Positions 1 to 64,000 of a DNA stretch of 64,000 nucleotides are shown one piece after another. The number at the start of each line of letters is the position of its first letter. The stretch's first letter is position 1. The notes below the pieces were generated by a model. It saw only the letters and a program-made list of their open reading frames with translations. It was not told the origin of the DNA and did not search any database. The stretch is from Woeseia sp. (GTDB lineage: Bacteria > Pseudomonadota > Gammaproteobacteria > Steroidobacterales > Woeseiaceae). The stretch spans positions 1,054,001 through 1,118,000 of the forward strand of contig JAJFKW010000001.1 in assembly GCA_021773015.1 (NCBI GenBank), written 5' to 3'. A program made the translations under genes and the position numbers.

Positions 1-1421
1 GTTTCGAAAAAGCTCTGGCAAAAGCCAATCGCAAAAAGATTCCGATTATTGCGATCAAGGTTGGACGCAGCGCCGAATCCGCGGCACTTGCCGTTTCCCA
101 CTCGGGTGCCATCGCTGGCGATGATGCGGCCTATGAGGCGCTATTTGATCGTTATGGTGTACAACGCGTGCGCGACATGGACGAACTTGCGACGGCACTG
201 ATTCTACATTCTGAGTGGCCAGTTATTGGACCTGGTGGTTTGGTTTCTTTGCACGATTCCGGCGGCGAACGACAACTGATGATGGACCTTGCCGACGAAC
301 ATGGCATTCCAATGCCACAAATATCCGCACAAACCGTCAAAACGCTGGAGAGCATACTGGATCCCGAACTACCTGCGGTCAATCCGCTCGATGGGTGGAG
401 TCGTGGCGGCGCCAATGCAGATCTGCAGATGACGAGTTGCCTGACGGCACTAATGCAAGATACAAATGCAGCAGTCGCTGTGTTGATGCACGACAGAGCA
501 CCGGATGGGAAAATATATGCTGAGTATTTGCAGTATATGCGGCACGCGAGTCAAGTGTCGGGCAAACCTGTAGCCCTAGTCGCTGCACGTCAGGGTACCG
601 GGGACGACGCTTTAGTGGTGGAAGCTACACGCGATGGCCTACCCGTATTGGACGGCGTCAGTAACTTCTTGGCAGCGTTGCGCACAGCTTTCGGGTGGCG
701 CGATTTTCTTGACAGAAAAAAAGAATCCGAGATTCGCTTGGACGCTGATGTGGTAAGCAGCTGGAGATCCGCATTGCGCCATGGCGGAACGCTTTCCGAG
801 TCAATTTCGCTGCAGCTATTGGGTGACTTTGATATCGCCGCAAATACCGGTCATGACTGTGCATCTTTGGAGCAAACATTAGCTGCAGCGGAAAAAATTG
901 CTTATCCGGTTGCATTGAAGACTGCAGCTGAGGGTATAGCGCATAAATCCGACGTCGGTGGTGTCATTCTCAATATCGAAAACGCTACAGCGCTAACGAG
1001 TGGCTATGATGAAATCAGCAGGGAAATTGGGCCGAATGTCACCGTATATCCAATGCTCGCCAATGGCGTCGAAATGATATTGGGCGCGAAACAAGACCCG
1101 CAATTTGGACCCGTTATCGTATTGGGCTTTGGCGGCATTCACGCAGAGATATTGGGTGACGTCGTGTTCGCACTACCGCCTTTCGGGCCCACAACGGCAC
1201 GCCAGTTACTCGATCGTCTGCGCATGCGGCCGCTTCTCGATGGTGTGCGCGGCAAAAAGGCTGCAGCAATTGATGCATTCTGTGCAATGGCCGCACAATT
1301 TTCGGCTATGGTAGATGCGTTGCGACTCGAAATTCAGGAAATCGATATCAATCCGGTCATCGTTGACGAGCGCAGTGCCACTGCTGCGGATGCGCTGATC
1401 GTCTGTCAACTAAAGCGATGA
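1..1421 (+). CDS. Acyl-CoA synthetase (ADP/NDP-forming, acetate-CoA ligase family), 5' end missing
   Basis: The frame is open from base 3 to the TGA at 1421, so the gene begins before the window and about 472 codons are visible. The first codons read SHSGAIAGDDAAYEAL, typical of the succinyl-CoA-ligase-like CoA-binding part of ADP-forming acetyl-CoA synthetases. The last ~220 residues are an ATP-grasp domain (ATP-grasp_5 type), with AYPVALKTAAEGIAHKSDVG and, near the end, EIQEIDINPVIV. Family members interconvert an acyl-CoA, ADP and phosphate with the free acid, CoA and ATP in the cytoplasm. An aldehyde dehydrogenase starts 9 bases downstream, so the two are probably co-transcribed, with the acid made by the dehydrogenase activated or conserved as a CoA ester. 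The substrate cannot be read from sequence. An internal ATG at 168 is not the true start because the conserved domain extends upstream of it. Confidence 0.88.
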   Translation, partial: FEKALAKANRKKIPIIAIKVGRSAESAALAVSHSGAIAGDDAAYEALFDRYGVQRVRDMDELATALILHSEWPVIGPGGLVSLHDSGGERQLMMDLADEHGIPMPQISAQTVKTLESILDPELPAVNPLDGWSRGGANADLQMTSCLTALMQDTNAAVAVLMHDRAPDGKIYAEYLQYMRHASQVSGKPVALVAARQGTGDDALVVEATRDGLPVLDGVSNFLAALRTAFGWRDFLDRKKESEIRLDADVVSSWRSALRHGGTLSESISLQLLGDFDIAANTGHDCASLEQTLAAAEKIAYPVALKTAAEGIAHKSDVGGVILNIENATALTSGYDEISREIGPNVTVYPMLANGVEMILGAKQDPQFGPVIVLGFGGIHAEILGDVVFALPPFGPTTARQLLDRLRMRPLLDGVRGKKAAAIDAFCAMAAQFSAMVDALRLEIQEIDINPVIVDERSATAADALIVCQLKR

Positions 1422-1430
1422 GGCAAGAAC

Positions 1431-2942
1431 ATGAGTAAGCAAAAATCAGCCGAAAGTACTCTGGCATTCTGGCAGCAAACCGCCGAACAAACGTTGTCGA
1501 ATGCTGCTACGCAACTATTTATCGACGGCGATTATGTCGACTCAGTCGATGGCGGCCGCTTCGACAGCGCGAACCCGGCCAATCGCGAGACCATTGCCGC
1601 AATGTCCGCCGCCAACGAAAAAGATGTCGACCGTGCAGTAGCAGCGGCGAAAGCGGCATTCCGCTCCGGGGCATGGTCCAATATGGCGCCGCGAGATCGC
1701 ATGCAGATTTTGTATCGTTTCGCTTCGTTAATTGAAGAAAACACACACCAACTGGCTGTGCTCGATACGCTGGATATGGGGAAACCTATATCAGATATGC
1801 TTAATGTTGACATTCCGGCGTGCGTTGAAACCATACAGTTCATGGCGGAATACATCGACAAGATGGAAGGCTCCGTCACTAATACCAGCGCAGACGTAAT
1901 GCATTACGTTCTCAGAGAACCTATTGGTGTCGTCGGTGCCATATCTCCATGGAATTACCCACTGCTCATGGCGGTTTGGAAAATCGCGCCGGCACTCGCA
2001 GCCGGTAATACCGTCGTTCTGAAGCCTGCAGAGCAAGCACCGCTGTCATGTCTTAAACTGGGCGAATTGTTCATCGAAGCCGGCGGACCGGCTGGCGTTC
2101 TAAACATAATTAATGGCATCGGCGAAGTTGCAGGCCGTGCGCTCGCACTGCACAACGATGTCGATAAAGTAACCTTCACCGGTTCCACTGAAGTCGGCAA
2201 ATTGATGCTGCAGTACGCAGGTCAATCCAATATGAAACGCGTGTCGCTTGAGTGCGGCGGTAAAAGCCCGCAAGTCTTTATGGCCGACGTTGGCGACCTT
2301 GACGGTGCAGTGGCAGGTGCATACAACGGTATCTATGCCAACATGGGCGAGGTTTGTAATGCCGGCTCACGAATTTTGGTCGATAGACCAATCTACGACG
2401 CATTTGTTGAACAATTTATCGCTGCGGGCCAACACGCGTATGTACCGGGCAACCCGCTAGACCCTGCGACGACTTTGGGTCCCTTGGTTACCGATGAAGC
2501 GCAGAATCGCGTTTTGTCGTTCATTGAGAGCGGCAAGAAAGAAGGTGCGAAACTAAAGTTCGGTGGCGATGCACCTGACATCAACGGCTCGTACATCAAT
2601 CCGACCTTATTTACCGACGTCAGCAATACCATGCGTATCGCACGTGAGGAAATATTTGGCCCAGTGGCATCCATAATGCCGTTCGATGGCATCGACGAAG
2701 CTATAGCGATTGCCAACGATACAATTTACGGGCTCGCCGCCGGCGTATGGACGCAAGACATCGGCCAGGCGCACCGCCTAATCAAGGAGATTGAGGCCGG
2801 CATTATTTGGGTTAACAGTTTCGACGAAGGTGACATGACGCAACCGTTCGGTGGTTACAAACAGTCTGGCAATGCGCGTGACAAATGTATCGAAAGCATA
2901 TTGAGCTACACACAATCAAAATCCGCTTGGATACGTTTGTAA
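1431..2942 (+). CDS. NAD(P)-dependent aldehyde dehydrogenase, betaine/aminoaldehyde type
   Basis: This 503-residue protein is a full-length ALDH superfamily enzyme that oxidises an aldehyde to its acid. The cofactor-fold motifs SPWNYPLLMAVWKIAPALAAGN and FTGSTEVGK are present. The general base is Glu274 in SLECGGKSP and the nucleophile is Cys309 in GEVCNAGSR. PFGGYKQSG near the C-terminus is typical of gamma-glutamyl-aminobutyraldehyde and betaine aldehyde dehydrogenases. The 9-base gap to the acyl-CoA synthetase implies one operon, and the nearby glutamine synthetase-like and amidohydrolase genes make an aminoaldehyde substrate plausible; that is inference. It converges with the NhaC gene only 6 bases away. 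Confidence 0.9.
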   Translation: MSKQKSAESTLAFWQQTAEQTLSNAATQLFIDGDYVDSVDGGRFDSANPANRETIAAMSAANEKDVDRAVAAAKAAFRSGAWSNMAPRDRMQILYRFASLIEENTHQLAVLDTLDMGKPISDMLNVDIPACVETIQFMAEYIDKMEGSVTNTSADVMHYVLREPIGVVGAISPWNYPLLMAVWKIAPALAAGNTVVLKPAEQAPLSCLKLGELFIEAGGPAGVLNIINGIGEVAGRALALHNDVDKVTFTGSTEVGKLMLQYAGQSNMKRVSLECGGKSPQVFMADVGDLDGAVAGAYNGIYANMGEVCNAGSRILVDRPIYDAFVEQFIAAGQHAYVPGNPLDPATTLGPLVTDEAQNRVLSFIESGKKEGAKLKFGGDAPDINGSYINPTLFTDVSNTMRIAREEIFGPVASIMPFDGIDEAIAIANDTIYGLAAGVWTQDIGQAHRLIKEIEAGIIWVNSFDEGDMTQPFGGYKQSGNARDKCIESILSYTQSKSAWIRL

Positions 2943-2948
2943 ATTCCG

Positions 2949-4808
2949 TCAGGCGGTTACCGCGTCGTCGGCACGTTTACCGACAAGGCGCATGATGGTG
3001 ACCAATATCGCAACGCCGAGCAGAATTGATAAGACCGGCGGGAAACCGTAGCCACCGGGAATCGTGCCGACAGCTATGCCTACCGTTGCCACGATAACAG
3101 CGTACGGCATTTGCGTGCGCACGTGCTCAATGTGATCGCAGCCGCTCGCCATCGACGACAAAACGGTCGTATCAGATATCGGTGAACAATGGTCGCCCCA
3201 TACGGCGCCAGCCAAATTGCAGGCAATCGCGGAGTACATAATGTGCATGTGCTCTGGGCTTTGCATATCGTTGACGCCCATCACCGCCCAGCTAAGCGGA
3301 ATCACCAGCGGCATTAAGATGCCCATTGTTCCCCAACTCGTACCTGTGGTGAACGCCGTTACTGCTGACAAGATAAATACTGCAGCTGGCACCAAAGCCA
3401 CTGGCAACGAATCCGCTAACACCGTCACCAGATAGTCCGCGGTGTGCAGTGCTTCCGTTACCGCCGCTAACGACCACGCCAAGACCAGCACGATCATTGC
3501 AAACAGCATTGCACGTGCGCCGCCATACCATGCATCGACGGTTTCGTGGGCAGTAAGCAGACCTTGCCCCATGGTCAGGACGGCAGCGGTAAGTACACCC
3601 GCGAACGATGCCCACATCATCGACTTGTAGGCATCCGCTGAACCGATAATGTCAGTCAACGTGTCGCCCGTCCCAGTGAGGTAAAGCCCGGTCAGGAGCG
3701 CGCCGATAACTACGATGATAGGAATAAATGCATTTATCGCACGCTGGGGAATATCAGGTTTTGGATCGAGAGACTCGCCTTGCATGGAGGGAAGTTCGTC
3801 CACGCTGACTGGCGATACCTGGCCATTGCGGGCGCGTAATTCCGCTGTATACATCGGCCCAAAATCGCGTCCGCTCCAAGCAACAGTCAGAACAAAGATT
3901 ACCGCCAATATCGGATAGAAGCTATGCGGTATTGAGCGCAAGAAAATTGTATAAGCCGGTTCGGTTAATGCCGGTATCGCAGACACCGCTTCACCGATCA
4001 GCCCAACTTCATAGCCAATCCAGGTCGTGATCAAGGCGATACAAACGACTGGCGCTGCCGTCGAGTCAACGATATACGCCAGCTTCTCTCGAGAAATTTT
4101 CAACCGATCCGTCAACGGTCGCGCAGTGTTGCCGACCACCAGCGTATTACTGTAGTCATCAAAAAAAATCATGATGCCCATCAGCCAAACCGATATTTGC
4201 CCGCCTATTGCAGTGCGCGCTCGGCGGATCATCATGCTGACAACGCTGGTCATTCCGCCATTGCGGGTGATGATGCCAACCATGCCGCCGATCATCATGG
4301 AGAACAAAATGATAGCCGCGTGATCGGCATCTGCCAGTGCTCGAGTAACGTATATTTGAAAACTATCCATTAGGCCCGCACCGACACCTCGTGGTGTGAA
4401 CGACTGTAGCGCAGTAGCACCGAACCAAATTCCGACCAATAGCGCTGGAATGACGTTTCGCAATAGCAAGGCGATAAGTATGGCAATAAGTGGCGGCATT
4501 AGCGTTACCCATCCGGGTAGAACTCTGACACTTTCACTCTGTGTGGGTGCGCCGTCGAATTTGACCAGCACATCGCTGCTGCCGCTACCGAGAAACTTAA
4601 TCTGATCGATTACTGCGGTACCCGTGGCGGTCGCCGTAGCCTGATACGTCGTGTCGCCGACTTCAACCGAAACTTTGGAAAACGGTTTCGCAGCAGAAAT
4701 TGAAATTGACGTCTCAACATTAACGATCGCCAATTCCGGCGTCGAAATTTCTGCTGCCAATGCACTTGCCGCGTATGCACTCCATACTAGGCAGGCCAGC
4801 ATGGCCAA
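2949..4808 (-). CDS. NhaC-family Na+/H+ antiporter with an exported N-terminal domain
   Basis: The protein has 619 residues. Residues 1-19 form a signal-like hydrophobic stretch ending ALAAE. About 80 polar, beta-rich residues follow (TSISISAAKPFSKVSVEVGD and onward), and the multi-spanning part begins near residue 100 with VTLMPPLIAILIALLLRNVI. NhaC-family features follow, including GGMVGIITRNGGMTSV, FFDDYSNTLVVGNT and GDHCSPISDTTVLSSM. Members exchange sodium for protons or move small organic solutes across the inner membrane. The N-terminal domain should lie in the periplasm; I do not recognise its fold. It lies 74 bases downstream of the IclR gene on the same strand and may be under that regulator. 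A substrate such as an amine or amino acid, rather than Na+, cannot be excluded. Confidence 0.85.
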   Translation of the reverse strand: MAMLACLVWSAYAASALAAEISTPELAIVNVETSISISAAKPFSKVSVEVGDTTYQATATATGTAVIDQIKFLGSGSSDVLVKFDGAPTQSESVRVLPGWVTLMPPLIAILIALLLRNVIPALLVGIWFGATALQSFTPRGVGAGLMDSFQIYVTRALADADHAAIILFSMMIGGMVGIITRNGGMTSVVSMMIRRARTAIGGQISVWLMGIMIFFDDYSNTLVVGNTARPLTDRLKISREKLAYIVDSTAAPVVCIALITTWIGYEVGLIGEAVSAIPALTEPAYTIFLRSIPHSFYPILAVIFVLTVAWSGRDFGPMYTAELRARNGQVSPVSVDELPSMQGESLDPKPDIPQRAINAFIPIIVVIGALLTGLYLTGTGDTLTDIIGSADAYKSMMWASFAGVLTAAVLTMGQGLLTAHETVDAWYGGARAMLFAMIVLVLAWSLAAVTEALHTADYLVTVLADSLPVALVPAAVFILSAVTAFTTGTSWGTMGILMPLVIPLSWAVMGVNDMQSPEHMHIMYSAIACNLAGAVWGDHCSPISDTTVLSSMASGCDHIEHVRTQMPYAVIVATVGIAVGTIPGGYGFPPVLSILLGVAILVTIMRLVGKRADDAVTA

Positions 4809-4882
4809 TTTAGTTTTGTTGATTTTTTGTTCTCGTGATCAGACGATTTGTGCAGCGATACTAGCACGCCGACACGTCGTGT

Positions 4883-5650
4883 TTAAAAATCCGGGCTGAG
4901 CCTTGTTGCCGCGTGACATAAGGAACTACCCAGTTGCGCGCGCCGGGCATGGCTCATTCGTTGCGTCGGCCCGCCAATCGACAGCGCGCCCTGGACGTCA
5001 CCCAAAGCGCCGCGAATGACGGTCGCAATGGCAGTAAAGCCCTCTTCTAGCTCGTCAACAGATATCGCATAGCCACGTCGCCGAATATCAACCAACTGTT
5101 GTTCGAATGACTCAACACTGGTGAGTGTCTTGGACGTCAATGGAAAAAGATCAGTATTTAATCGATCAAGCCCATCCTCCTCGAATGCCACGTACGCTTT
5201 TCCAGTTGACGTTGCATGCAATGGCCATATCGTTCCGACATTGCCAACTGCAGATACCATATGCTTACCAGCAACCTCGTCCAAAACCAGCATTGAGGAC
5301 TCGACAGGAACTTCTAAAGTCGCGGTCTCTCCGGTTTCAATTGCCAGCGCTTTCAACATCGGACGAACACGGCGTCGCAGATCGCTGCTGGCCAAGGCCT
5401 GCACACCGAGCGCCATCAATCCAGCGCCGAGGCTGTAGTGGCTCGTCGAAGCATTACGTGCAATTAATGATTCGCTCTGCAACGCACGTAACAGCCTATG
5501 CGTCGTCGTTTTGTTGAGACCCGAAGCCTTGCTCAGCTCTGCCAGCGACATTTCTGGTTTTTCGTTTGAAAATAATTTCAGCAGCCTGACGGCACGTAGT
5601 GCTGCCTGGGCACCCTGTGGAGGTCTCGCCTGATTCATGTGCAATACCAT
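4883..5650 (-). CDS. IclR-family transcriptional regulator
   Basis: The N-terminal winged helix-turn-helix (AVRLLKLFSNEKPEMSLAELSKASGLNKTTTHRLLRALQ, about residues 20-60) is followed by an IclR effector domain with STGKAYVAF and a C-terminal SIGGP. At 255 residues it is a normal family length. Two starts are possible: ATG at 5650, giving MVLHMNQ, or ATG at 5638. An inverted repeat (5647-5677) covers the first ATG, which fits autoregulation and slightly favours the inner start. The gene is divergent from the acetyltransferase at 5879 and lies upstream of the NhaC transporter on the same strand, so these are the likeliest targets. Effector unknown. Confidence 0.9.
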   Translation of the reverse strand: MVLHMNQARPPQGAQAALRAVRLLKLFSNEKPEMSLAELSKASGLNKTTTHRLLRALQSESLIARNASTSHYSLGAGLMALGVQALASSDLRRRVRPMLKALAIETGETATLEVPVESSMLVLDEVAGKHMVSAVGNVGTIWPLHATSTGKAYVAFEEDGLDRLNTDLFPLTSKTLTSVESFEQQLVDIRRRGYAISVDELEEGFTAIATVIRGALGDVQGALSIGGPTQRMSHARRAQLGSSLCHAATRLSPDF

Positions 5651-5677
5651 AATGTGATGGGATATTTCATATTATGG
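5647..5677. promoter_or_regulatory. Inverted repeat at the IclR gene start, candidate operator
   Basis: Arms CCATAAT (5647-5653) and ATTATGG (5671-5677) are perfect complements separated by 17 bases, so their centres lie 24 bases apart, somewhat over two helical turns. The left arm covers the upstream ATG of the regulator and the element lies in the divergent region between the IclR gene and the acetyltransferase gene. Autoregulators of this family often bind here. The arms are short and AT-rich, so chance is possible. Confidence 0.4.
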
Positions 5678-5878
5678 CGAAAAAAATAATCGAACGCTGA
5701 CGCACAGGTGACAGCAATTTTCTCAATTGCGGCGTCGGTCGCGCAATTTTCCGACACCATACTAATCTTTTCGTGCGCGGAAAGCCGCCAAGGCGTTGCC
5801 GCCCAGCTCCTCCTTGAACCTGCAAAAAACGAGATACAACCGAGTGCGGCGGTCGGCAAATGTCGCCATAATCGGCAT

Positions 5879-6382
5879 ATGATAGAGATTCGTAATTGTG
5901 GCCCCGGTGATTACTCGGCAGTTGTCGAGATATACAACCACTACATCGAATCTTCGCACGCAACTTTCGACCTACATCCATTCTCGGTCGGTCAGCGCGT
6001 TCACTGGTTCAGTCAATTTGGCGAATCTGGTCCACATCAATTATTGATTGCCGATGTCGACGGCACCGTTGCTGGATACGGTTGCAGTACGCGACTCAAA
6101 GAGCGGGCTGCGTATGACATTTCGGTTGAAACCACAGTCTATTTACGAACAGATTTTGCGGGTATCGGCATCGGCACCGCAATCTATGTGGAACTGCTAA
6201 AACGACTCTCGCGAGAAGGCATTCATAGTGTTTTTGCCGCGATTGCGTTGCCCAACGATGCATCAGTACGACTTCACGAATCGCTGGGCTATGAATTGTG
6301 TGGCACGTTTCGAGAAGTTGGGCGAAAATTCGATCGCCATATCGATGTGAGCTGGTATCAAAAAATATTAAGCGCAAATTGA
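5879..6382 (+). CDS. GNAT N-acetyltransferase, phosphinothricin/methionine-sulfoximine acetyltransferase type
   Basis: I place the start at ATG 5879 (MIEIRNCGPGDY), giving 167 residues; the frame is open 57 codons further upstream but that part has no family character. IYNHYIESSHATFD and the acetyl-CoA loop region RTDFAGIGIGTAIYVELL, followed by ASVRLHESLGYELCGTFREVGRKF, are typical of PAT/MnaT/YncA-type N-acetyltransferases that acetylate a small primary amine. It converges with the FAD oxidoreductase and is divergent from the IclR gene. With an acetylpolyamine amidohydrolase nearby, an amine substrate is tempting, but these enzymes also detoxify glutamate analogues. Confidence 0.85.
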   Translation: MIEIRNCGPGDYSAVVEIYNHYIESSHATFDLHPFSVGQRVHWFSQFGESGPHQLLIADVDGTVAGYGCSTRLKERAAYDISVETTVYLRTDFAGIGIGTAIYVELLKRLSREGIHSVFAAIALPNDASVRLHESLGYELCGTFREVGRKFDRHIDVSWYQKILSAN

Positions 6383-6402
6383 ATATTGCCGAGTTAGCTC
6401 AA

Positions 6403-6419
6403 GCGGCACTCACTGCCGC
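6403..6419. terminator. Hairpin between convergent genes
   Basis: GCGGCA (6403-6408) and TGCCGC (6414-6419) can pair perfectly around a 5-base loop. The hairpin lies 20 bases past the acetyltransferase stop and overlaps the stop of the opposing FAD oxidoreductase gene. A short T-containing run follows on the plus strand. It may act as a shared, weak terminator. Confidence 0.45.
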
Positions 6420-8026
6420 GATTTGATGTCGCGAAGAATCTTGCGCGCCGCGTTAAACCCGGGTGCGCCGGTCACGCCACCACCAGGATGTGTTCCCGCG
6501 CCGCATAAATATAAGCCTGATATAGGTGTCCGGTAATTAGCCCAGCCCGGAATCGGCCGCATATGAAAGAGCTGATCCACACTGATATCGCCGTGAAATA
6601 TGTTTCCCTCGGTGATGCCGAATCGTCGCTCCAAATCAACAGGTGTGAGCGTCGCACGAGCTACTATTGAACTTGAAAAATTTGTTGAATAACGTCCAAT
6701 CCGTTCAACAACCTTATCAGCGAGGCGCTCCCGCTCGCGGTCCCATGTCGAGTCTTGCAACTCGTAAGGAACATATTGCACAAATGTCGTCAGTACGTGA
6801 AGCCCGTCCGTGACTAAACTTGGGTCCACGTTTGAAGCTAGAACGCAGTCGACCCACAACTCATCGGGAAGCTCGCCACGCATGGCTTGATTGTAAATAT
6901 CCTCTGCTTCCTGTAGCGATGGTGCAAGTGTGAAAAGGCTGCGTTGTTGTGCGTTATGAGATGGCGGCATTCCACGAATAACGGGTTCCTCGGAAAGGAC
7001 GAAATTGACCTTCGCGCAAGGGCCTGCCATTTTGATTCCGCGAACGCTTCTGCGAAATTCCTCATCCAAATCACTTTCTTGCAATAGCTTCAAGAATGTA
7101 TTTCGCGGATCGGCGTTCGACACGACAATCGCAGCCTCAAGCGCCTGGCCTCCTACAAGCGTGACCCCAACGGCACGATGGTCATGCTGATCTATTTTGT
7201 CTACCGCGGCATTCAAACGAATATCAACGCCCGATTGCTCACACGAAGCCGCCATCGCCTCGGTAATCGCGCCCATGCCACCAACGACATGACCTTGAAA
7301 TCCTTGCACCTCATTTTCACCACCGCTCAACAAGTGAAACAAAAGTCCAATTGCGGTACCCGGGTGGTAGGGCCCTCCGTGCTTGCCGTACAAACTGTTT
7401 GAGAGAATCAATCGTTTCAACGCATCCGATTCAAATTGGCGGTCAAGAAAGTCGCCAAGAGAAGCCGTCGAAAATTGGGTCAACGCGGCAATTTCTTTAC
7501 CGCTAATGCCGCCAAATCGCCTGCCAACTCGTAGCAGTTCGAGAATTCGCGAAAAGCCTGTTTTGAATGGATCCGGCGGCGGCTCCAGAAAGAGCGGTTG
7601 CAAATAAGCTGCGAGGCGCTGTAGATCATGTTCTATTGCAAAAAATCGAGTGGCGTCGCGCGGGGCAATACGCTGAAGTTCTGCCTGCATATGCTCTTGA
7701 TCGGACCACCAGGAGACTACGCGCCCATCGGGCAGCGCCGTCTGAACACCCGGGTCACAAGCAATCATACGCAGACCGAAGCTGCCGAGTTTCATATCTC
7801 GAATGACTTCTGGCCGCAACATGCTCGCGATATACGATGCAGTCGATACTCGGCAGCCCGGAGCCAGATCCCTGTCAATCTCCTCCGTTACGGCGCAACC
7901 GCCGACAACTGATCGACGCTCAAGCACCAATACTTTCAGACCGCCGCGTGCAAGGTAGCTTGCTGTGGTGAGTCCGTTGTGGCCGGCACCAACAACGATG
8001 GCATCGTAGCGCTGACTGATTTCCAT
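6410..8026 (-). CDS. FAD/NAD(P)-dependent oxidoreductase, CrtI/PYROXD2-like
   Basis: This 538-residue protein opens with a dinucleotide-binding motif, YDAIVVGAGHNGLTTASYLA, and GGLKVLVLERRSVVGG. It ends with GLYLCGAGTHPGGGVTGAPG, the FAD-binding tail of the phytoene desaturase-like family. The body matches the uncharacterised PYROXD2-like branch rather than true carotenoid desaturases, and no carotenoid genes are nearby. It would oxidise a C-C or C-N bond using FAD. It is divergent from the glutamine synthetase-like gene and may supply the oxidative step on a gamma-glutamylated amine. That role is inferred from position only; the known enzymes at that step (PuuB, PauB) belong to a different FAD family. 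Confidence 0.82.
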   Translation of the reverse strand: MEISQRYDAIVVGAGHNGLTTASYLARGGLKVLVLERRSVVGGCAVTEEIDRDLAPGCRVSTASYIASMLRPEVIRDMKLGSFGLRMIACDPGVQTALPDGRVVSWWSDQEHMQAELQRIAPRDATRFFAIEHDLQRLAAYLQPLFLEPPPDPFKTGFSRILELLRVGRRFGGISGKEIAALTQFSTASLGDFLDRQFESDALKRLILSNSLYGKHGGPYHPGTAIGLLFHLLSGGENEVQGFQGHVVGGMGAITEAMAASCEQSGVDIRLNAAVDKIDQHDHRAVGVTLVGGQALEAAIVVSNADPRNTFLKLLQESDLDEEFRRSVRGIKMAGPCAKVNFVLSEEPVIRGMPPSHNAQQRSLFTLAPSLQEAEDIYNQAMRGELPDELWVDCVLASNVDPSLVTDGLHVLTTFVQYVPYELQDSTWDRERERLADKVVERIGRYSTNFSSSIVARATLTPVDLERRFGITEGNIFHGDISVDQLFHMRPIPGWANYRTPISGLYLCGAGTHPGGGVTGAPGFNAARKILRDIKSRQ

Positions 8027-8144
8027 GCGATATAACCGTTTATCGGTGAAATTGACCTAGATATGAAATCACAGACGAATGCATTGGCAGATTGTGTCGC
8101 CACCATGTGAAACTACTGCCTTAGTGCTACGGCTGACGAAGCGC

Positions 8145-8173
8145 TTGACTGGCGCGTGTTGATTCTGGATAAC
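8145..8173 (+). promoter_or_regulatory. Candidate sigma-70 promoter for the glutamine synthetase-like gene
   Basis: TTGACT (8145-8150, five of six to consensus) and GATAAC (8168-8173, four of six) are separated by 17 bases, with the start codon 30 bases further on. It is the best-spaced pair in the 176-base divergent region. Confidence 0.4.
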
Positions 8174-8202
8174 ACAGTCTATTCGATAGCAGATCGCAGA
8201 TT

Positions 8203-9594
8203 ATGGCCGCAAACGCAAAAACGAAAATGCATCCGGTGCTGGGCAAGTTCTTGCGCAAGCACCCTAAAACGGACGTCTTGGAATTGTTGATCCCCGATGT
8301 TTCCGGCGTATTACGGGGTAAACGCGCGCGGCGAGACGAATTTCAGAGCCTATTCAATAAGGGTTTCTATGTTCCTGGCGGTATCGTATTGCTCGACGCA
8401 CTTGGAGACTGCATTCCAAACTTGCGTTGGTCGTCAGACGATGGTGATCCAGATACCTTTGCAACCATCGTCGAAAATAGCATTGCACCCATTCCGTGGG
8501 CCAAGAAAGGCAGTGCGCAAGCCCTTTTTCGGCTGCAGAATGAAAATGGCAATAATTTTTTCGCAGACCCGCGAGCTGTGTTGGAACGGGCAAAGCGCCC
8601 GCTGGAAAAATCTGGCCTGACGATGGTGATGGCATGTGAGCTGGAGTTCTATTTGCTCGACGGCAACGCAGACCGCCCGGTCCGCAGTGTTTCCAAAGTA
8701 CCTGGTACCCATCGGCCTCAGCCGGGCCCTCAGGTCTATCACCCCGACGATCTTTGGGATATTGAAAATTTCCTAAATGATCTCAATGAAGTTTGCGCCA
8801 AGCAAAACATCCCGGCGGGCACAACGATATCGGAATTCGCCGCTGGTCAATTCGAGATCAACTTGCATCATGTCGCCGATCCAGTTCTCGCCTGCGATCA
8901 CGCGGTACTGCTAAAAAGAGCCATCAAGGCAATCGCAAAGCAACATGGTTTTGTTGCGTGCTTTATGGCCAAACCATTCGAGGAAGACTCTGGCTCCGGC
9001 CTTCATATTCACCTCAGCATTGTTGACAAACGCGGCAATAATTACTTTTCACAGAACAAGCAAAAACTCTCGGTACCGCCCTATTCCGCAAAATTTCGCC
9101 ATGCAATTGGCGGTCTAGCCAAAACGATGGCAGAGGCGACCGCGATATTTGCGCCAAACGCAAACTCATACCGGCGCCTACGCCCGGAGATGTTTGCACC
9201 GGTTGAGCCAAATTGGGGGGCGAATCATCGGAATGTCGCGTTACGTATTCCAATGTCAGACGAGAAAAACTTACGCGTTGAACATAGAGTTTCCGGAGCC
9301 GACGCTAATCCATACCTGGTTACAGCCGCAATTCTTGCCGGTATCCACTATGGAGTGAAAAACCGCCTTGATCCCGGTCGCATGGTTGAGGAAGGTGAGG
9401 TCGTGAAATTGAAGCGGAAAATTCCGAATCGTTGGGACGATGCATTAGCTAAAATGTCGCGCAGCGCAGTACTGCACGAATATTTAGGCACTGAATTTTG
9501 CAAAGCGTACGTAGCCAACAAGCGAGATGAGTCTCGCCGTTTTCACAACCATGTGAGTGAGTTGGATTTCGACTGGTATCTGCGTGCCGTTTAA
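8203..9594 (+). CDS. Glutamine synthetase family protein, gamma-glutamylpolyamine synthetase-like
   Basis: The 463 residues carry the glutamine synthetase catalytic core. Metal- and glutamate-binding elements include MACELEFYLLD, EFAAGQFEINLHH, the histidine in SGSGLHIHLSI, and NSYRRLRPEMFAPVEPNWG. The N-terminal part is short (VLELLIPDVSGVLRGKRA), as in PuuA/PauA/GlnA3-type enzymes that join glutamate to an amine such as putrescine. It lacks the tyrosine-adenylylation region of GlnA-I. The next gene, an acetylpolyamine amidohydrolase, starts 12 bases later, which strongly suggests one operon acting on a freed polyamine. A role in ethanolamine or another monoamine is possible. Confidence 0.85.
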   Translation: MAANAKTKMHPVLGKFLRKHPKTDVLELLIPDVSGVLRGKRARRDEFQSLFNKGFYVPGGIVLLDALGDCIPNLRWSSDDGDPDTFATIVENSIAPIPWAKKGSAQALFRLQNENGNNFFADPRAVLERAKRPLEKSGLTMVMACELEFYLLDGNADRPVRSVSKVPGTHRPQPGPQVYHPDDLWDIENFLNDLNEVCAKQNIPAGTTISEFAAGQFEINLHHVADPVLACDHAVLLKRAIKAIAKQHGFVACFMAKPFEEDSGSGLHIHLSIVDKRGNNYFSQNKQKLSVPPYSAKFRHAIGGLAKTMAEATAIFAPNANSYRRLRPEMFAPVEPNWGANHRNVALRIPMSDEKNLRVEHRVSGADANPYLVTAAILAGIHYGVKNRLDPGRMVEEGEVVKLKRKIPNRWDDALAKMSRSAVLHEYLGTEFCKAYVANKRDESRRFHNHVSELDFDWYLRAV

Positions 9595-9606
9595 ATTGGA
9601 TAAAAG

Positions 9607-10644
9607 ATGATCACCGTCTATTCAGATGCTCACCTGCAACATACCGGACTAAAGGAAATGGACGGCAACGGCTGGCGCGAGGCTGTGGAGAGCCCCGAAC
9701 GGGCAAGCAATGTCATACGCGTTATTCGAGAGCGACTTCTTGGCGAAGTCATTAAACCTAAATCATTTGCTGACAATAAGCTGCTTCGCATACACGACGC
9801 TGACTATTTGCAATTTTTGCAGTCGGCGTGGAACGAATGGGTCGCCCAAGGCAATACTGCTGATAATGCGAGACCCTTCGCTTTTGTTGGCGCCGGTATG
9901 CGACACGCCGATGGACGCAGCATACATTCACGCCTTGGGCGCTATTCATTCGACGCAGACTCACCGATTGTTGCAGGCAGCTGGAACGCAATACGCAGTT
10001 CTGCTGAGGTAGCGTTGACTGCGGCCGAGTTGATTATTTCCGGCGAGGACCGCGCATTCGCCGCATGCCGGCCACCTGGTCACCACGCCACCGCAAATTA
10101 TTGCGGTGGCTACTGCTATTTGAACAATGCTGCGCTGGCTGCGCAGTCATTGCGCGATAGCGGCATGCGACGCATCGCCATTGTTGACGTTGACTATCAT
10201 CATGGCAATGGCACACAGACTCTGTTTTATCGACGGAGCGATATACTTACGGTTTCACTGCACGCCGATCCGGCGGATGAGTATCCTTATTTCCTTGGCT
10301 TTTCTGACGAGCTCGGAGAAGGTGATGGAGAGGGCAAGAATCTGAATTTCCCGATGCCGTTTTCCACTGACTGGAAGACCTATAGTGGCGCGTTACAACA
10401 AGGGCTAACCCAGGTGAGCGCATTCGCGCCGGATGCGATCGTAGTGCCGCTCGGCTTGGATACATTTACAGATGACCCTATCGCTAATTTTGCGCTGCAG
10501 CAAGACGACTACCTGCGCATGGGTGAAATGATCAGCGCACTGCAAGTACCCGTTTTAGCAGTACTAGAAGGCGGCTACTCGGTGGACCATATAGGCGACA
10601 ATTGTGCCAATTTTCTTGAAGGACTTGAAATGGGCGGGGTGTAG
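9607..10644 (+). CDS. Acetylpolyamine amidohydrolase (histone deacetylase superfamily)
   Basis: The protein has 345 residues. Active-site elements are RPPGHHA (His159, His160), the metal site DVDYHHGNG (Asp196, His198), Asp285 in GLDTFTDDP, and Tyr324 in EGGYS. From memory, each lies exactly one position after the corresponding residue of the Mycoplana ramosa acetylpolyamine amidohydrolase, which is also about 341 residues. SFDADSPIVAGSW upstream of the catalytic core also resembles that branch. It should use Zn2+ to remove acetyl groups from N-acetylated polyamines in the cytoplasm. It lies 12 bases after the gamma-glutamylpolyamine synthetase-like gene. An acetoin-utilisation (AcuC) or other HDAC-like role is less likely given the residue match and context. 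Confidence 0.87.
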   Translation: MITVYSDAHLQHTGLKEMDGNGWREAVESPERASNVIRVIRERLLGEVIKPKSFADNKLLRIHDADYLQFLQSAWNEWVAQGNTADNARPFAFVGAGMRHADGRSIHSRLGRYSFDADSPIVAGSWNAIRSSAEVALTAAELIISGEDRAFAACRPPGHHATANYCGGYCYLNNAALAAQSLRDSGMRRIAIVDVDYHHGNGTQTLFYRRSDILTVSLHADPADEYPYFLGFSDELGEGDGEGKNLNFPMPFSTDWKTYSGALQQGLTQVSAFAPDAIVVPLGLDTFTDDPIANFALQQDDYLRMGEMISALQVPVLAVLEGGYSVDHIGDNCANFLEGLEMGGV

Positions 10645-10791
10645 TACGCAAACGCAAGATTATTAACCGCTGCCCGACGAGCGCAAGCGTAGGAAGATGC
10701 GGTTGGCTGATCCTTCACTCGGAGTAAAGCGGACCGCAGCGAGCCATCCGATTGAAGGGCCACCCATTCCGAATCACACGGTCTATTGCAT

Positions 10792-11088
10792 CTAACCGAA
10801 CAAACTACTCAATTGCATCGCTTTGGAAATATCGCCAACGACAGCTAACTTTCCCTGCATGTAGGCCATCATCGCATTTAAGTTGCCGTCGAACAGCGCA
10901 ACTAGATCGTCCGCACTCATCTTGAAGATCAATTCCGCATCTTGATCGTCATTGGAGACCAACATTGGCGTGGCGTCGCCCGCGACGAATACACAACCGT
11001 TGTCGCCAAGGTCGAATTTGACAGTAAATCCAATAGCATCTTTGCCTTCGACAAGTTTGCGTACACGTTCAGTTAAATCATTTAGCAA
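10792..11088 (-). CDS. SCP2 sterol-carrier-like domain protein
   Basis: This 98-residue protein is a single SCP2 domain: MSADDLVALFDGNLNAMMAYMQGKLAVVGD is the recognisable C-terminal half. The domain forms a hydrophobic pocket for lipids or acyl-CoA. The start is a TTG at 11088; a stop lies 11 codons upstream and no in-frame ATG or GTG exists between. It begins 10 bases after the MFS transporter stop and is probably co-transcribed with it. Ligand unknown. Confidence 0.8.
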   Translation of the reverse strand: MLNDLTERVRKLVEGKDAIGFTVKFDLGDNGCVFVAGDATPMLVSNDDQDAELIFKMSADDLVALFDGNLNAMMAYMQGKLAVVGDISKAMQLSSLFG

Positions 11089-11098
11089 TTTTGCATCT

Positions 11099-12442
11099 TC
11101 AACTTGCGTCGACTCGACTCAAGTCCCTTTCGATGTGCACGCTCGCACGGTAATAATGAAACGCGGACCACGGAATGGTCACCGCCGCCACCGCCAGCAG
11201 ACTGTAGCGCATCGACTCGAATCCCACGCTTGGCTCAAGCAGATCGCTCATAATTCCGGTTACCTGTGGGCCGATGCCTAAGCCAATGATGTTGAGTATC
11301 AGCAGCACGAATGCTGATGCAACTGCCCGCATCCGAAGCGGCACCAAGTTCTGTACCTGTGCGTACGTCGTAGGCAAGTAAACGTTAGACAAGACCACCG
11401 GAACAATATAAATAGCCAACGCCCAGCGATAGTCGAACATCAGGAATACAGGAATCGAAAAAATCCAGGCAACCATCAATAACGACGCGACACCCTGCAG
11501 CGATAGTTTCATGCTTTTGCGACCTAGGCGATCAGCAATATAACCGCCACCAACATATCCCAAGCCAGCTCCGAAGCCATATATCAGCCCCAAATACAAT
11601 CCAACTTGGGCAACCGGCAATTCAAAGCTACGCACCATAAATGTTGGGAAAAAAATAATGGATGTGTAACCACCGAACGCGGCCAAGCCTGAACCCACAG
11701 CAAGATGAACGAATGCAGGCCGTCGAAACAAAAACGCGCCCACCTGACGCATCTTCGGCCGCTGTTGTGTGTCTTGCCGCTGCTCAGAGGCACCACGCAT
11801 AGGTTCAGGAATCGTGAATCGGACCACCAAAGCCAGTAGAACTCCCGGCAGGCCAACCATAAAAAATGCGGCGCGCCAGCCAATGTTTTGTGCGACCCAA
11901 CCACCTGCCAAGAACGCAATCATTATGCCGAGCGATATACCCAGAGTGTAAACGCCCATAGCGGTTGAACGTTGCGCCGGCGGATAATAGTCCGCAATCA
12001 TGGATACAGCGGGCGGGCTGCACCCCGCTTCGCCAACACCGACGCCTATTCTGGCAAGCGCCAGTTGAAAAACGTTTGTCACAAGCCCCGAGAGCGCAGT
12101 CATTGCGCTCCATACGGCGACAGCAGCGGCAATCAGATTTCGACGGTTGTAGCGGTCCGCTAGCGTGGCAATTGGCAAACCGAGCGTCGCATAAAAAATA
12201 GCAAATGCCGGTCCGGCCAGAAATCCCAGTACCCAATCGCCAACCCCAAATTCCGCTTTGATTGCGGGCAACAAAATTGACAGAATTTGGCGGTCTACAA
12301 AATTCAATGTGTAGACCAACACAAGTACGCCAAGCGCATAATTTCTGGCTAAAACACTAATCGGTCTTTGTACTAATTTTTCTATTGTCGTTCCCGATGG
12401 GCACTTGTACGCCGCAGCCTGGACGACGATGTCGGATACCAT
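11099..12442 (-). CDS. MFS transporter, spinster-like
   Basis: The 447 residues hold about 12 membrane segments. LNFVDRQILSILLPAIKAEF in the first segment and ADRYNRRNLIAAAVAVWS in loop 2-3 are the signature of the spinster-like MFS subfamily. The second half repeats the loop motif as IADRLGRKSMKLSLQ. Such proteins move small organic acids, sugars or lipids across the inner membrane, but their substrates are poorly defined. The SCP2 gene follows directly, which may hint at a lipidic or aromatic ligand. The start lies 5 bases from the long reading of the divergent MATE gene. Confidence 0.87.
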   Translation of the reverse strand: MVSDIVVQAAAYKCPSGTTIEKLVQRPISVLARNYALGVLVLVYTLNFVDRQILSILLPAIKAEFGVGDWVLGFLAGPAFAIFYATLGLPIATLADRYNRRNLIAAAVAVWSAMTALSGLVTNVFQLALARIGVGVGEAGCSPPAVSMIADYYPPAQRSTAMGVYTLGISLGIMIAFLAGGWVAQNIGWRAAFFMVGLPGVLLALVVRFTIPEPMRGASEQRQDTQQRPKMRQVGAFLFRRPAFVHLAVGSGLAAFGGYTSIIFFPTFMVRSFELPVAQVGLYLGLIYGFGAGLGYVGGGYIADRLGRKSMKLSLQGVASLLMVAWIFSIPVFLMFDYRWALAIYIVPVVLSNVYLPTTYAQVQNLVPLRMRAVASAFVLLILNIIGLGIGPQVTGIMSDLLEPSVGFESMRYSLLAVAAVTIPWSAFHYYRASVHIERDLSRVDAS

Positions 12443-12546
12443 AGCAAATGCACAGCACCATCAACACCACAATGCGGTATTTGTCGGATCTACGTGCAGA
12501 CTCGATATACAATTTCCTTCTACAAGGTCGAATTCAACCCGCTAAA

Positions 12547-13908
12547 ATGACAATGATATCGTCTGCAATGCGCAAGGAGACTCGCACTGTATTATCGATC
12601 ACCACGCCCCTCATGGCTGCATACACAGCCGAAATGGGTATGATGATTACTGACATGATTATTGTCGGTCGGCTAGGGAGCAAAGAACTCGCTGCAGTAG
12701 GCCTAACAGCGGATTGGTTTTACGTTCTGCTGCTGATCGGAATGGGCGTCGTTTCAATCGTCAGTGTAATCGCCGCCCAGAAATACGGGGAAGGCGATGC
12801 AGCAGGCGTCATCAGTGCCGTTGAGCAAGGCCTCATCGTAGCCGGATGGTGCAGCGTGCCGGTGATTTTGGCGGTATGGTTTTTGGGACCTGCTTTAAGT
12901 TTCGCAAATCAGGATCCAAAGGTCATTCAATTAATAACGGCATACTCACGCCCTCTTGCCCTCAGTGTTTTGCCGGCTCTGTGGTTCGTTGTCTTAAGGA
13001 ACTATGTAACGGCCATTGAACGTGCATCCGGCATCATGATCATTACCGTTGCCGCGCTCATATTGAATCTGTTCCTTAACCTCGGTCTGGTTCTTGGCTA
13101 CTTCGGCATGCCGGCACTTGGCGTTGTCGGCGCGGCCTGGGGTACGACGATAGTCACCTGGTTGATGTTCCTCGTATTGGCGGTACATGTCGCACGTTCG
13201 AGCAAATTCGCTGGGCTGCGACCCTCACTATTTCCACGCACTACCGATGCGGCACTCGCTAGAGAAATAGTCGCACTGGGCCTGCCAGTCACCGCCGCGC
13301 AGTTTCTTAGTGGGGCGATGTTTACCGTAGCGGCCATTCTGGTCGGTATGATCAGCGCCGACATACTTGCGGCTCAGCTGATCGTCTATAGCGTAATCTA
13401 TCTGTGCCTGAGCGCGAACGTCGCCTTCGGCGATGCCATCAGAGTACGCGTCGCTTACGGCGTTGGCCTTGGCTCTGCCACAGCGGTGCGCACGTCTTCC
13501 GCCATTGTGTTGGTTCTCGCGATTACATTCGTCTTCTCTGCGACGTTGTTCTTGTGGTTCGCTCCGGAGGTTTTGGTCGGCATTTTTCTAAATATTTCCG
13601 ATCCGACAAATCTTTCCGTTCTGCAAATCGCGGTAGGGTTAGCGATCTTCGCCGGTGTCTTTCAGCTCTTTGACGGTATTCAAATGATTTTCGCCAACGG
13701 CCTTAGGGGGCTGCGTGACACGACGAGTCCTATGTGGTTTTCGCTCGTTGGATTCTGGATCGTCGGCATCGGCAGCGGTACGTTGCTGTGCTTCCCGATG
13801 GGCTACGGAGCCCAAGGATTGTGGTGGGGATTGATCGCCGGCGCTTTCGTCACCACCAGCCTGATGGCGCAGAAATTTCTTAGAAACCTAAGTAGCCTGA
13901 ACGATTAA
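12547..13908 (+). CDS. MATE-family multidrug/metabolite exporter
   Basis: I choose ATG 12547 (MTMISSAMRKETR), giving 453 residues, the usual size for MATE proteins. The frame continues to an ATG at 12448, but that would leave only 5 bases to the divergent MFS gene and adds 33 non-conserved residues. About 12 membrane helices are present, and TAEMGMMITDMIIVGRLGSKELAAVGL is the conserved first-helix region of NorM-type exporters. It exports cationic compounds using a Na+ or H+ gradient. Its immediate partner is the divergent MFS gene. Confidence 0.88.
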   Translation: MTMISSAMRKETRTVLSITTPLMAAYTAEMGMMITDMIIVGRLGSKELAAVGLTADWFYVLLLIGMGVVSIVSVIAAQKYGEGDAAGVISAVEQGLIVAGWCSVPVILAVWFLGPALSFANQDPKVIQLITAYSRPLALSVLPALWFVVLRNYVTAIERASGIMIITVAALILNLFLNLGLVLGYFGMPALGVVGAAWGTTIVTWLMFLVLAVHVARSSKFAGLRPSLFPRTTDAALAREIVALGLPVTAAQFLSGAMFTVAAILVGMISADILAAQLIVYSVIYLCLSANVAFGDAIRVRVAYGVGLGSATAVRTSSAIVLVLAITFVFSATLFLWFAPEVLVGIFLNISDPTNLSVLQIAVGLAIFAGVFQLFDGIQMIFANGLRGLRDTTSPMWFSLVGFWIVGIGSGTLLCFPMGYGAQGLWWGLIAGAFVTTSLMAQKFLRNLSSLND

Positions 13909-13941
13909 CGAGGCAAGACAGCCGATCCAGATGAGAATTAC

Positions 13942-15687
13942 TCAGTGCTTTGTAACACTTCCCGGCCCCGCTGCACCGGCCGATGGCCGACGCGGATCGG
14001 ACCAACCTCGATAAGTCAGCTCACGCTTCGCAACCGACTGTAAACTGCCCATCGCTCGCGTATTGGCGACATTGTGGCCGCGTCGTTCAAGCTCGCGAAT
14101 CGTATCCGGGCTGTGACCAGATTCAAGCAGTAAAATATCCGGAAACCACTGGTGATGCATGCGTGGCACGCTGCTTGCGTCGGCGATGTTCATTTCAAAG
14201 TCCAATACGTTAACCAACATCTGCAATACAGTCGTGATGATTCGGCTGCCGCCCGGACTGCCTGTAACGAGTATTGGCTCGCCGTTTTGGAATACCATCG
14301 TCGGCGTCATCGAACTTAACGGTCGCTTATGCGCCTCGATGGAGTTTGCTTCGCCACCTAACATACCAAATGCGTTGGGAACACCCGATTTCGAAACAAA
14401 ATCGTCCATCTCGTTATTCAATAAGAAACCAGCACCGGCGACACTAATACCCGAACCATAGGAAAAATTAAGCGTATAGGTATTGGACACCGCATTGCCC
14501 TGGCTATCCATCACAGAAAAATGCGTGGTGTCGAAACTTTCCGGCGCCGGCGCCACACCGGCAGCAATTTCGGACGATGGACGCGCTTTGTGCATGTTGA
14601 TCCCCGCCGCTAAAGTCTTCGCATACTGTTTGCTGGTTAACCAGGCAGTGGGAACGTCGTAGAAGTCCATATCGCCGAGGTGTTCGCTGCGATCCGCATA
14701 CGCCAGCTTCATTGTTTCAGTGAGCAGATGCACGGTATCGGCACTTCCAGCGCCAAATTCAGCCACTGGGAAATTTTCCAAGACACTCAGCATTTGAATG
14801 ACGTGTACACCGCCGGAACTGGCCGGCGGCATTGAGACAATGTCGTAGCCGCGGTAAGTGCCGCGCAGCGGCTCACGAACTGCGACGGTATAGGCAGCCA
14901 ACGCTTGCGCATCGATCAAACCGTTGTGGGCGCGCATTTCCGCGACGATTTTTTCCGCAATTGCGCCTTTATAAAACGCGTCGGGGCCTTGCTCCGCGAT
15001 CAGCGCCAAGGATGTCGCTAGATCATCCTGAATCAGGATTTCTCCCGGCTTGTAGACCTCGCCGTCGGCTTTGTAAAAATATTGCCGTGTCGCCGCATTG
15101 CTCGCAAGACGTTCGCGACGGGCTGTCAAATTACTCGCCAGGTCGAAGCTTACCTTGATGCCATTTCGTGCTAGATCAACAGCCGGTTGAACCACAGCGG
15201 CCCACGGCATTGCCCCATACTTCTCATGCGCCAACCACAGGCCCGCGACCGTACCGGGTACGCCGGCCGCCATGTGGCTAAATCGAGATTTTTGAGGATC
15301 TGCATTGCCATCGGCATCAAGATACATATCGCGCGTTGCCCGCGGCGGTGCTTTTTCTCGATAATCTAGGGCAACCGTTTCATCTTTATCCGCGAGATGG
15401 ATCAACATAAAGCCGCCGCCGCCCAAATTTCCTGCGCGCGGCAGGGTGACGGACAGCGCGAAACCGACCGCAACCGCAGCGTCGATCGCGTTACCGCCTT
15501 CTGCGAGAATTTTCGCACCCACGTTGCTGGCCACCGCGTTTTGCGAAGCCACCATACCGTGCATGTCATACATAGGGTGGTGTCGGGCATTATATCTAAC
15601 GATGGCAGATTCCGAACTTTGCGCTAGCAAATCTACCGGCTGCATTGTCACTAGCACACTGGCCGCGAGCACTGTCAATCGATTCAT
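13942..15687 (-). CDS. ggt: Gamma-glutamyltransferase
   Basis: The 581 residues start with a signal peptide (SVLVTMQPVDLLAQ), so the enzyme acts in the periplasm. The proenzyme should cleave itself before Thr387 in DTTHFSVMDSQGNAVS; Thr387 is then the N-terminal nucleophile of the small subunit. Substrate-binding DYREKAP gives Arg110, and GSPGGSRII is the conserved oxyanion-region loop. Both Arg110 and Thr387 are offset by four from E. coli Ggt. It hydrolyses or transfers gamma-glutamyl groups from glutathione and similar peptides. Convergent with the MATE gene. It could recover glutamate from exported gamma-glutamyl amines, though that is speculation. Confidence 0.93.
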   Translation of the reverse strand: MNRLTVLAASVLVTMQPVDLLAQSSESAIVRYNARHHPMYDMHGMVASQNAVASNVGAKILAEGGNAIDAAVAVGFALSVTLPRAGNLGGGGFMLIHLADKDETVALDYREKAPPRATRDMYLDADGNADPQKSRFSHMAAGVPGTVAGLWLAHEKYGAMPWAAVVQPAVDLARNGIKVSFDLASNLTARRERLASNAATRQYFYKADGEVYKPGEILIQDDLATSLALIAEQGPDAFYKGAIAEKIVAEMRAHNGLIDAQALAAYTVAVREPLRGTYRGYDIVSMPPASSGGVHVIQMLSVLENFPVAEFGAGSADTVHLLTETMKLAYADRSEHLGDMDFYDVPTAWLTSKQYAKTLAAGINMHKARPSSEIAAGVAPAPESFDTTHFSVMDSQGNAVSNTYTLNFSYGSGISVAGAGFLLNNEMDDFVSKSGVPNAFGMLGGEANSIEAHKRPLSSMTPTMVFQNGEPILVTGSPGGSRIITTVLQMLVNVLDFEMNIADASSVPRMHHQWFPDILLLESGHSPDTIRELERRGHNVANTRAMGSLQSVAKRELTYRGWSDPRRPSAGAAGPGSVTKH

Positions 15688-15792
15688 AATTCATTTCCGT
15701 AAAATACAGCCAGCGATTTGCGCATGATGGGTCAGTCGCCAGCCGGTTGAAAAAATGCTGAGTTAATTTGCAACGATTGCTCTACTTACAAA

Positions 15793-17043
15793 TTAGGGTA
15801 ACACCGCCTTAAATACGACAAAGAACAATATCGCCAAAATCGCGCCGGCCGGTATGGTAACCACCCATGATACGAATATTCGACCTACGACCCGCAAGTC
15901 AATCGCGTCTATGCCACGCGCCAATCCGACGCCTAGCACCGCTCCAACGAGTGTGTGCGTTGTCGATATCGGAATACCGGTACCCGAGGCAATTACAATA
16001 GTTGTCGCAGCTGCTAGTTCGGCTGCAAATCCACGACTCGGCGTAAGTTGCGTGATCTTTTCACCGACCGTGGCGATCACCCGGCGTCCGAAGGTCGCCA
16101 GGCCGACGACGATGCCAACGCCGCCCAGGATTAGCACATAAGCTGGCGTCGCAGACTCTGCACCGATCACGCCGGTTTTGGCCACACTAATGACTGCCGC
16201 GAGGGGTCCAATCGCATTTGCGACGTCGTTTGAGCCATGCGCGAATGCCATCCCACATGCGGTAACAACCATGAGAACCGCAAATACGCGTTCGACGGTA
16301 TGAAAATGCTGCTTCTTATCTTTTTTCGCATCCGGCTCAATGCGCTGAATGAGCACCGCGCCCAGTACGGAAATACTAATAGCGATGCCAATCGCGATCA
16401 AGTAACTGTTCCAGAGGCTCACATTGAGGCCAACGTGCTTCAAGCCCTTCAAAATGGTCACTAGTGTAATGGTGAATGCGGCAAAGAAAATATAGATCGG
16501 AACATAGCGTTTTGCCCATTTCAGCGGATCTTCGCGGCGTAGAATCAACCACTGCACGCTGGCGTAGATCAAATACGCAATGAGGCCTGCTGTGAGGGGT
16601 GAAATCACCCAGCTCATTACAATCGTCCCGACTTTCGCCCATTGCACGGCATCAATGCCGATGCCGACCGCCGCAAATCCAACGATTGCACCGACAATAG
16701 AATGCGTCGTTGATACCGGCCAGCCGTTTCGTGACGCCACCAGCAACCAAGTTCCCGCCGCCAGCAGCGACGCCAACATTCCGTATACCAATAGTTCAGG
16801 TGATTCGCTCAGAAGCCCGGCATCGACGATCCCCTTGCGAATGGTTGAAGTCACTTCACCGCCAGCAAGCACCGCGCCTAAAAATTCGAATATCGCGGCA
16901 ACCAAGATCGCCTGCTTGATCGTCAGCGCTTTGGCGCCCACCGACGTCGCCATCGCATTGGCAACATCGTTCGCGCCAATCCCCCACGCCATGAATATGC
17001 CAAACAGGATCGCAAGGCCTATATAAACTAATTGTGCATCCAT
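15793..17043 (-). CDS. pit: PiT-family inorganic phosphate transporter
   Basis: The protein has 416 residues and about 10 membrane helices. The twin PiT signatures are present: GANDVANAMATSVGAKALT near the N-terminus and HGSNDVANAIGPLAAVI in the second half. It imports phosphate, normally as a metal-phosphate complex, with protons or sodium. It follows the DUF47 gene by 36 bases in the order DUF47-pit that is common in bacteria. Confidence 0.92.
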   Translation of the reverse strand: MDAQLVYIGLAILFGIFMAWGIGANDVANAMATSVGAKALTIKQAILVAAIFEFLGAVLAGGEVTSTIRKGIVDAGLLSESPELLVYGMLASLLAAGTWLLVASRNGWPVSTTHSIVGAIVGFAAVGIGIDAVQWAKVGTIVMSWVISPLTAGLIAYLIYASVQWLILRREDPLKWAKRYVPIYIFFAAFTITLVTILKGLKHVGLNVSLWNSYLIAIGIAISISVLGAVLIQRIEPDAKKDKKQHFHTVERVFAVLMVVTACGMAFAHGSNDVANAIGPLAAVISVAKTGVIGAESATPAYVLILGGVGIVVGLATFGRRVIATVGEKITQLTPSRGFAAELAAATTIVIASGTGIPISTTHTLVGAVLGVGLARGIDAIDLRVVGRIFVSWVVTIPAGAILAILFFVVFKAVLP

Positions 17044-17079
17044 CGGAACGCCCTAATTGAGAATCAGTTTTTAGATTTC

Positions 17080-17745
17080 TTAGTGGGAGAGCAGCAATTC
17101 CAGACGCCGGCCAACTCTTTCCGCCATGTCGGCGATTTCCCCGAGTAGTCCGATCACCTGATATAGAAATATGACGTTGACAGGCTCAAGTTCACTCTCA
17201 ACCGCAAATAATTGAGCGCGAAGCGCAGCTTCTCTGTCATCAGTATCGGTTTCGATTCTGTCGAGTTCTTCGATGAGTTCCGATACCAGTGAGACTTCGG
17301 CGCCGCGAAAGCCGGTTGTAAATAATTCGTCTAACTCACGTACACTCTTGCGAGCTTGTTTGGTTGCATCAACACATCGTCCAACAAATGTAAGAAACTC
17401 GTCACTGATTTGTGGCGGGACTTGCATTTTGCGACCAAAGAAAATACCGGAAACGTCTTTCGCTCGATTCGCCATTTTGTCTTGTACGAGCAACAATTCC
17501 AGCAAGTCTTCGCGCGGTACTGGCATAAACAAACTTTTCGGCAAGTGCAGACGAATTTCCTTCTTCACATCGTCTGCCTCATGTTCGTAGCGTTCAATTT
17601 CGGAACGACTTTTTGTCGCCGTCTCCCAATCGCCGCTAATCGCGGCTTCGAAGAAGCCGACAAGCTCTCGGGTACATTTGTAGGCCAAATCAACATGTTT
17701 CTCGAGCGGCCTAACGGGTGACGATCCGAAAATATTAGCTAACAT
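17080..17745 (-). CDS. DUF47 (PhoU-like) protein, PiT accessory
   Basis: This 221-residue soluble, all-helical protein belongs to the DUF47/TIGR00153 family of PhoU relatives. Family features are ERYEHEADDVKKEIRLHLPKS and PVPREDLLELLLVQDKMANRAKDV. These proteins are encoded beside PiT transporters and are thought to regulate them. A strong ribosome site (AAGGGGAC) precedes the ATG at 17745. It sits inside a short inverted repeat (TAGGT and ACCTA arms) that may affect expression. Confidence 0.9.
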   Translation of the reverse strand: MLANIFGSSPVRPLEKHVDLAYKCTRELVGFFEAAISGDWETATKSRSEIERYEHEADDVKKEIRLHLPKSLFMPVPREDLLELLLVQDKMANRAKDVSGIFFGRKMQVPPQISDEFLTFVGRCVDATKQARKSVRELDELFTTGFRGAEVSLVSELIEELDRIETDTDDREAALRAQLFAVESELEPVNVIFLYQVIGLLGEIADMAERVGRRLELLLSH

Positions 17746-18027
17746 AGGTCCCCTTTTTGTACCTAAATATCACAGTTTCTGAGTACAATCTGGCAGTTTT
17801 TTATGGCGCACAGCAGCCACTACCTACGCTGCAGCACTAATCGCCATTATCTAGTCTGCACCTACATTGGGCACCTAAATTGCGCCGCCAAAATAGGCTG
17901 CCGGGATAGTATCAGACGGCCCAAGGAACACAAAACCGAAAAGCACCGAAAGGTCTCGGCACTGCATAATCTCTGCCCGCCCAACATGCTAGACTCGTTT
18001 TTTTGGACAGCGGAAAATAGAGATCAC

Positions 18028-18480
18028 ATGGCTATTTGGCTAATGAAATCAGAACCCGACGCTTACAGCATCGACGACTTGGCGCGAGACAAAATGGAAC
18101 CATGGGATGGGATCCGCAACTACCAGGTACGAAATATGTTTCGCGACGATATGTCGATCGGTGATGACGTTCTATTTTATCACTCCAGTTGCAAAGTGCC
18201 CGGTGTGGTTGGGCTAGCGAAAATCGCCAGCGATGCTTATCCCGACCCAACACAGTTTGATTCCAGAGAAAAGTACTACGATCCCAAAAGCAAACAAGAA
18301 GAGCCGCGGTGGCTACTCCGCGATGTTTCGTTTATACGCAAGTTGTCACGTATTATCACGCTGAAGGAATTAAAGGAGCACCCGGCACTGACTGATTTTC
18401 GATTGAATCAACGTGGCAACCGATTGTCAATTTTCCCGGTCGATAAAAAGCACATGAAAATTATTTTAAGCCTAGAATAG
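18028..18480 (+). CDS. EVE-domain protein
   Basis: The start is ATG 18028 (MAIWLMKSEPDAYSIDDL), giving 150 residues, the exact size of a stand-alone EVE domain. The frame is open for 75 codons upstream but that stretch has no domain character and lies in an intergenic region. WLMKSEP, WDGIRNYQVRNMF and GDDVLFYHSSCKVPGVVG are the EVE hallmarks. EVE is related to PUA and YTH and binds modified bases in nucleic acid; in most bacteria it is a housekeeping gene of uncertain role. No restriction or defence gene is nearby. The next gene starts one base after its stop. Confidence 0.9.
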   Translation: MAIWLMKSEPDAYSIDDLARDKMEPWDGIRNYQVRNMFRDDMSIGDDVLFYHSSCKVPGVVGLAKIASDAYPDPTQFDSREKYYDPKSKQEEPRWLLRDVSFIRKLSRIITLKELKEHPALTDFRLNQRGNRLSIFPVDKKHMKIILSLE

Positions 18481-18481
18481 T

Positions 18482-19447
18482 GTGAAAAAGTTTTTTGGCA
18501 CGCTGGTCGTCGTTGCGACGGGATTCTTGGCACTCGCGTTTGCAACCCAACCGGCCAGTTTGGAGCCGTGGCGCAGGACGCCTATCGTCGAAGGAGATAT
18601 CGACGAATACCTGCAATCGTCCGAATCGAGAATCGACGAAAAATTCGGCATTATTCCAGGCACCGAGAAACGTGTTCGCTGGCAACCGGCGAAGCGAAGC
18701 GTAAAAACACCTCGCTCGATCGTGTATTTTCACGGCTTTTCAGCGACGCGCCAGGAAATCGCGCCGGTCGCCGAAATGATCGCTGACCGAATCGGCGCAA
18801 ATTTGTTTGAAACACGCCTGCGCGGCCACGGTAGAAAACGCGAACAGCTCAGCAATGTCGTCGCTGAAGAATGGCTCGTCGATGCGGCCGAAGCGCTGAC
18901 GATAGGCGCGGATATTGGCAATGACGTGATTCTTATTGGCACGTCAACGGGCGGCACAGTCATTCTCGCAATGCTGAATCACCCCCAAATGCAACACGTA
19001 TCGGATATCGTACTTATTTCTCCTAATTTGGTCGTTAGAGATACCAACAGCGAATTGCTGACAAAACCTGGCGGCCCACTTGCCGCCCGCCTTATCATCG
19101 GCAAATCTTCATCGTGGGAACCGCACAACGAAGTACAGGGCCGCTATTGGACAACGACGTATCCGTTGGCATCGGTCATCGAGATGATGCGTTTGGTCAA
19201 TCTTGCGCGCTTGCAGACCGCTGCCAGTATCGAGCAGCGATTGTTATCAATCGCATCTCCACTCGATCAAGTCGTCGATCCAATCGGCTCGAAAGCATAT
19301 ATCTCGAATATAAGCGCACCCGTTAACGAGCACGTCGATTTTATGCTGGCGAAAGACCCGAGTAATCACGTACTGGCAGGAAATATACTGTCGCCTAGTA
19401 GTAACGAACCAATGGCCAATATCATTGTCGAATTTCTCCAACGTTGA
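18482..19447 (+). CDS. Alpha/beta hydrolase, exported or membrane-anchored
   Basis: The gene starts with GTG at 18482, one base after the EVE stop, so the two are very likely co-transcribed. The 321-residue product has an N-terminal hydrophobic segment (KKFFGTLVVVATGFLALAFA), then YFHGFSATRQE (oxyanion loop) and the nucleophile Ser155 in GTSTGG. A late Asp and NHVLAGN supply the likely acid and histidine. It resembles monoacylglycerol lipase and carboxylesterases. Substrate unknown. Confidence 0.82.
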   Translation: MKKFFGTLVVVATGFLALAFATQPASLEPWRRTPIVEGDIDEYLQSSESRIDEKFGIIPGTEKRVRWQPAKRSVKTPRSIVYFHGFSATRQEIAPVAEMIADRIGANLFETRLRGHGRKREQLSNVVAEEWLVDAAEALTIGADIGNDVILIGTSTGGTVILAMLNHPQMQHVSDIVLISPNLVVRDTNSELLTKPGGPLAARLIIGKSSSWEPHNEVQGRYWTTTYPLASVIEMMRLVNLARLQTAASIEQRLLSIASPLDQVVDPIGSKAYISNISAPVNEHVDFMLAKDPSNHVLAGNILSPSSNEPMANIIVEFLQR

Positions 19448-19566
19448 TCAGGAACGTTGGCTAAGGGCACGCAACGTCAATTGTAAATATAGAACTCGCA
19501 ATAGGCGGCCAATATTCAGTGACCATTGTCGAAGCATTCACCAACGCAAAGAATACAGGACGAATC

Positions 19567-21747
19567 ATGAACAACAATTTTTGGGCCGACAGGCCATTTT
19601 CCCGAACACTCATCGTCGTATTCATTGCTGCATTAAGCGGTTGTAATCAGCAGACGGAGGATGCCAGCGTGGCAGCAAATAGCGAAGGCGGTGACTCTAC
19701 AGTAGCGGCAACGATGGCCAATCCGCTGCTGGTAGATTGGCAGACAGATTATGCTGTGCCACCTTTCGATTTAATTCGCTCGGAGCATTATCTTCCTGCA
19801 CTGAGACGAGGAGTAGTCGAACAGAAATCAGAAATTGCAGCAATCACTAGTAATACTGGTGATCCGACATTCGAGAATACGGTGGTTGCACTGGAACGAA
19901 GTGGCAGCCTATTGAACAAAGTCTCCAGCGTATTCAACGCTGTTGATGGCGCGCACTCTGACGATATTACCAAAGCAACAGCGAATACCTTTGCGCCGGA
20001 AAATTCGGCACGCAGGGATGACATACGACTCAACCAAGCACTCTTTGCTCGTATCGACGCAGTCTATCAGTCTCGCGCGACGCTCGACCTCGACGGTGAA
20101 CAGTTGCGATTATTGGAGGAAACCCATAAGTCGTTTGTCCGATCCGGCGTCAATTTGCCAAAATCAGCACAAACGCGACTGCGCGCAATTAATTCGGAAC
20201 TCGCATCACTGTCGCAGACCTTTAGTGACAATCAGCTCGAAGAAACTAACAATTTTGAGCTGCTGATAACCGATAGAGAAGACCTCGGTGATCTGCCCGG
20301 CAGTCTTGTTGCGCTTGCAGCCGATGAGGCGAAACGGCGTGGCCACGAATGTGAATGTTGGTCATTCACTTTGCAGCGACCTAGCATCAACCCGTTCTTG
20401 CAGTATTCACCGAGTCGCGAAGCGCGCCAATACCTGTTTGACGGCTACGCGCTGCGAGCAAACAACGGCAACGATCAGGACAATAATTCTACGTTAAGTC
20501 GAATGGCAGAGCTGCGCGCTGAAAAGGCCCAACTAATGGGTTTCAAGAATCATGCGGAATTCATCTTACAGGAGCGCATGGCGGAGAACACTGATCTCGT
20601 ATACGAACTACTTGACCAGGTTTGGAAACCCGCTCTGGAAACGGCAAAGCGCGAGCGCGCGGATCGGCAGGCGTTGATGAATAGCGAGGGAATTGCCGGC
20701 AAACTCGAAGGCTGGGATTGGCGTTACTACACCGAGAAGGTGCGGCAGTCGAATTACGAATTCGATGAGGAGCAGTTGCGCCCCTACTTTGAGGTCAATG
20801 CTGTACGTGACGGTGTTTTTGAATTATCAAATCGCCTATTCGGTCTAACTTTCAAGCGCCGCACGGACTTGACGACCTGGCACCCTGATCAGCAGGTTTT
20901 CGAAGTATTCGACGAAGATGGCAGCCACCTCGCCATTCTCTATATGGACTTTTTTGCCAGACCAAGCAAACGTGGTGGCGCATGGATGAATGCGTTGCGT
21001 GTACAGTCGAAACTGGATGGTGCGGTCACGCCGATAGTGACCAACAACTTTAACTATCCCGCACCAAGCGGCGATTCTCCTTCGTTGCTCAGCTTGGGCG
21101 AAGCGAACACGCTGTTTCATGAATTCGGACACGCATTGCACGGCATGTTTTCAGATGTGACATATCCGTCGCTCGCAGGTACGGCAACGCCTCGTGACTT
21201 TGTCGAGTTTCCGTCGCAGGTAATGGAAAACTGGATGCGTGAACCAGAAGTATTACGAATGTTCGCAAAGCATTATCAAACCGGGGAAGTGATTCCTGAC
21301 GAACTAATCGAAAAGATTAATGCGACGGCAACTTTTGATCAGGGATTTTCGACCGTCGAATATCTGGCGGCAAGTTATCTGGATATGGCTTACCACGTGA
21401 TCGAGGCGCCAGCGAACATCGACTCCAAGGAATTGGAAGAAACAGCAATGGCAAAAATCGGTCTCATTGATGAGATTATTCCGCGTTATCGCAGCACGTA
21501 TTTTGGCCACATATTCGCTGGTGGCTATTCAGCCGGTTATTACAGTTACCTTTGGTCGGAGATATTAGATGCTGACGCATTTCAGGCATTCAAGGAAACC
21601 GACCTGCTCAGCAAGGAAATGGCGGCACGTTATCGGCAACACATTCTCTCGAAGGGCGGTACCCGTCCCGGCATGGAGTTATACAATAATTTTCGCGGAC
21701 GCCCGCCGAAGATTGAACCGTTGTTGGAAAGACGCGGTTTTCTGTAG
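19567..21747 (+). CDS. M3-family zinc metallopeptidase (dipeptidyl carboxypeptidase-like), lipoprotein
   Basis: ATG 19567 is chosen because AGGA lies just upstream and it gives a clean lipoprotein signal, FSRTLIVVFIAALSGC, with the lipobox cysteine in LSGC. The frame also reads from an upstream start at 19519. About 726 residues follow. The zinc motif is LFHEFGHALHG (His518, Glu519, His522), followed by ATPRDFVEFPSQVMENW, typical of Dcp. The C-terminal YFGHIFAGGYSAGYYSYLWSE is also conserved. Dcp removes C-terminal dipeptides; as a lipoprotein it should act in the periplasm. Confidence 0.92.
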   Translation: MNNNFWADRPFSRTLIVVFIAALSGCNQQTEDASVAANSEGGDSTVAATMANPLLVDWQTDYAVPPFDLIRSEHYLPALRRGVVEQKSEIAAITSNTGDPTFENTVVALERSGSLLNKVSSVFNAVDGAHSDDITKATANTFAPENSARRDDIRLNQALFARIDAVYQSRATLDLDGEQLRLLEETHKSFVRSGVNLPKSAQTRLRAINSELASLSQTFSDNQLEETNNFELLITDREDLGDLPGSLVALAADEAKRRGHECECWSFTLQRPSINPFLQYSPSREARQYLFDGYALRANNGNDQDNNSTLSRMAELRAEKAQLMGFKNHAEFILQERMAENTDLVYELLDQVWKPALETAKRERADRQALMNSEGIAGKLEGWDWRYYTEKVRQSNYEFDEEQLRPYFEVNAVRDGVFELSNRLFGLTFKRRTDLTTWHPDQQVFEVFDEDGSHLAILYMDFFARPSKRGGAWMNALRVQSKLDGAVTPIVTNNFNYPAPSGDSPSLLSLGEANTLFHEFGHALHGMFSDVTYPSLAGTATPRDFVEFPSQVMENWMREPEVLRMFAKHYQTGEVIPDELIEKINATATFDQGFSTVEYLAASYLDMAYHVIEAPANIDSKELEETAMAKIGLIDEIIPRYRSTYFGHIFAGGYSAGYYSYLWSEILDADAFQAFKETDLLSKEMAARYRQHILSKGGTRPGMELYNNFRGRPPKIEPLLERRGFL

Positions 21748-21836
21748 ATCGACACTTATACCGTAAATTTTCGCGCCAGTTGTCGACTTTCAAACGACCC
21801 CAGCGCTCGTCAGACTACCTGGAGTCAATCACGAAA

Positions 21837-22331
21837 ATGTTTATGCTTATAGGCATCGCCTGCGTGATCATTGTTGCCTGTTCAACGGTAAGTCCCTACC
21901 AGGGAGGCGATCCCCGCTGGGCCGACTTCAAGACTTGGGCAAAAGTGAACGGTGACGAAGTAGGTACCGGCGACCCGACCGGCTTTCTGGGAAGCGTCCA
22001 CAAAGGGCGTAACGGGTATCGTGAAATTTATGTCAATCAAACAGGATACGACGTCAATCAAAGTCGCGGGCCCTACAAATACCCCGTCGGTACCGTGATC
22101 GTCAAAGAGCAGTTTGACGATAGGGCAGCGTGGGAATCAAAGCAGCCAACCGAATTGACCATCATGTTGAAGTTACGCGACAACGGAAATTTAGATGCCA
22201 GCAATTGGGGATGGGTTTCAGGGTATCAAGGCAAAGTTACCAACAGCGGTTTCTGCTCCGGATGCCACACGCTCGCTCGCGATAGAGATTTTGTCTTTAT
22301 TAACAAAGAGTTCCTGACAAGTTCTAAATAG
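21837..22331 (+). CDS. Cytochrome P460-like haem lipoprotein
   Basis: ATG 21837 follows GGAG by about 12 bases and gives 164 residues with a short lipoprotein signal (MFMLIGIACVIIVAC). The frame extends upstream to a TTG but without a signal. The body matches the cytochrome P460 family, with GYREIYVN and YPVGTVIVKEQFDD. Near the C-terminus CSGCHTLARDRD supplies a c-type haem-binding CxxCH. Characterised relatives oxidise hydroxylamine or bind nitric oxide using an unusual lysine-crosslinked haem; others are less active c'-beta cytochromes. I cannot decide between these from sequence. No ammonia-oxidation genes are near. Confidence 0.85.
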   Translation: MFMLIGIACVIIVACSTVSPYQGGDPRWADFKTWAKVNGDEVGTGDPTGFLGSVHKGRNGYREIYVNQTGYDVNQSRGPYKYPVGTVIVKEQFDDRAAWESKQPTELTIMLKLRDNGNLDASNWGWVSGYQGKVTNSGFCSGCHTLARDRDFVFINKEFLTSSK

Positions 22332-22420
22332 CTGTTCGGATTGTAGATGCTCAATCTAGCCGTCGACAGTACTTCTGGAAGAAATATTCGGAAAGATATT
22401 TGTTACACGAGCTTCAATTC

Positions 22421-23971
22421 CTAGTCGCCCATGCGAATGAAGATTCGGCCATCCCAATCAAGAACGATCCCGCTCGCTTTATCGTATCGAAACACGAATA
22501 ATTCCGGAAATTCATCCCACATTCCGAAGTCAGCAAGAAAGCTATCGCCCACTAGGTGGGTTAGGCGCCCGCTCATTTCACCAAATCGAAAGACCAACCC
22601 CTTTGAGGATATGCTGACTTCTATGCTACCTAAGCGCTCATCGTTATAGCGACCGTTAAGATCGTTAAGGCCAAAAACCGCCTGACCTTTTGGCGCTGCG
22701 TCCCGCATTGATTTTCGGTATTCCAGATTTCGCTGCTTTAAGCTTGAGACTCTGGTACGGATAATCTCAAGCCTTTTCAAAATATTGCCTTTGACATCGG
22801 GTTCGTTAAGTAGGATGTCATATATTGTCGCCGCCAAACGATGCGTTACGTGAACGCCCTCACCAATAGCATTGGTCAATACAACAACACCAATGCCCTG
22901 TTCGGGCATGAAAGAGACGTGTGTTTCGCCGCCGAAGTGATGCATCAACAGATTCCCGTCGTAGTCCGCGCTGTAAACGCCAAGACCATGCGCAAAGCGA
23001 TGAAAGCCCAAGAAGTCCCAATCCAAGTAAACCTGTCGCGATTGCGCATGCTCGACAACTCGTTTGGGCAATAACTGAGCGCCCTTGAGGGTTCCGCCAT
23101 TCAGATTCAGGACCAGCCAACGCGAAAGATCCTCCGTCGTAGAAATCGCACCGCCAGCGGCGTGCATTTGTCCGTCCGCTTTGGTTTGTGTCTTGACGAA
23201 AACACCATCTTCATTCCGAATGTAGCTTTTCGCCAATGGTCCATTTTCGGCTTCGGCAATCGACGTAAAACTGTCGCTCATCCCTGCGGGAGTGAAGACG
23301 TAATCCGAGATGAGGTCGTGCCAGTCAATGCCGGTATTCTCACGAATTGCATGAGCTCCGATCACCGGACCGAAATTGGAATACTGAAATTTTATGTCAG
23401 TGACGCGGGCAAATCTGTTCACATGAGAAATGAAGTCGTTCGAGGATAGATTGCCAGGAAACGCTATTCGGAACGTGAGACCGGAATCTAGGTAAGGCTG
23501 CGTGTGCGTAAAATGGTCACGAAGCGAGATTTGCGCAGCATTGATCTCTTTAGGCAATACCAACTGCGGAAGATAGTCGGAAATGGGTGCGTCAAGATCA
23601 ATAGTACCGGTTTCGTGTAAAACAGCCGCCGCCATCCCAACAAATGACTTAGTCGTCGATTTCAGATAAAAACGCGTGTCGGCCGTTACTGGGGTACAAA
23701 ACTCTAAATCGCGATAGCCAAAACTCTGTCCATAAACGACGGCATCGTCTTTCACTACAGAAATACTAATTCCGGGAAGGAGCGTCGATTGTGCAACGAA
23801 ATTTTCAACTATTTCGTCGAACGTCTTACTTACAACCTCTCGGTCACGAATGGATTGGTTGGAAGGTTTTAGGCCGACGCACTCGGTCACGATCGACCCA
23901 GAAGCATTTAGCGTCGGAATCAAGGCAAATGCGACAATTGCACTCTGCCAACTCGTTAGGATAGTTCTCAT
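22421..23971 (-). CDS. Serine hydrolase, class C beta-lactamase fold
   Basis: The 516 residues begin with a signal peptide (SWQSAIVAFALIPTLNASGS). The catalytic SxxK is Ser105-Thr-Thr-Lys108 in YLKSTTKSFVGMAAAVL, and the second motif is the YSN of QYSNFGPVIGAH. HHFGGETHVSFMPE is the likely third motif. A C-terminal beta-rich domain of about 120 residues follows (NGRYNDERLGSIEVSIS). These enzymes are mostly esterases or D-amino-peptide hydrolases, not true beta-lactamases. It is convergent with the P460 gene and has no obvious operon partner. Confidence 0.87.
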   Translation of the reverse strand: MRTILTSWQSAIVAFALIPTLNASGSIVTECVGLKPSNQSIRDREVVSKTFDEIVENFVAQSTLLPGISISVVKDDAVVYGQSFGYRDLEFCTPVTADTRFYLKSTTKSFVGMAAAVLHETGTIDLDAPISDYLPQLVLPKEINAAQISLRDHFTHTQPYLDSGLTFRIAFPGNLSSNDFISHVNRFARVTDIKFQYSNFGPVIGAHAIRENTGIDWHDLISDYVFTPAGMSDSFTSIAEAENGPLAKSYIRNEDGVFVKTQTKADGQMHAAGGAISTTEDLSRWLVLNLNGGTLKGAQLLPKRVVEHAQSRQVYLDWDFLGFHRFAHGLGVYSADYDGNLLMHHFGGETHVSFMPEQGIGVVVLTNAIGEGVHVTHRLAATIYDILLNEPDVKGNILKRLEIIRTRVSSLKQRNLEYRKSMRDAAPKGQAVFGLNDLNGRYNDERLGSIEVSISSKGLVFRFGEMSGRLTHLVGDSFLADFGMWDEFPELFVFRYDKASGIVLDWDGRIFIRMGD

Positions 23972-24046
23972 CGTGGCGGGACTCCAACGTCGATTTTTTA
24001 TCGATACTGACCGATTCCAAACAACCGGTCTTGAACGAATGTAGAT

Positions 24047-24856
24047 CTATGCGGACATCCCGGACTGGTAGAGAAGTCGCCTCAGAAGTCCCGGGGTAAA
24101 GCCAGTGAAATCTTTCACAGCGCGGGTCATGTGACTTTGGTCGGCAAAACCCGCCGAGTTTGATGAACCGACCGGCGTATCTCCGTTCATTAGCTGTTTT
24201 ATTGCCAGACCCACCATAGCGCGACGTCGATAGGCAGAAATTGAGACACCAAAATGGCGGCTAAACACTCTGGTCAAATGCGTTCTATGTACACCCGCAT
24301 CGTCAGCCGCTGATCCAACCAGCACTTTAGACGGAGTATCATCAATACTCTGCTTGATCTTCACTAACCATGCCGGTGGCACGCCCCGTACACTACTCTC
24401 TTTTGATGCTCCGAGAGGCAATACAACACCCCAAAATGCATCTTCGACATCGAGCGCCGTTGAGGAAAACGAATCGGATAGGTGGCGAACTACAGCACCG
24501 ACTAAAATTTCGGTACGAACACGATCACGCCACAGCCAGGGTTTGCCGGGATTACTCAATGCGAGCTCCGCAGCGCACGAATCGTCATTTAGATCAAAGG
24601 CCAAGATAAGTGCACCGTCTGGGCCAAATCTGACGGCGTGTTCCGCACCTCGAGGTTTTACCGCGACACTATTACGTGCAATGCAACACCTGTCCCGACC
24701 GACGTATTCGCTGAAGCCGCCTGAGAGCAGGAATGACACCTGGGCAGTGGAATGCCCATGCCATGCCTGAGCGTATGACGGCGGATACCAAATAAGCCTG
24801 CATATCATACGATGCGAGCAAAATACGTAACTAATAGAGAGCGCTTGTGTACTCAT
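24047..24856 (-). CDS. AraC-family transcriptional regulator
   Basis: I prefer ATG 24856 (MSTQALSISYVF), giving 269 residues; the frame also opens with a TTG at 24880. An N-terminal cupin-like sensor (QAWHGHSTAQVSFLLSGGFSEYV) precedes two helix-turn-helix units, with GVHRTHLTRVFSRHFGVSISA and SAGFADQSHMTRAVKDFTGF. It follows the Mur-ligase gene by about 36 bases on the same strand and is the last gene of the cyanophycin cluster. It may therefore control that operon, but the effector is unknown. Confidence 0.87.
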   Translation of the reverse strand: MSTQALSISYVFCSHRMICRLIWYPPSYAQAWHGHSTAQVSFLLSGGFSEYVGRDRCCIARNSVAVKPRGAEHAVRFGPDGALILAFDLNDDSCAAELALSNPGKPWLWRDRVRTEILVGAVVRHLSDSFSSTALDVEDAFWGVVLPLGASKESSVRGVPPAWLVKIKQSIDDTPSKVLVGSAADDAGVHRTHLTRVFSRHFGVSISAYRRRAMVGLAIKQLMNGDTPVGSSNSAGFADQSHMTRAVKDFTGFTPGLLRRLLYQSGMSA

Positions 24857-24892
24857 CACTGTTTGCTCTGCGTTGTTCAAATCAACACGAAT

Positions 24893-26605
24893 TCACTCGT
24901 ATGTTGTCTTGTCCGTCAGCGATTCAAGTCTTTCAAGAATGGGTTTGCTGCCACCGAGCGCCAGCATAATCACTAGGTCGCCCGCTTCGGCCCACTCAAG
25001 TGCGGCGTCCAGCGAATCCAACTCTTCCATAAAGTGTTTGATCTGCGTTTGCTCTGATCCGCAACTCAGTAATTCGTCTTTAATCATTTCGAAGACAGCG
25101 CCTTGCTCACGGCCTCGTGCGTACGCTTCTAACTCAGAAACGTTGACAGCGTCCAAGCCGATCGCCCAAGCACTGCGCGCTAGTTCACGAATCGAATCGT
25201 CCGTCCGATCACCAGCTTGCCCAAACGAAAGTAACCGGCGCTTGGCTGGAATTGCCCGCGCCATATCAAACAGGGCCTGCATTGCATGCGGATTGTGCGC
25301 GAAGTCGACCAGCACTTTGAAACCATCGATTGAATAGACGTTACAACGCCCTGGGTTTTCGTCCTGTGACATGCTTTTCAGCCCAGCCGCAACATCCGCC
25401 AATTCGATTCCTAAGCCGTTGGTAAAAGCGGCTGCCGCCAATGCATTAGCGACATTGTGCTTCGCAGCTCCACCCAGCGTGATTGGTACTTCTTCGCTCC
25501 GGCAAATCAATTGCTGATCGTCAGCCGTTAGGCGCAATAGATCGCCGTTATCTTCTACAAACGCCGTGCCGCTTGCCGCAGTATGAATGTTTACCACTGC
25601 GTTGGTTGCTTCAAGACTGAACCACACGATTGTGCCGGAAAATTCCGCCGACTTAGCGATCAGCAGCGGATCGTCCGCATTTAGTATCAGAACGCCCTGT
25701 TTTTCGACGGCCCGACTGACAATCCATTTGATGTCCATTAGCTCATGCAAGTTTTGCGAGCCGAAGTCGCCTAAATGGTCCTCCGCAATATTCGTAATCA
25801 ATGCGGCATTTGCTTGATTGACGCCTAACCCACGCCGCAACAGGCCGCCACGTGCGGTTTCCAACACCGCGATGTCCACCTCTTTCTCACGCAACACGCT
25901 GCGAGCACCTCCTGGCCCAGACCAATCACCACAATCCAGGATTCGATCATTTACGGCAATCCAATCGGTAGAGCTCATACCGACGTTCAATCCGCAGCCA
26001 CGCAAAATGTGCTTACAAAGTCGCGCCGTCGTCGTCTTGCCATTCGTGCCGGTGATGAGACCCGTAGGAACATCGTGAATTCCTGCCCAATCCAAACGAT
26101 TTGGGTCGGGTAGTTCGCGAAAAGGCCACGTCCTCGAACCGCTGCCCAAGCCAACTGACACTTCATCGTCGTCCCAAAGAAATGCGACGTTATGCGCCTC
26201 TGCGGCTTCACCCAGTTGCAGCAAAGATGGGTTAGCCTCTGCTGCAATCGCCGTTCGAATCTCTAGCGCTGCATCATCCAGGTTCTTGAAACTGTATTCG
26301 CCATCCGGATCCGGGAGGTCGAACTCTGCTACACAACAGGCCCACGCCCACTCGTTAATGGCCGATGCCGCGTACAGCAGGTCAACGGGTGCAGAAAATG
26401 CCAGGCTAACCCCCCCTGCAAGGGGCCAGTGCCGCGTCTCTTCGTCGCCCCATGCAATGGCATCCAGCATTTGCCTAACGTGGCGCTCCCATACCGGAAT
26501 CAACTGCCTCGTCTCAGCAGCTGAACAGCGAATATCCAAAATGGAACCAGGTTTGTTCCAGAGTAGACTGGGACCGGTTAATCGGCGCGCCTCGAGAAAT
26601 TCCAC
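24893..26605 (-). CDS. Mur ligase-type protein, cyanophycin synthetase paralogue lacking ATP-grasp
   Basis: This 570-residue protein starts with GTG. Its first ~180 residues are a domain I cannot name. From GTNGKTTTARL (P-loop, Gly186-Lys190) on, it is a Mur ligase. It follows the ligase half of the neighbouring synthetase step by step: GMSSTDW against GLTSTDG, VLETARGGLLRRGLG against VMETARGGMLRGGLG, then NADDP and DFAHNPHAM. No ATP-grasp domain is present, so it cannot make cyanophycin alone. Similar second genes have been noted beside cphA in other heterotrophs (called cphA' in some reports), with no role I know of. It lies 76 bases after cphA on the same strand. It may ligate an amino acid to the dipeptide or act as a partner subunit. 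Confidence 0.82.
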   Translation of the reverse strand: MEFLEARRLTGPSLLWNKPGSILDIRCSAAETRQLIPVWERHVRQMLDAIAWGDEETRHWPLAGGVSLAFSAPVDLLYAASAINEWAWACCVAEFDLPDPDGEYSFKNLDDAALEIRTAIAAEANPSLLQLGEAAEAHNVAFLWDDDEVSVGLGSGSRTWPFRELPDPNRLDWAGIHDVPTGLITGTNGKTTTARLCKHILRGCGLNVGMSSTDWIAVNDRILDCGDWSGPGGARSVLREKEVDIAVLETARGGLLRRGLGVNQANAALITNIAEDHLGDFGSQNLHELMDIKWIVSRAVEKQGVLILNADDPLLIAKSAEFSGTIVWFSLEATNAVVNIHTAASGTAFVEDNGDLLRLTADDQQLICRSEEVPITLGGAAKHNVANALAAAAFTNGLGIELADVAAGLKSMSQDENPGRCNVYSIDGFKVLVDFAHNPHAMQALFDMARAIPAKRRLLSFGQAGDRTDDSIRELARSAWAIGLDAVNVSELEAYARGREQGAVFEMIKDELLSCGSEQTQIKHFMEELDSLDAALEWAEAGDLVIMLALGGSKPILERLESLTDKTTYE

Positions 26606-26681
26606 TAACGTCTCACAGTTACACCAGCACCAAGATCCGGTTGCACATCAGGTCAAATGCAGCGGTCGCTGACATTAGCGC

Positions 26682-29468
26682 TTAATCCCCTGCTTCACGC
26701 GCGATTCTGACGCCGCGCTCGTCACTAATAATTTCGAGGCTCTCGTCAAAACTAAAGTCATCCGTTTCAGGCAACTCCATTGCGGCGACTGTTTTCTTAG
26801 CGCCCTCTTCGACCTTAGCTTCAGAATTGAAATAAATAATCTGTTTCCAAGTGCGCTTGATGTTATCTGCCAACACCAGAATGAGATCGCCCGGTGCTGC
26901 ATTCTGTAACGCCGTGCTGGTCGCTTCTTGCTCGTCCGGTATTACTTCAATGCGATTGGATTCAACACCCATCTCCAAAAGTTTGTTCTTTAGCATCACA
27001 CCAATTTCGTCTTTTCCGCGGCCGCGTCGGTTGTCATCACAGCGGCAAATAAAGTGGTCAAAATGGCCCGCCGCGATTTCCGCTATCTCGCGAATATCCT
27101 CGTCACGCCGGTCTCCGGGAGCAGACAGTACGACTGTTCGCCGCCCATCCGTGTCGAAGCGGTCTACCAGGTTGCACATCGCGCGCACGGCAGCCGGGTT
27201 GTGGGCGTAATCCAGAATGACTTTGAACGGATGCTCGTCGTAGATATTCATGCGCCCTGGCGCCTGGAAGAACGTTGAATCGAAGGTTCGCAGACCGTGA
27301 CGAATATCCTCTAGGCTTATGCCCATGTTTAGCGCCAACGCGGCGGCGAACATTGCATTTTGAACGTTATGCAGTGCCCGTCCTTCAATGGTGGCGGGAA
27401 TTAAGTGCGTCCACAAAAGTGGCGTATGACCCTCATTATCATAGATCGTAATCATATGACCGTTCATGCCCTCCTCGAGCACGAACGCTTGTCCGCCAGC
27501 GCGAATATGCTGCTTCACTAGCGGGTGGGCCGGATTCATCGTGACGTAGCTGAGAATTTCCGCCCGCGTATAGTCCGCCATTTGCAAACAGTGAGGATCG
27601 TCCGCATTCAACACCGCCGCCTTTTGGGCGATCTCAACCGGTACGCGCTTAATTTCGGCAAGTTGCTCCAGGGTATCAATACCTCGCAAGCCAAGGTGAT
27701 CCGCTGTCACATTCAAACAGCAGGCCACATCGCAATCCTGAAAACCGAGTCCGCCACGCAACATACCGCCGCGCGCGGTTTCCATGACCGCCGCATCGAC
27801 GGATGGGTCGCGCAAAATCATCTTTGCCGAGACAGGACCCGTCATATCGCCTGATACGCTGAGCTGACCATCAATGTAAACACCGTCAGTGGATGTCAGG
27901 CCGACGGTGTAACCCGTCATCTTGAGGATGTGCGCCAACATGCGCGAGGTTGTCGTTTTGCCGTTGGTGCCAGTCACGGCAGCGATCGGAATTCGGCTTG
28001 ATTGATCCGCTGGAAACAACATGTCGATAACGGGTCCGGCAACGTCACGCGCCGTCCCCTCGCTTGGCGCAACATGCATGCGAAACCCCGGACCCGCGTT
28101 GACTTCGCAAATACCGCCGCCGGCATCGCGATAAGACTCGGTGATATCTTTGGTCAGGAAATCGACGCCACCGATATCCAGGCCGATTGCATTAATCGTG
28201 CGCTCCGCCATCTCGCGATTATCTGGATGTATCGTATCGGTCACGTCAATTGCCGTTCCACCTGTCGACAGGTTCGCTGTTGAGCGAAGATAAACAGCCT
28301 CACCTTCTGTTGGCACCGTCTCGCGGTCATACCCAAGCTTTTTCAAGAGTCTTTCCGCTTGGTGATCGAACTCAAGGCGGGTGAGAACCTTTTCGTGCCC
28401 GACGCCACGGCGTGGATCTTGATTCACAATATCAACTAACTGTTCAATCGTGTGCTTGCCGTCACCGACAACGTGACCCGGCATACGCTTCGCAGCAGCA
28501 ACGAGCTTGCCATTGACAACCAGCAGCCGGTGATCATAGCCCTCGAGAAAACTTTCCACGACGATACTTCGACCGTGCTCGCGCGCTTTGTCGAATGCCA
28601 CTTCGACTTCTTCGGCACTTTTTAAATTAATTGAAACACCGCGGCCATGATTTCCGGACAACGGTTTTAAGACAACGGGGAAACCAATTCGCTCCGCCGC
28701 GCGTTTAGCGTCTCGCGACGAGCGAACTACATACTGTTTCGGCACGGGCAACCCTAGGTCGCGCAGAATACTATTGGTCTCTTCTTTATCGGATGCCAAC
28801 TCGACTGCGATATTGCTGGTCCGCCCTGTCGTTGTTGCCTGTATGCGATGTTGATATCGGCCATGCCCAAACTGCACCAGACTTTGGCGATTGAGTCGTA
28901 TCCAGGGAATACCTCGCAACTCAGCCGCTTCGACCAATGAGGCGGTACTGGGACCAAATGCGCGACGCTGCGCGTATCGAATAAAGCTGTCGCGTTCCTC
29001 GGGAAAATCCCAATCGGCATCCGGCGCCGCTGCGGGCTTGACGTCGTCTGGAAGCAAACTATGAATAAGCGATAGCGCTAGCTGGCTGGATTCACGGCCG
29101 ACTTCCGCATCTTTGTATTGAAACACCATATTGTAATGGCCTGGCTGACCCTCTATCGAGCGCGTACGCCCGAACGTAACGCTTGAACCGGCCACATTCT
29201 GCAACTCGATGGCAACATGTTCCATGACATGCCCAAGCCAGGTCCCCTCGTCCTCCCGCAACCGCCGAACAAATCCACCCGGCTCGCGATAGGAACAACC
29301 ATGCTCGTGTAATCCTGGGAGCGCCTCAATCAACGGCTCGACAAATGTCTTGCCCAGCTTCCCAGTTGGCCACTCCTCGAGCACGCCGAGATCGAGCACA
29401 TGCCGAATTACCGGAAAGTGCGCATATATGTTCGGGCCAACGTAAACGTTGGTACTCACTATTTTCAT
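26682..29468 (-). CDS. cphA: Cyanophycin synthetase
   Basis: The 928 residues contain the N domain (NVYVGPNIYAHFPVIRHVL), a central ATP-grasp domain (GFPVVLKPLSGNHGRGVSI, CEVNAGPGFRMHVAPSEG) and a C-terminal Mur ligase domain with its P-loop at 500-506 (GTNGKTT). This is the CphA1 architecture. Such enzymes extend cyanophycin by adding Asp to the chain and then Arg to the Asp side chain, each step using ATP. GGAG precedes the ATG at 29468. The C-terminal end runs ~40 residues past the ligase domain as an acidic tail. It lies between the cyanophycinase gene (35 bases upstream) and its paralogue (76 bases downstream). Confidence 0.95.
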   Translation of the reverse strand: MKIVSTNVYVGPNIYAHFPVIRHVLDLGVLEEWPTGKLGKTFVEPLIEALPGLHEHGCSYREPGGFVRRLREDEGTWLGHVMEHVAIELQNVAGSSVTFGRTRSIEGQPGHYNMVFQYKDAEVGRESSQLALSLIHSLLPDDVKPAAAPDADWDFPEERDSFIRYAQRRAFGPSTASLVEAAELRGIPWIRLNRQSLVQFGHGRYQHRIQATTTGRTSNIAVELASDKEETNSILRDLGLPVPKQYVVRSSRDAKRAAERIGFPVVLKPLSGNHGRGVSINLKSAEEVEVAFDKAREHGRSIVVESFLEGYDHRLLVVNGKLVAAAKRMPGHVVGDGKHTIEQLVDIVNQDPRRGVGHEKVLTRLEFDHQAERLLKKLGYDRETVPTEGEAVYLRSTANLSTGGTAIDVTDTIHPDNREMAERTINAIGLDIGGVDFLTKDITESYRDAGGGICEVNAGPGFRMHVAPSEGTARDVAGPVIDMLFPADQSSRIPIAAVTGTNGKTTTSRMLAHILKMTGYTVGLTSTDGVYIDGQLSVSGDMTGPVSAKMILRDPSVDAAVMETARGGMLRGGLGFQDCDVACCLNVTADHLGLRGIDTLEQLAEIKRVPVEIAQKAAVLNADDPHCLQMADYTRAEILSYVTMNPAHPLVKQHIRAGGQAFVLEEGMNGHMITIYDNEGHTPLLWTHLIPATIEGRALHNVQNAMFAAALALNMGISLEDIRHGLRTFDSTFFQAPGRMNIYDEHPFKVILDYAHNPAAVRAMCNLVDRFDTDGRRTVVLSAPGDRRDEDIREIAEIAAGHFDHFICRCDDNRRGRGKDEIGVMLKNKLLEMGVESNRIEVIPDEQEATSTALQNAAPGDLILVLADNIKRTWKQIIYFNSEAKVEEGAKKTVAAMELPETDDFSFDESLEIISDERGVRIAREAGD

Positions 29469-29503
29469 TGTTCTCGCTCCGTGTATTTTTTTTGTCGGAG
29501 GTA

Positions 29504-30325
29504 TTAGTCTGGAGATGCTAGCCTTGATTCTATTCTATATTTGCCGCCAGAAATAAGAATATGTAATTTGACGCCGATCAAACTGACTGGTTCTCCACGG
29601 CGAGCCGAATCCATTGAAGAATGTGTCAGGTCACTGGGGTCGATGATTGTGATACCGCCACTGCCGACAACTTCCAGTTCGTCACCTGGCTTGATAAATG
29701 CAGCCGTATCTTCGTCAAGACCGACGCCGACGGCGAACGGATTGTACGCCAACGCCGTCAGCAATCGGCCCACCCTATCTCGTTGCCGGAAGTGTTGGTC
29801 GATAATGAAATTGTTGGTCAGCCCAAGACCAGGCGCAAGCGTCACCATGTCCGGACTGGGCGTACTGCCCTCATGTCCACCGGCAATCATGTGCTCTGGC
29901 ATGAACGCCGCGCCAGCAGACGTACCTGCGACATGCATTCCTGCCGCGTTGCGACGTCGAATAGCCTGCGCCACGTCCGTTCCACCCAACGTCGTCGATA
30001 AGCGAAGCTGATTACCACCTGTCATGAATACCCCATCGGACTTGTCGATGTAGTTAAGATACCTTTGGTTCCCGCAATCTTCTCGGGTCAGTATTTGTAA
30101 AACTTTGGCGTGTCGAATGCCGAGTTTTCGAAATAGCTTTTCGTAATTGCGGCCAGTGTCTTCCAACTCAGAGGCCGTCGGAATGATTGCTATGCGAGCG
30201 CTTCGACCACCGCAGACCTCAACGAACTTGTCGAGAATCTCCGGATTGCCGAATTTCTCCTCCGCGCCGCCGATTGGAATCACATATCCACGGTTAGAAT
30301 TGTCAGAATTATTTGATGGGCACAT
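29504..30325 (-). CDS. cphB: Cyanophycinase
   Basis: This 273-residue serine peptidase is of the S51 family. The nucleophile is Ser136 in VAGTSAGAAFMPEHMI, four positions from Ser132 of the Synechocystis enzyme as I recall it. GYVIPIGGAEEKF at the N-terminus and DGVFMTGGNQLRLS are conserved, as is GVGLDEDTAAF. It cuts cyanophycin to beta-Asp-Arg dipeptides inside the cell (no signal peptide is seen). It lies 53 bases after the isoaspartyl dipeptidase gene and 35 before cphA. Confidence 0.94.
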   Translation of the reverse strand: MCPSNNSDNSNRGYVIPIGGAEEKFGNPEILDKFVEVCGGRSARIAIIPTASELEDTGRNYEKLFRKLGIRHAKVLQILTREDCGNQRYLNYIDKSDGVFMTGGNQLRLSTTLGGTDVAQAIRRRNAAGMHVAGTSAGAAFMPEHMIAGGHEGSTPSPDMVTLAPGLGLTNNFIIDQHFRQRDRVGRLLTALAYNPFAVGVGLDEDTAAFIKPGDELEVVGSGGITIIDPSDLTHSSMDSARRGEPVSLIGVKLHILISGGKYRIESRLASPD

Positions 30326-30378
30326 ATTTCTTGTTATTGGTTTAACTGTATGAATTAGTCAGGCGTAACTTATATCGA

Positions 30379-31536
30379 TTACTCGAATTGACCAGATACC
30401 TGCTGTAATCGATCTTGCACGTGCCAGACACCACCGGCCATCACATCTGTTATCTGATGGGTTTCGTCTAGTGCAACTAGGTCCGCAATATTGCCGACTT
30501 GAATTCGACCTCGGTCACGAAGCCTAAGAATATCGGCGACATTGCTGGTGAATGCAGGCAACACATCTGCTAGCGGCACGCCCCGTCGCAACAGGCTTTG
30601 AATCGTTAGCAACAGCAAATTCGGCTTGCCGATATCCATTTGCGTTAGCTCGCCTTTTTCGTCGAATACTGGCAAACAGCCGCCGCCATCCGAACTTACG
30701 GTAATCAATTCGTTTGGCGCCGCGGATTCAAGGTAACGAATCAAGGCATCTTCCGCCGCATAACCATCTTCCTCTTCGGCGACCGGAAACGCCGTGATAT
30801 CGACAGTGCAGCCTTGACTCGCGAGATCGATTGACTCGTCAAATAACGCACTACGTCGATTGATGTGCGTGGGATTAAAAATTCGAGCAGGGATTTCACT
30901 ACTCGCCAGCGCTTGGCGGACCAAATCAAGTCCGCGTGAACCGTCGCCTAGATGAAGATGCAGGATACCCGCTTTGCCCGTAATGAGGCCCGCAACATGC
31001 GCCTCACTGGCCAATCGCAACAGCTCGTCTAATGTTGGCTGACTGGACCGGTGGTCGCTGAGCGCAACTTCGCCAACCCCGATTATCGGCTCTACGAACA
31101 CGATGTCGTTGCGAACACTGCCGGTCAGCGTCGTCGGCGGAATATGGTAGCCGCCGGTATGGCACCATGCGCCAAGTCCCTCCTCGCGCAAGCCATTCGC
31201 CTGCGCGACCAACGACCGCGTGTCCCGGGTCGTATCGTCGGTACCCAAAACGCCAACGACAGCGGTGACACCAGCGCTCGTAAACACACTCAGCGGTACG
31301 GGCGGCACCCTGCTGCTGAAACCGGATTCGCCACCGCCGCCAGTCAGGTGCGCGTGACCGTCGATAAGTCCTGGCACGACGCGCTTGCCATCGAAGTCTA
31401 TTTCTTGTGCAGCTGGCGTTGCCAGCGCTTCGCGACGATCGTCGATCGCTAACAAACGGCCACCGCCAATCAACAGATGTTTGATGCCTAGGTCTTCAGG
31501 GGCAAAAACGTGGGCATTGGTAATGAGATGTAACAA
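30379..31536 (-). CDS. iadA: Isoaspartyl dipeptidase
   Basis: The 385-residue product is an amidohydrolase-superfamily metallopeptidase. GLIDGHAHLTGGGGESG carries the metal-binding HxH and the family's glycine run. ITVSSDGGGCLPVF and the C-terminal LRDRGRIQVGNIADLV agree. It splits beta-aspartyl dipeptides, and here would convert the beta-Asp-Arg released by cyanophycinase to aspartate and arginine. The only usual start in frame is TTG at 31536; no ATG lies between it and an upstream stop. It is the first gene of the cyanophycin cluster and is divergent from queF, 73 bases away. Confidence 0.93.
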   Translation of the reverse strand: MLHLITNAHVFAPEDLGIKHLLIGGGRLLAIDDRREALATPAAQEIDFDGKRVVPGLIDGHAHLTGGGGESGFSSRVPPVPLSVFTSAGVTAVVGVLGTDDTTRDTRSLVAQANGLREEGLGAWCHTGGYHIPPTTLTGSVRNDIVFVEPIIGVGEVALSDHRSSQPTLDELLRLASEAHVAGLITGKAGILHLHLGDGSRGLDLVRQALASSEIPARIFNPTHINRRSALFDESIDLASQGCTVDITAFPVAEEEDGYAAEDALIRYLESAAPNELITVSSDGGGCLPVFDEKGELTQMDIGKPNLLLLTIQSLLRRGVPLADVLPAFTSNVADILRLRDRGRIQVGNIADLVALDETHQITDVMAGGVWHVQDRLQQVSGQFE

Positions 31537-31609
31537 AGGAATGCTCGGCGGAAAAAGGCGGATATATTACACTACCGCTCACTCGCAAACAGACTGAATA
31601 AAATACATT

Positions 31610-32422
31610 ATGACGCAAAATCCGCTAGGACAGCCCAGCGACTACCCGAGCCATTATGCGCCGGAGCTGTTATTCCCAGTGGCGCGCACCGAGGCGAGGC
31701 AGCAGTCCAATATCGGCCAGGACTTGCCGTTTTGTGGTGCTGACTACTGGACCGCCTGGGAGCTATCGTGGCTTGATTTGCGCGGCAAACCAATGGTCGC
31801 GGTCGCGAATTTCAAGTTTGACGCCGAATCGCCCAACATCGTCGAATCCAAATCCCTAAAGCTCTACTTAAATTCCCTGGCAATGACGAAGTATTCTGAC
31901 CCAGTTACATTGCTCGCGATCGTCGCAAAAGATCTCTCTGAAACCGCCCAACACGATGTCGCCGTCCGATTAATCGATCACCGCTCCTGGGCTGCAAAAT
32001 CCCACGCCGAGTTACCCGGGCAATGTTTAGATGACCTTGTTGTCGACTGTGACAGTCAGCAAGTGGACCCATCTTTACTTAAGACAGCACCCGGTCACGC
32101 AGTACGGCAAGAATTACATAGCCACTTACTTCGCAGCAATTGCCCTGTCACCAATCAACCGGACATTGGCAGTCTGTTAATACGCTATACAGGCCCGACC
32201 ATCGATAAGCACAAATTGCTGCAATACATAGTTTCCTATCGCCAGCACAATGCGTTCCACGAGAGCTGCGTCGAAAGCATATTCGTTGATATCGAAAATC
32301 ACTGTAAAACCGAAGAATTAACCGTATTCGCGTGCTTCAATCGGCGCGGCGGCCTCGATATCAATCCTTTTCGCAGCAACTACGAAACGGCAATCGAAAT
32401 TTCGCGGCTGTGGCGCCAGTAA
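31610..32422 (+). CDS. queF: NADPH-dependent 7-cyano-7-deazaguanine reductase, long form
   Basis: The 270 residues match the two-lobed proteobacterial QueF. The catalytic cysteine is Cys178 in SNCPVTNQPDIGS. LYLNSLAMTKYSD and FHESCVES are the conserved substrate and NADPH elements. It reduces preQ0 to preQ1 in queuosine synthesis. Other queuosine genes are not in the window. It is divergent from iadA. Confidence 0.95.
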   Translation: MTQNPLGQPSDYPSHYAPELLFPVARTEARQQSNIGQDLPFCGADYWTAWELSWLDLRGKPMVAVANFKFDAESPNIVESKSLKLYLNSLAMTKYSDPVTLLAIVAKDLSETAQHDVAVRLIDHRSWAAKSHAELPGQCLDDLVVDCDSQQVDPSLLKTAPGHAVRQELHSHLLRSNCPVTNQPDIGSLLIRYTGPTIDKHKLLQYIVSYRQHNAFHESCVESIFVDIENHCKTEELTVFACFNRRGGLDINPFRSNYETAIEISRLWRQ

Positions 32423-32617
32423 GTAGGCGCACCGCATAACAGCAATCCTTCTACCATCTCGCCGCCATCAGCGTAACCGCCCCACCGATTGATTGGCAGC
32501 GTCTGCAACTGCTTGTGCTGCATACGAATTTGTACGACACAAGCGCCGATATTGACGATCAATCCAGTCGGTAGCCATTAGGTAACATGCCGATGATTGT
32601 TTGCGGCATAAGATCCC

Positions 32618-32667
32618 TTGCTGACTTGGCAGTCAGCAATTATACTTAGTGACCAGAGAGTCAGCAA
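32618..32667 (+). promoter_or_regulatory. Promoter and palindromic operator of the TetR-efflux operon
   Basis: A perfect inverted repeat, TTGCTGACT (32618-32626) and AGTCAGCAA (32631-32639), has a 4-base centre. TTGCTG (32618-32623) and TATACT (32641-32646) form a -35/-10 pair with a 17-base spacer, so the palindrome covers the -35 and spacer. A third half-site, AGTCAGCAA, recurs at 32659-32667 near the expected transcription start. The layout is as expected for repression by the TetR protein encoded just downstream. Confidence 0.65.
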
Positions 32668-32680
32668 CGGATAAAAGCAA

Positions 32681-33313
32681 ATGCAACCCCGATACCAGCG
32701 CCGCAAAGACGCACGACCCGCAGAAATCACTGAAGCGGCCATGGCGGCATTCGCAGAAAACGGCTACGCGGCAACGCGCGTCGACGATGTCGCGAAGCGC
32801 GCGGGTGTTAGCAAAGGTCTGCTGTATCTATATTTCAAGACCAAAGAAGACCTATTTAAAGCTGTCATCCGCAGTTTCATAGCGCCTCGAATTGACCAGC
32901 TATCGAACACCTTTGAAAAATCCGGACTCGGCGCAGAAGCATTTATCCGCGGACCGTTTTTGGCCTTCGTGAAGACACTGCCAGACTCGCCAATAAGGAT
33001 TCTCGTCCGCTTAATGGTGTCAGAGGGACACAAACATCCCGACTTGGTCGAATACTACTGGGAACATGTCGTTAGCCGCGGCGTCGGCATTTTGAAGAAA
33101 ATCATCCAGCACGGCGTCGACAACGGCGAGTTTCGCCGTACACCGCTGCTGGATACGCCGCAGCTCTTGGCGTCGCCGATTCTGTTTTGCGTAATTTGGA
33201 AAACGGTATTTCATGCCCAGGATCAACTTGACAGCGACACACTCATCGAAACACACGTGGATGCAATGCTTGACTACCTGAACGCGCATTCGCCTCAGGA
33301 GAAGAGCCGATGA
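32681..33313 (+). CDS. TetR-family regulator of the efflux operon
   Basis: This 210-residue protein has an N-terminal helix-turn-helix, ITEAAMAAFAENGYAATRVD then VAKRAGVSKGLLYLYFKTKE, followed by an all-helical ligand domain. It resembles regulators placed before YbhG-type efflux genes. Its stop overlaps the start of the next gene by four bases (ATGA), so it is the first gene of that operon and probably controls it through the palindrome at 32618-32639. Confidence 0.9.
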   Translation: MQPRYQRRKDARPAEITEAAMAAFAENGYAATRVDDVAKRAGVSKGLLYLYFKTKEDLFKAVIRSFIAPRIDQLSNTFEKSGLGAEAFIRGPFLAFVKTLPDSPIRILVRLMVSEGHKHPDLVEYYWEHVVSRGVGILKKIIQHGVDNGEFRRTPLLDTPQLLASPILFCVIWKTVFHAQDQLDSDTLIETHVDAMLDYLNAHSPQEKSR

Positions 33314-34278
33314 TCTGCCGGTACTTGCTGACATGTGGGCTTGGGTTACTACTAGCGGCATGCGGAAACGGTGACTCGCAAAACCTTCTTGTTGGGCAAC
33401 TGGAGTCGGATCGCATTGAGTTGTCTGCAGAATTTGCAGAACCGGTTGCCGAACGCCGGGTCGTTGAAGGCGAAGCGGTTGACGCCGGTCATGTCCTTAT
33501 GGCACAGGACATCGCACGTGCCGACAGTCGCGTGGCAGAAGCCGAAGCGTGGCTGCACAAGCAACAGGCAAGACTCAGCGAATTGGTCCGCGGACCTCGC
33601 CGCGAACAGATTGAAGCTGCGCAGGCTAACGTTGACGGTGGCACCAAGGAAGTCGAATTTCGCACACTGGAACTTAGCCGTACACAGTCATTGTTGGATA
33701 AGAAATTAGCGCCACCCGAGTTACGCGACAACGCCAAAATCGCATTGGATAACGCGCGCTCTGCCCTCGACGTCGCTACAGCGCAGTTGCAGGAATTGCT
33801 AGCAGGTACGACAGTGGAAGAGGTCAATCAAGCTCGCGCCGAAGTTGAACGCGCCGTGGCGCAACTCTCGTTACGCGAAATTGACCGTCGCAGGCACTTC
33901 ATGATTGCGCCGGTCGACGGCGTAGTAGACACCTTGTTGTACGAAGTGGGAGAACGGCCTGCACCAGGACAGACCATGCTCGTGATGCTTGGTGGCCAAC
34001 AGCCTTACGCCCGCGTTTTTGTCCCAGAGGCGTTTCGAGCGCAATTTACGCCAGGCACTGTGGTCGACGTAAGCATTGACGGCATCACCGAAACGGTCAC
34101 CGGAAAAGTACGCTGGGTATCTAATGAAGCTGCTTTCACGCCCTACTTTGCACTCACAAAACATGACCGCGGCAGGCTCAGTTACGTGGCAAAAATTGAT
34201 TTGGATATCAGCGGGCCCCGAGTACCCGATGGCATTCCAGTTCAGGTCTCGTTGCCGAGCGGCGGTGATTCACGGTGA
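33310..34278 (+). CDS. HlyD-family membrane fusion lipoprotein, YbhG-like
   Basis: The 322 residues open with a lipoprotein signal (YLLTCGLGLLLAAC, lipobox LAAC). A biotinyl-lipoyl-like strand (GEAVDAGHVLMAQD) encloses a long helical hairpin (residues ~60-190, heptad-like), and a beta-barrel follows (VDGVVDTLLYEVGERPAPGQ). It would link the inner-membrane ABC exporter to an outer-membrane channel. It overlaps the TetR gene by four bases and precedes the ATPase by 13. Confidence 0.88.
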   Translation: MICRYLLTCGLGLLLAACGNGDSQNLLVGQLESDRIELSAEFAEPVAERRVVEGEAVDAGHVLMAQDIARADSRVAEAEAWLHKQQARLSELVRGPRREQIEAAQANVDGGTKEVEFRTLELSRTQSLLDKKLAPPELRDNAKIALDNARSALDVATAQLQELLAGTTVEEVNQARAEVERAVAQLSLREIDRRRHFMIAPVDGVVDTLLYEVGERPAPGQTMLVMLGGQQPYARVFVPEAFRAQFTPGTVVDVSIDGITETVTGKVRWVSNEAAFTPYFALTKHDRGRLSYVAKIDLDISGPRVPDGIPVQVSLPSGGDSR

Positions 34279-34291
34279 ATCTCGCAACGCA

Positions 34292-35230
34292 ATGAATAAT
34301 GAATTCGCCATCAGCGCACGCGGACTAAGCAAGTCATTTGGCGATTTGACTGCTGTCCGCGGATTGGATCTGGATCTTCCCAGGGCACAGATATACGGAT
34401 TTCTTGGACCCAATGGATCAGGGAAAACGACAGCCATTCGTATGTTATGCGGATTGCTGAAACCAACGAGCGGCGGCGCACAAGTCTTAGGATTATCAGT
34501 CCCCGGCTCATCGGATGCATTGAAACCGCGAATTGGCTACATGACACAGAAGTTTTCGCTTTACGGCGATTTGACCGTCCTCGAAAACATGCAGTTCATC
34601 GCGGACATATATGCATTACGTCGTCAGCAGCGCAAATCACGAATAGACTTCCTGTTGGACGACTACAACCTTAGCGAAAAAGCGAGCCAACTGGCTGGTA
34701 CTATGAGTGGTGGTCAGAAACAGCGGCTGGCGCTGGCATGCGCGGTCCTACACCAACCAGAACTATTGTTACTCGACGAACCCACTAGCGCCGTCGACCC
34801 AAGAAACCGCCGAGACTTTTGGTCAAAACTGTTTGAGTTGGCAGACGCCGGAACGGCTATTTTGGTTTCCACGCACTATATGGATGAGGCAGAGCGCTGC
34901 CACAGGCTTGCAATATTGGATCACGGCGTAAAAGTCGCGGACGGAACGCCCGCCCAATTGCAAGCGTCTACCGGCATGACTGTTCTCGAAATTCATGCAC
35001 AATCACCGCGAGAGGCACAAATTGCGTTGCTAGCGAATACCGCCATTGCCAGCGTAACGCAATTGGGTATTCGACTACGCGTGCTGGTTTCCGACTCTCA
35101 CAAAGACGCGGCCGCTTTAGTTGCATCAACGCTGCACGAACACGGCATACAAAGTGAAATCACCAAGGCTGACGCATCGCTGGAGGATGTATTTGTCGCC
35201 AGCACTTTGCAGAGCGCGGAAGAACGCTGA
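34292..35230 (+). CDS. ABC exporter ATPase subunit
   Basis: I start it at ATG 34292 (MNNEFAISARGLSKSFGDL), 312 residues; the frame extends back into the HlyD gene without domain character. Walker A is GPNGSGKTT, the signature is MSGGQKQRLALA, and Walker B is LLLLDEPTSAVDP. A C-terminal domain of ~80 residues (residues 225-312) resembles DrrA-type ATPases. Only one ATPase domain is present, unlike E. coli YbhF with two. Its stop overlaps the permease start by one base. Confidence 0.9.
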   Translation: MNNEFAISARGLSKSFGDLTAVRGLDLDLPRAQIYGFLGPNGSGKTTAIRMLCGLLKPTSGGAQVLGLSVPGSSDALKPRIGYMTQKFSLYGDLTVLENMQFIADIYALRRQQRKSRIDFLLDDYNLSEKASQLAGTMSGGQKQRLALACAVLHQPELLLLDEPTSAVDPRNRRDFWSKLFELADAGTAILVSTHYMDEAERCHRLAILDHGVKVADGTPAQLQASTGMTVLEIHAQSPREAQIALLANTAIASVTQLGIRLRVLVSDSHKDAAALVASTLHEHGIQSEITKADASLEDVFVASTLQSAEER

Positions 35231-36327
35231 TGCGCCCTGTTCGCATTTTCGCCATCATGAGAAAAGAGTTGTTACAACTCAAGCGAGATCGAATTTCCCT
35301 GGCGATGATTGTCGGAATCCCGATCATGCAAATACTCTTATTTGGTTACGCTATCAACATGGATGTGCGTAATCTGCGCGCTGCCGTTGCCGATCAGGCG
35401 AATACGCATTCATCCAGACAATTCGTTGCCAGCTTGGCGCAAACGCAAATCCTTGTCATTGAGAAAGCGGTCGCAACGCCGCAGCAATTACAAGACCTGC
35501 TGCGCGCTGGGCAAATTTCTGTTGGCGTGCATCTACCCTTTGATTTTGACCGGAGAGTATTAGACAAACACCGTGCGGCTGCACACCTTTTGGTCGACGG
35601 CTCCGATCCCACAATTTTGGGTGTCGCAAATCAGCTGGTGAATGTGCCGCTTGGCGCGATGCCGGCAGCCCAAGGGCTTAGCAATGTAAGAAATATCGAA
35701 GTGCGCCCATTTTATAACCCGGAACGACGAACGGCAGTCAATGTGGTCCCTGGGCTTGTCGGTGTCATCCTGACATTGACGATGATGATGTTTACCGCTG
35801 TTGCGATCGTTCGCGAACGCGAGCGCGGCAACCTTGAACTCTTAATAAATACACCCATCAGCACCGCTCAACTCATGATTGGAAAAGTCTTACCTTACAT
35901 TGCAATTGGCTTGATTCAACTCGCGTTGGCGATCGCGGTAGGCAGAACTCTGTTTCAAGTTCCAGTACACGGCAGCATGCTTGAACTGTACGTTGCAGCA
36001 TCGGTTTTCATTGCCGCCAACCTTTCCCTTGGATTGTTTGTGTCAACCGTTGCGAAAACACAGTTTCAGGCGATGCAGGTAACATTTTTTGTGCTGTTGC
36101 CATCGATCTTGCTCTCGGGATTCGTATTTCCCTTTGATGGTATGCCAGACATCGCGCGGTGGCTCGGGGAGGCCCTTCCAATTACACATTTCATTCGCAT
36201 AACTCGTGGCATTATGCTCAAAGGAGCCAGCATCTCCGAGTTGAGCCACGAAATACTTGCATTGCTGGCTTTTACGACAATTGCAATGTCCGCCGCTGTC
36301 TTAAGATTTTCACGCCGACTCGACTAA
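35230..36327 (+). CDS. ABC-2 exporter permease
   Basis: The 365 residues have an N-terminal membrane segment, a long extracytoplasmic domain (about residues 45-170) and five further membrane helices. GLVGVILTLTMMMFTAVAIVRERERGNLELLINTPI is the ABC-2 core, as in YbhS/YbhR. Only one permease is encoded, so the exporter would be a homodimer, whereas E. coli has two. The start codon overlaps the ATPase stop. Confidence 0.9.
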   Translation: MRPVRIFAIMRKELLQLKRDRISLAMIVGIPIMQILLFGYAINMDVRNLRAAVADQANTHSSRQFVASLAQTQILVIEKAVATPQQLQDLLRAGQISVGVHLPFDFDRRVLDKHRAAAHLLVDGSDPTILGVANQLVNVPLGAMPAAQGLSNVRNIEVRPFYNPERRTAVNVVPGLVGVILTLTMMMFTAVAIVRERERGNLELLINTPISTAQLMIGKVLPYIAIGLIQLALAIAVGRTLFQVPVHGSMLELYVAASVFIAANLSLGLFVSTVAKTQFQAMQVTFFVLLPSILLSGFVFPFDGMPDIARWLGEALPITHFIRITRGIMLKGASISELSHEILALLAFTTIAMSAAVLRFSRRLD

Positions 36328-36373
36328 CACTGGCGCGCGGATGAGTTAAGATTGGACTGTGGACAAGGACATA

Positions 36374-36988
36374 ATGAAAAACACAACCGTCTATGTCGTC
36401 GATGACGATCAAGCCATTCGGCATGCCATGGGGTTGCTGTTGAAGTCGGTCGATCTTGACTGTGAATCCTTTGCTTCGGCAGACGAATTCCTTGAACGAC
36501 ACCACGCCGAAGACTGCGGCTGTTTGGTGCTGGATATTCGTATGCCCGGAATGGGTGGTTTAGAATTGCAGCAGAGGTTGCTTGAACAAGATAGTCCTCT
36601 ACAGATTATTTTCATCACCGGCCACGGCGATATTCCAATGGCGGTCGAAGCTATCCAAAATGGCGCCGTCGACTTCATACAGAAACCATTTCGCGATCAG
36701 GAATTGCTCGACAGAATATCGGCCGCATTGGAAACAGCGGAAATACGCCAGTCTATGTTGGCAAAAAAAGCGCAGGTGCAGAGTCGCATCGATTCATTAA
36801 CTAAACGCGAGAATGAGGTACTAAGCCTCGTCGTTACCGGCAAGCCGAACAAGATCGTTGCGCATGAATTAGGTGTTAGCCAACGCACCGTCGAAATTCA
36901 CCGTGCCCGTGTCATGGAGAAAATGCGGGCGAAGTCGCTTGCCGCGTTGGTCAAAATGCATATGGTAGTGGCTAACGAGCCAAAGTAG
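36374..36988 (+). CDS. FixJ-type two-component response regulator
   Basis: ATG 36374 (MKNTTVYVVDDD) is preceded by AAGGA; the frame also reads from a GTG at 36359. The 204 residues have a receiver domain with Asp54 as phosphoacceptor (LVLDIRMPGM) and Lys103 (FIQKPF), matching FixJ numbering closely. A LuxR-type DNA-binding domain follows (LTKRENEVLSLVVTGKPNKIVA, ELGVSQRTVEIHRARVMEKM). It lies 46 bases after the ABC permease. The hybrid kinase at 38239 is the likely partner. Confidence 0.92.
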   Translation: MKNTTVYVVDDDQAIRHAMGLLLKSVDLDCESFASADEFLERHHAEDCGCLVLDIRMPGMGGLELQQRLLEQDSPLQIIFITGHGDIPMAVEAIQNGAVDFIQKPFRDQELLDRISAALETAEIRQSMLAKKAQVQSRIDSLTKRENEVLSLVVTGKPNKIVAHELGVSQRTVEIHRARVMEKMRAKSLAALVKMHMVVANEPK

Positions 36989-37117
36989 CTGGCCAACGCA
37001 TCGCGATGCTGATTTTCAGATTAGCGCCAGCTACGACTTGCCATGGTTTCGTATTAGCAATGTATAGAGTTTGCACGCGCAAATTTCGCGCCTTCGCCGA
37101 TCAGTAACGAGTCGCGT

Positions 37118-37143
37118 ATAAGTAGTTACCGATATTTTGTAAG
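37118..37143 (+). promoter_or_regulatory. FixJ-like box upstream of the universal stress gene
   Basis: ATAAGTAG at 37118-37125 matches seven of eight bases of the GTAMGTAG element reported for FixJ. It is followed by TTACC (37126-37130) and GTAAG (37139-37143), which form a TTAC/GTAA inverted repeat. The site lies about 100 bases before the stress protein start and 130 after the FixJ-type regulator gene. It is suggestive only. Confidence 0.3.
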
Positions 37144-37227
37144 CATCTCGGCTTATATCCGCGAATCTTCATTGCGTCTACATTGTAACTTCAAGGCAAA
37201 TCTAACCTCGAAGCTTTGGAGAAAGCA

Positions 37228-38190
37228 ATGGAAAAAATTGAGCGAATTCTCTGCGTAGTTGATCCAACAACGAACGTCCATCCGGCGATGCACCGGGCTG
37301 CCTGGTTGGCACGTCACACTGAAGCAGAACTCGATTTAGTCATTTGTTATTACAATCAATATTTGAGTGGCGAGCGATTCTTCGATTCGCCGTCGCTGGA
37401 AAATGCGCGCAAAGAGGTGATTGAACGCAACGAACTTTACCTGGAATCGCTAGCAGAGCCATTGAGAAGCGCGGGATTGCAGGTTCAAACCAACGCGCTG
37501 TGGGATAACCCATTGTCGGCCGGGATTGTGCGCTACGCCGAGAGCAGTGGCGCCGATATTGTCTTCAAGGACACACATCACCACAGCGCGCTAGAACGCG
37601 CTATTTTGAGTAACACAGACTGGGATTTGATCCGTACCTGCCCCGCACCGCTTTGGCTGGTTAAAGCAAGAGACTTCCAAAAGCCGCCAGTATTTATTGC
37701 AGCTATTGATCCAACCCACGCTCACGATAAGCCCGCGACACTCGACGACAACATTCTCGCTACGTGCCAAACACTAGCAACGCGCACCGGCGGAGAAGCA
37801 CATGCGTTTCACTCATATGACCCTAGAATTGCACTAGCAACGTCGACGGCGAATGCCTACATTCCCGCTTCCCTGCCATACGACGAGATCGAGCGCGACA
37901 TGCGTGAGCAGCATGGTCGGCGGTTTGATGAGGTTTTAGACAAATACTCGCTCAATGAAAGTCACAAGCATCTAATCTGTGGGGCGACACATGAGGAGTT
38001 GCCAGATCTTGCACGTGATTTGCCTGCCGATGTGGTCGTAATGGGTGCCATTGCCAGAAACCGGTGGAAACGGTTGTTTATTGGATCGACGGCGGAACGA
38101 ACGCTGGAGCACCTACCCAGCGACTTATTGATCATAAAGCCTGATTGGTTTGGTGCAGCGGCAGATTCCGCGACAGAATCGGCAGCGTAG
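37228..38190 (+). CDS. uspE: Tandem universal stress protein, UspE-like
   Basis: ATG 37228 follows GGAG by six bases (an upstream TTG at 37216 is less likely). The 320 residues form two Usp domains: IERILCVVDPTTNVHPAMHRAAWLAR at the start and VFIAAIDPTHAHDKPATLDD in the second. GADIVFKDTHHHSALERAILSNTDWDLIRTCPAPLWLV is characteristic of UspE. The second domain keeps VMGAIARNRWKRLFIGSTAERTLEHLPSDLL. UspE is a cytoplasmic stress and motility/aggregation factor in E. coli. It lies between the FixJ-type regulator and the convergent kinase. Confidence 0.88.
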   Translation: MEKIERILCVVDPTTNVHPAMHRAAWLARHTEAELDLVICYYNQYLSGERFFDSPSLENARKEVIERNELYLESLAEPLRSAGLQVQTNALWDNPLSAGIVRYAESSGADIVFKDTHHHSALERAILSNTDWDLIRTCPAPLWLVKARDFQKPPVFIAAIDPTHAHDKPATLDDNILATCQTLATRTGGEAHAFHSYDPRIALATSTANAYIPASLPYDEIERDMREQHGRRFDEVLDKYSLNESHKHLICGATHEELPDLARDLPADVVVMGAIARNRWKRLFIGSTAERTLEHLPSDLLIIKPDWFGAAADSATESAA

Positions 38191-38238
38191 ACAGGCATTT
38201 GGATTTGCGCCAAGACGTACGATCTGCGTAACCATGCA

Positions 38239-39813
38239 CTAGGGATCAATTAGCGTCGGCACAATTTGGGTCGAAATCGCGGCAGCTATGTCGTGCAATA
38301 ATTGATTAGGCGATACTGGTTTACGGAGTACGGCACAATTCTGAAGCTGCTGTATTGAGTTGCCGACGACTGATGTATCCCCGGTAATGACGAACGCGGG
38401 AATTTCGCGTCCACATATTTTCCGAATGCAGGCAATCGCCTCCACGCCAGTTGAATCGTCGAGCAAGAAATAATCGGTAACGATCAGGCTTGGCGACCGC
38501 GCCAGTTTTCGCACACTATCGCTTGCCTCGCCAGCCGTCGTTGCCATCGTGACGCGGTACCCTTCTGCAACCAGCAACGCAGTCATCGCTTGAGCTACAG
38601 CAACATCATCCTCAATCAAAATAATGTCTTCAAAATTTGTGCTGGGGTTTGGGTTATCGTGGCTCGATTCAAGCCCCTCTTTTGCGCGGCATTGTTCTGC
38701 CGCCCTTGGCAGCCACAGCGAAAACTCCGAACCTTCGCCTAACGTTGATTTGACATCGACTCGACACCCAAGAAGTTCCGCTAAGCGCTTTACGATCGCC
38801 AGTCCCAGTCCGAACCCTTCAGTTGCTTGACCTGGCGCCCTAATTTGATGAAATGCAACAAAGATATCCTGCAAGTTCTTCGGATCAAGGCCGATACCGG
38901 TATCGATTACCCTAAGCGTAACGCCTAATTCGCTCATCTCACTCTGCAAGTGTACGGCTCCGTCGCTGGTATACCGAATCGCGTTCGCAACTAAGTTTTG
39001 CAAAATTTCCGCAACTAGATTTGGGTCACTCTCCACGATTTCCGCAGCGTCCGATACCAAGAGTTGCAGTCCTTTCTGCGCCGCTTGGCGGCCAAACTCA
39101 TTAACAATATTGTCAAACAGCCTTTTGACGGGAAAAACTTCGATAGTGGGTTCGATAGCGCCGGCGTCAAGACGGCTAATGTCGAGCAGCGAATTGAGCA
39201 GATTAGTCATGGTATCCAGAGACCGCTGCTGACTATCGACTATCTCCAACGTATTTGCGTCACTCGTGGTCCGTCTTAATGCGCCATTGAGTAATGTTAA
39301 AGCCTGAACAGGTTGCCGTAGGTCGTGACTGGCGGCGGCAAGAAACGCCGTGTTCGCCTTGTTTGCCCTTTCCGCTTCTTGACGAGCGGAAATCAGCTCG
39401 CTCTCAATAGCTTTTCGCTCCGTAACATCGCGAATCACACTGGAAACATAAGACCCATTCTCGACCCGCAACGGACTAAGACTGATCTCCACTGCAAACG
39501 TGCTTCCATCTCTGCGTAGCGCGATTAAATCCAGGTCCTTGCCCATTGGACGCACATGAGGGTTTGCAACATAGTAGCCGCGGTGATTTACATGTTTTTT
39601 GCGGGCTTCGGATGGCAACAACATTTCTATCGATTCGCCGACCATTTCATCACGCAAATAGCCGAACATTTTTTCGGTCTGGCTGTTGACGACCACGATT
39701 TTCCCGTCGGCATCAACAATCACCATTGCGTCGGGAGCAGCCTCCAACAAACTCCTAAAAAACGAGTCGGAATAATCGGCTAAGGACTTTTGGGCAGATT
39801 CTGATTCAGACAT
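38239..39813 (-). CDS. PAS-domain hybrid histidine kinase
   Basis: The 524 residues contain a PAS domain (about 16-130; SLLEAAPDAMVIVDADGKIV), a histidine phosphotransfer domain with His163 in ASHDLRQPVQALTLLNGALR, an ATPase domain (LQNLVANAIRYT, DTGIGLD, GFGLGLAIVKRL) and a C-terminal receiver (ILIEDDVAVAQAM, SLIVTDYFLLDD). No membrane segment is visible, so the sensor is cytoplasmic. The HDLRQPVQ box is typical of hybrid kinases paired with FixJ/LuxR-type regulators. It faces the stress protein gene. Confidence 0.9.
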   Translation of the reverse strand: MSESESAQKSLADYSDSFFRSLLEAAPDAMVIVDADGKIVVVNSQTEKMFGYLRDEMVGESIEMLLPSEARKKHVNHRGYYVANPHVRPMGKDLDLIALRRDGSTFAVEISLSPLRVENGSYVSSVIRDVTERKAIESELISARQEAERANKANTAFLAAASHDLRQPVQALTLLNGALRRTTSDANTLEIVDSQQRSLDTMTNLLNSLLDISRLDAGAIEPTIEVFPVKRLFDNIVNEFGRQAAQKGLQLLVSDAAEIVESDPNLVAEILQNLVANAIRYTSDGAVHLQSEMSELGVTLRVIDTGIGLDPKNLQDIFVAFHQIRAPGQATEGFGLGLAIVKRLAELLGCRVDVKSTLGEGSEFSLWLPRAAEQCRAKEGLESSHDNPNPSTNFEDIILIEDDVAVAQAMTALLVAEGYRVTMATTAGEASDSVRKLARSPSLIVTDYFLLDDSTGVEAIACIRKICGREIPAFVITGDTSVVGNSIQQLQNCAVLRKPVSPNQLLHDIAAAISTQIVPTLIDP

Positions 39814-39918
39814 TCGTTGCTATGCAATTTGCCGCTATCGCTCCATCATGACGAATAATAACAATACCGCAGGACATTGGATTCAGCCATCCGCATCAGT
39901 ACGTAGCGATCATTACTT

Positions 39919-40734
39919 TCAAAAGGCCCTACTGATCATGCGGACAGAGGCTACCAGCAAAAATACACCGAAAACCAAATTCAAACGACGCTGAGTCATG
40001 CTATGCGCAAGTTTTGCACCTAATGGCGCGGCAAAAAATGTCATAGGTGCGATAATAGCTAAGCCAATTAGGCTGACAAAGCCTAGCGAAAAAGCGGGCA
40101 AAAATTCATTACTCCAACCGGCGACGATAAATCCGATTGTGCCAGGTACCGCAATGACTAGACCGAAAAGTGCTGCGGTCCCTACCGCCTGATGAATCGG
40201 TTTCCCAAATAATGTCAACGTCAGTACCGAAAACGTTCCACCGCCAATACCCATCATGCTCGAAAAAAATCCGATGGATGTGGGGATGACGCTAACCAGC
40301 GGAGAACGCGGAATTGCCTCGTGCAGGGCTTTATCCTTACCTCCAAATATCATCTTGAGACCAACTAACAACGAAAAAAATGCGAATACACCCGCCAACA
40401 CATTGCTATGAACGTGCGCTGCGAGCCAGGTACCAAGCAGCGCACCGACGAACACGAATATCGCCCAGCGTCGCACCAGCACAAGGTCGACCGCGCCACG
40501 CTTGTGATGCGCAATTGTAGAGGAAATCGATGTTGGAATAATAATTGCCAGCGACGTCGCGACAGCAATATGCATACGAATGGAAGACTCGACTCCAACA
40601 ACAGACAATGCAAGTTCCATCACAGGGACGATCACAATTCCGCCACCTACACCCAACAAACCAGCGAAAATCCCTGCAACACCGCCTGCCAGTAACAGCA
40701 TCACGGCCAGAAAGATTAGATCGTCCACTGTCAA
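39919..40734 (-). CDS. TauE/SafE-family membrane exporter
   Basis: The 271-residue protein has about eight membrane segments. Two copies of the family motif are seen: GIFAGLLGVGGGIVIVPVME in the N-terminal half and SMMGIGGGTFSVLTLTLFG in the second. Members are proposed sulfite, sulfoacetate or other anion exporters. The start is TTG at 40734 or GTG at 40728, just after fghA stops. It is the last gene of the fabA-fabB-fghA set. The substrate is unknown. Confidence 0.87.
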   Translation of the reverse strand: MTVDDLIFLAVMLLLAGGVAGIFAGLLGVGGGIVIVPVMELALSVVGVESSIRMHIAVATSLAIIIPTSISSTIAHHKRGAVDLVLVRRWAIFVFVGALLGTWLAAHVHSNVLAGVFAFFSLLVGLKMIFGGKDKALHEAIPRSPLVSVIPTSIGFFSSMMGIGGGTFSVLTLTLFGKPIHQAVGTAALFGLVIAVPGTIGFIVAGWSNEFLPAFSLGFVSLIGLAIIAPMTFFAAPLGAKLAHSMTQRRLNLVFGVFLLVASVRMISRAF

Positions 40735-40740
40735 GAAATA

Positions 40741-41586
40741 CTATTTTTCGAGAATTTCGGCGTGAAATCGCAAATGATCATCCATAAAACTCGAGATAAA
40801 GTAGTAGCTATGGTCGTAGCCAATTTGTCTTCGCATTTCGAGTTCGATGCCACGAGCTGCACAGGCCTCTTCAAGCAATTCTGGGCGCAATTCCTCCGCT
40901 AAGAATTGATCGTCTAAACCTTGATCGACCAAAAATCGATTCCTCGGTAGCTTAGTAATATTATTTGCCAATGCAACTGCATCGTATTCCTGCCACGTTG
41001 CCTTGTCATTACCAAGATAATTGCCAAGCGCCTTCTGTCCCCACGGACAGTTGATCGGGCTGCAAATTGGCGCGAATGCAGAAATCGAGGCAAACATGTC
41101 TGGGTTTTTCATGCCGATGGTTAGCGCACCGTGGCCGCCCATAGAATGTCCGCTAATACCCATGCGGTCGCTATCTGCCGGAAAGTTTTCAAAGAGAACT
41201 GCAGTCAATTCCTGTGTTACGTAGTCGTACATGTTGTAGTGCTTGTTCCATGGCGTCTCGGTTGCATTGAGATAAAACCCGGCACCCAATCCAAAATCGT
41301 AGGCGCCATCCGGATCGTCGGGCACACCTTCGCCGCGCGGACTCGTGTCTGGCGTGATCAACATCAGGCCGAGTTCCGCCGCGGTACGCTGAGCGCCGGA
41401 CTTAACCATAAAATTCTCTTCAGTGCAGGTAAGTCCCGACAAGAACATCAGCACAGGTACTTTTTCTAGGGCCGCCTGCGGCGGCACAAAAACTGAAAAC
41501 CCCATCGCGCAATGATTGGCATCGGATGCGTGCCTATAGAAACCTACCTTGCCGCCAAATGTCGTGTGCTCTGAAACGATTTCCAA
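40741..41586 (-). CDS. fghA: S-formylglutathione hydrolase
   Basis: This 281-residue esterase-D-type enzyme starts with TTG at 41586 (MEIVSEHTTFGG), six bases after the fabB stop; the first residues align with E. coli FrmB. The nucleophile is Ser148 in GISGHSMGGHGAL, and MFLSGLTCTEENF is the conserved oxyanion region. FDHSYYFI-type C-terminal residues (GYDHSYYFISSF) supply the catalytic histidine. It completes glutathione-dependent formaldehyde oxidation, giving formate. The dehydrogenase partner is not in the window. Confidence 0.93.
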   Translation of the reverse strand: MEIVSEHTTFGGKVGFYRHASDANHCAMGFSVFVPPQAALEKVPVLMFLSGLTCTEENFMVKSGAQRTAAELGLMLITPDTSPRGEGVPDDPDGAYDFGLGAGFYLNATETPWNKHYNMYDYVTQELTAVLFENFPADSDRMGISGHSMGGHGALTIGMKNPDMFASISAFAPICSPINCPWGQKALGNYLGNDKATWQEYDAVALANNITKLPRNRFLVDQGLDDQFLAEELRPELLEEACAARGIELEMRRQIGYDHSYYFISSFMDDHLRFHAEILEK

Positions 41587-41592
41587 GTTATA

Positions 41593-42810
41593 TTAATCCG
41601 CAAGTCGCTGCATAATCAGCGTTGCATTAGTGCCGCCAAAACCGAAACTATTAGACATCGCGGTGTTGATGCCAGCGTTATCTACGCAAGCGGTTACCAA
41701 CGGCATACCTTCGGCCCCGGGGTCGAGATCGACCACGTTAATAGACGGCGCAATGAAGTCATTTTCCAGCATTAACAGACAATGTATTGCCTCGTTGACA
41801 CCGGTAGCGCCAAGTGAATGCCCACAAAGCGACTTACTGGAAGAAAATCGCGGAATGTCTGCACCGAATACCTCACGCATGGCCTCCAGTTCCTGCGTAT
41901 CTCCCACCGGTGTGCTTGTGCCGTGTGTGTTGACGTAATCAATCGGTGCATTGACCGTTGATCGTGCTTGTTGCATACAACGCACTGCACCCTCACCCGA
42001 TGGCGCGACCATGTCATAGCCATCCGATGTCGCACCGTAGCCGACGATTTCAGCGTAAATGTTCGCACCGCGCGCTTTGGCGTGCTCCAGCTCTTCAACG
42101 ACGACCATGCCACCACCCGCTGCGATCACAAATCCATCGCGATTCACATCGTAAGTGCGTGACGCGACTTCAGGTGTGTTGTTATATTTGCTGGACAGAG
42201 CGCCCATCGCATCGAAAAGACAAGCTAGTGTCCAGTCTTCTTCCTCTCCACCGCCTGCGAATACGATGTCTTGTTTTCCTAATTGTATTTGTTCCAGAGC
42301 AGCGCCGATACAATGTGCACTCGTCGCACAAGCAGAAGTTATCGAATAGTTAATACCCTTGATCTTAAACGGTGTTGCCAAACATGCGGACACCGTGCTA
42401 CCCATTGTCCGTGGAACGCGATAAGGTCCGATTCGTTTAACGCCGCGCTCACGAACGATGTCGGCACTCTCACGAATATTTGCGCTCGACGCGCCGCCTG
42501 AGCCCGCAATAAGTCCGGTTCGGATATTGGAAACGTCGCCAGCGTCCAATCCCGCATCGTCAATTGCCTGTTGCATGGCGATGTAGGAATACGCAGCGGC
42601 ATCGCCCATGAAGCGGCGGACCTTGCGGTCGATAAAATCGGCAATGTCGATATCAACACTGCCGCTGATCTGGCTTCGCATGCCCATCTCTTTATAGATT
42701 TCGTTTGCACGAATACCAGAGCGACCAGCTCGCAATGACTCAAGCACTTCTGCCTTGGAATTGCCCAGACAGGAAACTACGCCGAGACCGGTAATGACTG
42801 CACGTCGCAT
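41593..42810 (-). CDS. fabB: 3-oxoacyl-[ACP] synthase I
   Basis: The 405 residues show the condensing-enzyme triad: Cys161 in [14 protein letters not shown], histidine in [11 protein letters not shown] and histidine in GHSLGATG. Length and sequence fit FabB rather than FabF, and it directly follows fabA (8 bases). FabB elongates the cis-decenoyl-ACP made by FabA, so the pair produces unsaturated fatty acids. Confidence 0.95.
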
Positions 42811-42818
42811 ATCCGCCC

Positions 42819-43379
42819 CTAAAAATTATCAGTTGATGTAAACAATCCCACTCTGAGATCTTCAGCTGTATATATTTCCCGGCCATCGACTGACATCGTT
42901 CCATCTGCAATTGCCAAATTCAGCTTGCGCGTAATCATACGTTTGAACTGCAGATGAAAACTTACCAGCTTTGAGGTAGGCAGAACCTGGCCGGTAAATT
43001 TTACCTTGCCAACCCCTAACGCACGACCGCGACCGCGTAGTCCGGACCAAACCAAGAAAAACCCAACCAACTGCCACATGGCATCTAACCCGAGACAACC
43101 GGGCATTACTGGATCACCGTCGAAATGGCATTTAAAAAACCAGAGGTCCGGATTGATATCCAGCTCCGCTTTTATTTCGCCCTTTCCAAAACTGCCGCCG
43201 TCCGCAGTGATAAGCGATATGCGATCCGTCATCAACATGTTCGGTAACGGCAATTTCGCGCTATCGGCATGGAACAGTTCGCCACGAGCACATTGAATCA
43301 AATCATCATAGCCGTAGGCATTTTTTCGCTCGGATGGCGATCCGTTATCTGTTGTACTTTTATTATTATTGTCAGTCAT
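42819..43379 (-). CDS. fabA: 3-hydroxydecanoyl-[ACP] dehydratase/isomerase
   Basis: The 186 residues include the active-site His85 in [11 protein letters not shown] and Asp99 in GLDAMWQ; both are offset by 15 from E. coli FabA (His70, Asp84), matching a 15-residue longer N-terminus rich in Asn, Ser and Lys. It dehydrates 3-hydroxydecanoyl-ACP and isomerises it to the cis-3 form. First gene of the fabA-fabB-fghA-tauE set. Confidence 0.95.
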
Positions 43380-43476
43380 AGTCTTTTTGGTTGTTGCAGC
43401 GCAGCGTAAATTGCACGGCCACTTGGGGGACGCATATCTTACCGGATGCGCCGCATCCAGAGTAGAGGTCAGACAA

Positions 43477-43935
43477 CTACTTGAAGGGCAACGCGGTGTC
43501 GGCTTTGATTTCCTTTAAGACGATGTTCGAGCGTACTTGCGAGACGCCGGGCAATCGAAATATGAAGTCGTCCAAAAAAGCGTTGTAAGCGTCCATGTCT
43601 TCGACGACGACCCGAAGATGAAAATCGGCTTCACCACTGGTGGCAAAGCACTCAAGAACTTCCGAATGACGCCCGACTTCGCGAACAAAGTTCTCAACGT
43701 TCTTTTCCTCATGCCGCGCAAGCGACACCAAAGTCATCGATGAAAGACCAAAGCCGGCTTTTTTAGGATTTACCATAACGGCATAGCGGTCGATTACGCC
43801 ACGCTCCTCCAGGCTGCGCACCCGGCGCCACGCAGCCGAACTCGATATCCCGACCCGCTGCGCGAGCTGCTGCATGCTAAGGCGACTGTCTCGCTGCAAT
43901 TCGCGCAGCAGTAATTGATCTTTACGTTCGAGCAT
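43477..43935 (-). CDS. Lrp/AsnC-family transcriptional regulator
   Basis: This 152-residue protein has an N-terminal helix-turn-helix ([20 protein letters not shown] then [20 protein letters not shown]) and a RAM-type ligand domain. It is divergent from the oxidoreductase gene and probably controls it in response to an amino acid. The first 208 upstream bases contain ATTATC and GATAAT as matching inverted arms (about 43984-44020), a possible but unproven binding region. Confidence 0.9.
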
Positions 43936-44143
43936 TTTCAGTTACCCATCACGATCATGTCGCGGGCATCTACCCGTTCGAGCATTATCGATCAGCAAGC
44001 GTAGACAATTCATGATAATTTACCATTTTTTTACAATAAACGGGCTATACCTTTCAAATTCTGCCATATTATGGATCAATTTGGTAACTCATTTCGCGCC
44101 GCTTCTGTCACGATACGAGACTTCCCAATCCAGAGACTTGCTA

Positions 44144-47100
44144 ATGGCTGCCAGCGACGCCCGTGCAACGGGTCCAATCGATGACTATCAACTGCTCGAC
44201 CGCTATCGCCGCGAGTCCGGGAGAGTATTCCTCACTGGTACCCAGGCATTGGTCAAAATCCCCCTGATGCAGCGGGCACTGGACCGTGCCGCCGGACGCA
44301 ACACGGCGGGATTTATCAGTGGCTATCGGGGTTCGCCACTTGGCGCCTACGACCAGGAGCTGTGGCGTGCAAACTCTTTCTTGCAAGATAACGGTATCGA
44401 ATTTCTGCCGGCCGTCAACGAGGAGTTGGCCGCAACCGCAATCTTGGGATCGCAGCAGGTCGAGGCAGATCCACTGAAAACGGTCGATGGCGTATTCGGA
44501 ATTTGGTACGGCAAAGGACCGGGCGTCGATCGTGCAGGTGATGGACTAAAACATGGCAATGCCTACGGCAGCTCACCGAACGGCGGCGTATTGGTCGTCG
44601 CGGGCGACGATCACGGCTGCGTTTCGTCATCGATGCCGCATCAATCGGATGTAGCGTTTTTGTCTTGTTTGATGCCGCATCTAAATCCGGCGACCGTCGC
44701 GGAATATCTGACCTTCGGCCTATATGGCCTAGCGCTATCGCGCTACTCGGGCATGTGGGTCGGCTTTAAGGCCATATCAGAAACCGTAGAATCGGCGTCG
44801 TCGGTCGAGTTGCCGAAGCATCAAAGCTTCGTCATTCCCGACTTCGAGATCCCACCGACAGGTCTGCATATACGTTGGCCGGATTTTCCCGGCCCACAAA
44901 TCGAAGAGCGTCTCGAAGCAAAAAAAGCAGCAACGCTGGCTTTTACTGCCGCAAACCCGATCGACCATCGCATATTTGACACCCCTAATGCTCGCTACGG
45001 CATCGTCACCACAGGCAAGGGACACCTTGATTTGATGGAAGCATTGCGGCTGCTTGGAATTGGCAAAGATGTCGCACACCGCTTGGGAATAGACGTTTAT
45101 AAAGTCGGCATGGTTTGGCCTCTCGCGCACGACGCAGCACTCGACTTTGTGCGTGGCAAGCACGAAGTTTTAGTGGTCGAAGAAAAACGCGGGATAATTG
45201 AGAGTCAGTTTAAAGAATACTTTTATGACTACCCAGGAAGGAAGCCCAAACGGATGGTCGGCAAAGAAGATGAGAACGGCCAGCGTCTCGTGCCGTGGGT
45301 CGGTGAATTGTCGCCCATACAACTGGCCGGGATCGTCGCGCGCCGACTGGATAAGGCGTTGGGCGGCGTCAACTTGACGGCCCGCGCCGACGCATTGCTA
45401 GCCGAAAAGAACAATGTCATCGACATCAGTGGCGCAACTCGTACGCCCTACTTTTGCTCTGGTTGTCCGCATAATTCCTCAACGAAGGTGCCAAGCGGCT
45501 CGGCTGCACTGGCCGGCATCGGCTGTCACTTTATGGCCAACTGGATGGGCCGTAAGACCGATGGTCTAATACAGATGGGTGGCGAAGGCGTCAATTGGAT
45601 TGCCCGTTCGAAATTCAACAGCCATCAACACATATTTCAAAATTTGGGCGACGGGACATTTTATCACTCGGGATCTCTAGCAATCCGCCAGGCCGTTGCC
45701 GCAAATACCAATATTACTTACAAAATTCTCTTTAACGACGCCGTTGCGATGACCGGTGGCCAACCGGTCGATGGCCCAATATCGGTGCAGTCGATCGCGC
45801 ACGCTGTGCGTGCAGAGGGTGTCGCTCGGATTGCCTTGGTATCCGACGAGCCGGAAAATTTTTCCATTGGCGAATTTCCATCGGCCACCACGATATCGCA
45901 CCGCCGAGACCTAGATTCTATTCAGCGAGAGTTGCGTGACATTCAAGGCGTGACGGTCATTATTTATGCGCAAACCTGTGCAACGGAAAAACGGCGTCGG
46001 CGAAAGCGCGGCACTCTGGAAGATCCGAATCGTTTCGCCGAAATAAACGATCTTGTTTGCGAGGGCTGCGGTGACTGTTCAGTTGAGTCAAATTGCTTAT
46101 CGATAATTCCCAAAGAAACGCCGCTTGGCCGCAAACGGAAGATTGATCAAAACAACTGCAACAAAGACTTTTCGTGCGTCAATGGTTTTTGCCCAAGTTT
46201 CGTTACCGTTGAGAGCGCGCTACCGGCAACGGACAGAGTTCGACAGGGAGTCGCGATCCCCGACGCCCTGCTCGATAACCTCGCCTCCCCCGAGTTGCCG
46301 AGCATTGACGAGGTTTACGATCTCTTGGTCACGGGTGTGGGTGGCACTGGTGTGGTGACCGTGGGTGCGCTTATCACTATGGCAGCGCACCTAGAGGGAA
46401 AAGGCGCGAGTGTCTTAGACTTTATGGGGTTTGCGCAAAAATTCGGCCCGGTACTGAGTTACATCCGGATCGCTGACGAACCTGGCGCCCTAAACCAGGT
46501 CCGCATCGATGACCAACGTGCAGACGCACTGATCGGGTGTGACTTGGTAGTCAGCTCTTCGCCCAAGGCGTCGCAGACATTCAGCCCAGGACATACCAGG
46601 GTGGCTCTCAATACAACCGAAATGTCGACGGCTGACTTTGTGAAATTTCGCGATGCCAATTTGCGGGCCGATGATCGCGTGCAAGCAATTGAACGCGTCG
46701 TCGGCGTACAGAACCTGTCACTGGTAGCCGCCAACAACCTGGCCGCATCGCTGCTCGGAAATACGATCTACGCCAACGTATTGATGCTCGGTTACGCGTG
46801 GCAGATGGGATTGGTGCCCGTCTCTATGGCGGCTCTGTCGCGGGCGATAGAGCTAAATAATGTGACGATCGAGCAGAACAAATTAGCGTTTCATTGGGGC
46901 AGAATTGCGGCTGTGGACGTTGATGCGATCAATCGGATTATTTCACCGATACCGGTTATCCCGGCCGCCACTGAGAGCATTGCGGATGCCGTGAAACGGC
47001 GTGGCGAATTCTTGCGTGATTATCAAGACCAGAGTTTGGCAGATAAGTACACAGGCACTTTGCAGCGCGTTCGCGACATTGAAGAAGCTGTCACCGGCGC

Positions 47101-47629
47101 CCCCGCGGCTGAGTTTTCACGTACCGTTGCGAGCGCTTACTTCAAAACGCTGGCCTATAAGGACGAATACGAAGTTGCTCGCCTACACGTCGAATCGGAC
47201 TTTTTGGCCAGCATCAGAAATAGCTACGGGGCGGGCGCTAAAATACGTTTTCATTTGGCGCCGCCATTCCTGAACGCAGGCGTCGATGCACGGGGTAGAC
47301 CACGAAAGCGCGAGTTCGGCGCATGGATTATCCCACTGTTTCGCCTGCTCGCGAAGCTGAAGGGTTTGCGGGGCGGTGCATTCGACGTATTTGGGCGAAC
47401 TGCGGAGCGGAAAATGGAACGCGCTCTGATCGTCGAGTTTGAGACGACGCTAGAGACAGTATTGGGATGCTTGTCACGGAATAGCCTGGCCGACGCGCAG
47501 GCGATTATCGCGACGTATATGGAAATTCGTGGCTATGGCCCAGTGAAGGAACAGGCTTACCACGAAATTCACGCGGACCTAGCTTCGCGGCTTGAGAAAT
47601 ACGCGATTTCGAGCAAGAAGGCAGCCTAG
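44144..47629 (+). CDS. Fused indolepyruvate/2-oxoacid:ferredoxin oxidoreductase
   Basis: ATG 44144 (MAASDARATGPIDDYQLLDR) gives 1161 residues; the frame also opens at 44012 with a 44-residue leader that looks like non-coding AT-rich sequence. TPP-enzyme domains occupy the N-terminal two thirds (GYRGSPLGAYDQELWRA, GCHFMANWMGRKTDG). A cysteine cluster for Fe-S centres follows (CEGCGDCSVESNC, NNCNKDFSCVNGFCPSF). The gamma-type domain begins near LLVTGVGGTGVVTVGALI. These single-chain enzymes decarboxylate aryl or branched 2-oxo acids, from amino acid breakdown, to acyl-CoA and reduced ferredoxin. The divergent Lrp regulator supports an amino acid role. Confidence 0.92.
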   Translation: MAASDARATGPIDDYQLLDRYRRESGRVFLTGTQALVKIPLMQRALDRAAGRNTAGFISGYRGSPLGAYDQELWRANSFLQDNGIEFLPAVNEELAATAILGSQQVEADPLKTVDGVFGIWYGKGPGVDRAGDGLKHGNAYGSSPNGGVLVVAGDDHGCVSSSMPHQSDVAFLSCLMPHLNPATVAEYLTFGLYGLALSRYSGMWVGFKAISETVESASSVELPKHQSFVIPDFEIPPTGLHIRWPDFPGPQIEERLEAKKAATLAFTAANPIDHRIFDTPNARYGIVTTGKGHLDLMEALRLLGIGKDVAHRLGIDVYKVGMVWPLAHDAALDFVRGKHEVLVVEEKRGIIESQFKEYFYDYPGRKPKRMVGKEDENGQRLVPWVGELSPIQLAGIVARRLDKALGGVNLTARADALLAEKNNVIDISGATRTPYFCSGCPHNSSTKVPSGSAALAGIGCHFMANWMGRKTDGLIQMGGEGVNWIARSKFNSHQHIFQNLGDGTFYHSGSLAIRQAVAANTNITYKILFNDAVAMTGGQPVDGPISVQSIAHAVRAEGVARIALVSDEPENFSIGEFPSATTISHRRDLDSIQRELRDIQGVTVIIYAQTCATEKRRRRKRGTLEDPNRFAEINDLVCEGCGDCSVESNCLSIIPKETPLGRKRKIDQNNCNKDFSCVNGFCPSFVTVESALPATDRVRQGVAIPDALLDNLASPELPSIDEVYDLLVTGVGGTGVVTVGALITMAAHLEGKGASVLDFMGFAQKFGPVLSYIRIADEPGALNQVRIDDQRADALIGCDLVVSSSPKASQTFSPGHTRVALNTTEMSTADFVKFRDANLRADDRVQAIERVVGVQNLSLVAANNLAASLLGNTIYANVLMLGYAWQMGLVPVSMAALSRAIELNNVTIEQNKLAFHWGRIAAVDVDAINRIISPIPVIPAATESIADAVKRRGEFLRDYQDQSLADKYTGTLQRVRDIEEAVTGAPAAEFSRTVASAYFKTLAYKDEYEVARLHVESDFLASIRNSYGAGAKIRFHLAPPFLNAGVDARGRPRKREFGAWIIPLFRLLAKLKGLRGGAFDVFGRTAERKMERALIVEFETTLETVLGCLSRNSLADAQAIIATYMEIRGYGPVKEQAYHEIHADLASRLEKYAISSKKAA

Positions 47630-47712
47630 CGGCATTTCTAGCGCGCAATCGCGCATTCCGGGCGGTCGTAATTTGCCGACTAACGCATCGGTAGATATGC
47701 GAATATGCAACG

Positions 47713-48765
47713 ATGCTTGGTAAAACCAATAGCTTGCGCGACAATCCGCTTCGTTACGAATTTGCCGAATCGCCGACCAGCGGACGGTGCATGCCCGTTG
47801 CACCGTCCATTCAATGGCTACGAATGCCGCTGCCTTTCGCCATCGGCCATATCAACTTATGGCTCCTCCACGATGGACCGTCATGGACCATCGTCGATAG
47901 CGGTGTGCAAGTAGCAGAATCACAGCAAGTTTGGCATCGAACATTTGCTACCGTTATGGACAACCGCCCTATTTCCCGGGTCATTGCCACCCACATGCAC
48001 CCAGATCATGTCGGTTGTGCCGGCTGGTTGTGCGAAGAAACGGGAGCACCGTTGTGGATGACACGGGAAGAGTATTTGTTGTGTCGGGTACTTACCGCGG
48101 ATACCGGCCGGGCTGCGCCGGAGGCCGGAAAAGGTTTTTATCGTGCAGCAGGGTTTCGCGAAGAACAATTACATTACTACGCCAAGATATTTGGCTTATT
48201 CGGCAAATACGTTTCGCGTTTGCCCGAATCCTACCAGCGAATTTCGGACGGCGATAAACTAAGAATCGGTGACAACAGCTGGCAGATTATTGTGGGCCGC
48301 GGACACTCACCAGAACACGCCTGCCTATATTGCGCGGCTTTGAACATGCTGATATCCGGTGATCAATTGCTGCCGACGATTTCCTCAAACGTCAGCGTCT
48401 ACCCGACGGAACCGAACGCGAATCCACTACGCGACTGGCTTGACTCACTGAAAACCTTGCGACAACGCGTCGACAGCAACGTACTGGTGCTGCCGGCCCA
48501 CGGAAAACCGTTTCGTGGTGCTCATGAACGAATTGATGCGTTGCTGGAAGAGCACAGAATCGGCCTCGAAAATGTGACTGCAGCTTGCAGCTCACCGCGG
48601 CGGGTTGTCGACTTGTTTCCGGCGTTATTCTCGCGCGAAATTAATCGGGGCAACCTAATCATGGCAACCGGAGAGACTTTGGCCAATCTGAACTTCTTGA
48701 TCGATAACAATCGAATATCAGTGCAGGCGGACGCAAAAGGTGTAAATTACTACGTACGAATCTAG
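47713..48765 (+). CDS. Metallo-beta-lactamase-fold hydrolase
   Basis: The 350-residue protein contains THMHPDHVGCAG (the metal-binding HxHxDH) and GHSPEHACLYC, plus GDQLLPTISSN and LVLPAHGKPF, the remaining metal ligands. The overall pattern matches MBL-fold enzymes with a C-terminal helical extension, annotated as putative thioesterases or hydrolases. It lies 83 bases after the oxidoreductase on the same strand; a link, such as acyl-CoA or thioester hydrolysis, is only suggested. Confidence 0.85.
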   Translation: MLGKTNSLRDNPLRYEFAESPTSGRCMPVAPSIQWLRMPLPFAIGHINLWLLHDGPSWTIVDSGVQVAESQQVWHRTFATVMDNRPISRVIATHMHPDHVGCAGWLCEETGAPLWMTREEYLLCRVLTADTGRAAPEAGKGFYRAAGFREEQLHYYAKIFGLFGKYVSRLPESYQRISDGDKLRIGDNSWQIIVGRGHSPEHACLYCAALNMLISGDQLLPTISSNVSVYPTEPNANPLRDWLDSLKTLRQRVDSNVLVLPAHGKPFRGAHERIDALLEEHRIGLENVTAACSSPRRVVDLFPALFSREINRGNLIMATGETLANLNFLIDNNRISVQADAKGVNYYVRI

Positions 48766-48805
48766 ATCGGCAGGATGGTGGAACATTTCAGCTTAGGAGC
48801 CGACT

Positions 48806-50923
48806 ATGAAAAATCTACTGAGTGGCATGGCCATTGGCCTTGTCATCGGCGCGATCGCTGTTTGGGCAAGTTTCGACGTGTCCGACGAGCCAGACTTTGC
48901 AAGTACTAGAAATCCAGTGCGGGATATTGCCGCAGGTCCGAAAATTTCGCTCGAAGCTGCCAGCAACCACCGTTCGGCGCGATTTGAATCGCTATCGAGC
49001 ATCCAGGAAACACTGTCCTTACCGTCCGACTTCGATCAAACGGAAGCACTCTATGTGATTGCCGGGCGCTCCAACTCAAGCGAAGTTCAAAACTTAATTT
49101 ACCAGGCGAATCGTGTTGCCGACGAATCCGATCGAAGAGCGGCATTATCGATTCTCTTCCTACGACTCACCGATATCGACCCGCGTTCTGCTGTCGCTAT
49201 TGCATCGCAGCCACAATTTCGTGGCAATAATTCTATCGAATCGTCAATTTGGCGACTGTGGTCGCGCACCGATTTTGGAGAAGCTCTGGCAGCGGCAAAG
49301 ACGCTGGAGCCACAATCGCGCAAAGAGTTCGCGGCGCAAATCATGTACGTCGCAAACGGCCTCACCGGTAACGAGAAAACGCGGCGGATTCAAGCTGAAC
49401 TGGGCGTGGCGCCTAGCAATTCAGTTAAGTACCGATATTTGAGAGAATTGGCCGATGAGTCCGCGCAACGTGCGTTTGACTACATCAATGGCCTGCACTC
49501 CATGCAAGAACAAATTACAGCGTTGCAATATCTCAGCACAATAGTGGCACGAAACAACCCGCAGCAAGCACCGAAATTTGCCGCGCTCATCGAGAAAGCG
49601 GCCCTCCGTACACATTATACGAATGGCGTCAAAAAGGTTCTTGCAGAGGACTATCCTCAGAAAATTATCGAGCAACACTTACGACAACCAAGGTCTGCGC
49701 AAGATCGACGTTATCTGTCCGTTGCGTTAGCAAGCCTCGCCAAGACCGATTTGGAAAGCGCGCTGAAATATTTCGATCAACTTGGGAACTCGCCATCGAA
49801 CCTTTCTCTGGCATCCAGTTTGCTGCAAGCTATGGTGCAATCTGACCCTGAGCGCACGCTCGAATGGGCACGCAGCAGGGAGAACATCGGTGGTCAAAAT
49901 CTGTACCAATATGCCGTAATGGCAGTAGCCAATGTAGATGCTGAACTCGCTCTCCGGGAAATCGACGACTATTCAGGCGAGTACCAAAAGGATGAAATGT
50001 ATGTAGTTGTCTTGTCGGCCATCGCAAAAACTGACCCCAAGCGTGCGACATTATTGTTAGAGCAAATTCCGGATGGCGAACGAAAAAATGCCGCAGCGCA
50101 GACTATTTCAGTGTACTGGGCGCAGAGTGACCCGGAGTCTGCCATGAATTGGGCTATCGAGAACCAAAATCGTTTTGGGCCAGAAGTCCTGGCACAGGCG
50201 TCCACCATGTACATCATGCAAAACCCCGACGCGGCAATTCAAATGCTACCGGGACTGGATAAAAAAACTCAACGAGATTGGTCGCAAAAAATTGTTGGCG
50301 CCCTGATGCAAACGCAATCGTTGTCCGCTGCAACGACTTTCGTTGAGCAACATCGAGACAGCCCGATTCACGCCGAACTGCTATCGGTCCTGATCCCACA
50401 AATCGCCGCACGAGACATCGACACTGCGTTAGATACTATCGGCAGAATGTCCCCCGGAAAACACCGTGATCAGGCGTATGTCGATATTGTCAATCAGAGA
50501 GTCCAGGTTGACCCTTATCAGACTGCGGGCTTGTTATCGGCAATCAATGACGAAAATCTTCGTGCACGTGCAGCAGCGTCTCTGGTAAATTCTTGGGCTC
50601 GGTCAGACTTGGCCGCCGCAGGGGCATGGGTTGAATCTCAGCCGGCCGGTGCGGCCCGAGATAGCGCAATCGCAGTTCTGGTTAACCGTCATCCCGCCGG
50701 AGACGCTAAATTCCTTTCACTAATTGATGCGATGGCGGATGAAAAGTTACGTAAACAGACACGTACCAGCTACGTTGTCCGCGTTGGACAGCATAACTCT
50801 GAAAGAGCACTAAACCTTCTCAATGGAATGAACTTCACCGATGCAGAGCGTGAGCAAATCATGACAATGATCGAACAATACAAAAACGCTCGCACTACTC
50901 ACACTGGACTCCATATCGACTAA
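48806..50923 (+). CDS. Membrane-anchored protein of helical repeats
   Basis: I do not recognise this 705-residue protein as a named family. It begins with a short membrane segment (LLSGMAIGLVIGAIAVWASF) and an extracytoplasmic region follows. From about residue 70 it is built of repeating ~30-36 residue helical pairs with recurrent turns such as VQSDPERTLEWA, AKTDPKRATLLL, WAQSDPESAMNWA and WARSDLAAAGAWV. That suggests an alpha-solenoid, distantly TPR- or HEAT-like, exposed in the periplasm, probably binding other proteins. GGAG precedes its ATG. It lies 40 bases after the MBL-fold gene and is convergent with the M14 peptidase. Confidence 0.75.
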   Translation: MKNLLSGMAIGLVIGAIAVWASFDVSDEPDFASTRNPVRDIAAGPKISLEAASNHRSARFESLSSIQETLSLPSDFDQTEALYVIAGRSNSSEVQNLIYQANRVADESDRRAALSILFLRLTDIDPRSAVAIASQPQFRGNNSIESSIWRLWSRTDFGEALAAAKTLEPQSRKEFAAQIMYVANGLTGNEKTRRIQAELGVAPSNSVKYRYLRELADESAQRAFDYINGLHSMQEQITALQYLSTIVARNNPQQAPKFAALIEKAALRTHYTNGVKKVLAEDYPQKIIEQHLRQPRSAQDRRYLSVALASLAKTDLESALKYFDQLGNSPSNLSLASSLLQAMVQSDPERTLEWARSRENIGGQNLYQYAVMAVANVDAELALREIDDYSGEYQKDEMYVVVLSAIAKTDPKRATLLLEQIPDGERKNAAAQTISVYWAQSDPESAMNWAIENQNRFGPEVLAQASTMYIMQNPDAAIQMLPGLDKKTQRDWSQKIVGALMQTQSLSAATTFVEQHRDSPIHAELLSVLIPQIAARDIDTALDTIGRMSPGKHRDQAYVDIVNQRVQVDPYQTAGLLSAINDENLRARAAASLVNSWARSDLAAAGAWVESQPAGAARDSAIAVLVNRHPAGDAKFLSLIDAMADEKLRKQTRTSYVVRVGQHNSERALNLLNGMNFTDAEREQIMTMIEQYKNARTTHTGLHID

Positions 50924-50951
50924 TCCGATACGCAGATCAATCGCTTCCTCA

Positions 50952-52946
50952 TCAAATCATCGTGGACGATTGAGACAAACCGCGACGATGACATGCGCTT
51001 GCTAATATAAACAATCCTACTAACAGCAATACGCCGGCTGTGCCGCCGCCCGACGACGTCGGTGCAGGTGGCGGCGGCGGTGGTGTCGGCGGCGGCGGCG
51101 GTGGCGCTGCCGAGAAGGCGCGGCAATTCACATCATCAGTTGGCGCTGCAGCGGAAACATCCATCGCAATAAATGGTTTAAATTGGCAATCGATGCCACC
51201 TACATCAGCCGCAATTTCGTCTTCGTTTTCATAGTTCGACCAACCACCGTTTTGCCAGTCGACCGGCGTCGCAGGATTCGCGTCAAGCTGAAAATCTGAC
51301 ATATCCGCGAACGAAAGACTGACGATTGCAGGTTCGCTTGTGGCGACAACCAAGGATGCAGGAATAACAAAGTCGATTGTCGCAGCGTCGAACACATAAC
51401 GGCTGTATCCGTCGATTTGCGAATCGGGTTGGTCGAGCCATTGAACGTTACTCATATCAAACGCAATATCGTTGCTGACATCCATATTCGGTAATTCGAC
51501 ACTTACACTGCCGGAAGTCGGTGTCGTGTTCTGACCGGGATAGGTGCCGGCCTGCCCCGCTTGATCAATGTACCGCATCGGTTTAGAAAACGAAGCCCAG
51601 AGTCTGTAATTTCCACCCGGCACCAGCGCATTGTTGACATCGACCGATAAGTTTCGTTGTGCTCCCATCGACCAGCTCGCGCTGTATTTTAGTTCGCCTG
51701 AATTGATATCTCGAATTCTGAGTGCCGCAACGTACGGCGGACCCACTTGCCGATAAAAACCGATCAACGAACTCTCGGCGATTTCGCCGCGCATTCGCGC
51801 AACTTCCGCGTCCGGCAAAATGAACCCGGAATGGCCGTGACTTGCTGTGCCGCCATACTGTTGAGCCCCGTTGAGCGGCTCAGTTTCTAGTGTCCATGCG
51901 GGAATCTCATAGGTGTACCCAAAAAAATCGGCGGTCACACCAATTCCGCCATTGTCGCCATCCGCAGCGTACGCATATTTATTGTTCTGGACAGCACGCA
52001 TAACGGCGGCCAATTCGCTGCTGTACGCGTCGCGCCGAGCATTTCCTGTAGATGGCGCCAAATAGATCTGCGAAAACGAGTGTATATCCATGTACAGGCG
52101 CAGCCGATTTTCCGGACCGAAAGTTGCTGCGTTTTGTAGAGCAACGATTTCCGGCTCAGAAGATTCAGTAGCCCCTCTATAGATGAGACTGGTAACTGAT
52201 GCAGAGGACCCAGCATTCATACCCCAGCCCTGCGGGCTGTTTCTATTTAGATCGACGCCCCAAAAATTATCATCTGTGGTATCGATCGAATTGTCGATCG
52301 ACTGATTAGTGTTCGGGTTGCGAAGGTTGCGGCGTCGCATCCTACCTTCGCGCGGTTGCCCCGGATCTGCACTGACGCGATCAGGATGCGCTTGAGTCTG
52401 CAAAAAGCCGTCAACGTTCAACACTGGGATTAAGACAACATTCAAGTTATCGCGAAAGAACGAGCCCAACCAGGCGTCGTCATTCGCAGCGGCAATTCTC
52501 TCAATCAAGGACGATACCGCTTCCGGCGTTTGCCATTCCCGCGCATGAATGCCACCAATGGCCATGACGGCTGGCTCAGCAAGCCCGTCAACGGTAGTAC
52601 TGTCGGCATCACCCAATGCGTAGGCCCAAATATCGCGGCCGTTAAGTGTGCTACCGGCAAGCATTGCGGCAACATTGTCATTGGTCAAAGCGAGGTCTTG
52701 CTGTCCCGCTAAGAGACTATCGTAAGTACGGAAACCATCGATCTCGGTAAGTGAACTCGCCGGCATGGGTACCGGATATCCCAGTGGTATAAGACCGTTG
52801 CCAACAGTGGATTCCGTGTAACTCAACATACGCCCAGAACACGCGCTATTGTCCAAATTGCTTATGTCCGCCCCACTCAGCACACATTGCGCAAAAGCTG
52901 CATTATCAACAATTAGCAGCAGCAGCAAAATTTTGACAAATCGCAT
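50952..52946 (-). CDS. M14 zinc carboxypeptidase with GlyGly-CTERM-like tail
   Basis: The 664 residues start with a signal peptide (FVKILLLLLIVDNAAFAQC). The peptidase domain shows His134 and Glu137 (GGIHAREWQTPEA), WGVDLNRNSPQGWG, a zinc-ligand His in MDIHSFSQIYLAP and the catalytic Glu in TLETEPL. After a beta-rich domain the C-terminus is a proline run (residues ~615-629), a Gly-rich SSGGGTAG, one membrane segment (VLLLVGLFILASAC) and HRRG. This order resembles GlyGly-CTERM sorting tails processed by rhombosortase. Its ATG overlaps the stop of the upstream gene by one base, so the two are translated together. Confidence 0.87.
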   Translation of the reverse strand: MRFVKILLLLLIVDNAAFAQCVLSGADISNLDNSACSGRMLSYTESTVGNGLIPLGYPVPMPASSLTEIDGFRTYDSLLAGQQDLALTNDNVAAMLAGSTLNGRDIWAYALGDADSTTVDGLAEPAVMAIGGIHAREWQTPEAVSSLIERIAAANDDAWLGSFFRDNLNVVLIPVLNVDGFLQTQAHPDRVSADPGQPREGRMRRRNLRNPNTNQSIDNSIDTTDDNFWGVDLNRNSPQGWGMNAGSSASVTSLIYRGATESSEPEIVALQNAATFGPENRLRLYMDIHSFSQIYLAPSTGNARRDAYSSELAAVMRAVQNNKYAYAADGDNGGIGVTADFFGYTYEIPAWTLETEPLNGAQQYGGTASHGHSGFILPDAEVARMRGEIAESSLIGFYRQVGPPYVAALRIRDINSGELKYSASWSMGAQRNLSVDVNNALVPGGNYRLWASFSKPMRYIDQAGQAGTYPGQNTTPTSGSVSVELPNMDVSNDIAFDMSNVQWLDQPDSQIDGYSRYVFDAATIDFVIPASLVVATSEPAIVSLSFADMSDFQLDANPATPVDWQNGGWSNYENEDEIAADVGGIDCQFKPFIAMDVSAAAPTDDVNCRAFSAAPPPPPPTPPPPPPAPTSSGGGTAGVLLLVGLFILASACHRRGLSQSSTMI

Positions 52947-54073
52947 TATCGTAATGCCGCCGATAATTTCGAGCTTAGCAATGGTTGTGTTAGCAATTCT
53001 TGGCGTAGTGTGACCGCCCCCGATGAATCACTTAGCCGAAGCACCAGGGCCGCCCGCAATTTCTTCAACTCGCCGGCATCGCCCAGAATAATTTTGCCCA
53101 TCGCTTGCAATACGTCATCGTTCGCGTGACGCGCCAACGCTAGCGCCGCAGAGGCTCCGTCATTAGTGTTATCAAGCCTGCGAATTAACCACGCACGGGC
53201 AGCCGTAAGTTCGTTGCTCAACGCTCCTATACTCAGGATTGCGCTCGACGCAACATCGGGATGCTCGGTCGCGGCGACTAAAACGTCGAATTGATCATGC
53301 GCAGGAAGAATTTTCGAGGTTGTTACCGATTCACGTGCAACTTTCTTGCTTGCTTTTTCGGCAAGCAACCGAAATAGCGCTGCGTCATGCATCCGCATCG
53401 CTGCTTGCAGTAGCAGAACGTCGACGGCTTGTTCTCTTGCCAAAGCGTCGACTAACTGGGCGCGTTGCGAGCGTATGAATTCGTCCGTACCGGCTCGAAA
53501 TGCCGACACCGTCGCTTGCCGCCAAACCGACTCGTCAAATTCTATCGGCGGTCTAACGATGTCGGTGGGCAACCAATATCCAGACTCAATCGTTTTTGAA
53601 ATTTGGCCCTCGGCGATTGCCAACGTCCAACTGCGCACAGTAAATTTTGCCGCCGCCGCGACGTCGTAGAGTGGCACTACAATGCTGCCATGCTCGTCTT
53701 GCAAGCGAACGAAAGTGGAAACTTGACTATTTTCATATCTAGCAACCGCATCGCGCGAATCTTGTGTCGGAATTGTGCGCGACAACGAAAACATGAGTGT
53801 TTCTGTCCAGTAGTCACGAACACCGGAATCTATATCGCGATCATTTTCGACGTTGTGCAGAATCCACAATAGGGAATGGCTGTCTGCACGCTCGGCGAAT
53901 GACTCGATCTCGTGCATCCGGTATTGACTCGATCGGATAGCCGCAGAATGCAGCGCCTTATCCTCAACTAACAGCGAGTCAGCCGCAGCCAAGAATGGCG
54001 CCGGTAACGCAAGTAACAGTACGAACAACCAGCGCAGTAGCTGCGAGCATTCGGCCTTGCAGTTTACGTTCAT
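52946..54073 (-). CDS. Exported protein of unknown function, coupled to the M14 peptidase
   Basis: The 375-residue product has an N-terminal signal peptide (LLRWLFVLLLALPAPFLAAA) and a mostly helical body. The C-terminal part (ASSAILSIGALSNELTAARA and following) has the spacing of HEAT-like helical repeats. No family name can be given. The stop codon overlaps the peptidase start (TAATG), so it probably works with the peptidase, perhaps as a chaperone or inhibitor. Confidence 0.7.
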   Translation of the reverse strand: MNVNCKAECSQLLRWLFVLLLALPAPFLAAADSLLVEDKALHSAAIRSSQYRMHEIESFAERADSHSLLWILHNVENDRDIDSGVRDYWTETLMFSLSRTIPTQDSRDAVARYENSQVSTFVRLQDEHGSIVVPLYDVAAAAKFTVRSWTLAIAEGQISKTIESGYWLPTDIVRPPIEFDESVWRQATVSAFRAGTDEFIRSQRAQLVDALAREQAVDVLLLQAAMRMHDAALFRLLAEKASKKVARESVTTSKILPAHDQFDVLVAATEHPDVASSAILSIGALSNELTAARAWLIRRLDNTNDGASAALALARHANDDVLQAMGKIILGDAGELKKLRAALVLRLSDSSGAVTLRQELLTQPLLSSKLSAALR

Positions 54074-54217
54074 TTTCCCCCTAGATGCCAGACTTCAGCG
54101 ACGTCAAATTCGACCGGGTATCAATACCTATCCGGCAGCAACGAATTTGAGTCGCGGGCGAAGATTTGGTTCCACCGTCAATACGTGCAGGCTGACCCGG
54201 CAGGTCTCAAAACATCA

Positions 54218-55639
54218 TTAGGACCCAGTCATCGCGGGATGGAAATTGAGCCAATTGCCAATATGAATTGAAGCGACCAGGAAGACGACCGCCAGGGCAA
54301 ACAATTTGAGCAATAACGGGCCAATGAATCGCACCCATGCGCCATACGGTATTTTACCAAGCGCCAACGCGCCCATAACCAGTGCACTGGTCGGGACAAT
54401 CATGTTCGTAAAGCCATCGCCAAATTGGAACGCCAGGACGGCTGTCTGCTGCGGCACACCAGTCAGCGTAGCGATCGGCGACATTATCGGCATAGTCACA
54501 TAAGCCTGGCCACTACCGGAAGGAATAAAGAAGTTACAGACCGTCTGTACGACCAACATGCCAAATGCTGACGCCTCTGGTCCAAAATTCGTCAGCACGC
54601 CGGCGATTGAATGAATAATTGTGTCGATGACCTGCCCGTCGGCCATCACAATTTCTATTGTTCGAGCAAAGCCGACCAGCAATGCTGCTGCCGTCATCTC
54701 GGATGCCCCCTTGATGAAAGTTCTGCTCGTATCACCGGGCGACATTCTGGACAGCATAGCCGCAATCAAACCGATACCTAAGAAAATCGCATTCAGCTCG
54801 TTGATATACCATTCATGCGCTTTAGCTCCGTACACGAACAGCACAACACCAAGAACAAAAACGACGAGTATGAGAACGCGGGGGCGAGTGAATTTTACAT
54901 CGGCCGGTGCTTCGAACCCTGAGCTGTAGTCGATATGCGCGACGAAACTGGACTCAGGATTTTTTTGAACCCGAAGAGCATAGCGATAAAGGTGATGAAA
55001 TGCGACGACGAGAAATGCCAGCATCATAACGATGCGCAATTCCCAACCAGAGGTAATAGGAACATTCGCGATGCCTTGCGCAATCATTACGCCGAATGGA
55101 TTAATACCCGCGCATGCCCAGCCAATTCCGTACGGTATCCACACCATTCCCATCGCAACAATCGCATCCATGCGCATAGCAAGGCTCATCGTGACAATAA
55201 TTGGAATGAGCGGCACGTACTCTTCACCAAGCCCAATCGTATATGAACCAAAACTAAATATGAGCAGGCAGCCACTAATCAATATCCACGGGCTGCCCCC
55301 TAGCTTACTCACCGCTCGGTGCAATGCGGCGTCTATCGCGCCGCTGGCACGTAATAATGCTATTACGCCGCCAACTATGAAGATTAGAAAAATGATACCT
55401 TGCGCGGACGCAAATCCTTTTGACACTGAGACCAGAAAATTCCACGGCATAGTGCGAACTCGATCAGCGTCCGCAATCGGTTCGTAGGTACCCGCAACGA
55501 CAACTGACCTATCCGGGTGCTCCGGTACCGGCTGGCGTTCAAACTGACCCTGCGGAATCAGGTATACCAGGAGTTGAGCGAAAATAATGATGGAGAAAAT
55601 CAGGGCGAGAGAATCGATGGAGAACGATCGCTTGCTCAT
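54218..55639 (-). CDS. YfcC/DcuC-family membrane transporter
   Basis: The 473-residue protein has about 12 membrane segments. FLIFIVGGVIALLRASGAIDAAL, YTIGLGEEYVPLIPIIV and VQTVCNFFIPSGSGQAYVTMPIMSP are typical of the YfcC branch of the DcuC/AbgT-related transporters. Annotated relatives carry C4-dicarboxylates or basic amino acids. It is divergent from the ABC operon and stands alone. Substrate unknown. Confidence 0.85.
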   Translation of the reverse strand: MSKRSFSIDSLALIFSIIIFAQLLVYLIPQGQFERQPVPEHPDRSVVVAGTYEPIADADRVRTMPWNFLVSVSKGFASAQGIIFLIFIVGGVIALLRASGAIDAALHRAVSKLGGSPWILISGCLLIFSFGSYTIGLGEEYVPLIPIIVTMSLAMRMDAIVAMGMVWIPYGIGWACAGINPFGVMIAQGIANVPITSGWELRIVMMLAFLVVAFHHLYRYALRVQKNPESSFVAHIDYSSGFEAPADVKFTRPRVLILVVFVLGVVLFVYGAKAHEWYINELNAIFLGIGLIAAMLSRMSPGDTSRTFIKGASEMTAAALLVGFARTIEIVMADGQVIDTIIHSIAGVLTNFGPEASAFGMLVVQTVCNFFIPSGSGQAYVTMPIMSPIATLTGVPQQTAVLAFQFGDGFTNMIVPTSALVMGALALGKIPYGAWVRFIGPLLLKLFALAVVFLVASIHIGNWLNFHPAMTGS

Positions 55640-55829
55640 GCGGCATTCCTATTATGTTGATTGAGTCATTGGCTACTCTGTCGTTCGCCAATGTTCGCGC
55701 ATCAGAGTATATGCAAAATGAATGTTGATTTGCGATTCAGTGTATCTTGCCTCGTTATCGGCTTTTTGATAAAAGATGCAGCCGCAATCCAGCGGAACTC
55801 AACTAATTGCCAGGTGGAACACAGCGATT

Positions 55830-56783
55830 ATGATAGAAATTAACGGTCTAACAAAGACTTACGGTCAGCACACCGTTGTCGACGATCTTACATTTAATTG
55901 TTCGTCCGGCGAGGTTTTGGGATTTTTAGGGCCGAATGGCGCTGGCAAATCGACGACGATGAAAATGATTACCGGGTTTGTGTCGGCAACTGCCGGAACG
56001 GCATCGGTTTGCGGCCACGATGTCGGCAACGATGCGATTGCCGCGCGCCGGCGAATAGGCTACTTACCTGAAGGCGCACCAAGTTATCCGGAGATGACAC
56101 CCGGCAGTTTTCTACAATTTGTTGCCGATATTCGAGAACTCAGTGGTAGCCGTCGCAAAGAACGAATTGACGAAGTGGTGGCGCGATTACACCTGGAACC
56201 GGTCATAGATCAAACAATCGACACGTTGTCAAAAGGCTTTAAACGTCGTGTCGGCCTCGCCCAGGCGATACTGCATGACCCCGATGTTTTGATCCTCGAT
56301 GAACCAACCGACGGCCTGGATCCCAATCAGAAACACGAAGTTCGCGATCTCATTAACTCTATGGCAAAAGATAAGCTCATCGTTATTTCAACTCATATAC
56401 TTGAGGAGGTTGAAGCGGTATGCAACAGAGCGATAATAATCGCAAATGGCTCCATTTTGGCGGATGACACACCGCAATCACTGGCGGCAACGTCGAGATA
56501 CCACAATTCGGTACGGATAATATTACACAGCGATGGCCGCTTCGATGAAATACGCTCTGCCGTTGAACAACTCGCATCGGTCACGGAAGTCGAATCAATC
56601 AGAAATGAATCAACAATTATAGCGATGACAAAAACTTCGAGTGAAAGGCAAAGCGGCTACGATGCGTGGCGCGATATAACCGAACTGGCTAAAACGAAAG
56701 GATGGGACGACGTCAGTGCTCAACAGGAATCCGGTCGGCTAGACGAAGTATTTCGCCAAATTACCGGAGGTGCCTCAGCATGA
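55830..56783 (+). CDS. ABC transporter ATPase, GldA-like
   Basis: ATG 55830 (MIEINGLTKTYGQHTVVDDL) gives 317 residues. Walker A is GPNGAGKST, the signature LSKGFKRRVGLA, Walker B VLILDEPTDGLDP. Together with the next three genes it matches the GldA-F-G arrangement of Bacteroidetes gliding machinery, but with no other gliding gene here. The last four bases overlap the permease start (ATGA). Confidence 0.9.
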   Translation: MIEINGLTKTYGQHTVVDDLTFNCSSGEVLGFLGPNGAGKSTTMKMITGFVSATAGTASVCGHDVGNDAIAARRRIGYLPEGAPSYPEMTPGSFLQFVADIRELSGSRRKERIDEVVARLHLEPVIDQTIDTLSKGFKRRVGLAQAILHDPDVLILDEPTDGLDPNQKHEVRDLINSMAKDKLIVISTHILEEVEAVCNRAIIIANGSILADDTPQSLAATSRYHNSVRIILHSDGRFDEIRSAVEQLASVTEVESIRNESTIIAMTKTSSERQSGYDAWRDITELAKTKGWDDVSAQQESGRLDEVFRQITGGASA

Positions 56784-57514
56784 ACATGACAAAGGCGCTA
56801 ATCAAACGTGAGCTGATGAGTTATTTCGCGACACCCGTTGCCTACGTATTCATTGTGATATTCCTCATTTTGATGGGCACATTCACTTTTTACTTGGGTG
56901 GGTTTTACGAACGAGGACAAGCGGACCTGAGTGGATTTTTCAACTATCACCCGTGGCTATATTTGTTTCTAGTGCCTGCGATTTCGATGCGGCTTTGGGC
57001 TGAGGAACGAAAATCCGGCAGCATTGAACTACTAATGACATTGCCAATTACACCCTGGCAGTGCGTTCTGGGAAAATATTTGGCCGCCTGGGCGTTCACC
57101 GTGTTGGCTCTCGTCCTGACGTTTCCCATTTGGATTACTGTCAATTATCTGGGCGACCCGGATAATGGGGCAATTCTGGCCGCATATTTCGGTAGCGCAT
57201 TAATGGCTGGCGGCTTCCTCGCAATTGGCTCCTGCCTTTCGGCGGTAACGCGTAATCAGGTAATCGCGTTTGTTATCACTATTGTCGTTTGTTTCGGTTT
57301 CCTGCTCGCCGGTTTTCCACTTGTCTTAGATATGTTTTCCGGCTGGGCTCCTCAGGCAGTTGTTGATGGCATCGCATCACTTAGCTTTTTGAGTCATTTC
57401 GCCAGCATCAAGAAAGGCGTGATTGATTTTCGCGATCTAGTGTATTTCTCCTTGTTAATAGGCGCGTTTTTGTACGCCAATACCATTGTGTTGACTTGGA
57501 AGAAGGCAGATTAA
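56780..57514 (+). CDS. ABC transporter permease, GldF-like
   Basis: The start is the ATG at 56780 overlapping the ATPase stop, giving 244 residues with six membrane segments. LIKRELMSYFATPVAYVFIVIF and RLWAEERKSGSIELLMTLPI are GldF hallmarks. It would form the membrane part of the exporter. The GldG-like gene begins one base past its stop. Confidence 0.9.
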   Translation: MNMTKALIKRELMSYFATPVAYVFIVIFLILMGTFTFYLGGFYERGQADLSGFFNYHPWLYLFLVPAISMRLWAEERKSGSIELLMTLPITPWQCVLGKYLAAWAFTVLALVLTFPIWITVNYLGDPDNGAILAAYFGSALMAGGFLAIGSCLSAVTRNQVIAFVITIVVCFGFLLAGFPLVLDMFSGWAPQAVVDGIASLSFLSHFASIKKGVIDFRDLVYFSLLIGAFLYANTIVLTWKKAD

Positions 57515-57515
57515 T

Positions 57516-59435
57516 ATGGAATTGAAATCACTAACACGTCTGAATGCCAGCAGTTTGCTCCTCATCGCTATTGCTTTCATCGCTGCAGTTGTTGTTAGCA
57601 ATAAACTGTTTCAGGGTTGGCGACTCGATTTGACGGATAACAACCTATACACGTTGTCTGACGGCACAAAACGAATTGTTGAGAATATCGAAGAGCCTAT
57701 TAATCTCTATTTCTATTTTTCGGACAAAGCGAGCGAGGACATTCCATCCCTTCGCGACTATGCGAACCGCATCCAAGAGTTATTGCAGGAAATTACGAAT
57801 TCTGCCGGCGGAAGCATCAATCTCAGCATAATCGACCCTCTGCCATTCTCTGAAGAAGAAGACCGGGCCGCGCAATTCGGCCTGCAGGGGGTCGCTATTC
57901 CGGGTGGAGCCGACACCGTTTATATGGGTTTGGCGGGCACAGACAGCGTGGATAACGTCGAAGTCATCACATTTTTCCAGCCCGATAAAGAAGAATTTCT
58001 CGAATACGATATCGCAAAATTAATAAGCACGCTGGCGCAACCCGATCGAACTGTCATCGGCTTGGTGTCCGCCGTGCAGATGACGGGCAGCTTCGACCCA
58101 CAAACGCAACAGATGCGGCAGCCCTGGATGGTGTATCAACAGGCGGGACAACTTTTCGAAATTCGAGACCTCGGTACGTCATTCGAATCAATTGAAGAAG
58201 ACGTCAACTTACTCTGGATTGTACAGCCCCGCGGTTTGTCGATCGCAGCTCAATACGCAATCGATCAGTTCATCATGCGCGGCAGAAATGCGTTGATTTT
58301 TGTTGATCCGCTAGCGGAATCAGATCCCGCGCCCCCAATGCAAGGCATGCCGCAAGGGATGCCGCCGATGGGCCAAAGCTCAAACCTCGCGACGTTATTT
58401 GGCGCCTGGGGAATCGATTTTTCCGCCGATCAAGTCGTTGCGGACGCACAATTGGCCTTGCAAATTTCCGGCGGTTCGGGACAACGACCTGTACGACATT
58501 TTGGTTATCTGGGTATGCCGTCGTCGCAGATCAATAGCCAAGACATCGTGACCACAGATCTAAGCAGCATTAATGTTGGCACAGCCGGGTATTTCGCGTT
58601 GTCCGAGGGTAGTGAAAGTGACTTTGAGCCGTTGTTGACCTCTAGCGCCTCAGCCCAAACAATCGAGTCATCGCGCTTCACGTTCTTGCCTGACCCGTCT
58701 GCGCTGCAGGATGGCTTTTCGCCAACTGGAGAGAACTACGTCATCGCTGCAAGGGTCAGCGGAATTTTCAAGAGCGCCTTTCCGAATGGGGCTCCAGACC
58801 TTAGCGTTGACAGCAGTATCGGCGAACCCTCATCGAGTGAGGAAAAAATTGAAATTGATAGCGCGCATATCGGAGAGGCTGCGCAGCCGGTCAATTTAAT
58901 CATTGTCGCCGACGTCGACATGCTCGGCGACCTAATGTGGGTACAAGTACAAAATTTCTTTGGCCAGAGCATTGCAAATGCATTTGCCAGCAATGGTGCA
59001 TTTGTCGCCAATTCTCTTGAAAGTCTCGCCGGTAGTTCAGACCTAATTGGCGTCAGGAGCCGCGCTAGCTATACACGGCCGTTCACGAAAGTGGAGGAAC
59101 TTCGTGTTGCTGCTGAATCGGAGTTTCGACAGACTGAACAAAGATTACAAAGCGAGCTCGCGGATACCGAAACAAGACTGGGAGAGTTGCAGTCATCGCG
59201 CGAGGACACAGGCGCGCTAATGCTGACACCCGAACAGCAGTCTGAAATTGATCGCTTCGTTGATCGGCGAGCAACGATTCGCAAGGAACTACGTGCAGTC
59301 CAGCGAAATCTCGATCGTGACATTGAAAAACTTGGTACGACATTAAAGGCAATCAACATCGGCATCGTTCCGCTGCTAATTACGCTTGCGACACTATTCG
59401 CCGTGTGGCGACGCAACAGGAGTCGCGCAAGATGA
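57516..59435 (+). CDS. GldG-family extracytoplasmic ABC component
   Basis: The 639-residue protein is anchored by an N-terminal membrane segment (SSLLLIAIAFIAAVVVSN) and a C-terminal one (VPLLITLATLFAVW). DLTDNNLYTLSDGTKRIVENI and YFYFSDKASEDIPSLRDYANRI are the conserved GldG start. Residues ~535-615 form a charged coiled coil. The bulk would lie in the periplasm. Its stop overlaps the next start (ATGA). Confidence 0.88.
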   Translation: MELKSLTRLNASSLLLIAIAFIAAVVVSNKLFQGWRLDLTDNNLYTLSDGTKRIVENIEEPINLYFYFSDKASEDIPSLRDYANRIQELLQEITNSAGGSINLSIIDPLPFSEEEDRAAQFGLQGVAIPGGADTVYMGLAGTDSVDNVEVITFFQPDKEEFLEYDIAKLISTLAQPDRTVIGLVSAVQMTGSFDPQTQQMRQPWMVYQQAGQLFEIRDLGTSFESIEEDVNLLWIVQPRGLSIAAQYAIDQFIMRGRNALIFVDPLAESDPAPPMQGMPQGMPPMGQSSNLATLFGAWGIDFSADQVVADAQLALQISGGSGQRPVRHFGYLGMPSSQINSQDIVTTDLSSINVGTAGYFALSEGSESDFEPLLTSSASAQTIESSRFTFLPDPSALQDGFSPTGENYVIAARVSGIFKSAFPNGAPDLSVDSSIGEPSSSEEKIEIDSAHIGEAAQPVNLIIVADVDMLGDLMWVQVQNFFGQSIANAFASNGAFVANSLESLAGSSDLIGVRSRASYTRPFTKVEELRVAAESEFRQTEQRLQSELADTETRLGELQSSREDTGALMLTPEQQSEIDRFVDRRATIRKELRAVQRNLDRDIEKLGTTLKAINIGIVPLLITLATLFAVWRRNRSRAR

Positions 59436-60502
59436 CACCTAATACACCCGCCAAACTGGCAGGCATAATTGTGGGCCTCGCGCTATTATATTTCGTTATT
59501 GACGGGAAGAACGACGGGCCTGCGGACGACGACGTATTTCTGCCGGAATTTGCCGGCCAATTGAATGAGATCGACGAACTCGTCATTCGCAATGCAGAAT
59601 CGGCAACCACCCTCCGCAGAGTCGCTCAACAATGGGTTGCTGTTGAACGCGACAACTATCCAGCAGACATTGGCACACTACGACAACTTGTTCTTGCATT
59701 ATCGGATGCCAAGGTGCTTGAGACAAAAACCAGCAACCCGTTGCGCTATGCGCAAATCGGTGTCGACGATCCGGAATCCGCAGACAGCGAGGCCACATCC
59801 GTCCAGATAAAAGCGCTCGAAAGTAACTTCGATATTATTCTAGGTAAAGTTGCGCAGACGAAATATCGCTATGCGCGGCGCGCGGATTCCGAACAAAGCG
59901 TGCTAATCGATCAAAATCCAGAACTCCCCGATGAAGTTAGCGGCTGGTTGCGCCAAGCCATACTCGATATTTCGGCAGACCGCGTGCAGATTGTTTCGAT
60001 AGAACACGGCGACGGCGAACGAATCGATATTGCGAAGCAAAACGCGGATTCGAGCAATTTTGAGATTAGCAACATGCCAGTTGGTCGGGAATTGAGTTAC
60101 GCCACCGTGGCCAACGGCATCGGTGGCGCGCTAAGCGGTCTCACGATGGATGATGTACGCAAGCAATCGTCCGACGCTCCACAAGCGGATACAATTGCGA
60201 CATTCATTACACACGACGGGCTAACTGTTGTAGTCTCCAGCACCAACATTGATGACGAAAAATGGCTGCGTTTTGCGGCTATCGGCAACCCGGCAGCGGC
60301 AATTGCGGCAGACGAAAATTCTACCGACAATATCGATTCTGCTGATGAGCCTACAGAGTCGAGCCCTTCAAAAGACGTCGTGGCGGAATCGCAAGAACTA
60401 ACGACTGCGCTCGCGCAATGGGAATTCAAAATTGCCGATCATAAGGCGAACCTTTTCACGCGCAGAATCGAAGATATGTTGAAACCGTTGGAAACGGAAT
60501 GA
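59432..60502 (+). CDS. DUF4340-domain membrane protein
   Basis: ATG 59432 overlaps the GldG stop. The 356 residues have one N-terminal membrane segment (AKLAGIIVGLALLYFVI) followed by a large exported domain of the DUF4340 type (LVLALSDAKVLETKTSNP, QTKYRYARRADSEQSVLID). This domain regularly follows GldG-like genes in proteobacteria. It completes the four-gene operon. Confidence 0.85.
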   Translation: MTPNTPAKLAGIIVGLALLYFVIDGKNDGPADDDVFLPEFAGQLNEIDELVIRNAESATTLRRVAQQWVAVERDNYPADIGTLRQLVLALSDAKVLETKTSNPLRYAQIGVDDPESADSEATSVQIKALESNFDIILGKVAQTKYRYARRADSEQSVLIDQNPELPDEVSGWLRQAILDISADRVQIVSIEHGDGERIDIAKQNADSSNFEISNMPVGRELSYATVANGIGGALSGLTMDDVRKQSSDAPQADTIATFITHDGLTVVVSSTNIDDEKWLRFAAIGNPAAAIAADENSTDNIDSADEPTESSPSKDVVAESQELTTALAQWEFKIADHKANLFTRRIEDMLKPLETE

Positions 60503-60625
60503 TCTTTGCAGAATAACGACCGGGCGTGTGCGCGGATATCTCTCGGTCAAACACTTAGTAGCCATGCATTCAGACCGCGATTTGTCCCTCACAATCGTCT
60601 ATGTCCAACCTAATGTCGATGAGCG

Positions 60626-61327
60626 TTACTTTGCCATAACGTCTTTGTAGGTTTTTTCGAACTGCTCGAAACGCCTCTCCACGCCATTGTCCTCGCGACG
60701 AACACTGCTCAATCTATTGTACGCCGAGTTGATTCGATCCTTTCGTTCATTGGTCACAACGGATGACAAGTACATGTTAGCCAGTACTTCATAGATTTCT
60801 ATTTGTACCCAATGGCTGACCTCGCCGCGTCTGTTGTCAAGCAACTCCTCCAAAAGATAGATCGCGTGGTCAATCTGCCCTTGAGCATTTTCCATTCGCG
60901 CCAGGTCCTTGGTGACCCTTGCAACGGTATCCCCTGGCGAGCAGTTGCTACAGCGCTTGACGCTATTCTTGTGGTTGCCAAAGTTTTCTACCAGGAACCG
61001 GTTCATTTCAATTCGCTGGTCTTTATCTGCACCGACGTCCATGAGCCATAGACATTTTACCACCAGTTCATCATTCTCAGAGTTGTTTACGATGCCCTCA
61101 TAACACGCCTTGTAAAACTCCCTGTTGTTGGCGAGCAACGTGCTTTCGTCAATACAACATCGCTTCTTGCCTCTCCAGAGAGTGTCTAACTCGCCGACGC
61201 TGTTTAACTCCACGAGTTCGATTGAGTCATACCATGCAGGTTGCGGTATCTTGGATTCAAAGGACTCACCATTATCGCATGCGCAAAGATTTGCGAGTAA
61301 CAACACAACGAGTAAATATCGAGTCAA
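60626..61327 (-). CDS. Predicted lipoprotein of unknown function
   Basis: TTG at 61327, with AGGGAGAG seven bases upstream, gives a clean lipoprotein signal: TRYLLVVLLLANLCAC (lipobox LCAC). The frame also opens upstream at 61432 but without a signal. The mature ~215 residues contain six cysteines in pairs (KKRCCIDE, RCSNCSPG) and helices resembling TPR units in the C-terminal half. No family recognised. Convergent with the DUF4340 gene. Confidence 0.62.
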   Translation of the reverse strand: MTRYLLVVLLLANLCACDNGESFESKIPQPAWYDSIELVELNSVGELDTLWRGKKRCCIDESTLLANNREFYKACYEGIVNNSENDELVVKCLWLMDVGADKDQRIEMNRFLVENFGNHKNSVKRCSNCSPGDTVARVTKDLARMENAQGQIDHAIYLLEELLDNRRGEVSHWVQIEIYEVLANMYLSSVVTNERKDRINSAYNRLSSVRREDNGVERRFEQFEKTYKDVMAK

Positions 61328-61451
61328 CAGAATCTCTCCCTGATACTTCACTGAATTATGAGGGGCTGTTTTATGTAGATTGCAGCCGTTTAACATCCTA
61401 GCACCTGGCCACCTGTTGTCGGCCAACTGCAAAAACGGTGTAACCAGCGGT

Positions 61452-61748
61452 TCAATCGTTTTCGTTGTTTTCTTGCTTGATGATCACTGACTGCTCTGCT
61501 GCCTCCTCTCCCGCTGCAACTGTCTCCTGCGATCGCAAGAACGCCTCGTAGTCGCTGTTGAGTTCCTCAACGCGTTCTTCGTGTTTTTCTTGTTTGTATT
61601 CATCGGAAGTTGACTTAACATCCGAGATAACATGAGAAGCTGGAAAGCCAGCTGCATGATCGACAACTTGGTCACGCGTCCACGAGCAGCTGGCCAAAAA
61701 GAAGAAGCTCAAACCAAACAGAGCCTTAAACGCTGTATTCATATTCAT
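61452..61748 (-). CDS. Small acidic lipoprotein, unknown function
   Basis: ATG 61748 follows GGGAG by about 11 bases and gives 98 residues with the signal FKALFGLSFFFLASC (lipobox LASC). The frame opens farther upstream at 61844 without conserved features. The mature part is strongly charged (STSDEYKQEKHEERVEELNS), ending in a Glu/Asn-rich tail. It is likely helical. No family recognised. Confidence 0.55.
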   Translation of the reverse strand: MNMNTAFKALFGLSFFFLASCSWTRDQVVDHAAGFPASHVISDVKSTSDEYKQEKHEERVEELNSDYEAFLRSQETVAAGEEAAEQSVIIKQENNEND

Positions 61749-62014
61749 CACAAAATCCACTCCCGTACGTCGAAGAACCGTCGGCGGACTAACCAGGATA
61801 CCGTTGTTGGTCGCCGTCAGGTCAATTGCGGACCAATTCGCCAATTCTATCCCAAAGTCTGCTTCCCGGGTCCAAACAGACGCACAAAAAACGAACTTGT
61901 CAGCTTAACGTGCAGATGTCAGGGCTCATCAGAACGGCCGTTCAGATAGATGGGACTCCTTGGAATCAACAATCTGCCATGACTGCAAGCAGCGACCTGG
62001 ATAATAGCTGTTGG
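61749..62014. other. Intergenic stretch without recognised gene
   Basis: Both strands carry short open frames (up to about 100 codons), but none has a ribosome site, signal or recognisable domain. I see no tRNA, hairpin with T run, or repeat here. Part must hold the promoter of the small lipoprotein gene to its left. Confidence 0.5.
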
Positions 62015-62107
62015 CTATCGCTGGCTGTCCGTCGCAAAGGTCGAGTAAGCGAGGGCCACGCAGAACCATGTTGCTAGCAACAATGCTGTGCTTGCGATAG
62101 CGGTCAT
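62015..62107 (-). CDS. Candidate 30-residue membrane miniprotein
   Basis: An ATG at 62107-62105 shares its A with the stop of the gene before it (TGATG), and AGGGCGAG lies upstream. The product has one hydrophobic helix (ASTALLLATWFCVALAY) and a short polar tail (STFATDSQR). Overlapping stop and start favour coupled translation. It is too short to judge by homology. Confidence 0.35.
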   Translation of the reverse strand: MTAIASTALLLATWFCVALAYSTFATDSQR

Positions 62108-62406
62108 CAGCCGACGCTCGCCCTAAGTACAATATCTACATTTACATGAATGAACAGCGACACGGCCACAATAAGAGCGGCCTTGTTTGCTCTGCAAATC
62201 TGCTGTGCAATCCAATCAAAAAGCGCTATGGAGAGGATGACGTATACAAGCAAACTAACAACCGGCGGTAGTAGCGGTCCTGTTACCTTGTCGGCTTGGG
62301 CGATTGGAGCAAAGAAAAAGAGAACGCCGACGAGCGTAGAGATGAACGCGGCAACAAACGCAGCGATGACTGACTTCCAGTTGCGATCCATCAAGTCCCC
62401 AACCAT
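62107..62406 (-). CDS. Small membrane protein, unknown function
   Basis: This 99-residue protein has three hydrophobic segments (AAFVAAFISTLVGVLFFFAPI, LLPPVVSLLVYVILSIALF, AALIVAVSLFIHVNV style). A second ATG at 62391 follows GGGGAC and may be the real start. No family recognised. Its stop overlaps the start of the 30-codon ORF. Confidence 0.6.
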   Translation of the reverse strand: MVGDLMDRNWKSVIAAFVAAFISTLVGVLFFFAPIAQADKVTGPLLPPVVSLLVYVILSIALFDWIAQQICRANKAALIVAVSLFIHVNVDIVLRASVG

Positions 62407-62588
62407 TACTTTGATTATTCGAAGACCCTTCGGAATTGTATTTTCAAAGATGATGCAATTCTTTCGAGCGGCAACCTAGGGTCAATTGCCGTCCCTAACA
62501 ATCGTACAAGTTCCAGGGCCGCGATCGGAAGAGACGCCGGCATTTTGCGCTCGACACTGTGGAACAGCGACAATCACAGTTAGACTAA

Positions 62589-62614
62589 CCGGGATCGACA
62601 CGCGTCGACCCCGG
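62589..62614 (-). terminator. Probable terminator of the repeat-protein gene
   Basis: CCGGG-A-TCGAC and GTCGA-C-CCCGG can form an 11-base stem with one mismatch and a 4-base loop, located 17 bases past the stop codon. The following minus-strand bases (TTAGTCT) give only a weak T run. Confidence 0.5.
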
Positions 62615-62630
62615 CGCCAGCAATCAAGCT

Positions 62631-63125
62631 TTAGCTGTTGTCTTTGCGTCGTTGTCGATTTTCCTGCCGTCGATTGATGCGTTCGCCTTTATTGTCCAGA
62701 CGCCGATCTGCGCGATTGCCCTTTTTGTCCAGACGGCGATCGATCCGCTCGCCCTTGTTATCGAGCCGTCGATCGATTCGGTCACCTTTGTTGTCTAGCC
62801 GACGGTCAATTCGATCACCCTTGTTATCCAAACGCTCCGCCAAATCGTCCCGGCCTGCCTCTTCAGCGCGATCCGCTCTGTTATCCAGCCGTCGATCGAT
62901 CCTGTCGCCTTTTTTGTCCAGACGCTGGTCAATGCGATCACCCTTGTTATCCAAGCGCTCTTCCACACGATCGCCTCTTTCGTCCAGCCGGTTCTCGATT
63001 CGATCGCCGCGCTCGTCTAACCTTTCTTCCACCACATCGCCTACATCTGCGAAAACAGCGGACGCGAAACTACTACCGAGGCCAATGAATCCTATCGTTA
63101 CAACTTTCAGTATACTTGTATTCAT
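62631..63125 (-). CDS. Exported protein of 11-residue charged repeats
   Basis: The start is ATG 63125 with GGAG ten bases upstream (a TTG three codons earlier is less likely), giving 164 residues. A signal peptide (LKVVTIGFIGLGSSFASAVFA) is followed by about ten units of the form RLDNKGDRIDR, each 11 residues long, with one unit extended by eight residues (AGRDDLAE). The C-terminus is basic (RRQENRQRRKDNS). The hendecad spacing of Leu and Ile suggests a long alpha-helical coiled coil in the periplasm. Similar unnamed repeat proteins occur in other proteobacteria as far as I recall; no function is known. Confidence 0.75.
   Translation of the reverse strand: MNTSILKVVTIGFIGLGSSFASAVFADVGDVVEERLDERGDRIENRLDERGDRVEERLDNKGDRIDQRLDKKGDRIDRRLDNRADRAEEAGRDDLAERLDNKGDRIDRRLDNKGDRIDRRLDNKGERIDRRLDKKGNRADRRLDNKGERINRRQENRQRRKDNS
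62670..63023 (-). repeat. Tandem 33-bp coding repeats
   Basis: The DNA under the repeat protein consists of degenerate 33-base direct repeats, one unit per 11 codons (such as the block encoding RLDNKGDRIDR). Units at about 62769-62834 encode identical peptides. They are contiguous with no spacers, so unit number could change by slippage or recombination. Confidence 0.8.
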
Positions 63126-63298
63126 GACTTTCAATCTCCCAACATCCCAAACTTAGTTGCTTGTTGCTAGTACAACGCGGCGCTCGGGCTCGGGTTGACA
63201 GTCAAACCGAAAACCAGCTTATTGTAAAATCAGCGATTCACTCGTATAGCGGCCCGCTATCTGGCAAGCTCCGTGGTCAAATACAGCGAGGACCCCAG

Positions 63299-64000
63299 AT
63301 GGCCACTAGCATTGCCGATCTTAATGCGTCATTTAAGAAGCACAGATTGCGTGTTCTTATCGCAATTACGCTTGGCTATGGCTTTATCTATACCTGCCGA
63401 TTGGGCCTAAGCATTGTCAAAAAGCCGTTAATCGACAACGGTATCTTTACGGTCGAAGATCTTGGGCTGATAGGCGCAGCATTCCTCTACGGCTATGCGA
63501 CCGGCAAGTTTCTAAACGGATTCGCGGCGGACCATTTTCGCCCACGCGTGTTTTTCAGTATCAGCATACTTGCTGCGGCCATCATAAACCTTGTAATGGG
63601 AACGTCGACGCTGCTGTGGCTTTCCTTTATTTTGTGGGCGCTAAACGGTTGGTTCCAAGGAATGGCGGCGCCCGCCGCAATCATCACTGTCACCAACTGG
63701 TTTACTTTAAGTCAGCGCGGGCGGGCATATGGAATATGGAGCGCCTCACACGCTATCGGCGAAGGCACTACGTTTTTCGTGGTCGCCGCGATTGTCAGCG
63801 CATATGGTTGGCACTATGGATTTATTGCCCCGGGAATTTTGTGCATCGGTGTAGCCGCTTGTGTCTATGCCGTCATGCGTGACGCGCCGAAAACTATGGG
63901 CCTGCCGAGCGTCCAGGAATATTACGGAGAGCCAGAAAACCCACCGAACGAAAAAAGCACGTGGGCTACGCAAAAAATCGTTTTCGGTATTCGTGCGATG
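63299..64000 (+). CDS. MFS transporter, OPA (GlpT/UhpT-like) family, 3' end missing
   Basis: ATG 63299 opens a frame that runs to the window end (234 codons). FIYTCRLGLSIVKKPLIDNG and GAAFLYGYATGKFLNGFAAD are the organophosphate:phosphate antiporter signature at helices 1-3, and WFTLSQRGRAYGIWSASHAIG is also conserved. Members exchange phosphorylated organics such as glycerol-3-phosphate for phosphate. The second half of the transporter lies beyond the window. Confidence 0.87.
   Translation, partial: MATSIADLNASFKKHRLRVLIAITLGYGFIYTCRLGLSIVKKPLIDNGIFTVEDLGLIGAAFLYGYATGKFLNGFAADHFRPRVFFSISILAAAIINLVMGTSTLLWLSFILWALNGWFQGMAAPAAIITVTNWFTLSQRGRAYGIWSASHAIGEGTTFFVVAAIVSAYGWHYGFIAPGILCIGVAACVYAVMRDAPKTMGLPSVQEYYGEPENPPNEKSTWATQKIVFGIRAM

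Follow-up and report, generated by a model that had tools for sequence, protein, structure and literature searches.

Our results revealed that in one clade of cyanophycin synthetases (CphA) the synthetase gene is paired with the gene of a second ligase, which we call CphX (a working name coined in the present analysis), and that the CphAs so paired carry a conserved C-terminal tail ending in Asp. Cyanophycin is a nitrogen-storage polymer, and the cphA-cphX pair, taken together with the Asp-ended tail, suggests a second answer to the question of how its chains start, one open to direct testing. We put forward, as a tentative possibility, that the cyanophycin of this tail-bearing clade is protein-primed: CphX would put Arg on the side chain of the synthetase's C-terminal Asp, and the polymer would grow there. 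The pairing with an Asp-ended tail is new here, since neither a CphX-type ligase nor such a tail is described in the literature searched, a search that left subscription journals, preprints and supplements outside its scope. In that literature, PMC10206079 covers cphA1, cyanophycinase, iadA and iaaA, and a 2016 paper on Lysobacter capsici (PMC4742617) reports a two-gene cphA-cphB cluster; these papers and PMC9262961 are all cited from excerpts.

In the window (the whole stretch of 64,000 nucleotides analyzed here) the genes lie in the order iadA-cphB-cphA-cphX, all co-directional and with cphX last (Table 1), so that the tie to cyanophycin genes made in the preliminary description holds. The cphX frame starts with GTG and runs for 570 codons on the minus strand. 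An AraC-type regulator gene lies 12 bases downstream of cphX (window positions 24047-24880, minus strand); it was rejected as a member of the system, being absent from 30 other large paired loci.

Table 1. Features of the cphA-cphX locus in window coordinates, and related ligase genes at other loci.
Feature	Position	Strand	Basis
cphX, N-M ligase, CphA paralogue without ATP-grasp, 570 aa	24893..26605	-	ORF, Mur_ligase_M/_C, orthologues
CphX residues 1-124, probable diverged CphA-type N domain without HxxEH	26234..26605	-	hhalign, structure model, motif count
CphX residues 125-158, possible stub of the CphA G-domain start	26132..26233	-	hhalign with CphA 172-207, weak (7%)
CphX residues 179-549, M (Mur ligase) domain	24959..26071	-	Pfam, NCBIfam, PDB matches, alignment
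CphX P-loop, residues 185-192	26030-26053	-	reading of the sequence
cphA, complete cyanophycin synthetase 1, 928 aa	26682..29468	-	TIGR02068, 1152.6 bits, cut-off 850
CphA N-domain C58-x21-H80-x2-E83-H84, metallopeptidase-like motif	29217..29297	-	motif described in PMC9262961 (excerpts)
CphA residues 884-912, variable linker with predicted disorder	26733..26819	-	pLDDT <50 over 884-928
CphA residues 913-928, IISDERGVRIAREAGD, conserved tail with Asp928 as last residue; putative acceptor or docking peptide for CphX	26685..26732	-	
cphB, cyanophycinase	29504..30325	-	TIGR02069, 258.8 bits, cut-off 126.6
iadA, isoaspartyl dipeptidase	30379..31536	-	TIGR01975, 386.1 bits, cut-off 331.25
Actinobacterial N-M ligases, convergent to cphA	L047:9490-11946, L048:9856-11571, L061:9720-11981	-	

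The preliminary description had taken CphX for a Mur-ligase paralogue of CphA without an ATP-grasp domain, and the domain searches agree with this. Pfam returned Mur_ligase_M (residues 184-393, 6.4e-26) and Mur_ligase_C (419-548, 9.6e-14) only, with no ATP-grasp match. The best NCBIfam family was TIGR02068 (362.9 bits against a cut-off of 850, the M part alone being covered), and the MurE model TIGR01085 stayed below its cut-off (95.9 vs 257.3 bits). Moreover, residues 179-549 matched CphA1 structures in a PDB sequence search and are 37% identical to the M domain of the neighbouring CphA. The P-loop noted earlier at Gly186-Lys190 and the NADDP motif were located by reading at residues 185-192 (TGTNGKTT) and 309-313, respectively.

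By contrast, the roughly 180 N-terminal residues, first described as resembling nothing nameable, can now be given a probable origin. When the N-termini of 31 CphX proteins were compared by hhalign with the N domain of 84 CphAs, residues 1-50 aligned with CphA 1-53 (probability 73%); with a CphA profile of residues 1-885, CphX 1-158 aligned with CphA 1-207 (probability 85%, E 6.8e-6 for one comparison). The far end of this match corresponds to the start of the G domain and is weak when taken alone (CphA 172-207; probability 7%, E 0.0049). An N-terminus derived from the G or the M domain alone was rejected, as hhalign gave it a probability of only 7% or 0.4%. In the AlphaFold2 model of CphX (seven input sequences, mean pLDDT 83) the predicted N-terminal region is CphA1-like and not a novel domain. 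Foldseek ranked CphA1 first for this model (7wae_A, E 1.1e-37), and VIA-align fitted 544-550 residues of the stretch 3-566 to four near-complete CphA1 chains (7txv, 7lgq, 7lgj and 7lg5; Z 31.9-32.9, rmsd 4.2-5.7), with Mur ligases scoring lower (Z 21.8-23.6 among the matches listed). Since the residues past 178 supply at most 392 of those fitted, at least 150 of the first 178 were aligned to CphA1. The residues conserved in the CphX N domain are R7, R8, G11, G65, D75 and G152; HxxEH occurs in the first 250 residues of none of the 71 CphX rows, no His or Cys of the domain is conserved at 85%, and Pfam gave no match before residue 184 at E 0.1. Judged by these alignments and by the model, residues 1-178 are a diverged CphA N domain followed by a short G-domain stub, and CphX is a descendant of CphA that has lost both the ATP-grasp (G) domain and the N-domain peptidase motif.

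The catalytic residues, whose loss would have spoken against an active ligase, are kept. In an M-domain alignment of 71 CphX, 63 tail-bearing CphA (60 paired and three without CphX) and 52 other CphA rows, eleven positions (K190, E249, D276, H277, K293, R420, D434, H437, N438, R467 and R497) are 100% conserved in the CphX and tail-bearing CphA rows, and these, the P-loop and A251-G254 are essentially invariant across all three groups. D276-H277 of CphX should correspond to D585 H586 of SuCphA1, the mutation of which inactivates its M domain (PMC9262961). The CphX M ligase is, on this alignment and the model, apparently active. The faster evolution of CphX (terminal branch 0.25 for the CphX of the window, against 0.093 for its CphA) might be taken to indicate a regulatory subunit without catalysis, but with K190, D276, H277, K293 and R497 present in every CphX row we consider this very improbable. 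Reuse of the dipeptide, one of the roles originally considered, is also unlikely, as is a polymerisation of dipeptides in the manner of CphA2: backbone bonds in CphA are made by the G domain (PMC9262961), and CphX has none.

Other positions differ between CphX and CphA. G233 is found in 70/71 CphX and 0/115 CphAs, and Y495 in 67/71 CphX, 1/63 tail-bearing CphAs and none in the counts shown for other CphAs. R258, present in 71/71 CphX, was discarded as a CphX-only mark because Arg stands there in 4/63 tail-bearing and 8/52 other CphAs; the same applies to S229, to N417 (71 CphX rows, 2 tail-bearing and 11 other CphAs) and to E491 (66/71, 0/63 and 25/52, respectively), which are likewise present in CphAs. 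R258, N417 and E491 are therefore weak marks of specificity, since some CphAs have them. This does not alter the odds of the explanation preferred below, which is built on the tail. R258 probably lies at the acceptor site, where we take MurE work to place it. Note that the region of E491 and Y495, presumed to be that of the nucleophile, differs from that of the tail-bearing CphAs. This difference, together with the general catalytic residues common to both proteins, would suit a second side-chain ligase that either adds another amino acid (e.g. Lys), the addition of a different amino acid being among the roles originally considered, or acts where Asp residues of the polymer are incompletely decorated; its substrate would then have nothing to do with the tail. 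However, such a role leaves the Asp-ended tail of the same CphA clade unexplained, and E491 is common in other CphAs, so that we regard it as unlikely.

The cphX frame is not a chance ORF, since orthologues were found in 30 of the 59 relatives (60 genomes with that of the window), one of them split over two contigs; 29 of these orthologues start in the same region. A CphA match adjoins CphX in 29/30 of these relatives, the exception being G018, where only 23 bases of contig precede the match. Among the 29 relatives that lack CphX, no match was better than 8.6e-12; one of them (G015) has a 54-residue match of 43% identity, which may be a piece of CphA. Among 370 genomes of the class, 20 had a match at 1e-20, nine of them CphX beside CphA and 11 CphA alone, and two further orders gave matches in 23/41 and 24/33 genomes. 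Full-length cases named among the matches listed come from two Acidobacteriota, one Lysobacterales MAG, Lysobacter sp. Root916 and Plesiocystis pacifica; one Gemmatimonadales genome is an additional cphA-cphX case, and in a Lysobacter genome (L038) cphX adjoins cphA. In the 31 large paired loci, some of them cut stretches, cphB was present in 24 and iadA in 12. Three loci of one genus (L125-L127, genomes G225, G103 and G313; genus g74, family f60) have cphA-cphX without an adjoining cphB and a cyanophycinase elsewhere in the genome. In a reduced genome of 1.5 Mb (G484, locus L176) cphA and the cyanophycinase gene are broken, and the cphX match keeps an open frame.

In all these groups, that is Lysobacter, Acidobacteriota, Plesiocystis, the Gemmatimonadales genome and the order of the window, cphX pairs with one CphA clade. 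The CphAs adjoining cphX are at least 57% identical to that of the window over the part read, one broken copy apart; among the remaining CphAs whose 3' end is complete, identity to it does not exceed 48%, except for L054 (57%) and L188-L190 (61-63%), a comparison from which L057, L065, L095 and L100, cut at contig ends, are left out. As to the phylogeny, the 25 paired CphAs fall on a single branch (SH-aLRT 99), to which L054 is sister. Two CphA groups, L036/L121/L122/L178 and ten rows around the window, recur in the CphX tree, and so does L124/L126/L127/L157/L164 (the CphX of L163 is absent from the set); of a fourth group, L035/L037/L038/L040/L123, only L037, L038 and L123 stay together. The two trees thus appear largely congruent, and from this and the pairing we infer that CphX works with the adjacent CphA. 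On a quick tree with a single, long-branched outgroup row (a Mur ligase of the same genome), CphX as a whole needs two changes and the root is unsure; a single origin of CphX is still compatible with this tree. Pairing and tail arise once on the tree, in one clade, so that their many co-occurrences are not independent.

We then come to the tail itself. Paired CphAs end in a variable linker followed by a conserved motif like that of the window, and in the AlphaFold2 model of CphA residues 884-928 are the sole stretch with pLDDT <50. At the protein level, Asp is the last residue in 66 of the 67 distinct paired tails, the exception being the broken cphA of the reduced genome; at the DNA level, with this copy left out, it is the last residue in all 71 distinct tails. 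For the loci fetched after the pattern had been noticed the count is 31/32, with the same miss, and the Gemmatimonadales tail, read last, ends in DSRGVRIAREEHAD and fits the pattern. DxxG[VIL][RF] (DERGVR-like) occurs in 71/71 paired tails, Glu at C-4 in 68/71 and an acidic residue at C-3 in 61/71; the residues seen at C-2 are A, G, S, N and D. In the tree built from 25 paired CphAs, Asp at C-1 and Glu at C-4 never change, against 13 changes at C-2, 8 at C-3 and 11 at C-5, and the length of the spacer between motif and end changes at least 9 times. Since C-1 and C-4 remain unchanged while the spacer varies, the constraint acts on the tail end itself. Moreover, C-3 switches between D and E, and E is never seen at C-1.

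Another possibility could be that the tail is kept for the ribosome-binding site of cphX or for an overlap with it. This is unlikely: the gap to cphX ranges from -175 to +154 (the large overlaps in this range may be start-site errors), tails with a gap >50 still end in Asp, both Asp codons (GAC 42, GAT 29) are used, and so are three stop codons. No second carrier of the tail motif was found in the window's own genome, where the sole extra DNA match to the DERGVR form lies in a frame of 22 codons.

Asp is the last residue of only five among the 76 distinct unpaired tails, those of L054, of a Mur-only protein of L061, and of L188-L190. Only L188-L190 (genomes G446, G432 and G431) have the motif as well, in genomes without a CphX match. 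A remnant of the CphX N domain lies at the end of the L190 cphA, whose product is 93% identical to a paired CphA, and the L189 contig stops 1.2 kb past cphA. These cases suggest either losses too recent for the tail to have decayed or a tail function without CphX. L054 ends in ETED, without the DxxG motif and in a genome without a CphX match. One might argue from L054 and from the three genomes that have kept the tail that it serves this CphA clade in its own right, either as a self-primer on which the synthetase's G and M domains act or as an autoinhibitor, with CphX travelling along; but at least one of the losses, that in L190, looks recent, and we hold this reading to be improbable.

How cyanophycin chains start was unclear until the N domain of CphA1 was shown to cut primers, and the CxnHxxEH motif confers primer independence on SuCphA1 (PMC9262961). 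The same source gives the motif CxnHxxEH for 83% of CphA1 and describes it in the form Cx19HxxEH, two residues shorter than the C-x21-HxxEH form of the window's CphA and of 62/63 tail-bearing CphAs overall. All 63 full-length tail-bearing CphAs keep CxnHxxEH. We therefore set aside the idea of CphX as the primer maker for a peptidase-less CphA; a second route of priming would supplement the existing one and not replace it. In several tandem cphA pairs (L042, L045, L068, L144-L146 and L148) no CxnHxxEH is present within the first 140 residues of the downstream copy (856-882 aa), but the upstream copy, which is shorter (660-778 aa), carries the motif, as though the peptidase had been transferred to the partner protein.

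Since the M domain of CphA adds Arg to the chain-terminal Asp, the Asp-ended tail resembles a built-in acceptor and, by this analogy, looks like one. We propose that the N domain of CphX would grip the DERGVR motif of the CphA tail and that its M domain would couple the Asp928 side chain to Arg or a different amino acid. The charged end would then be extended by the G domain of CphA, the chains starting on the enzyme, and the peptidase site in the N domain of the tail-bearing CphAs may later release them. Domain architecture, conservation and pairing are what we observe; the contact, the reaction, the amino acid and the priming are all what we infer. In support of tail charging, the tail is disordered in the model, the ligase residues of CphX are invariant, and so is R258 within CphX; an Asp-only C-1, in tails that switch between D and E at C-3, is as expected of a substrate residue. 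The release step fits the CxnHxxEH kept by all tail-bearing CphAs. That CphX charges the terminal Asp, and so yields a protein primer, seems to us quite possible without being probable. Of the roles first suggested, modification of the polymer ends comes closest to this, but the evidence points to the synthetase's own C-terminal end.

Several observations argue against charging: three tail-bearing genomes lack a CphX match, one of them with a CphX remnant, L054 ends in ETED with neither CphX nor the DxxG motif, and the pairing and the tail share one origin. We know of no case in which a single Arg on a protein Asp acts as primer. Furthermore, the HxxEH motif implies that tail-bearing CphAs may already make their own primers, and free beta-Asp-Arg failed to prime TmCphA1 (both from the excerpts of PMC9262961). 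In the main rival reading the tail would only tether CphX, which would then act on the polymer by ligating extra Arg, repairing gaps or finishing the ends. The conserved DERGVR block favours docking too: DxxG[VIL][RF] is conserved apart from the tail end, CphX keeps an N-like domain of the kind that binds polymer in CphA1 (PMC9262961), and the CphX and CphA trees are largely congruent. Yet a strict C-terminal Asp, never Glu, behind a spacer of varying length exceeds the needs of docking by charge and favours a substrate, which makes tethering alone, in our view, a somewhat less likely possibility than charging. If charging of the tail is true, protein priming by CphX would mean that a Mur ligase works on the terminus of a protein; in any event, a storage pathway of interest to biotechnology gains a partner gene in cphX.

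Finally, we compared CphX with known systems. CphA1 (TIGR02068; PDB 7LG5, 7LGQ, 7WAE) has, like CphX, an N-like and an M domain in the same order, whereas CphX lacks the ATP-grasp G domain, has no HxxEH in its N domain and scores below the family cut-off (363 bits vs 850). In CphA2, the domain that joins beta-Asp-Arg dipeptides is the G domain. CphX, without this backbone-joining domain, is set apart by the description of CphA2, which repolymerises beta-Asp-Arg in a backbone reaction; this cyanobacterial relative of CphA1 is said to use a single active site (PMC10206079 and PMC9262961, excerpts). MurE and other Mur ligases share Mur_ligase_M and Mur_ligase_C with CphX, which differs from MurE in its CphA-type N domain, its place beside cphA and its low TIGR01085 score. 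Actinobacterial N-M proteins encoded beside cphA (L047, L048 and L061) also have an M domain without ATP-grasp and, by reading, a CphA-like start GPNLYF, S-G-P-x-G-A, and Lys at the place of R258; unlike CphX, they form a separate branch, lie on the strand opposite to cphA and have a neighbouring CphA without an Asp end. A Duganella protein of 688 aa (L081:9217-11283, minus strand), also encoded opposite to cphA, has a CphA-like N-terminus, a shortened middle and an M domain. Glycogenin is an example of protein priming, its polymer being begun on a protein side chain. If our best explanation holds, cyanophycin of the tail-bearing clade would likewise be started on a side chain, although glycogenin makes a sugar polymer and the enzymes are unrelated.
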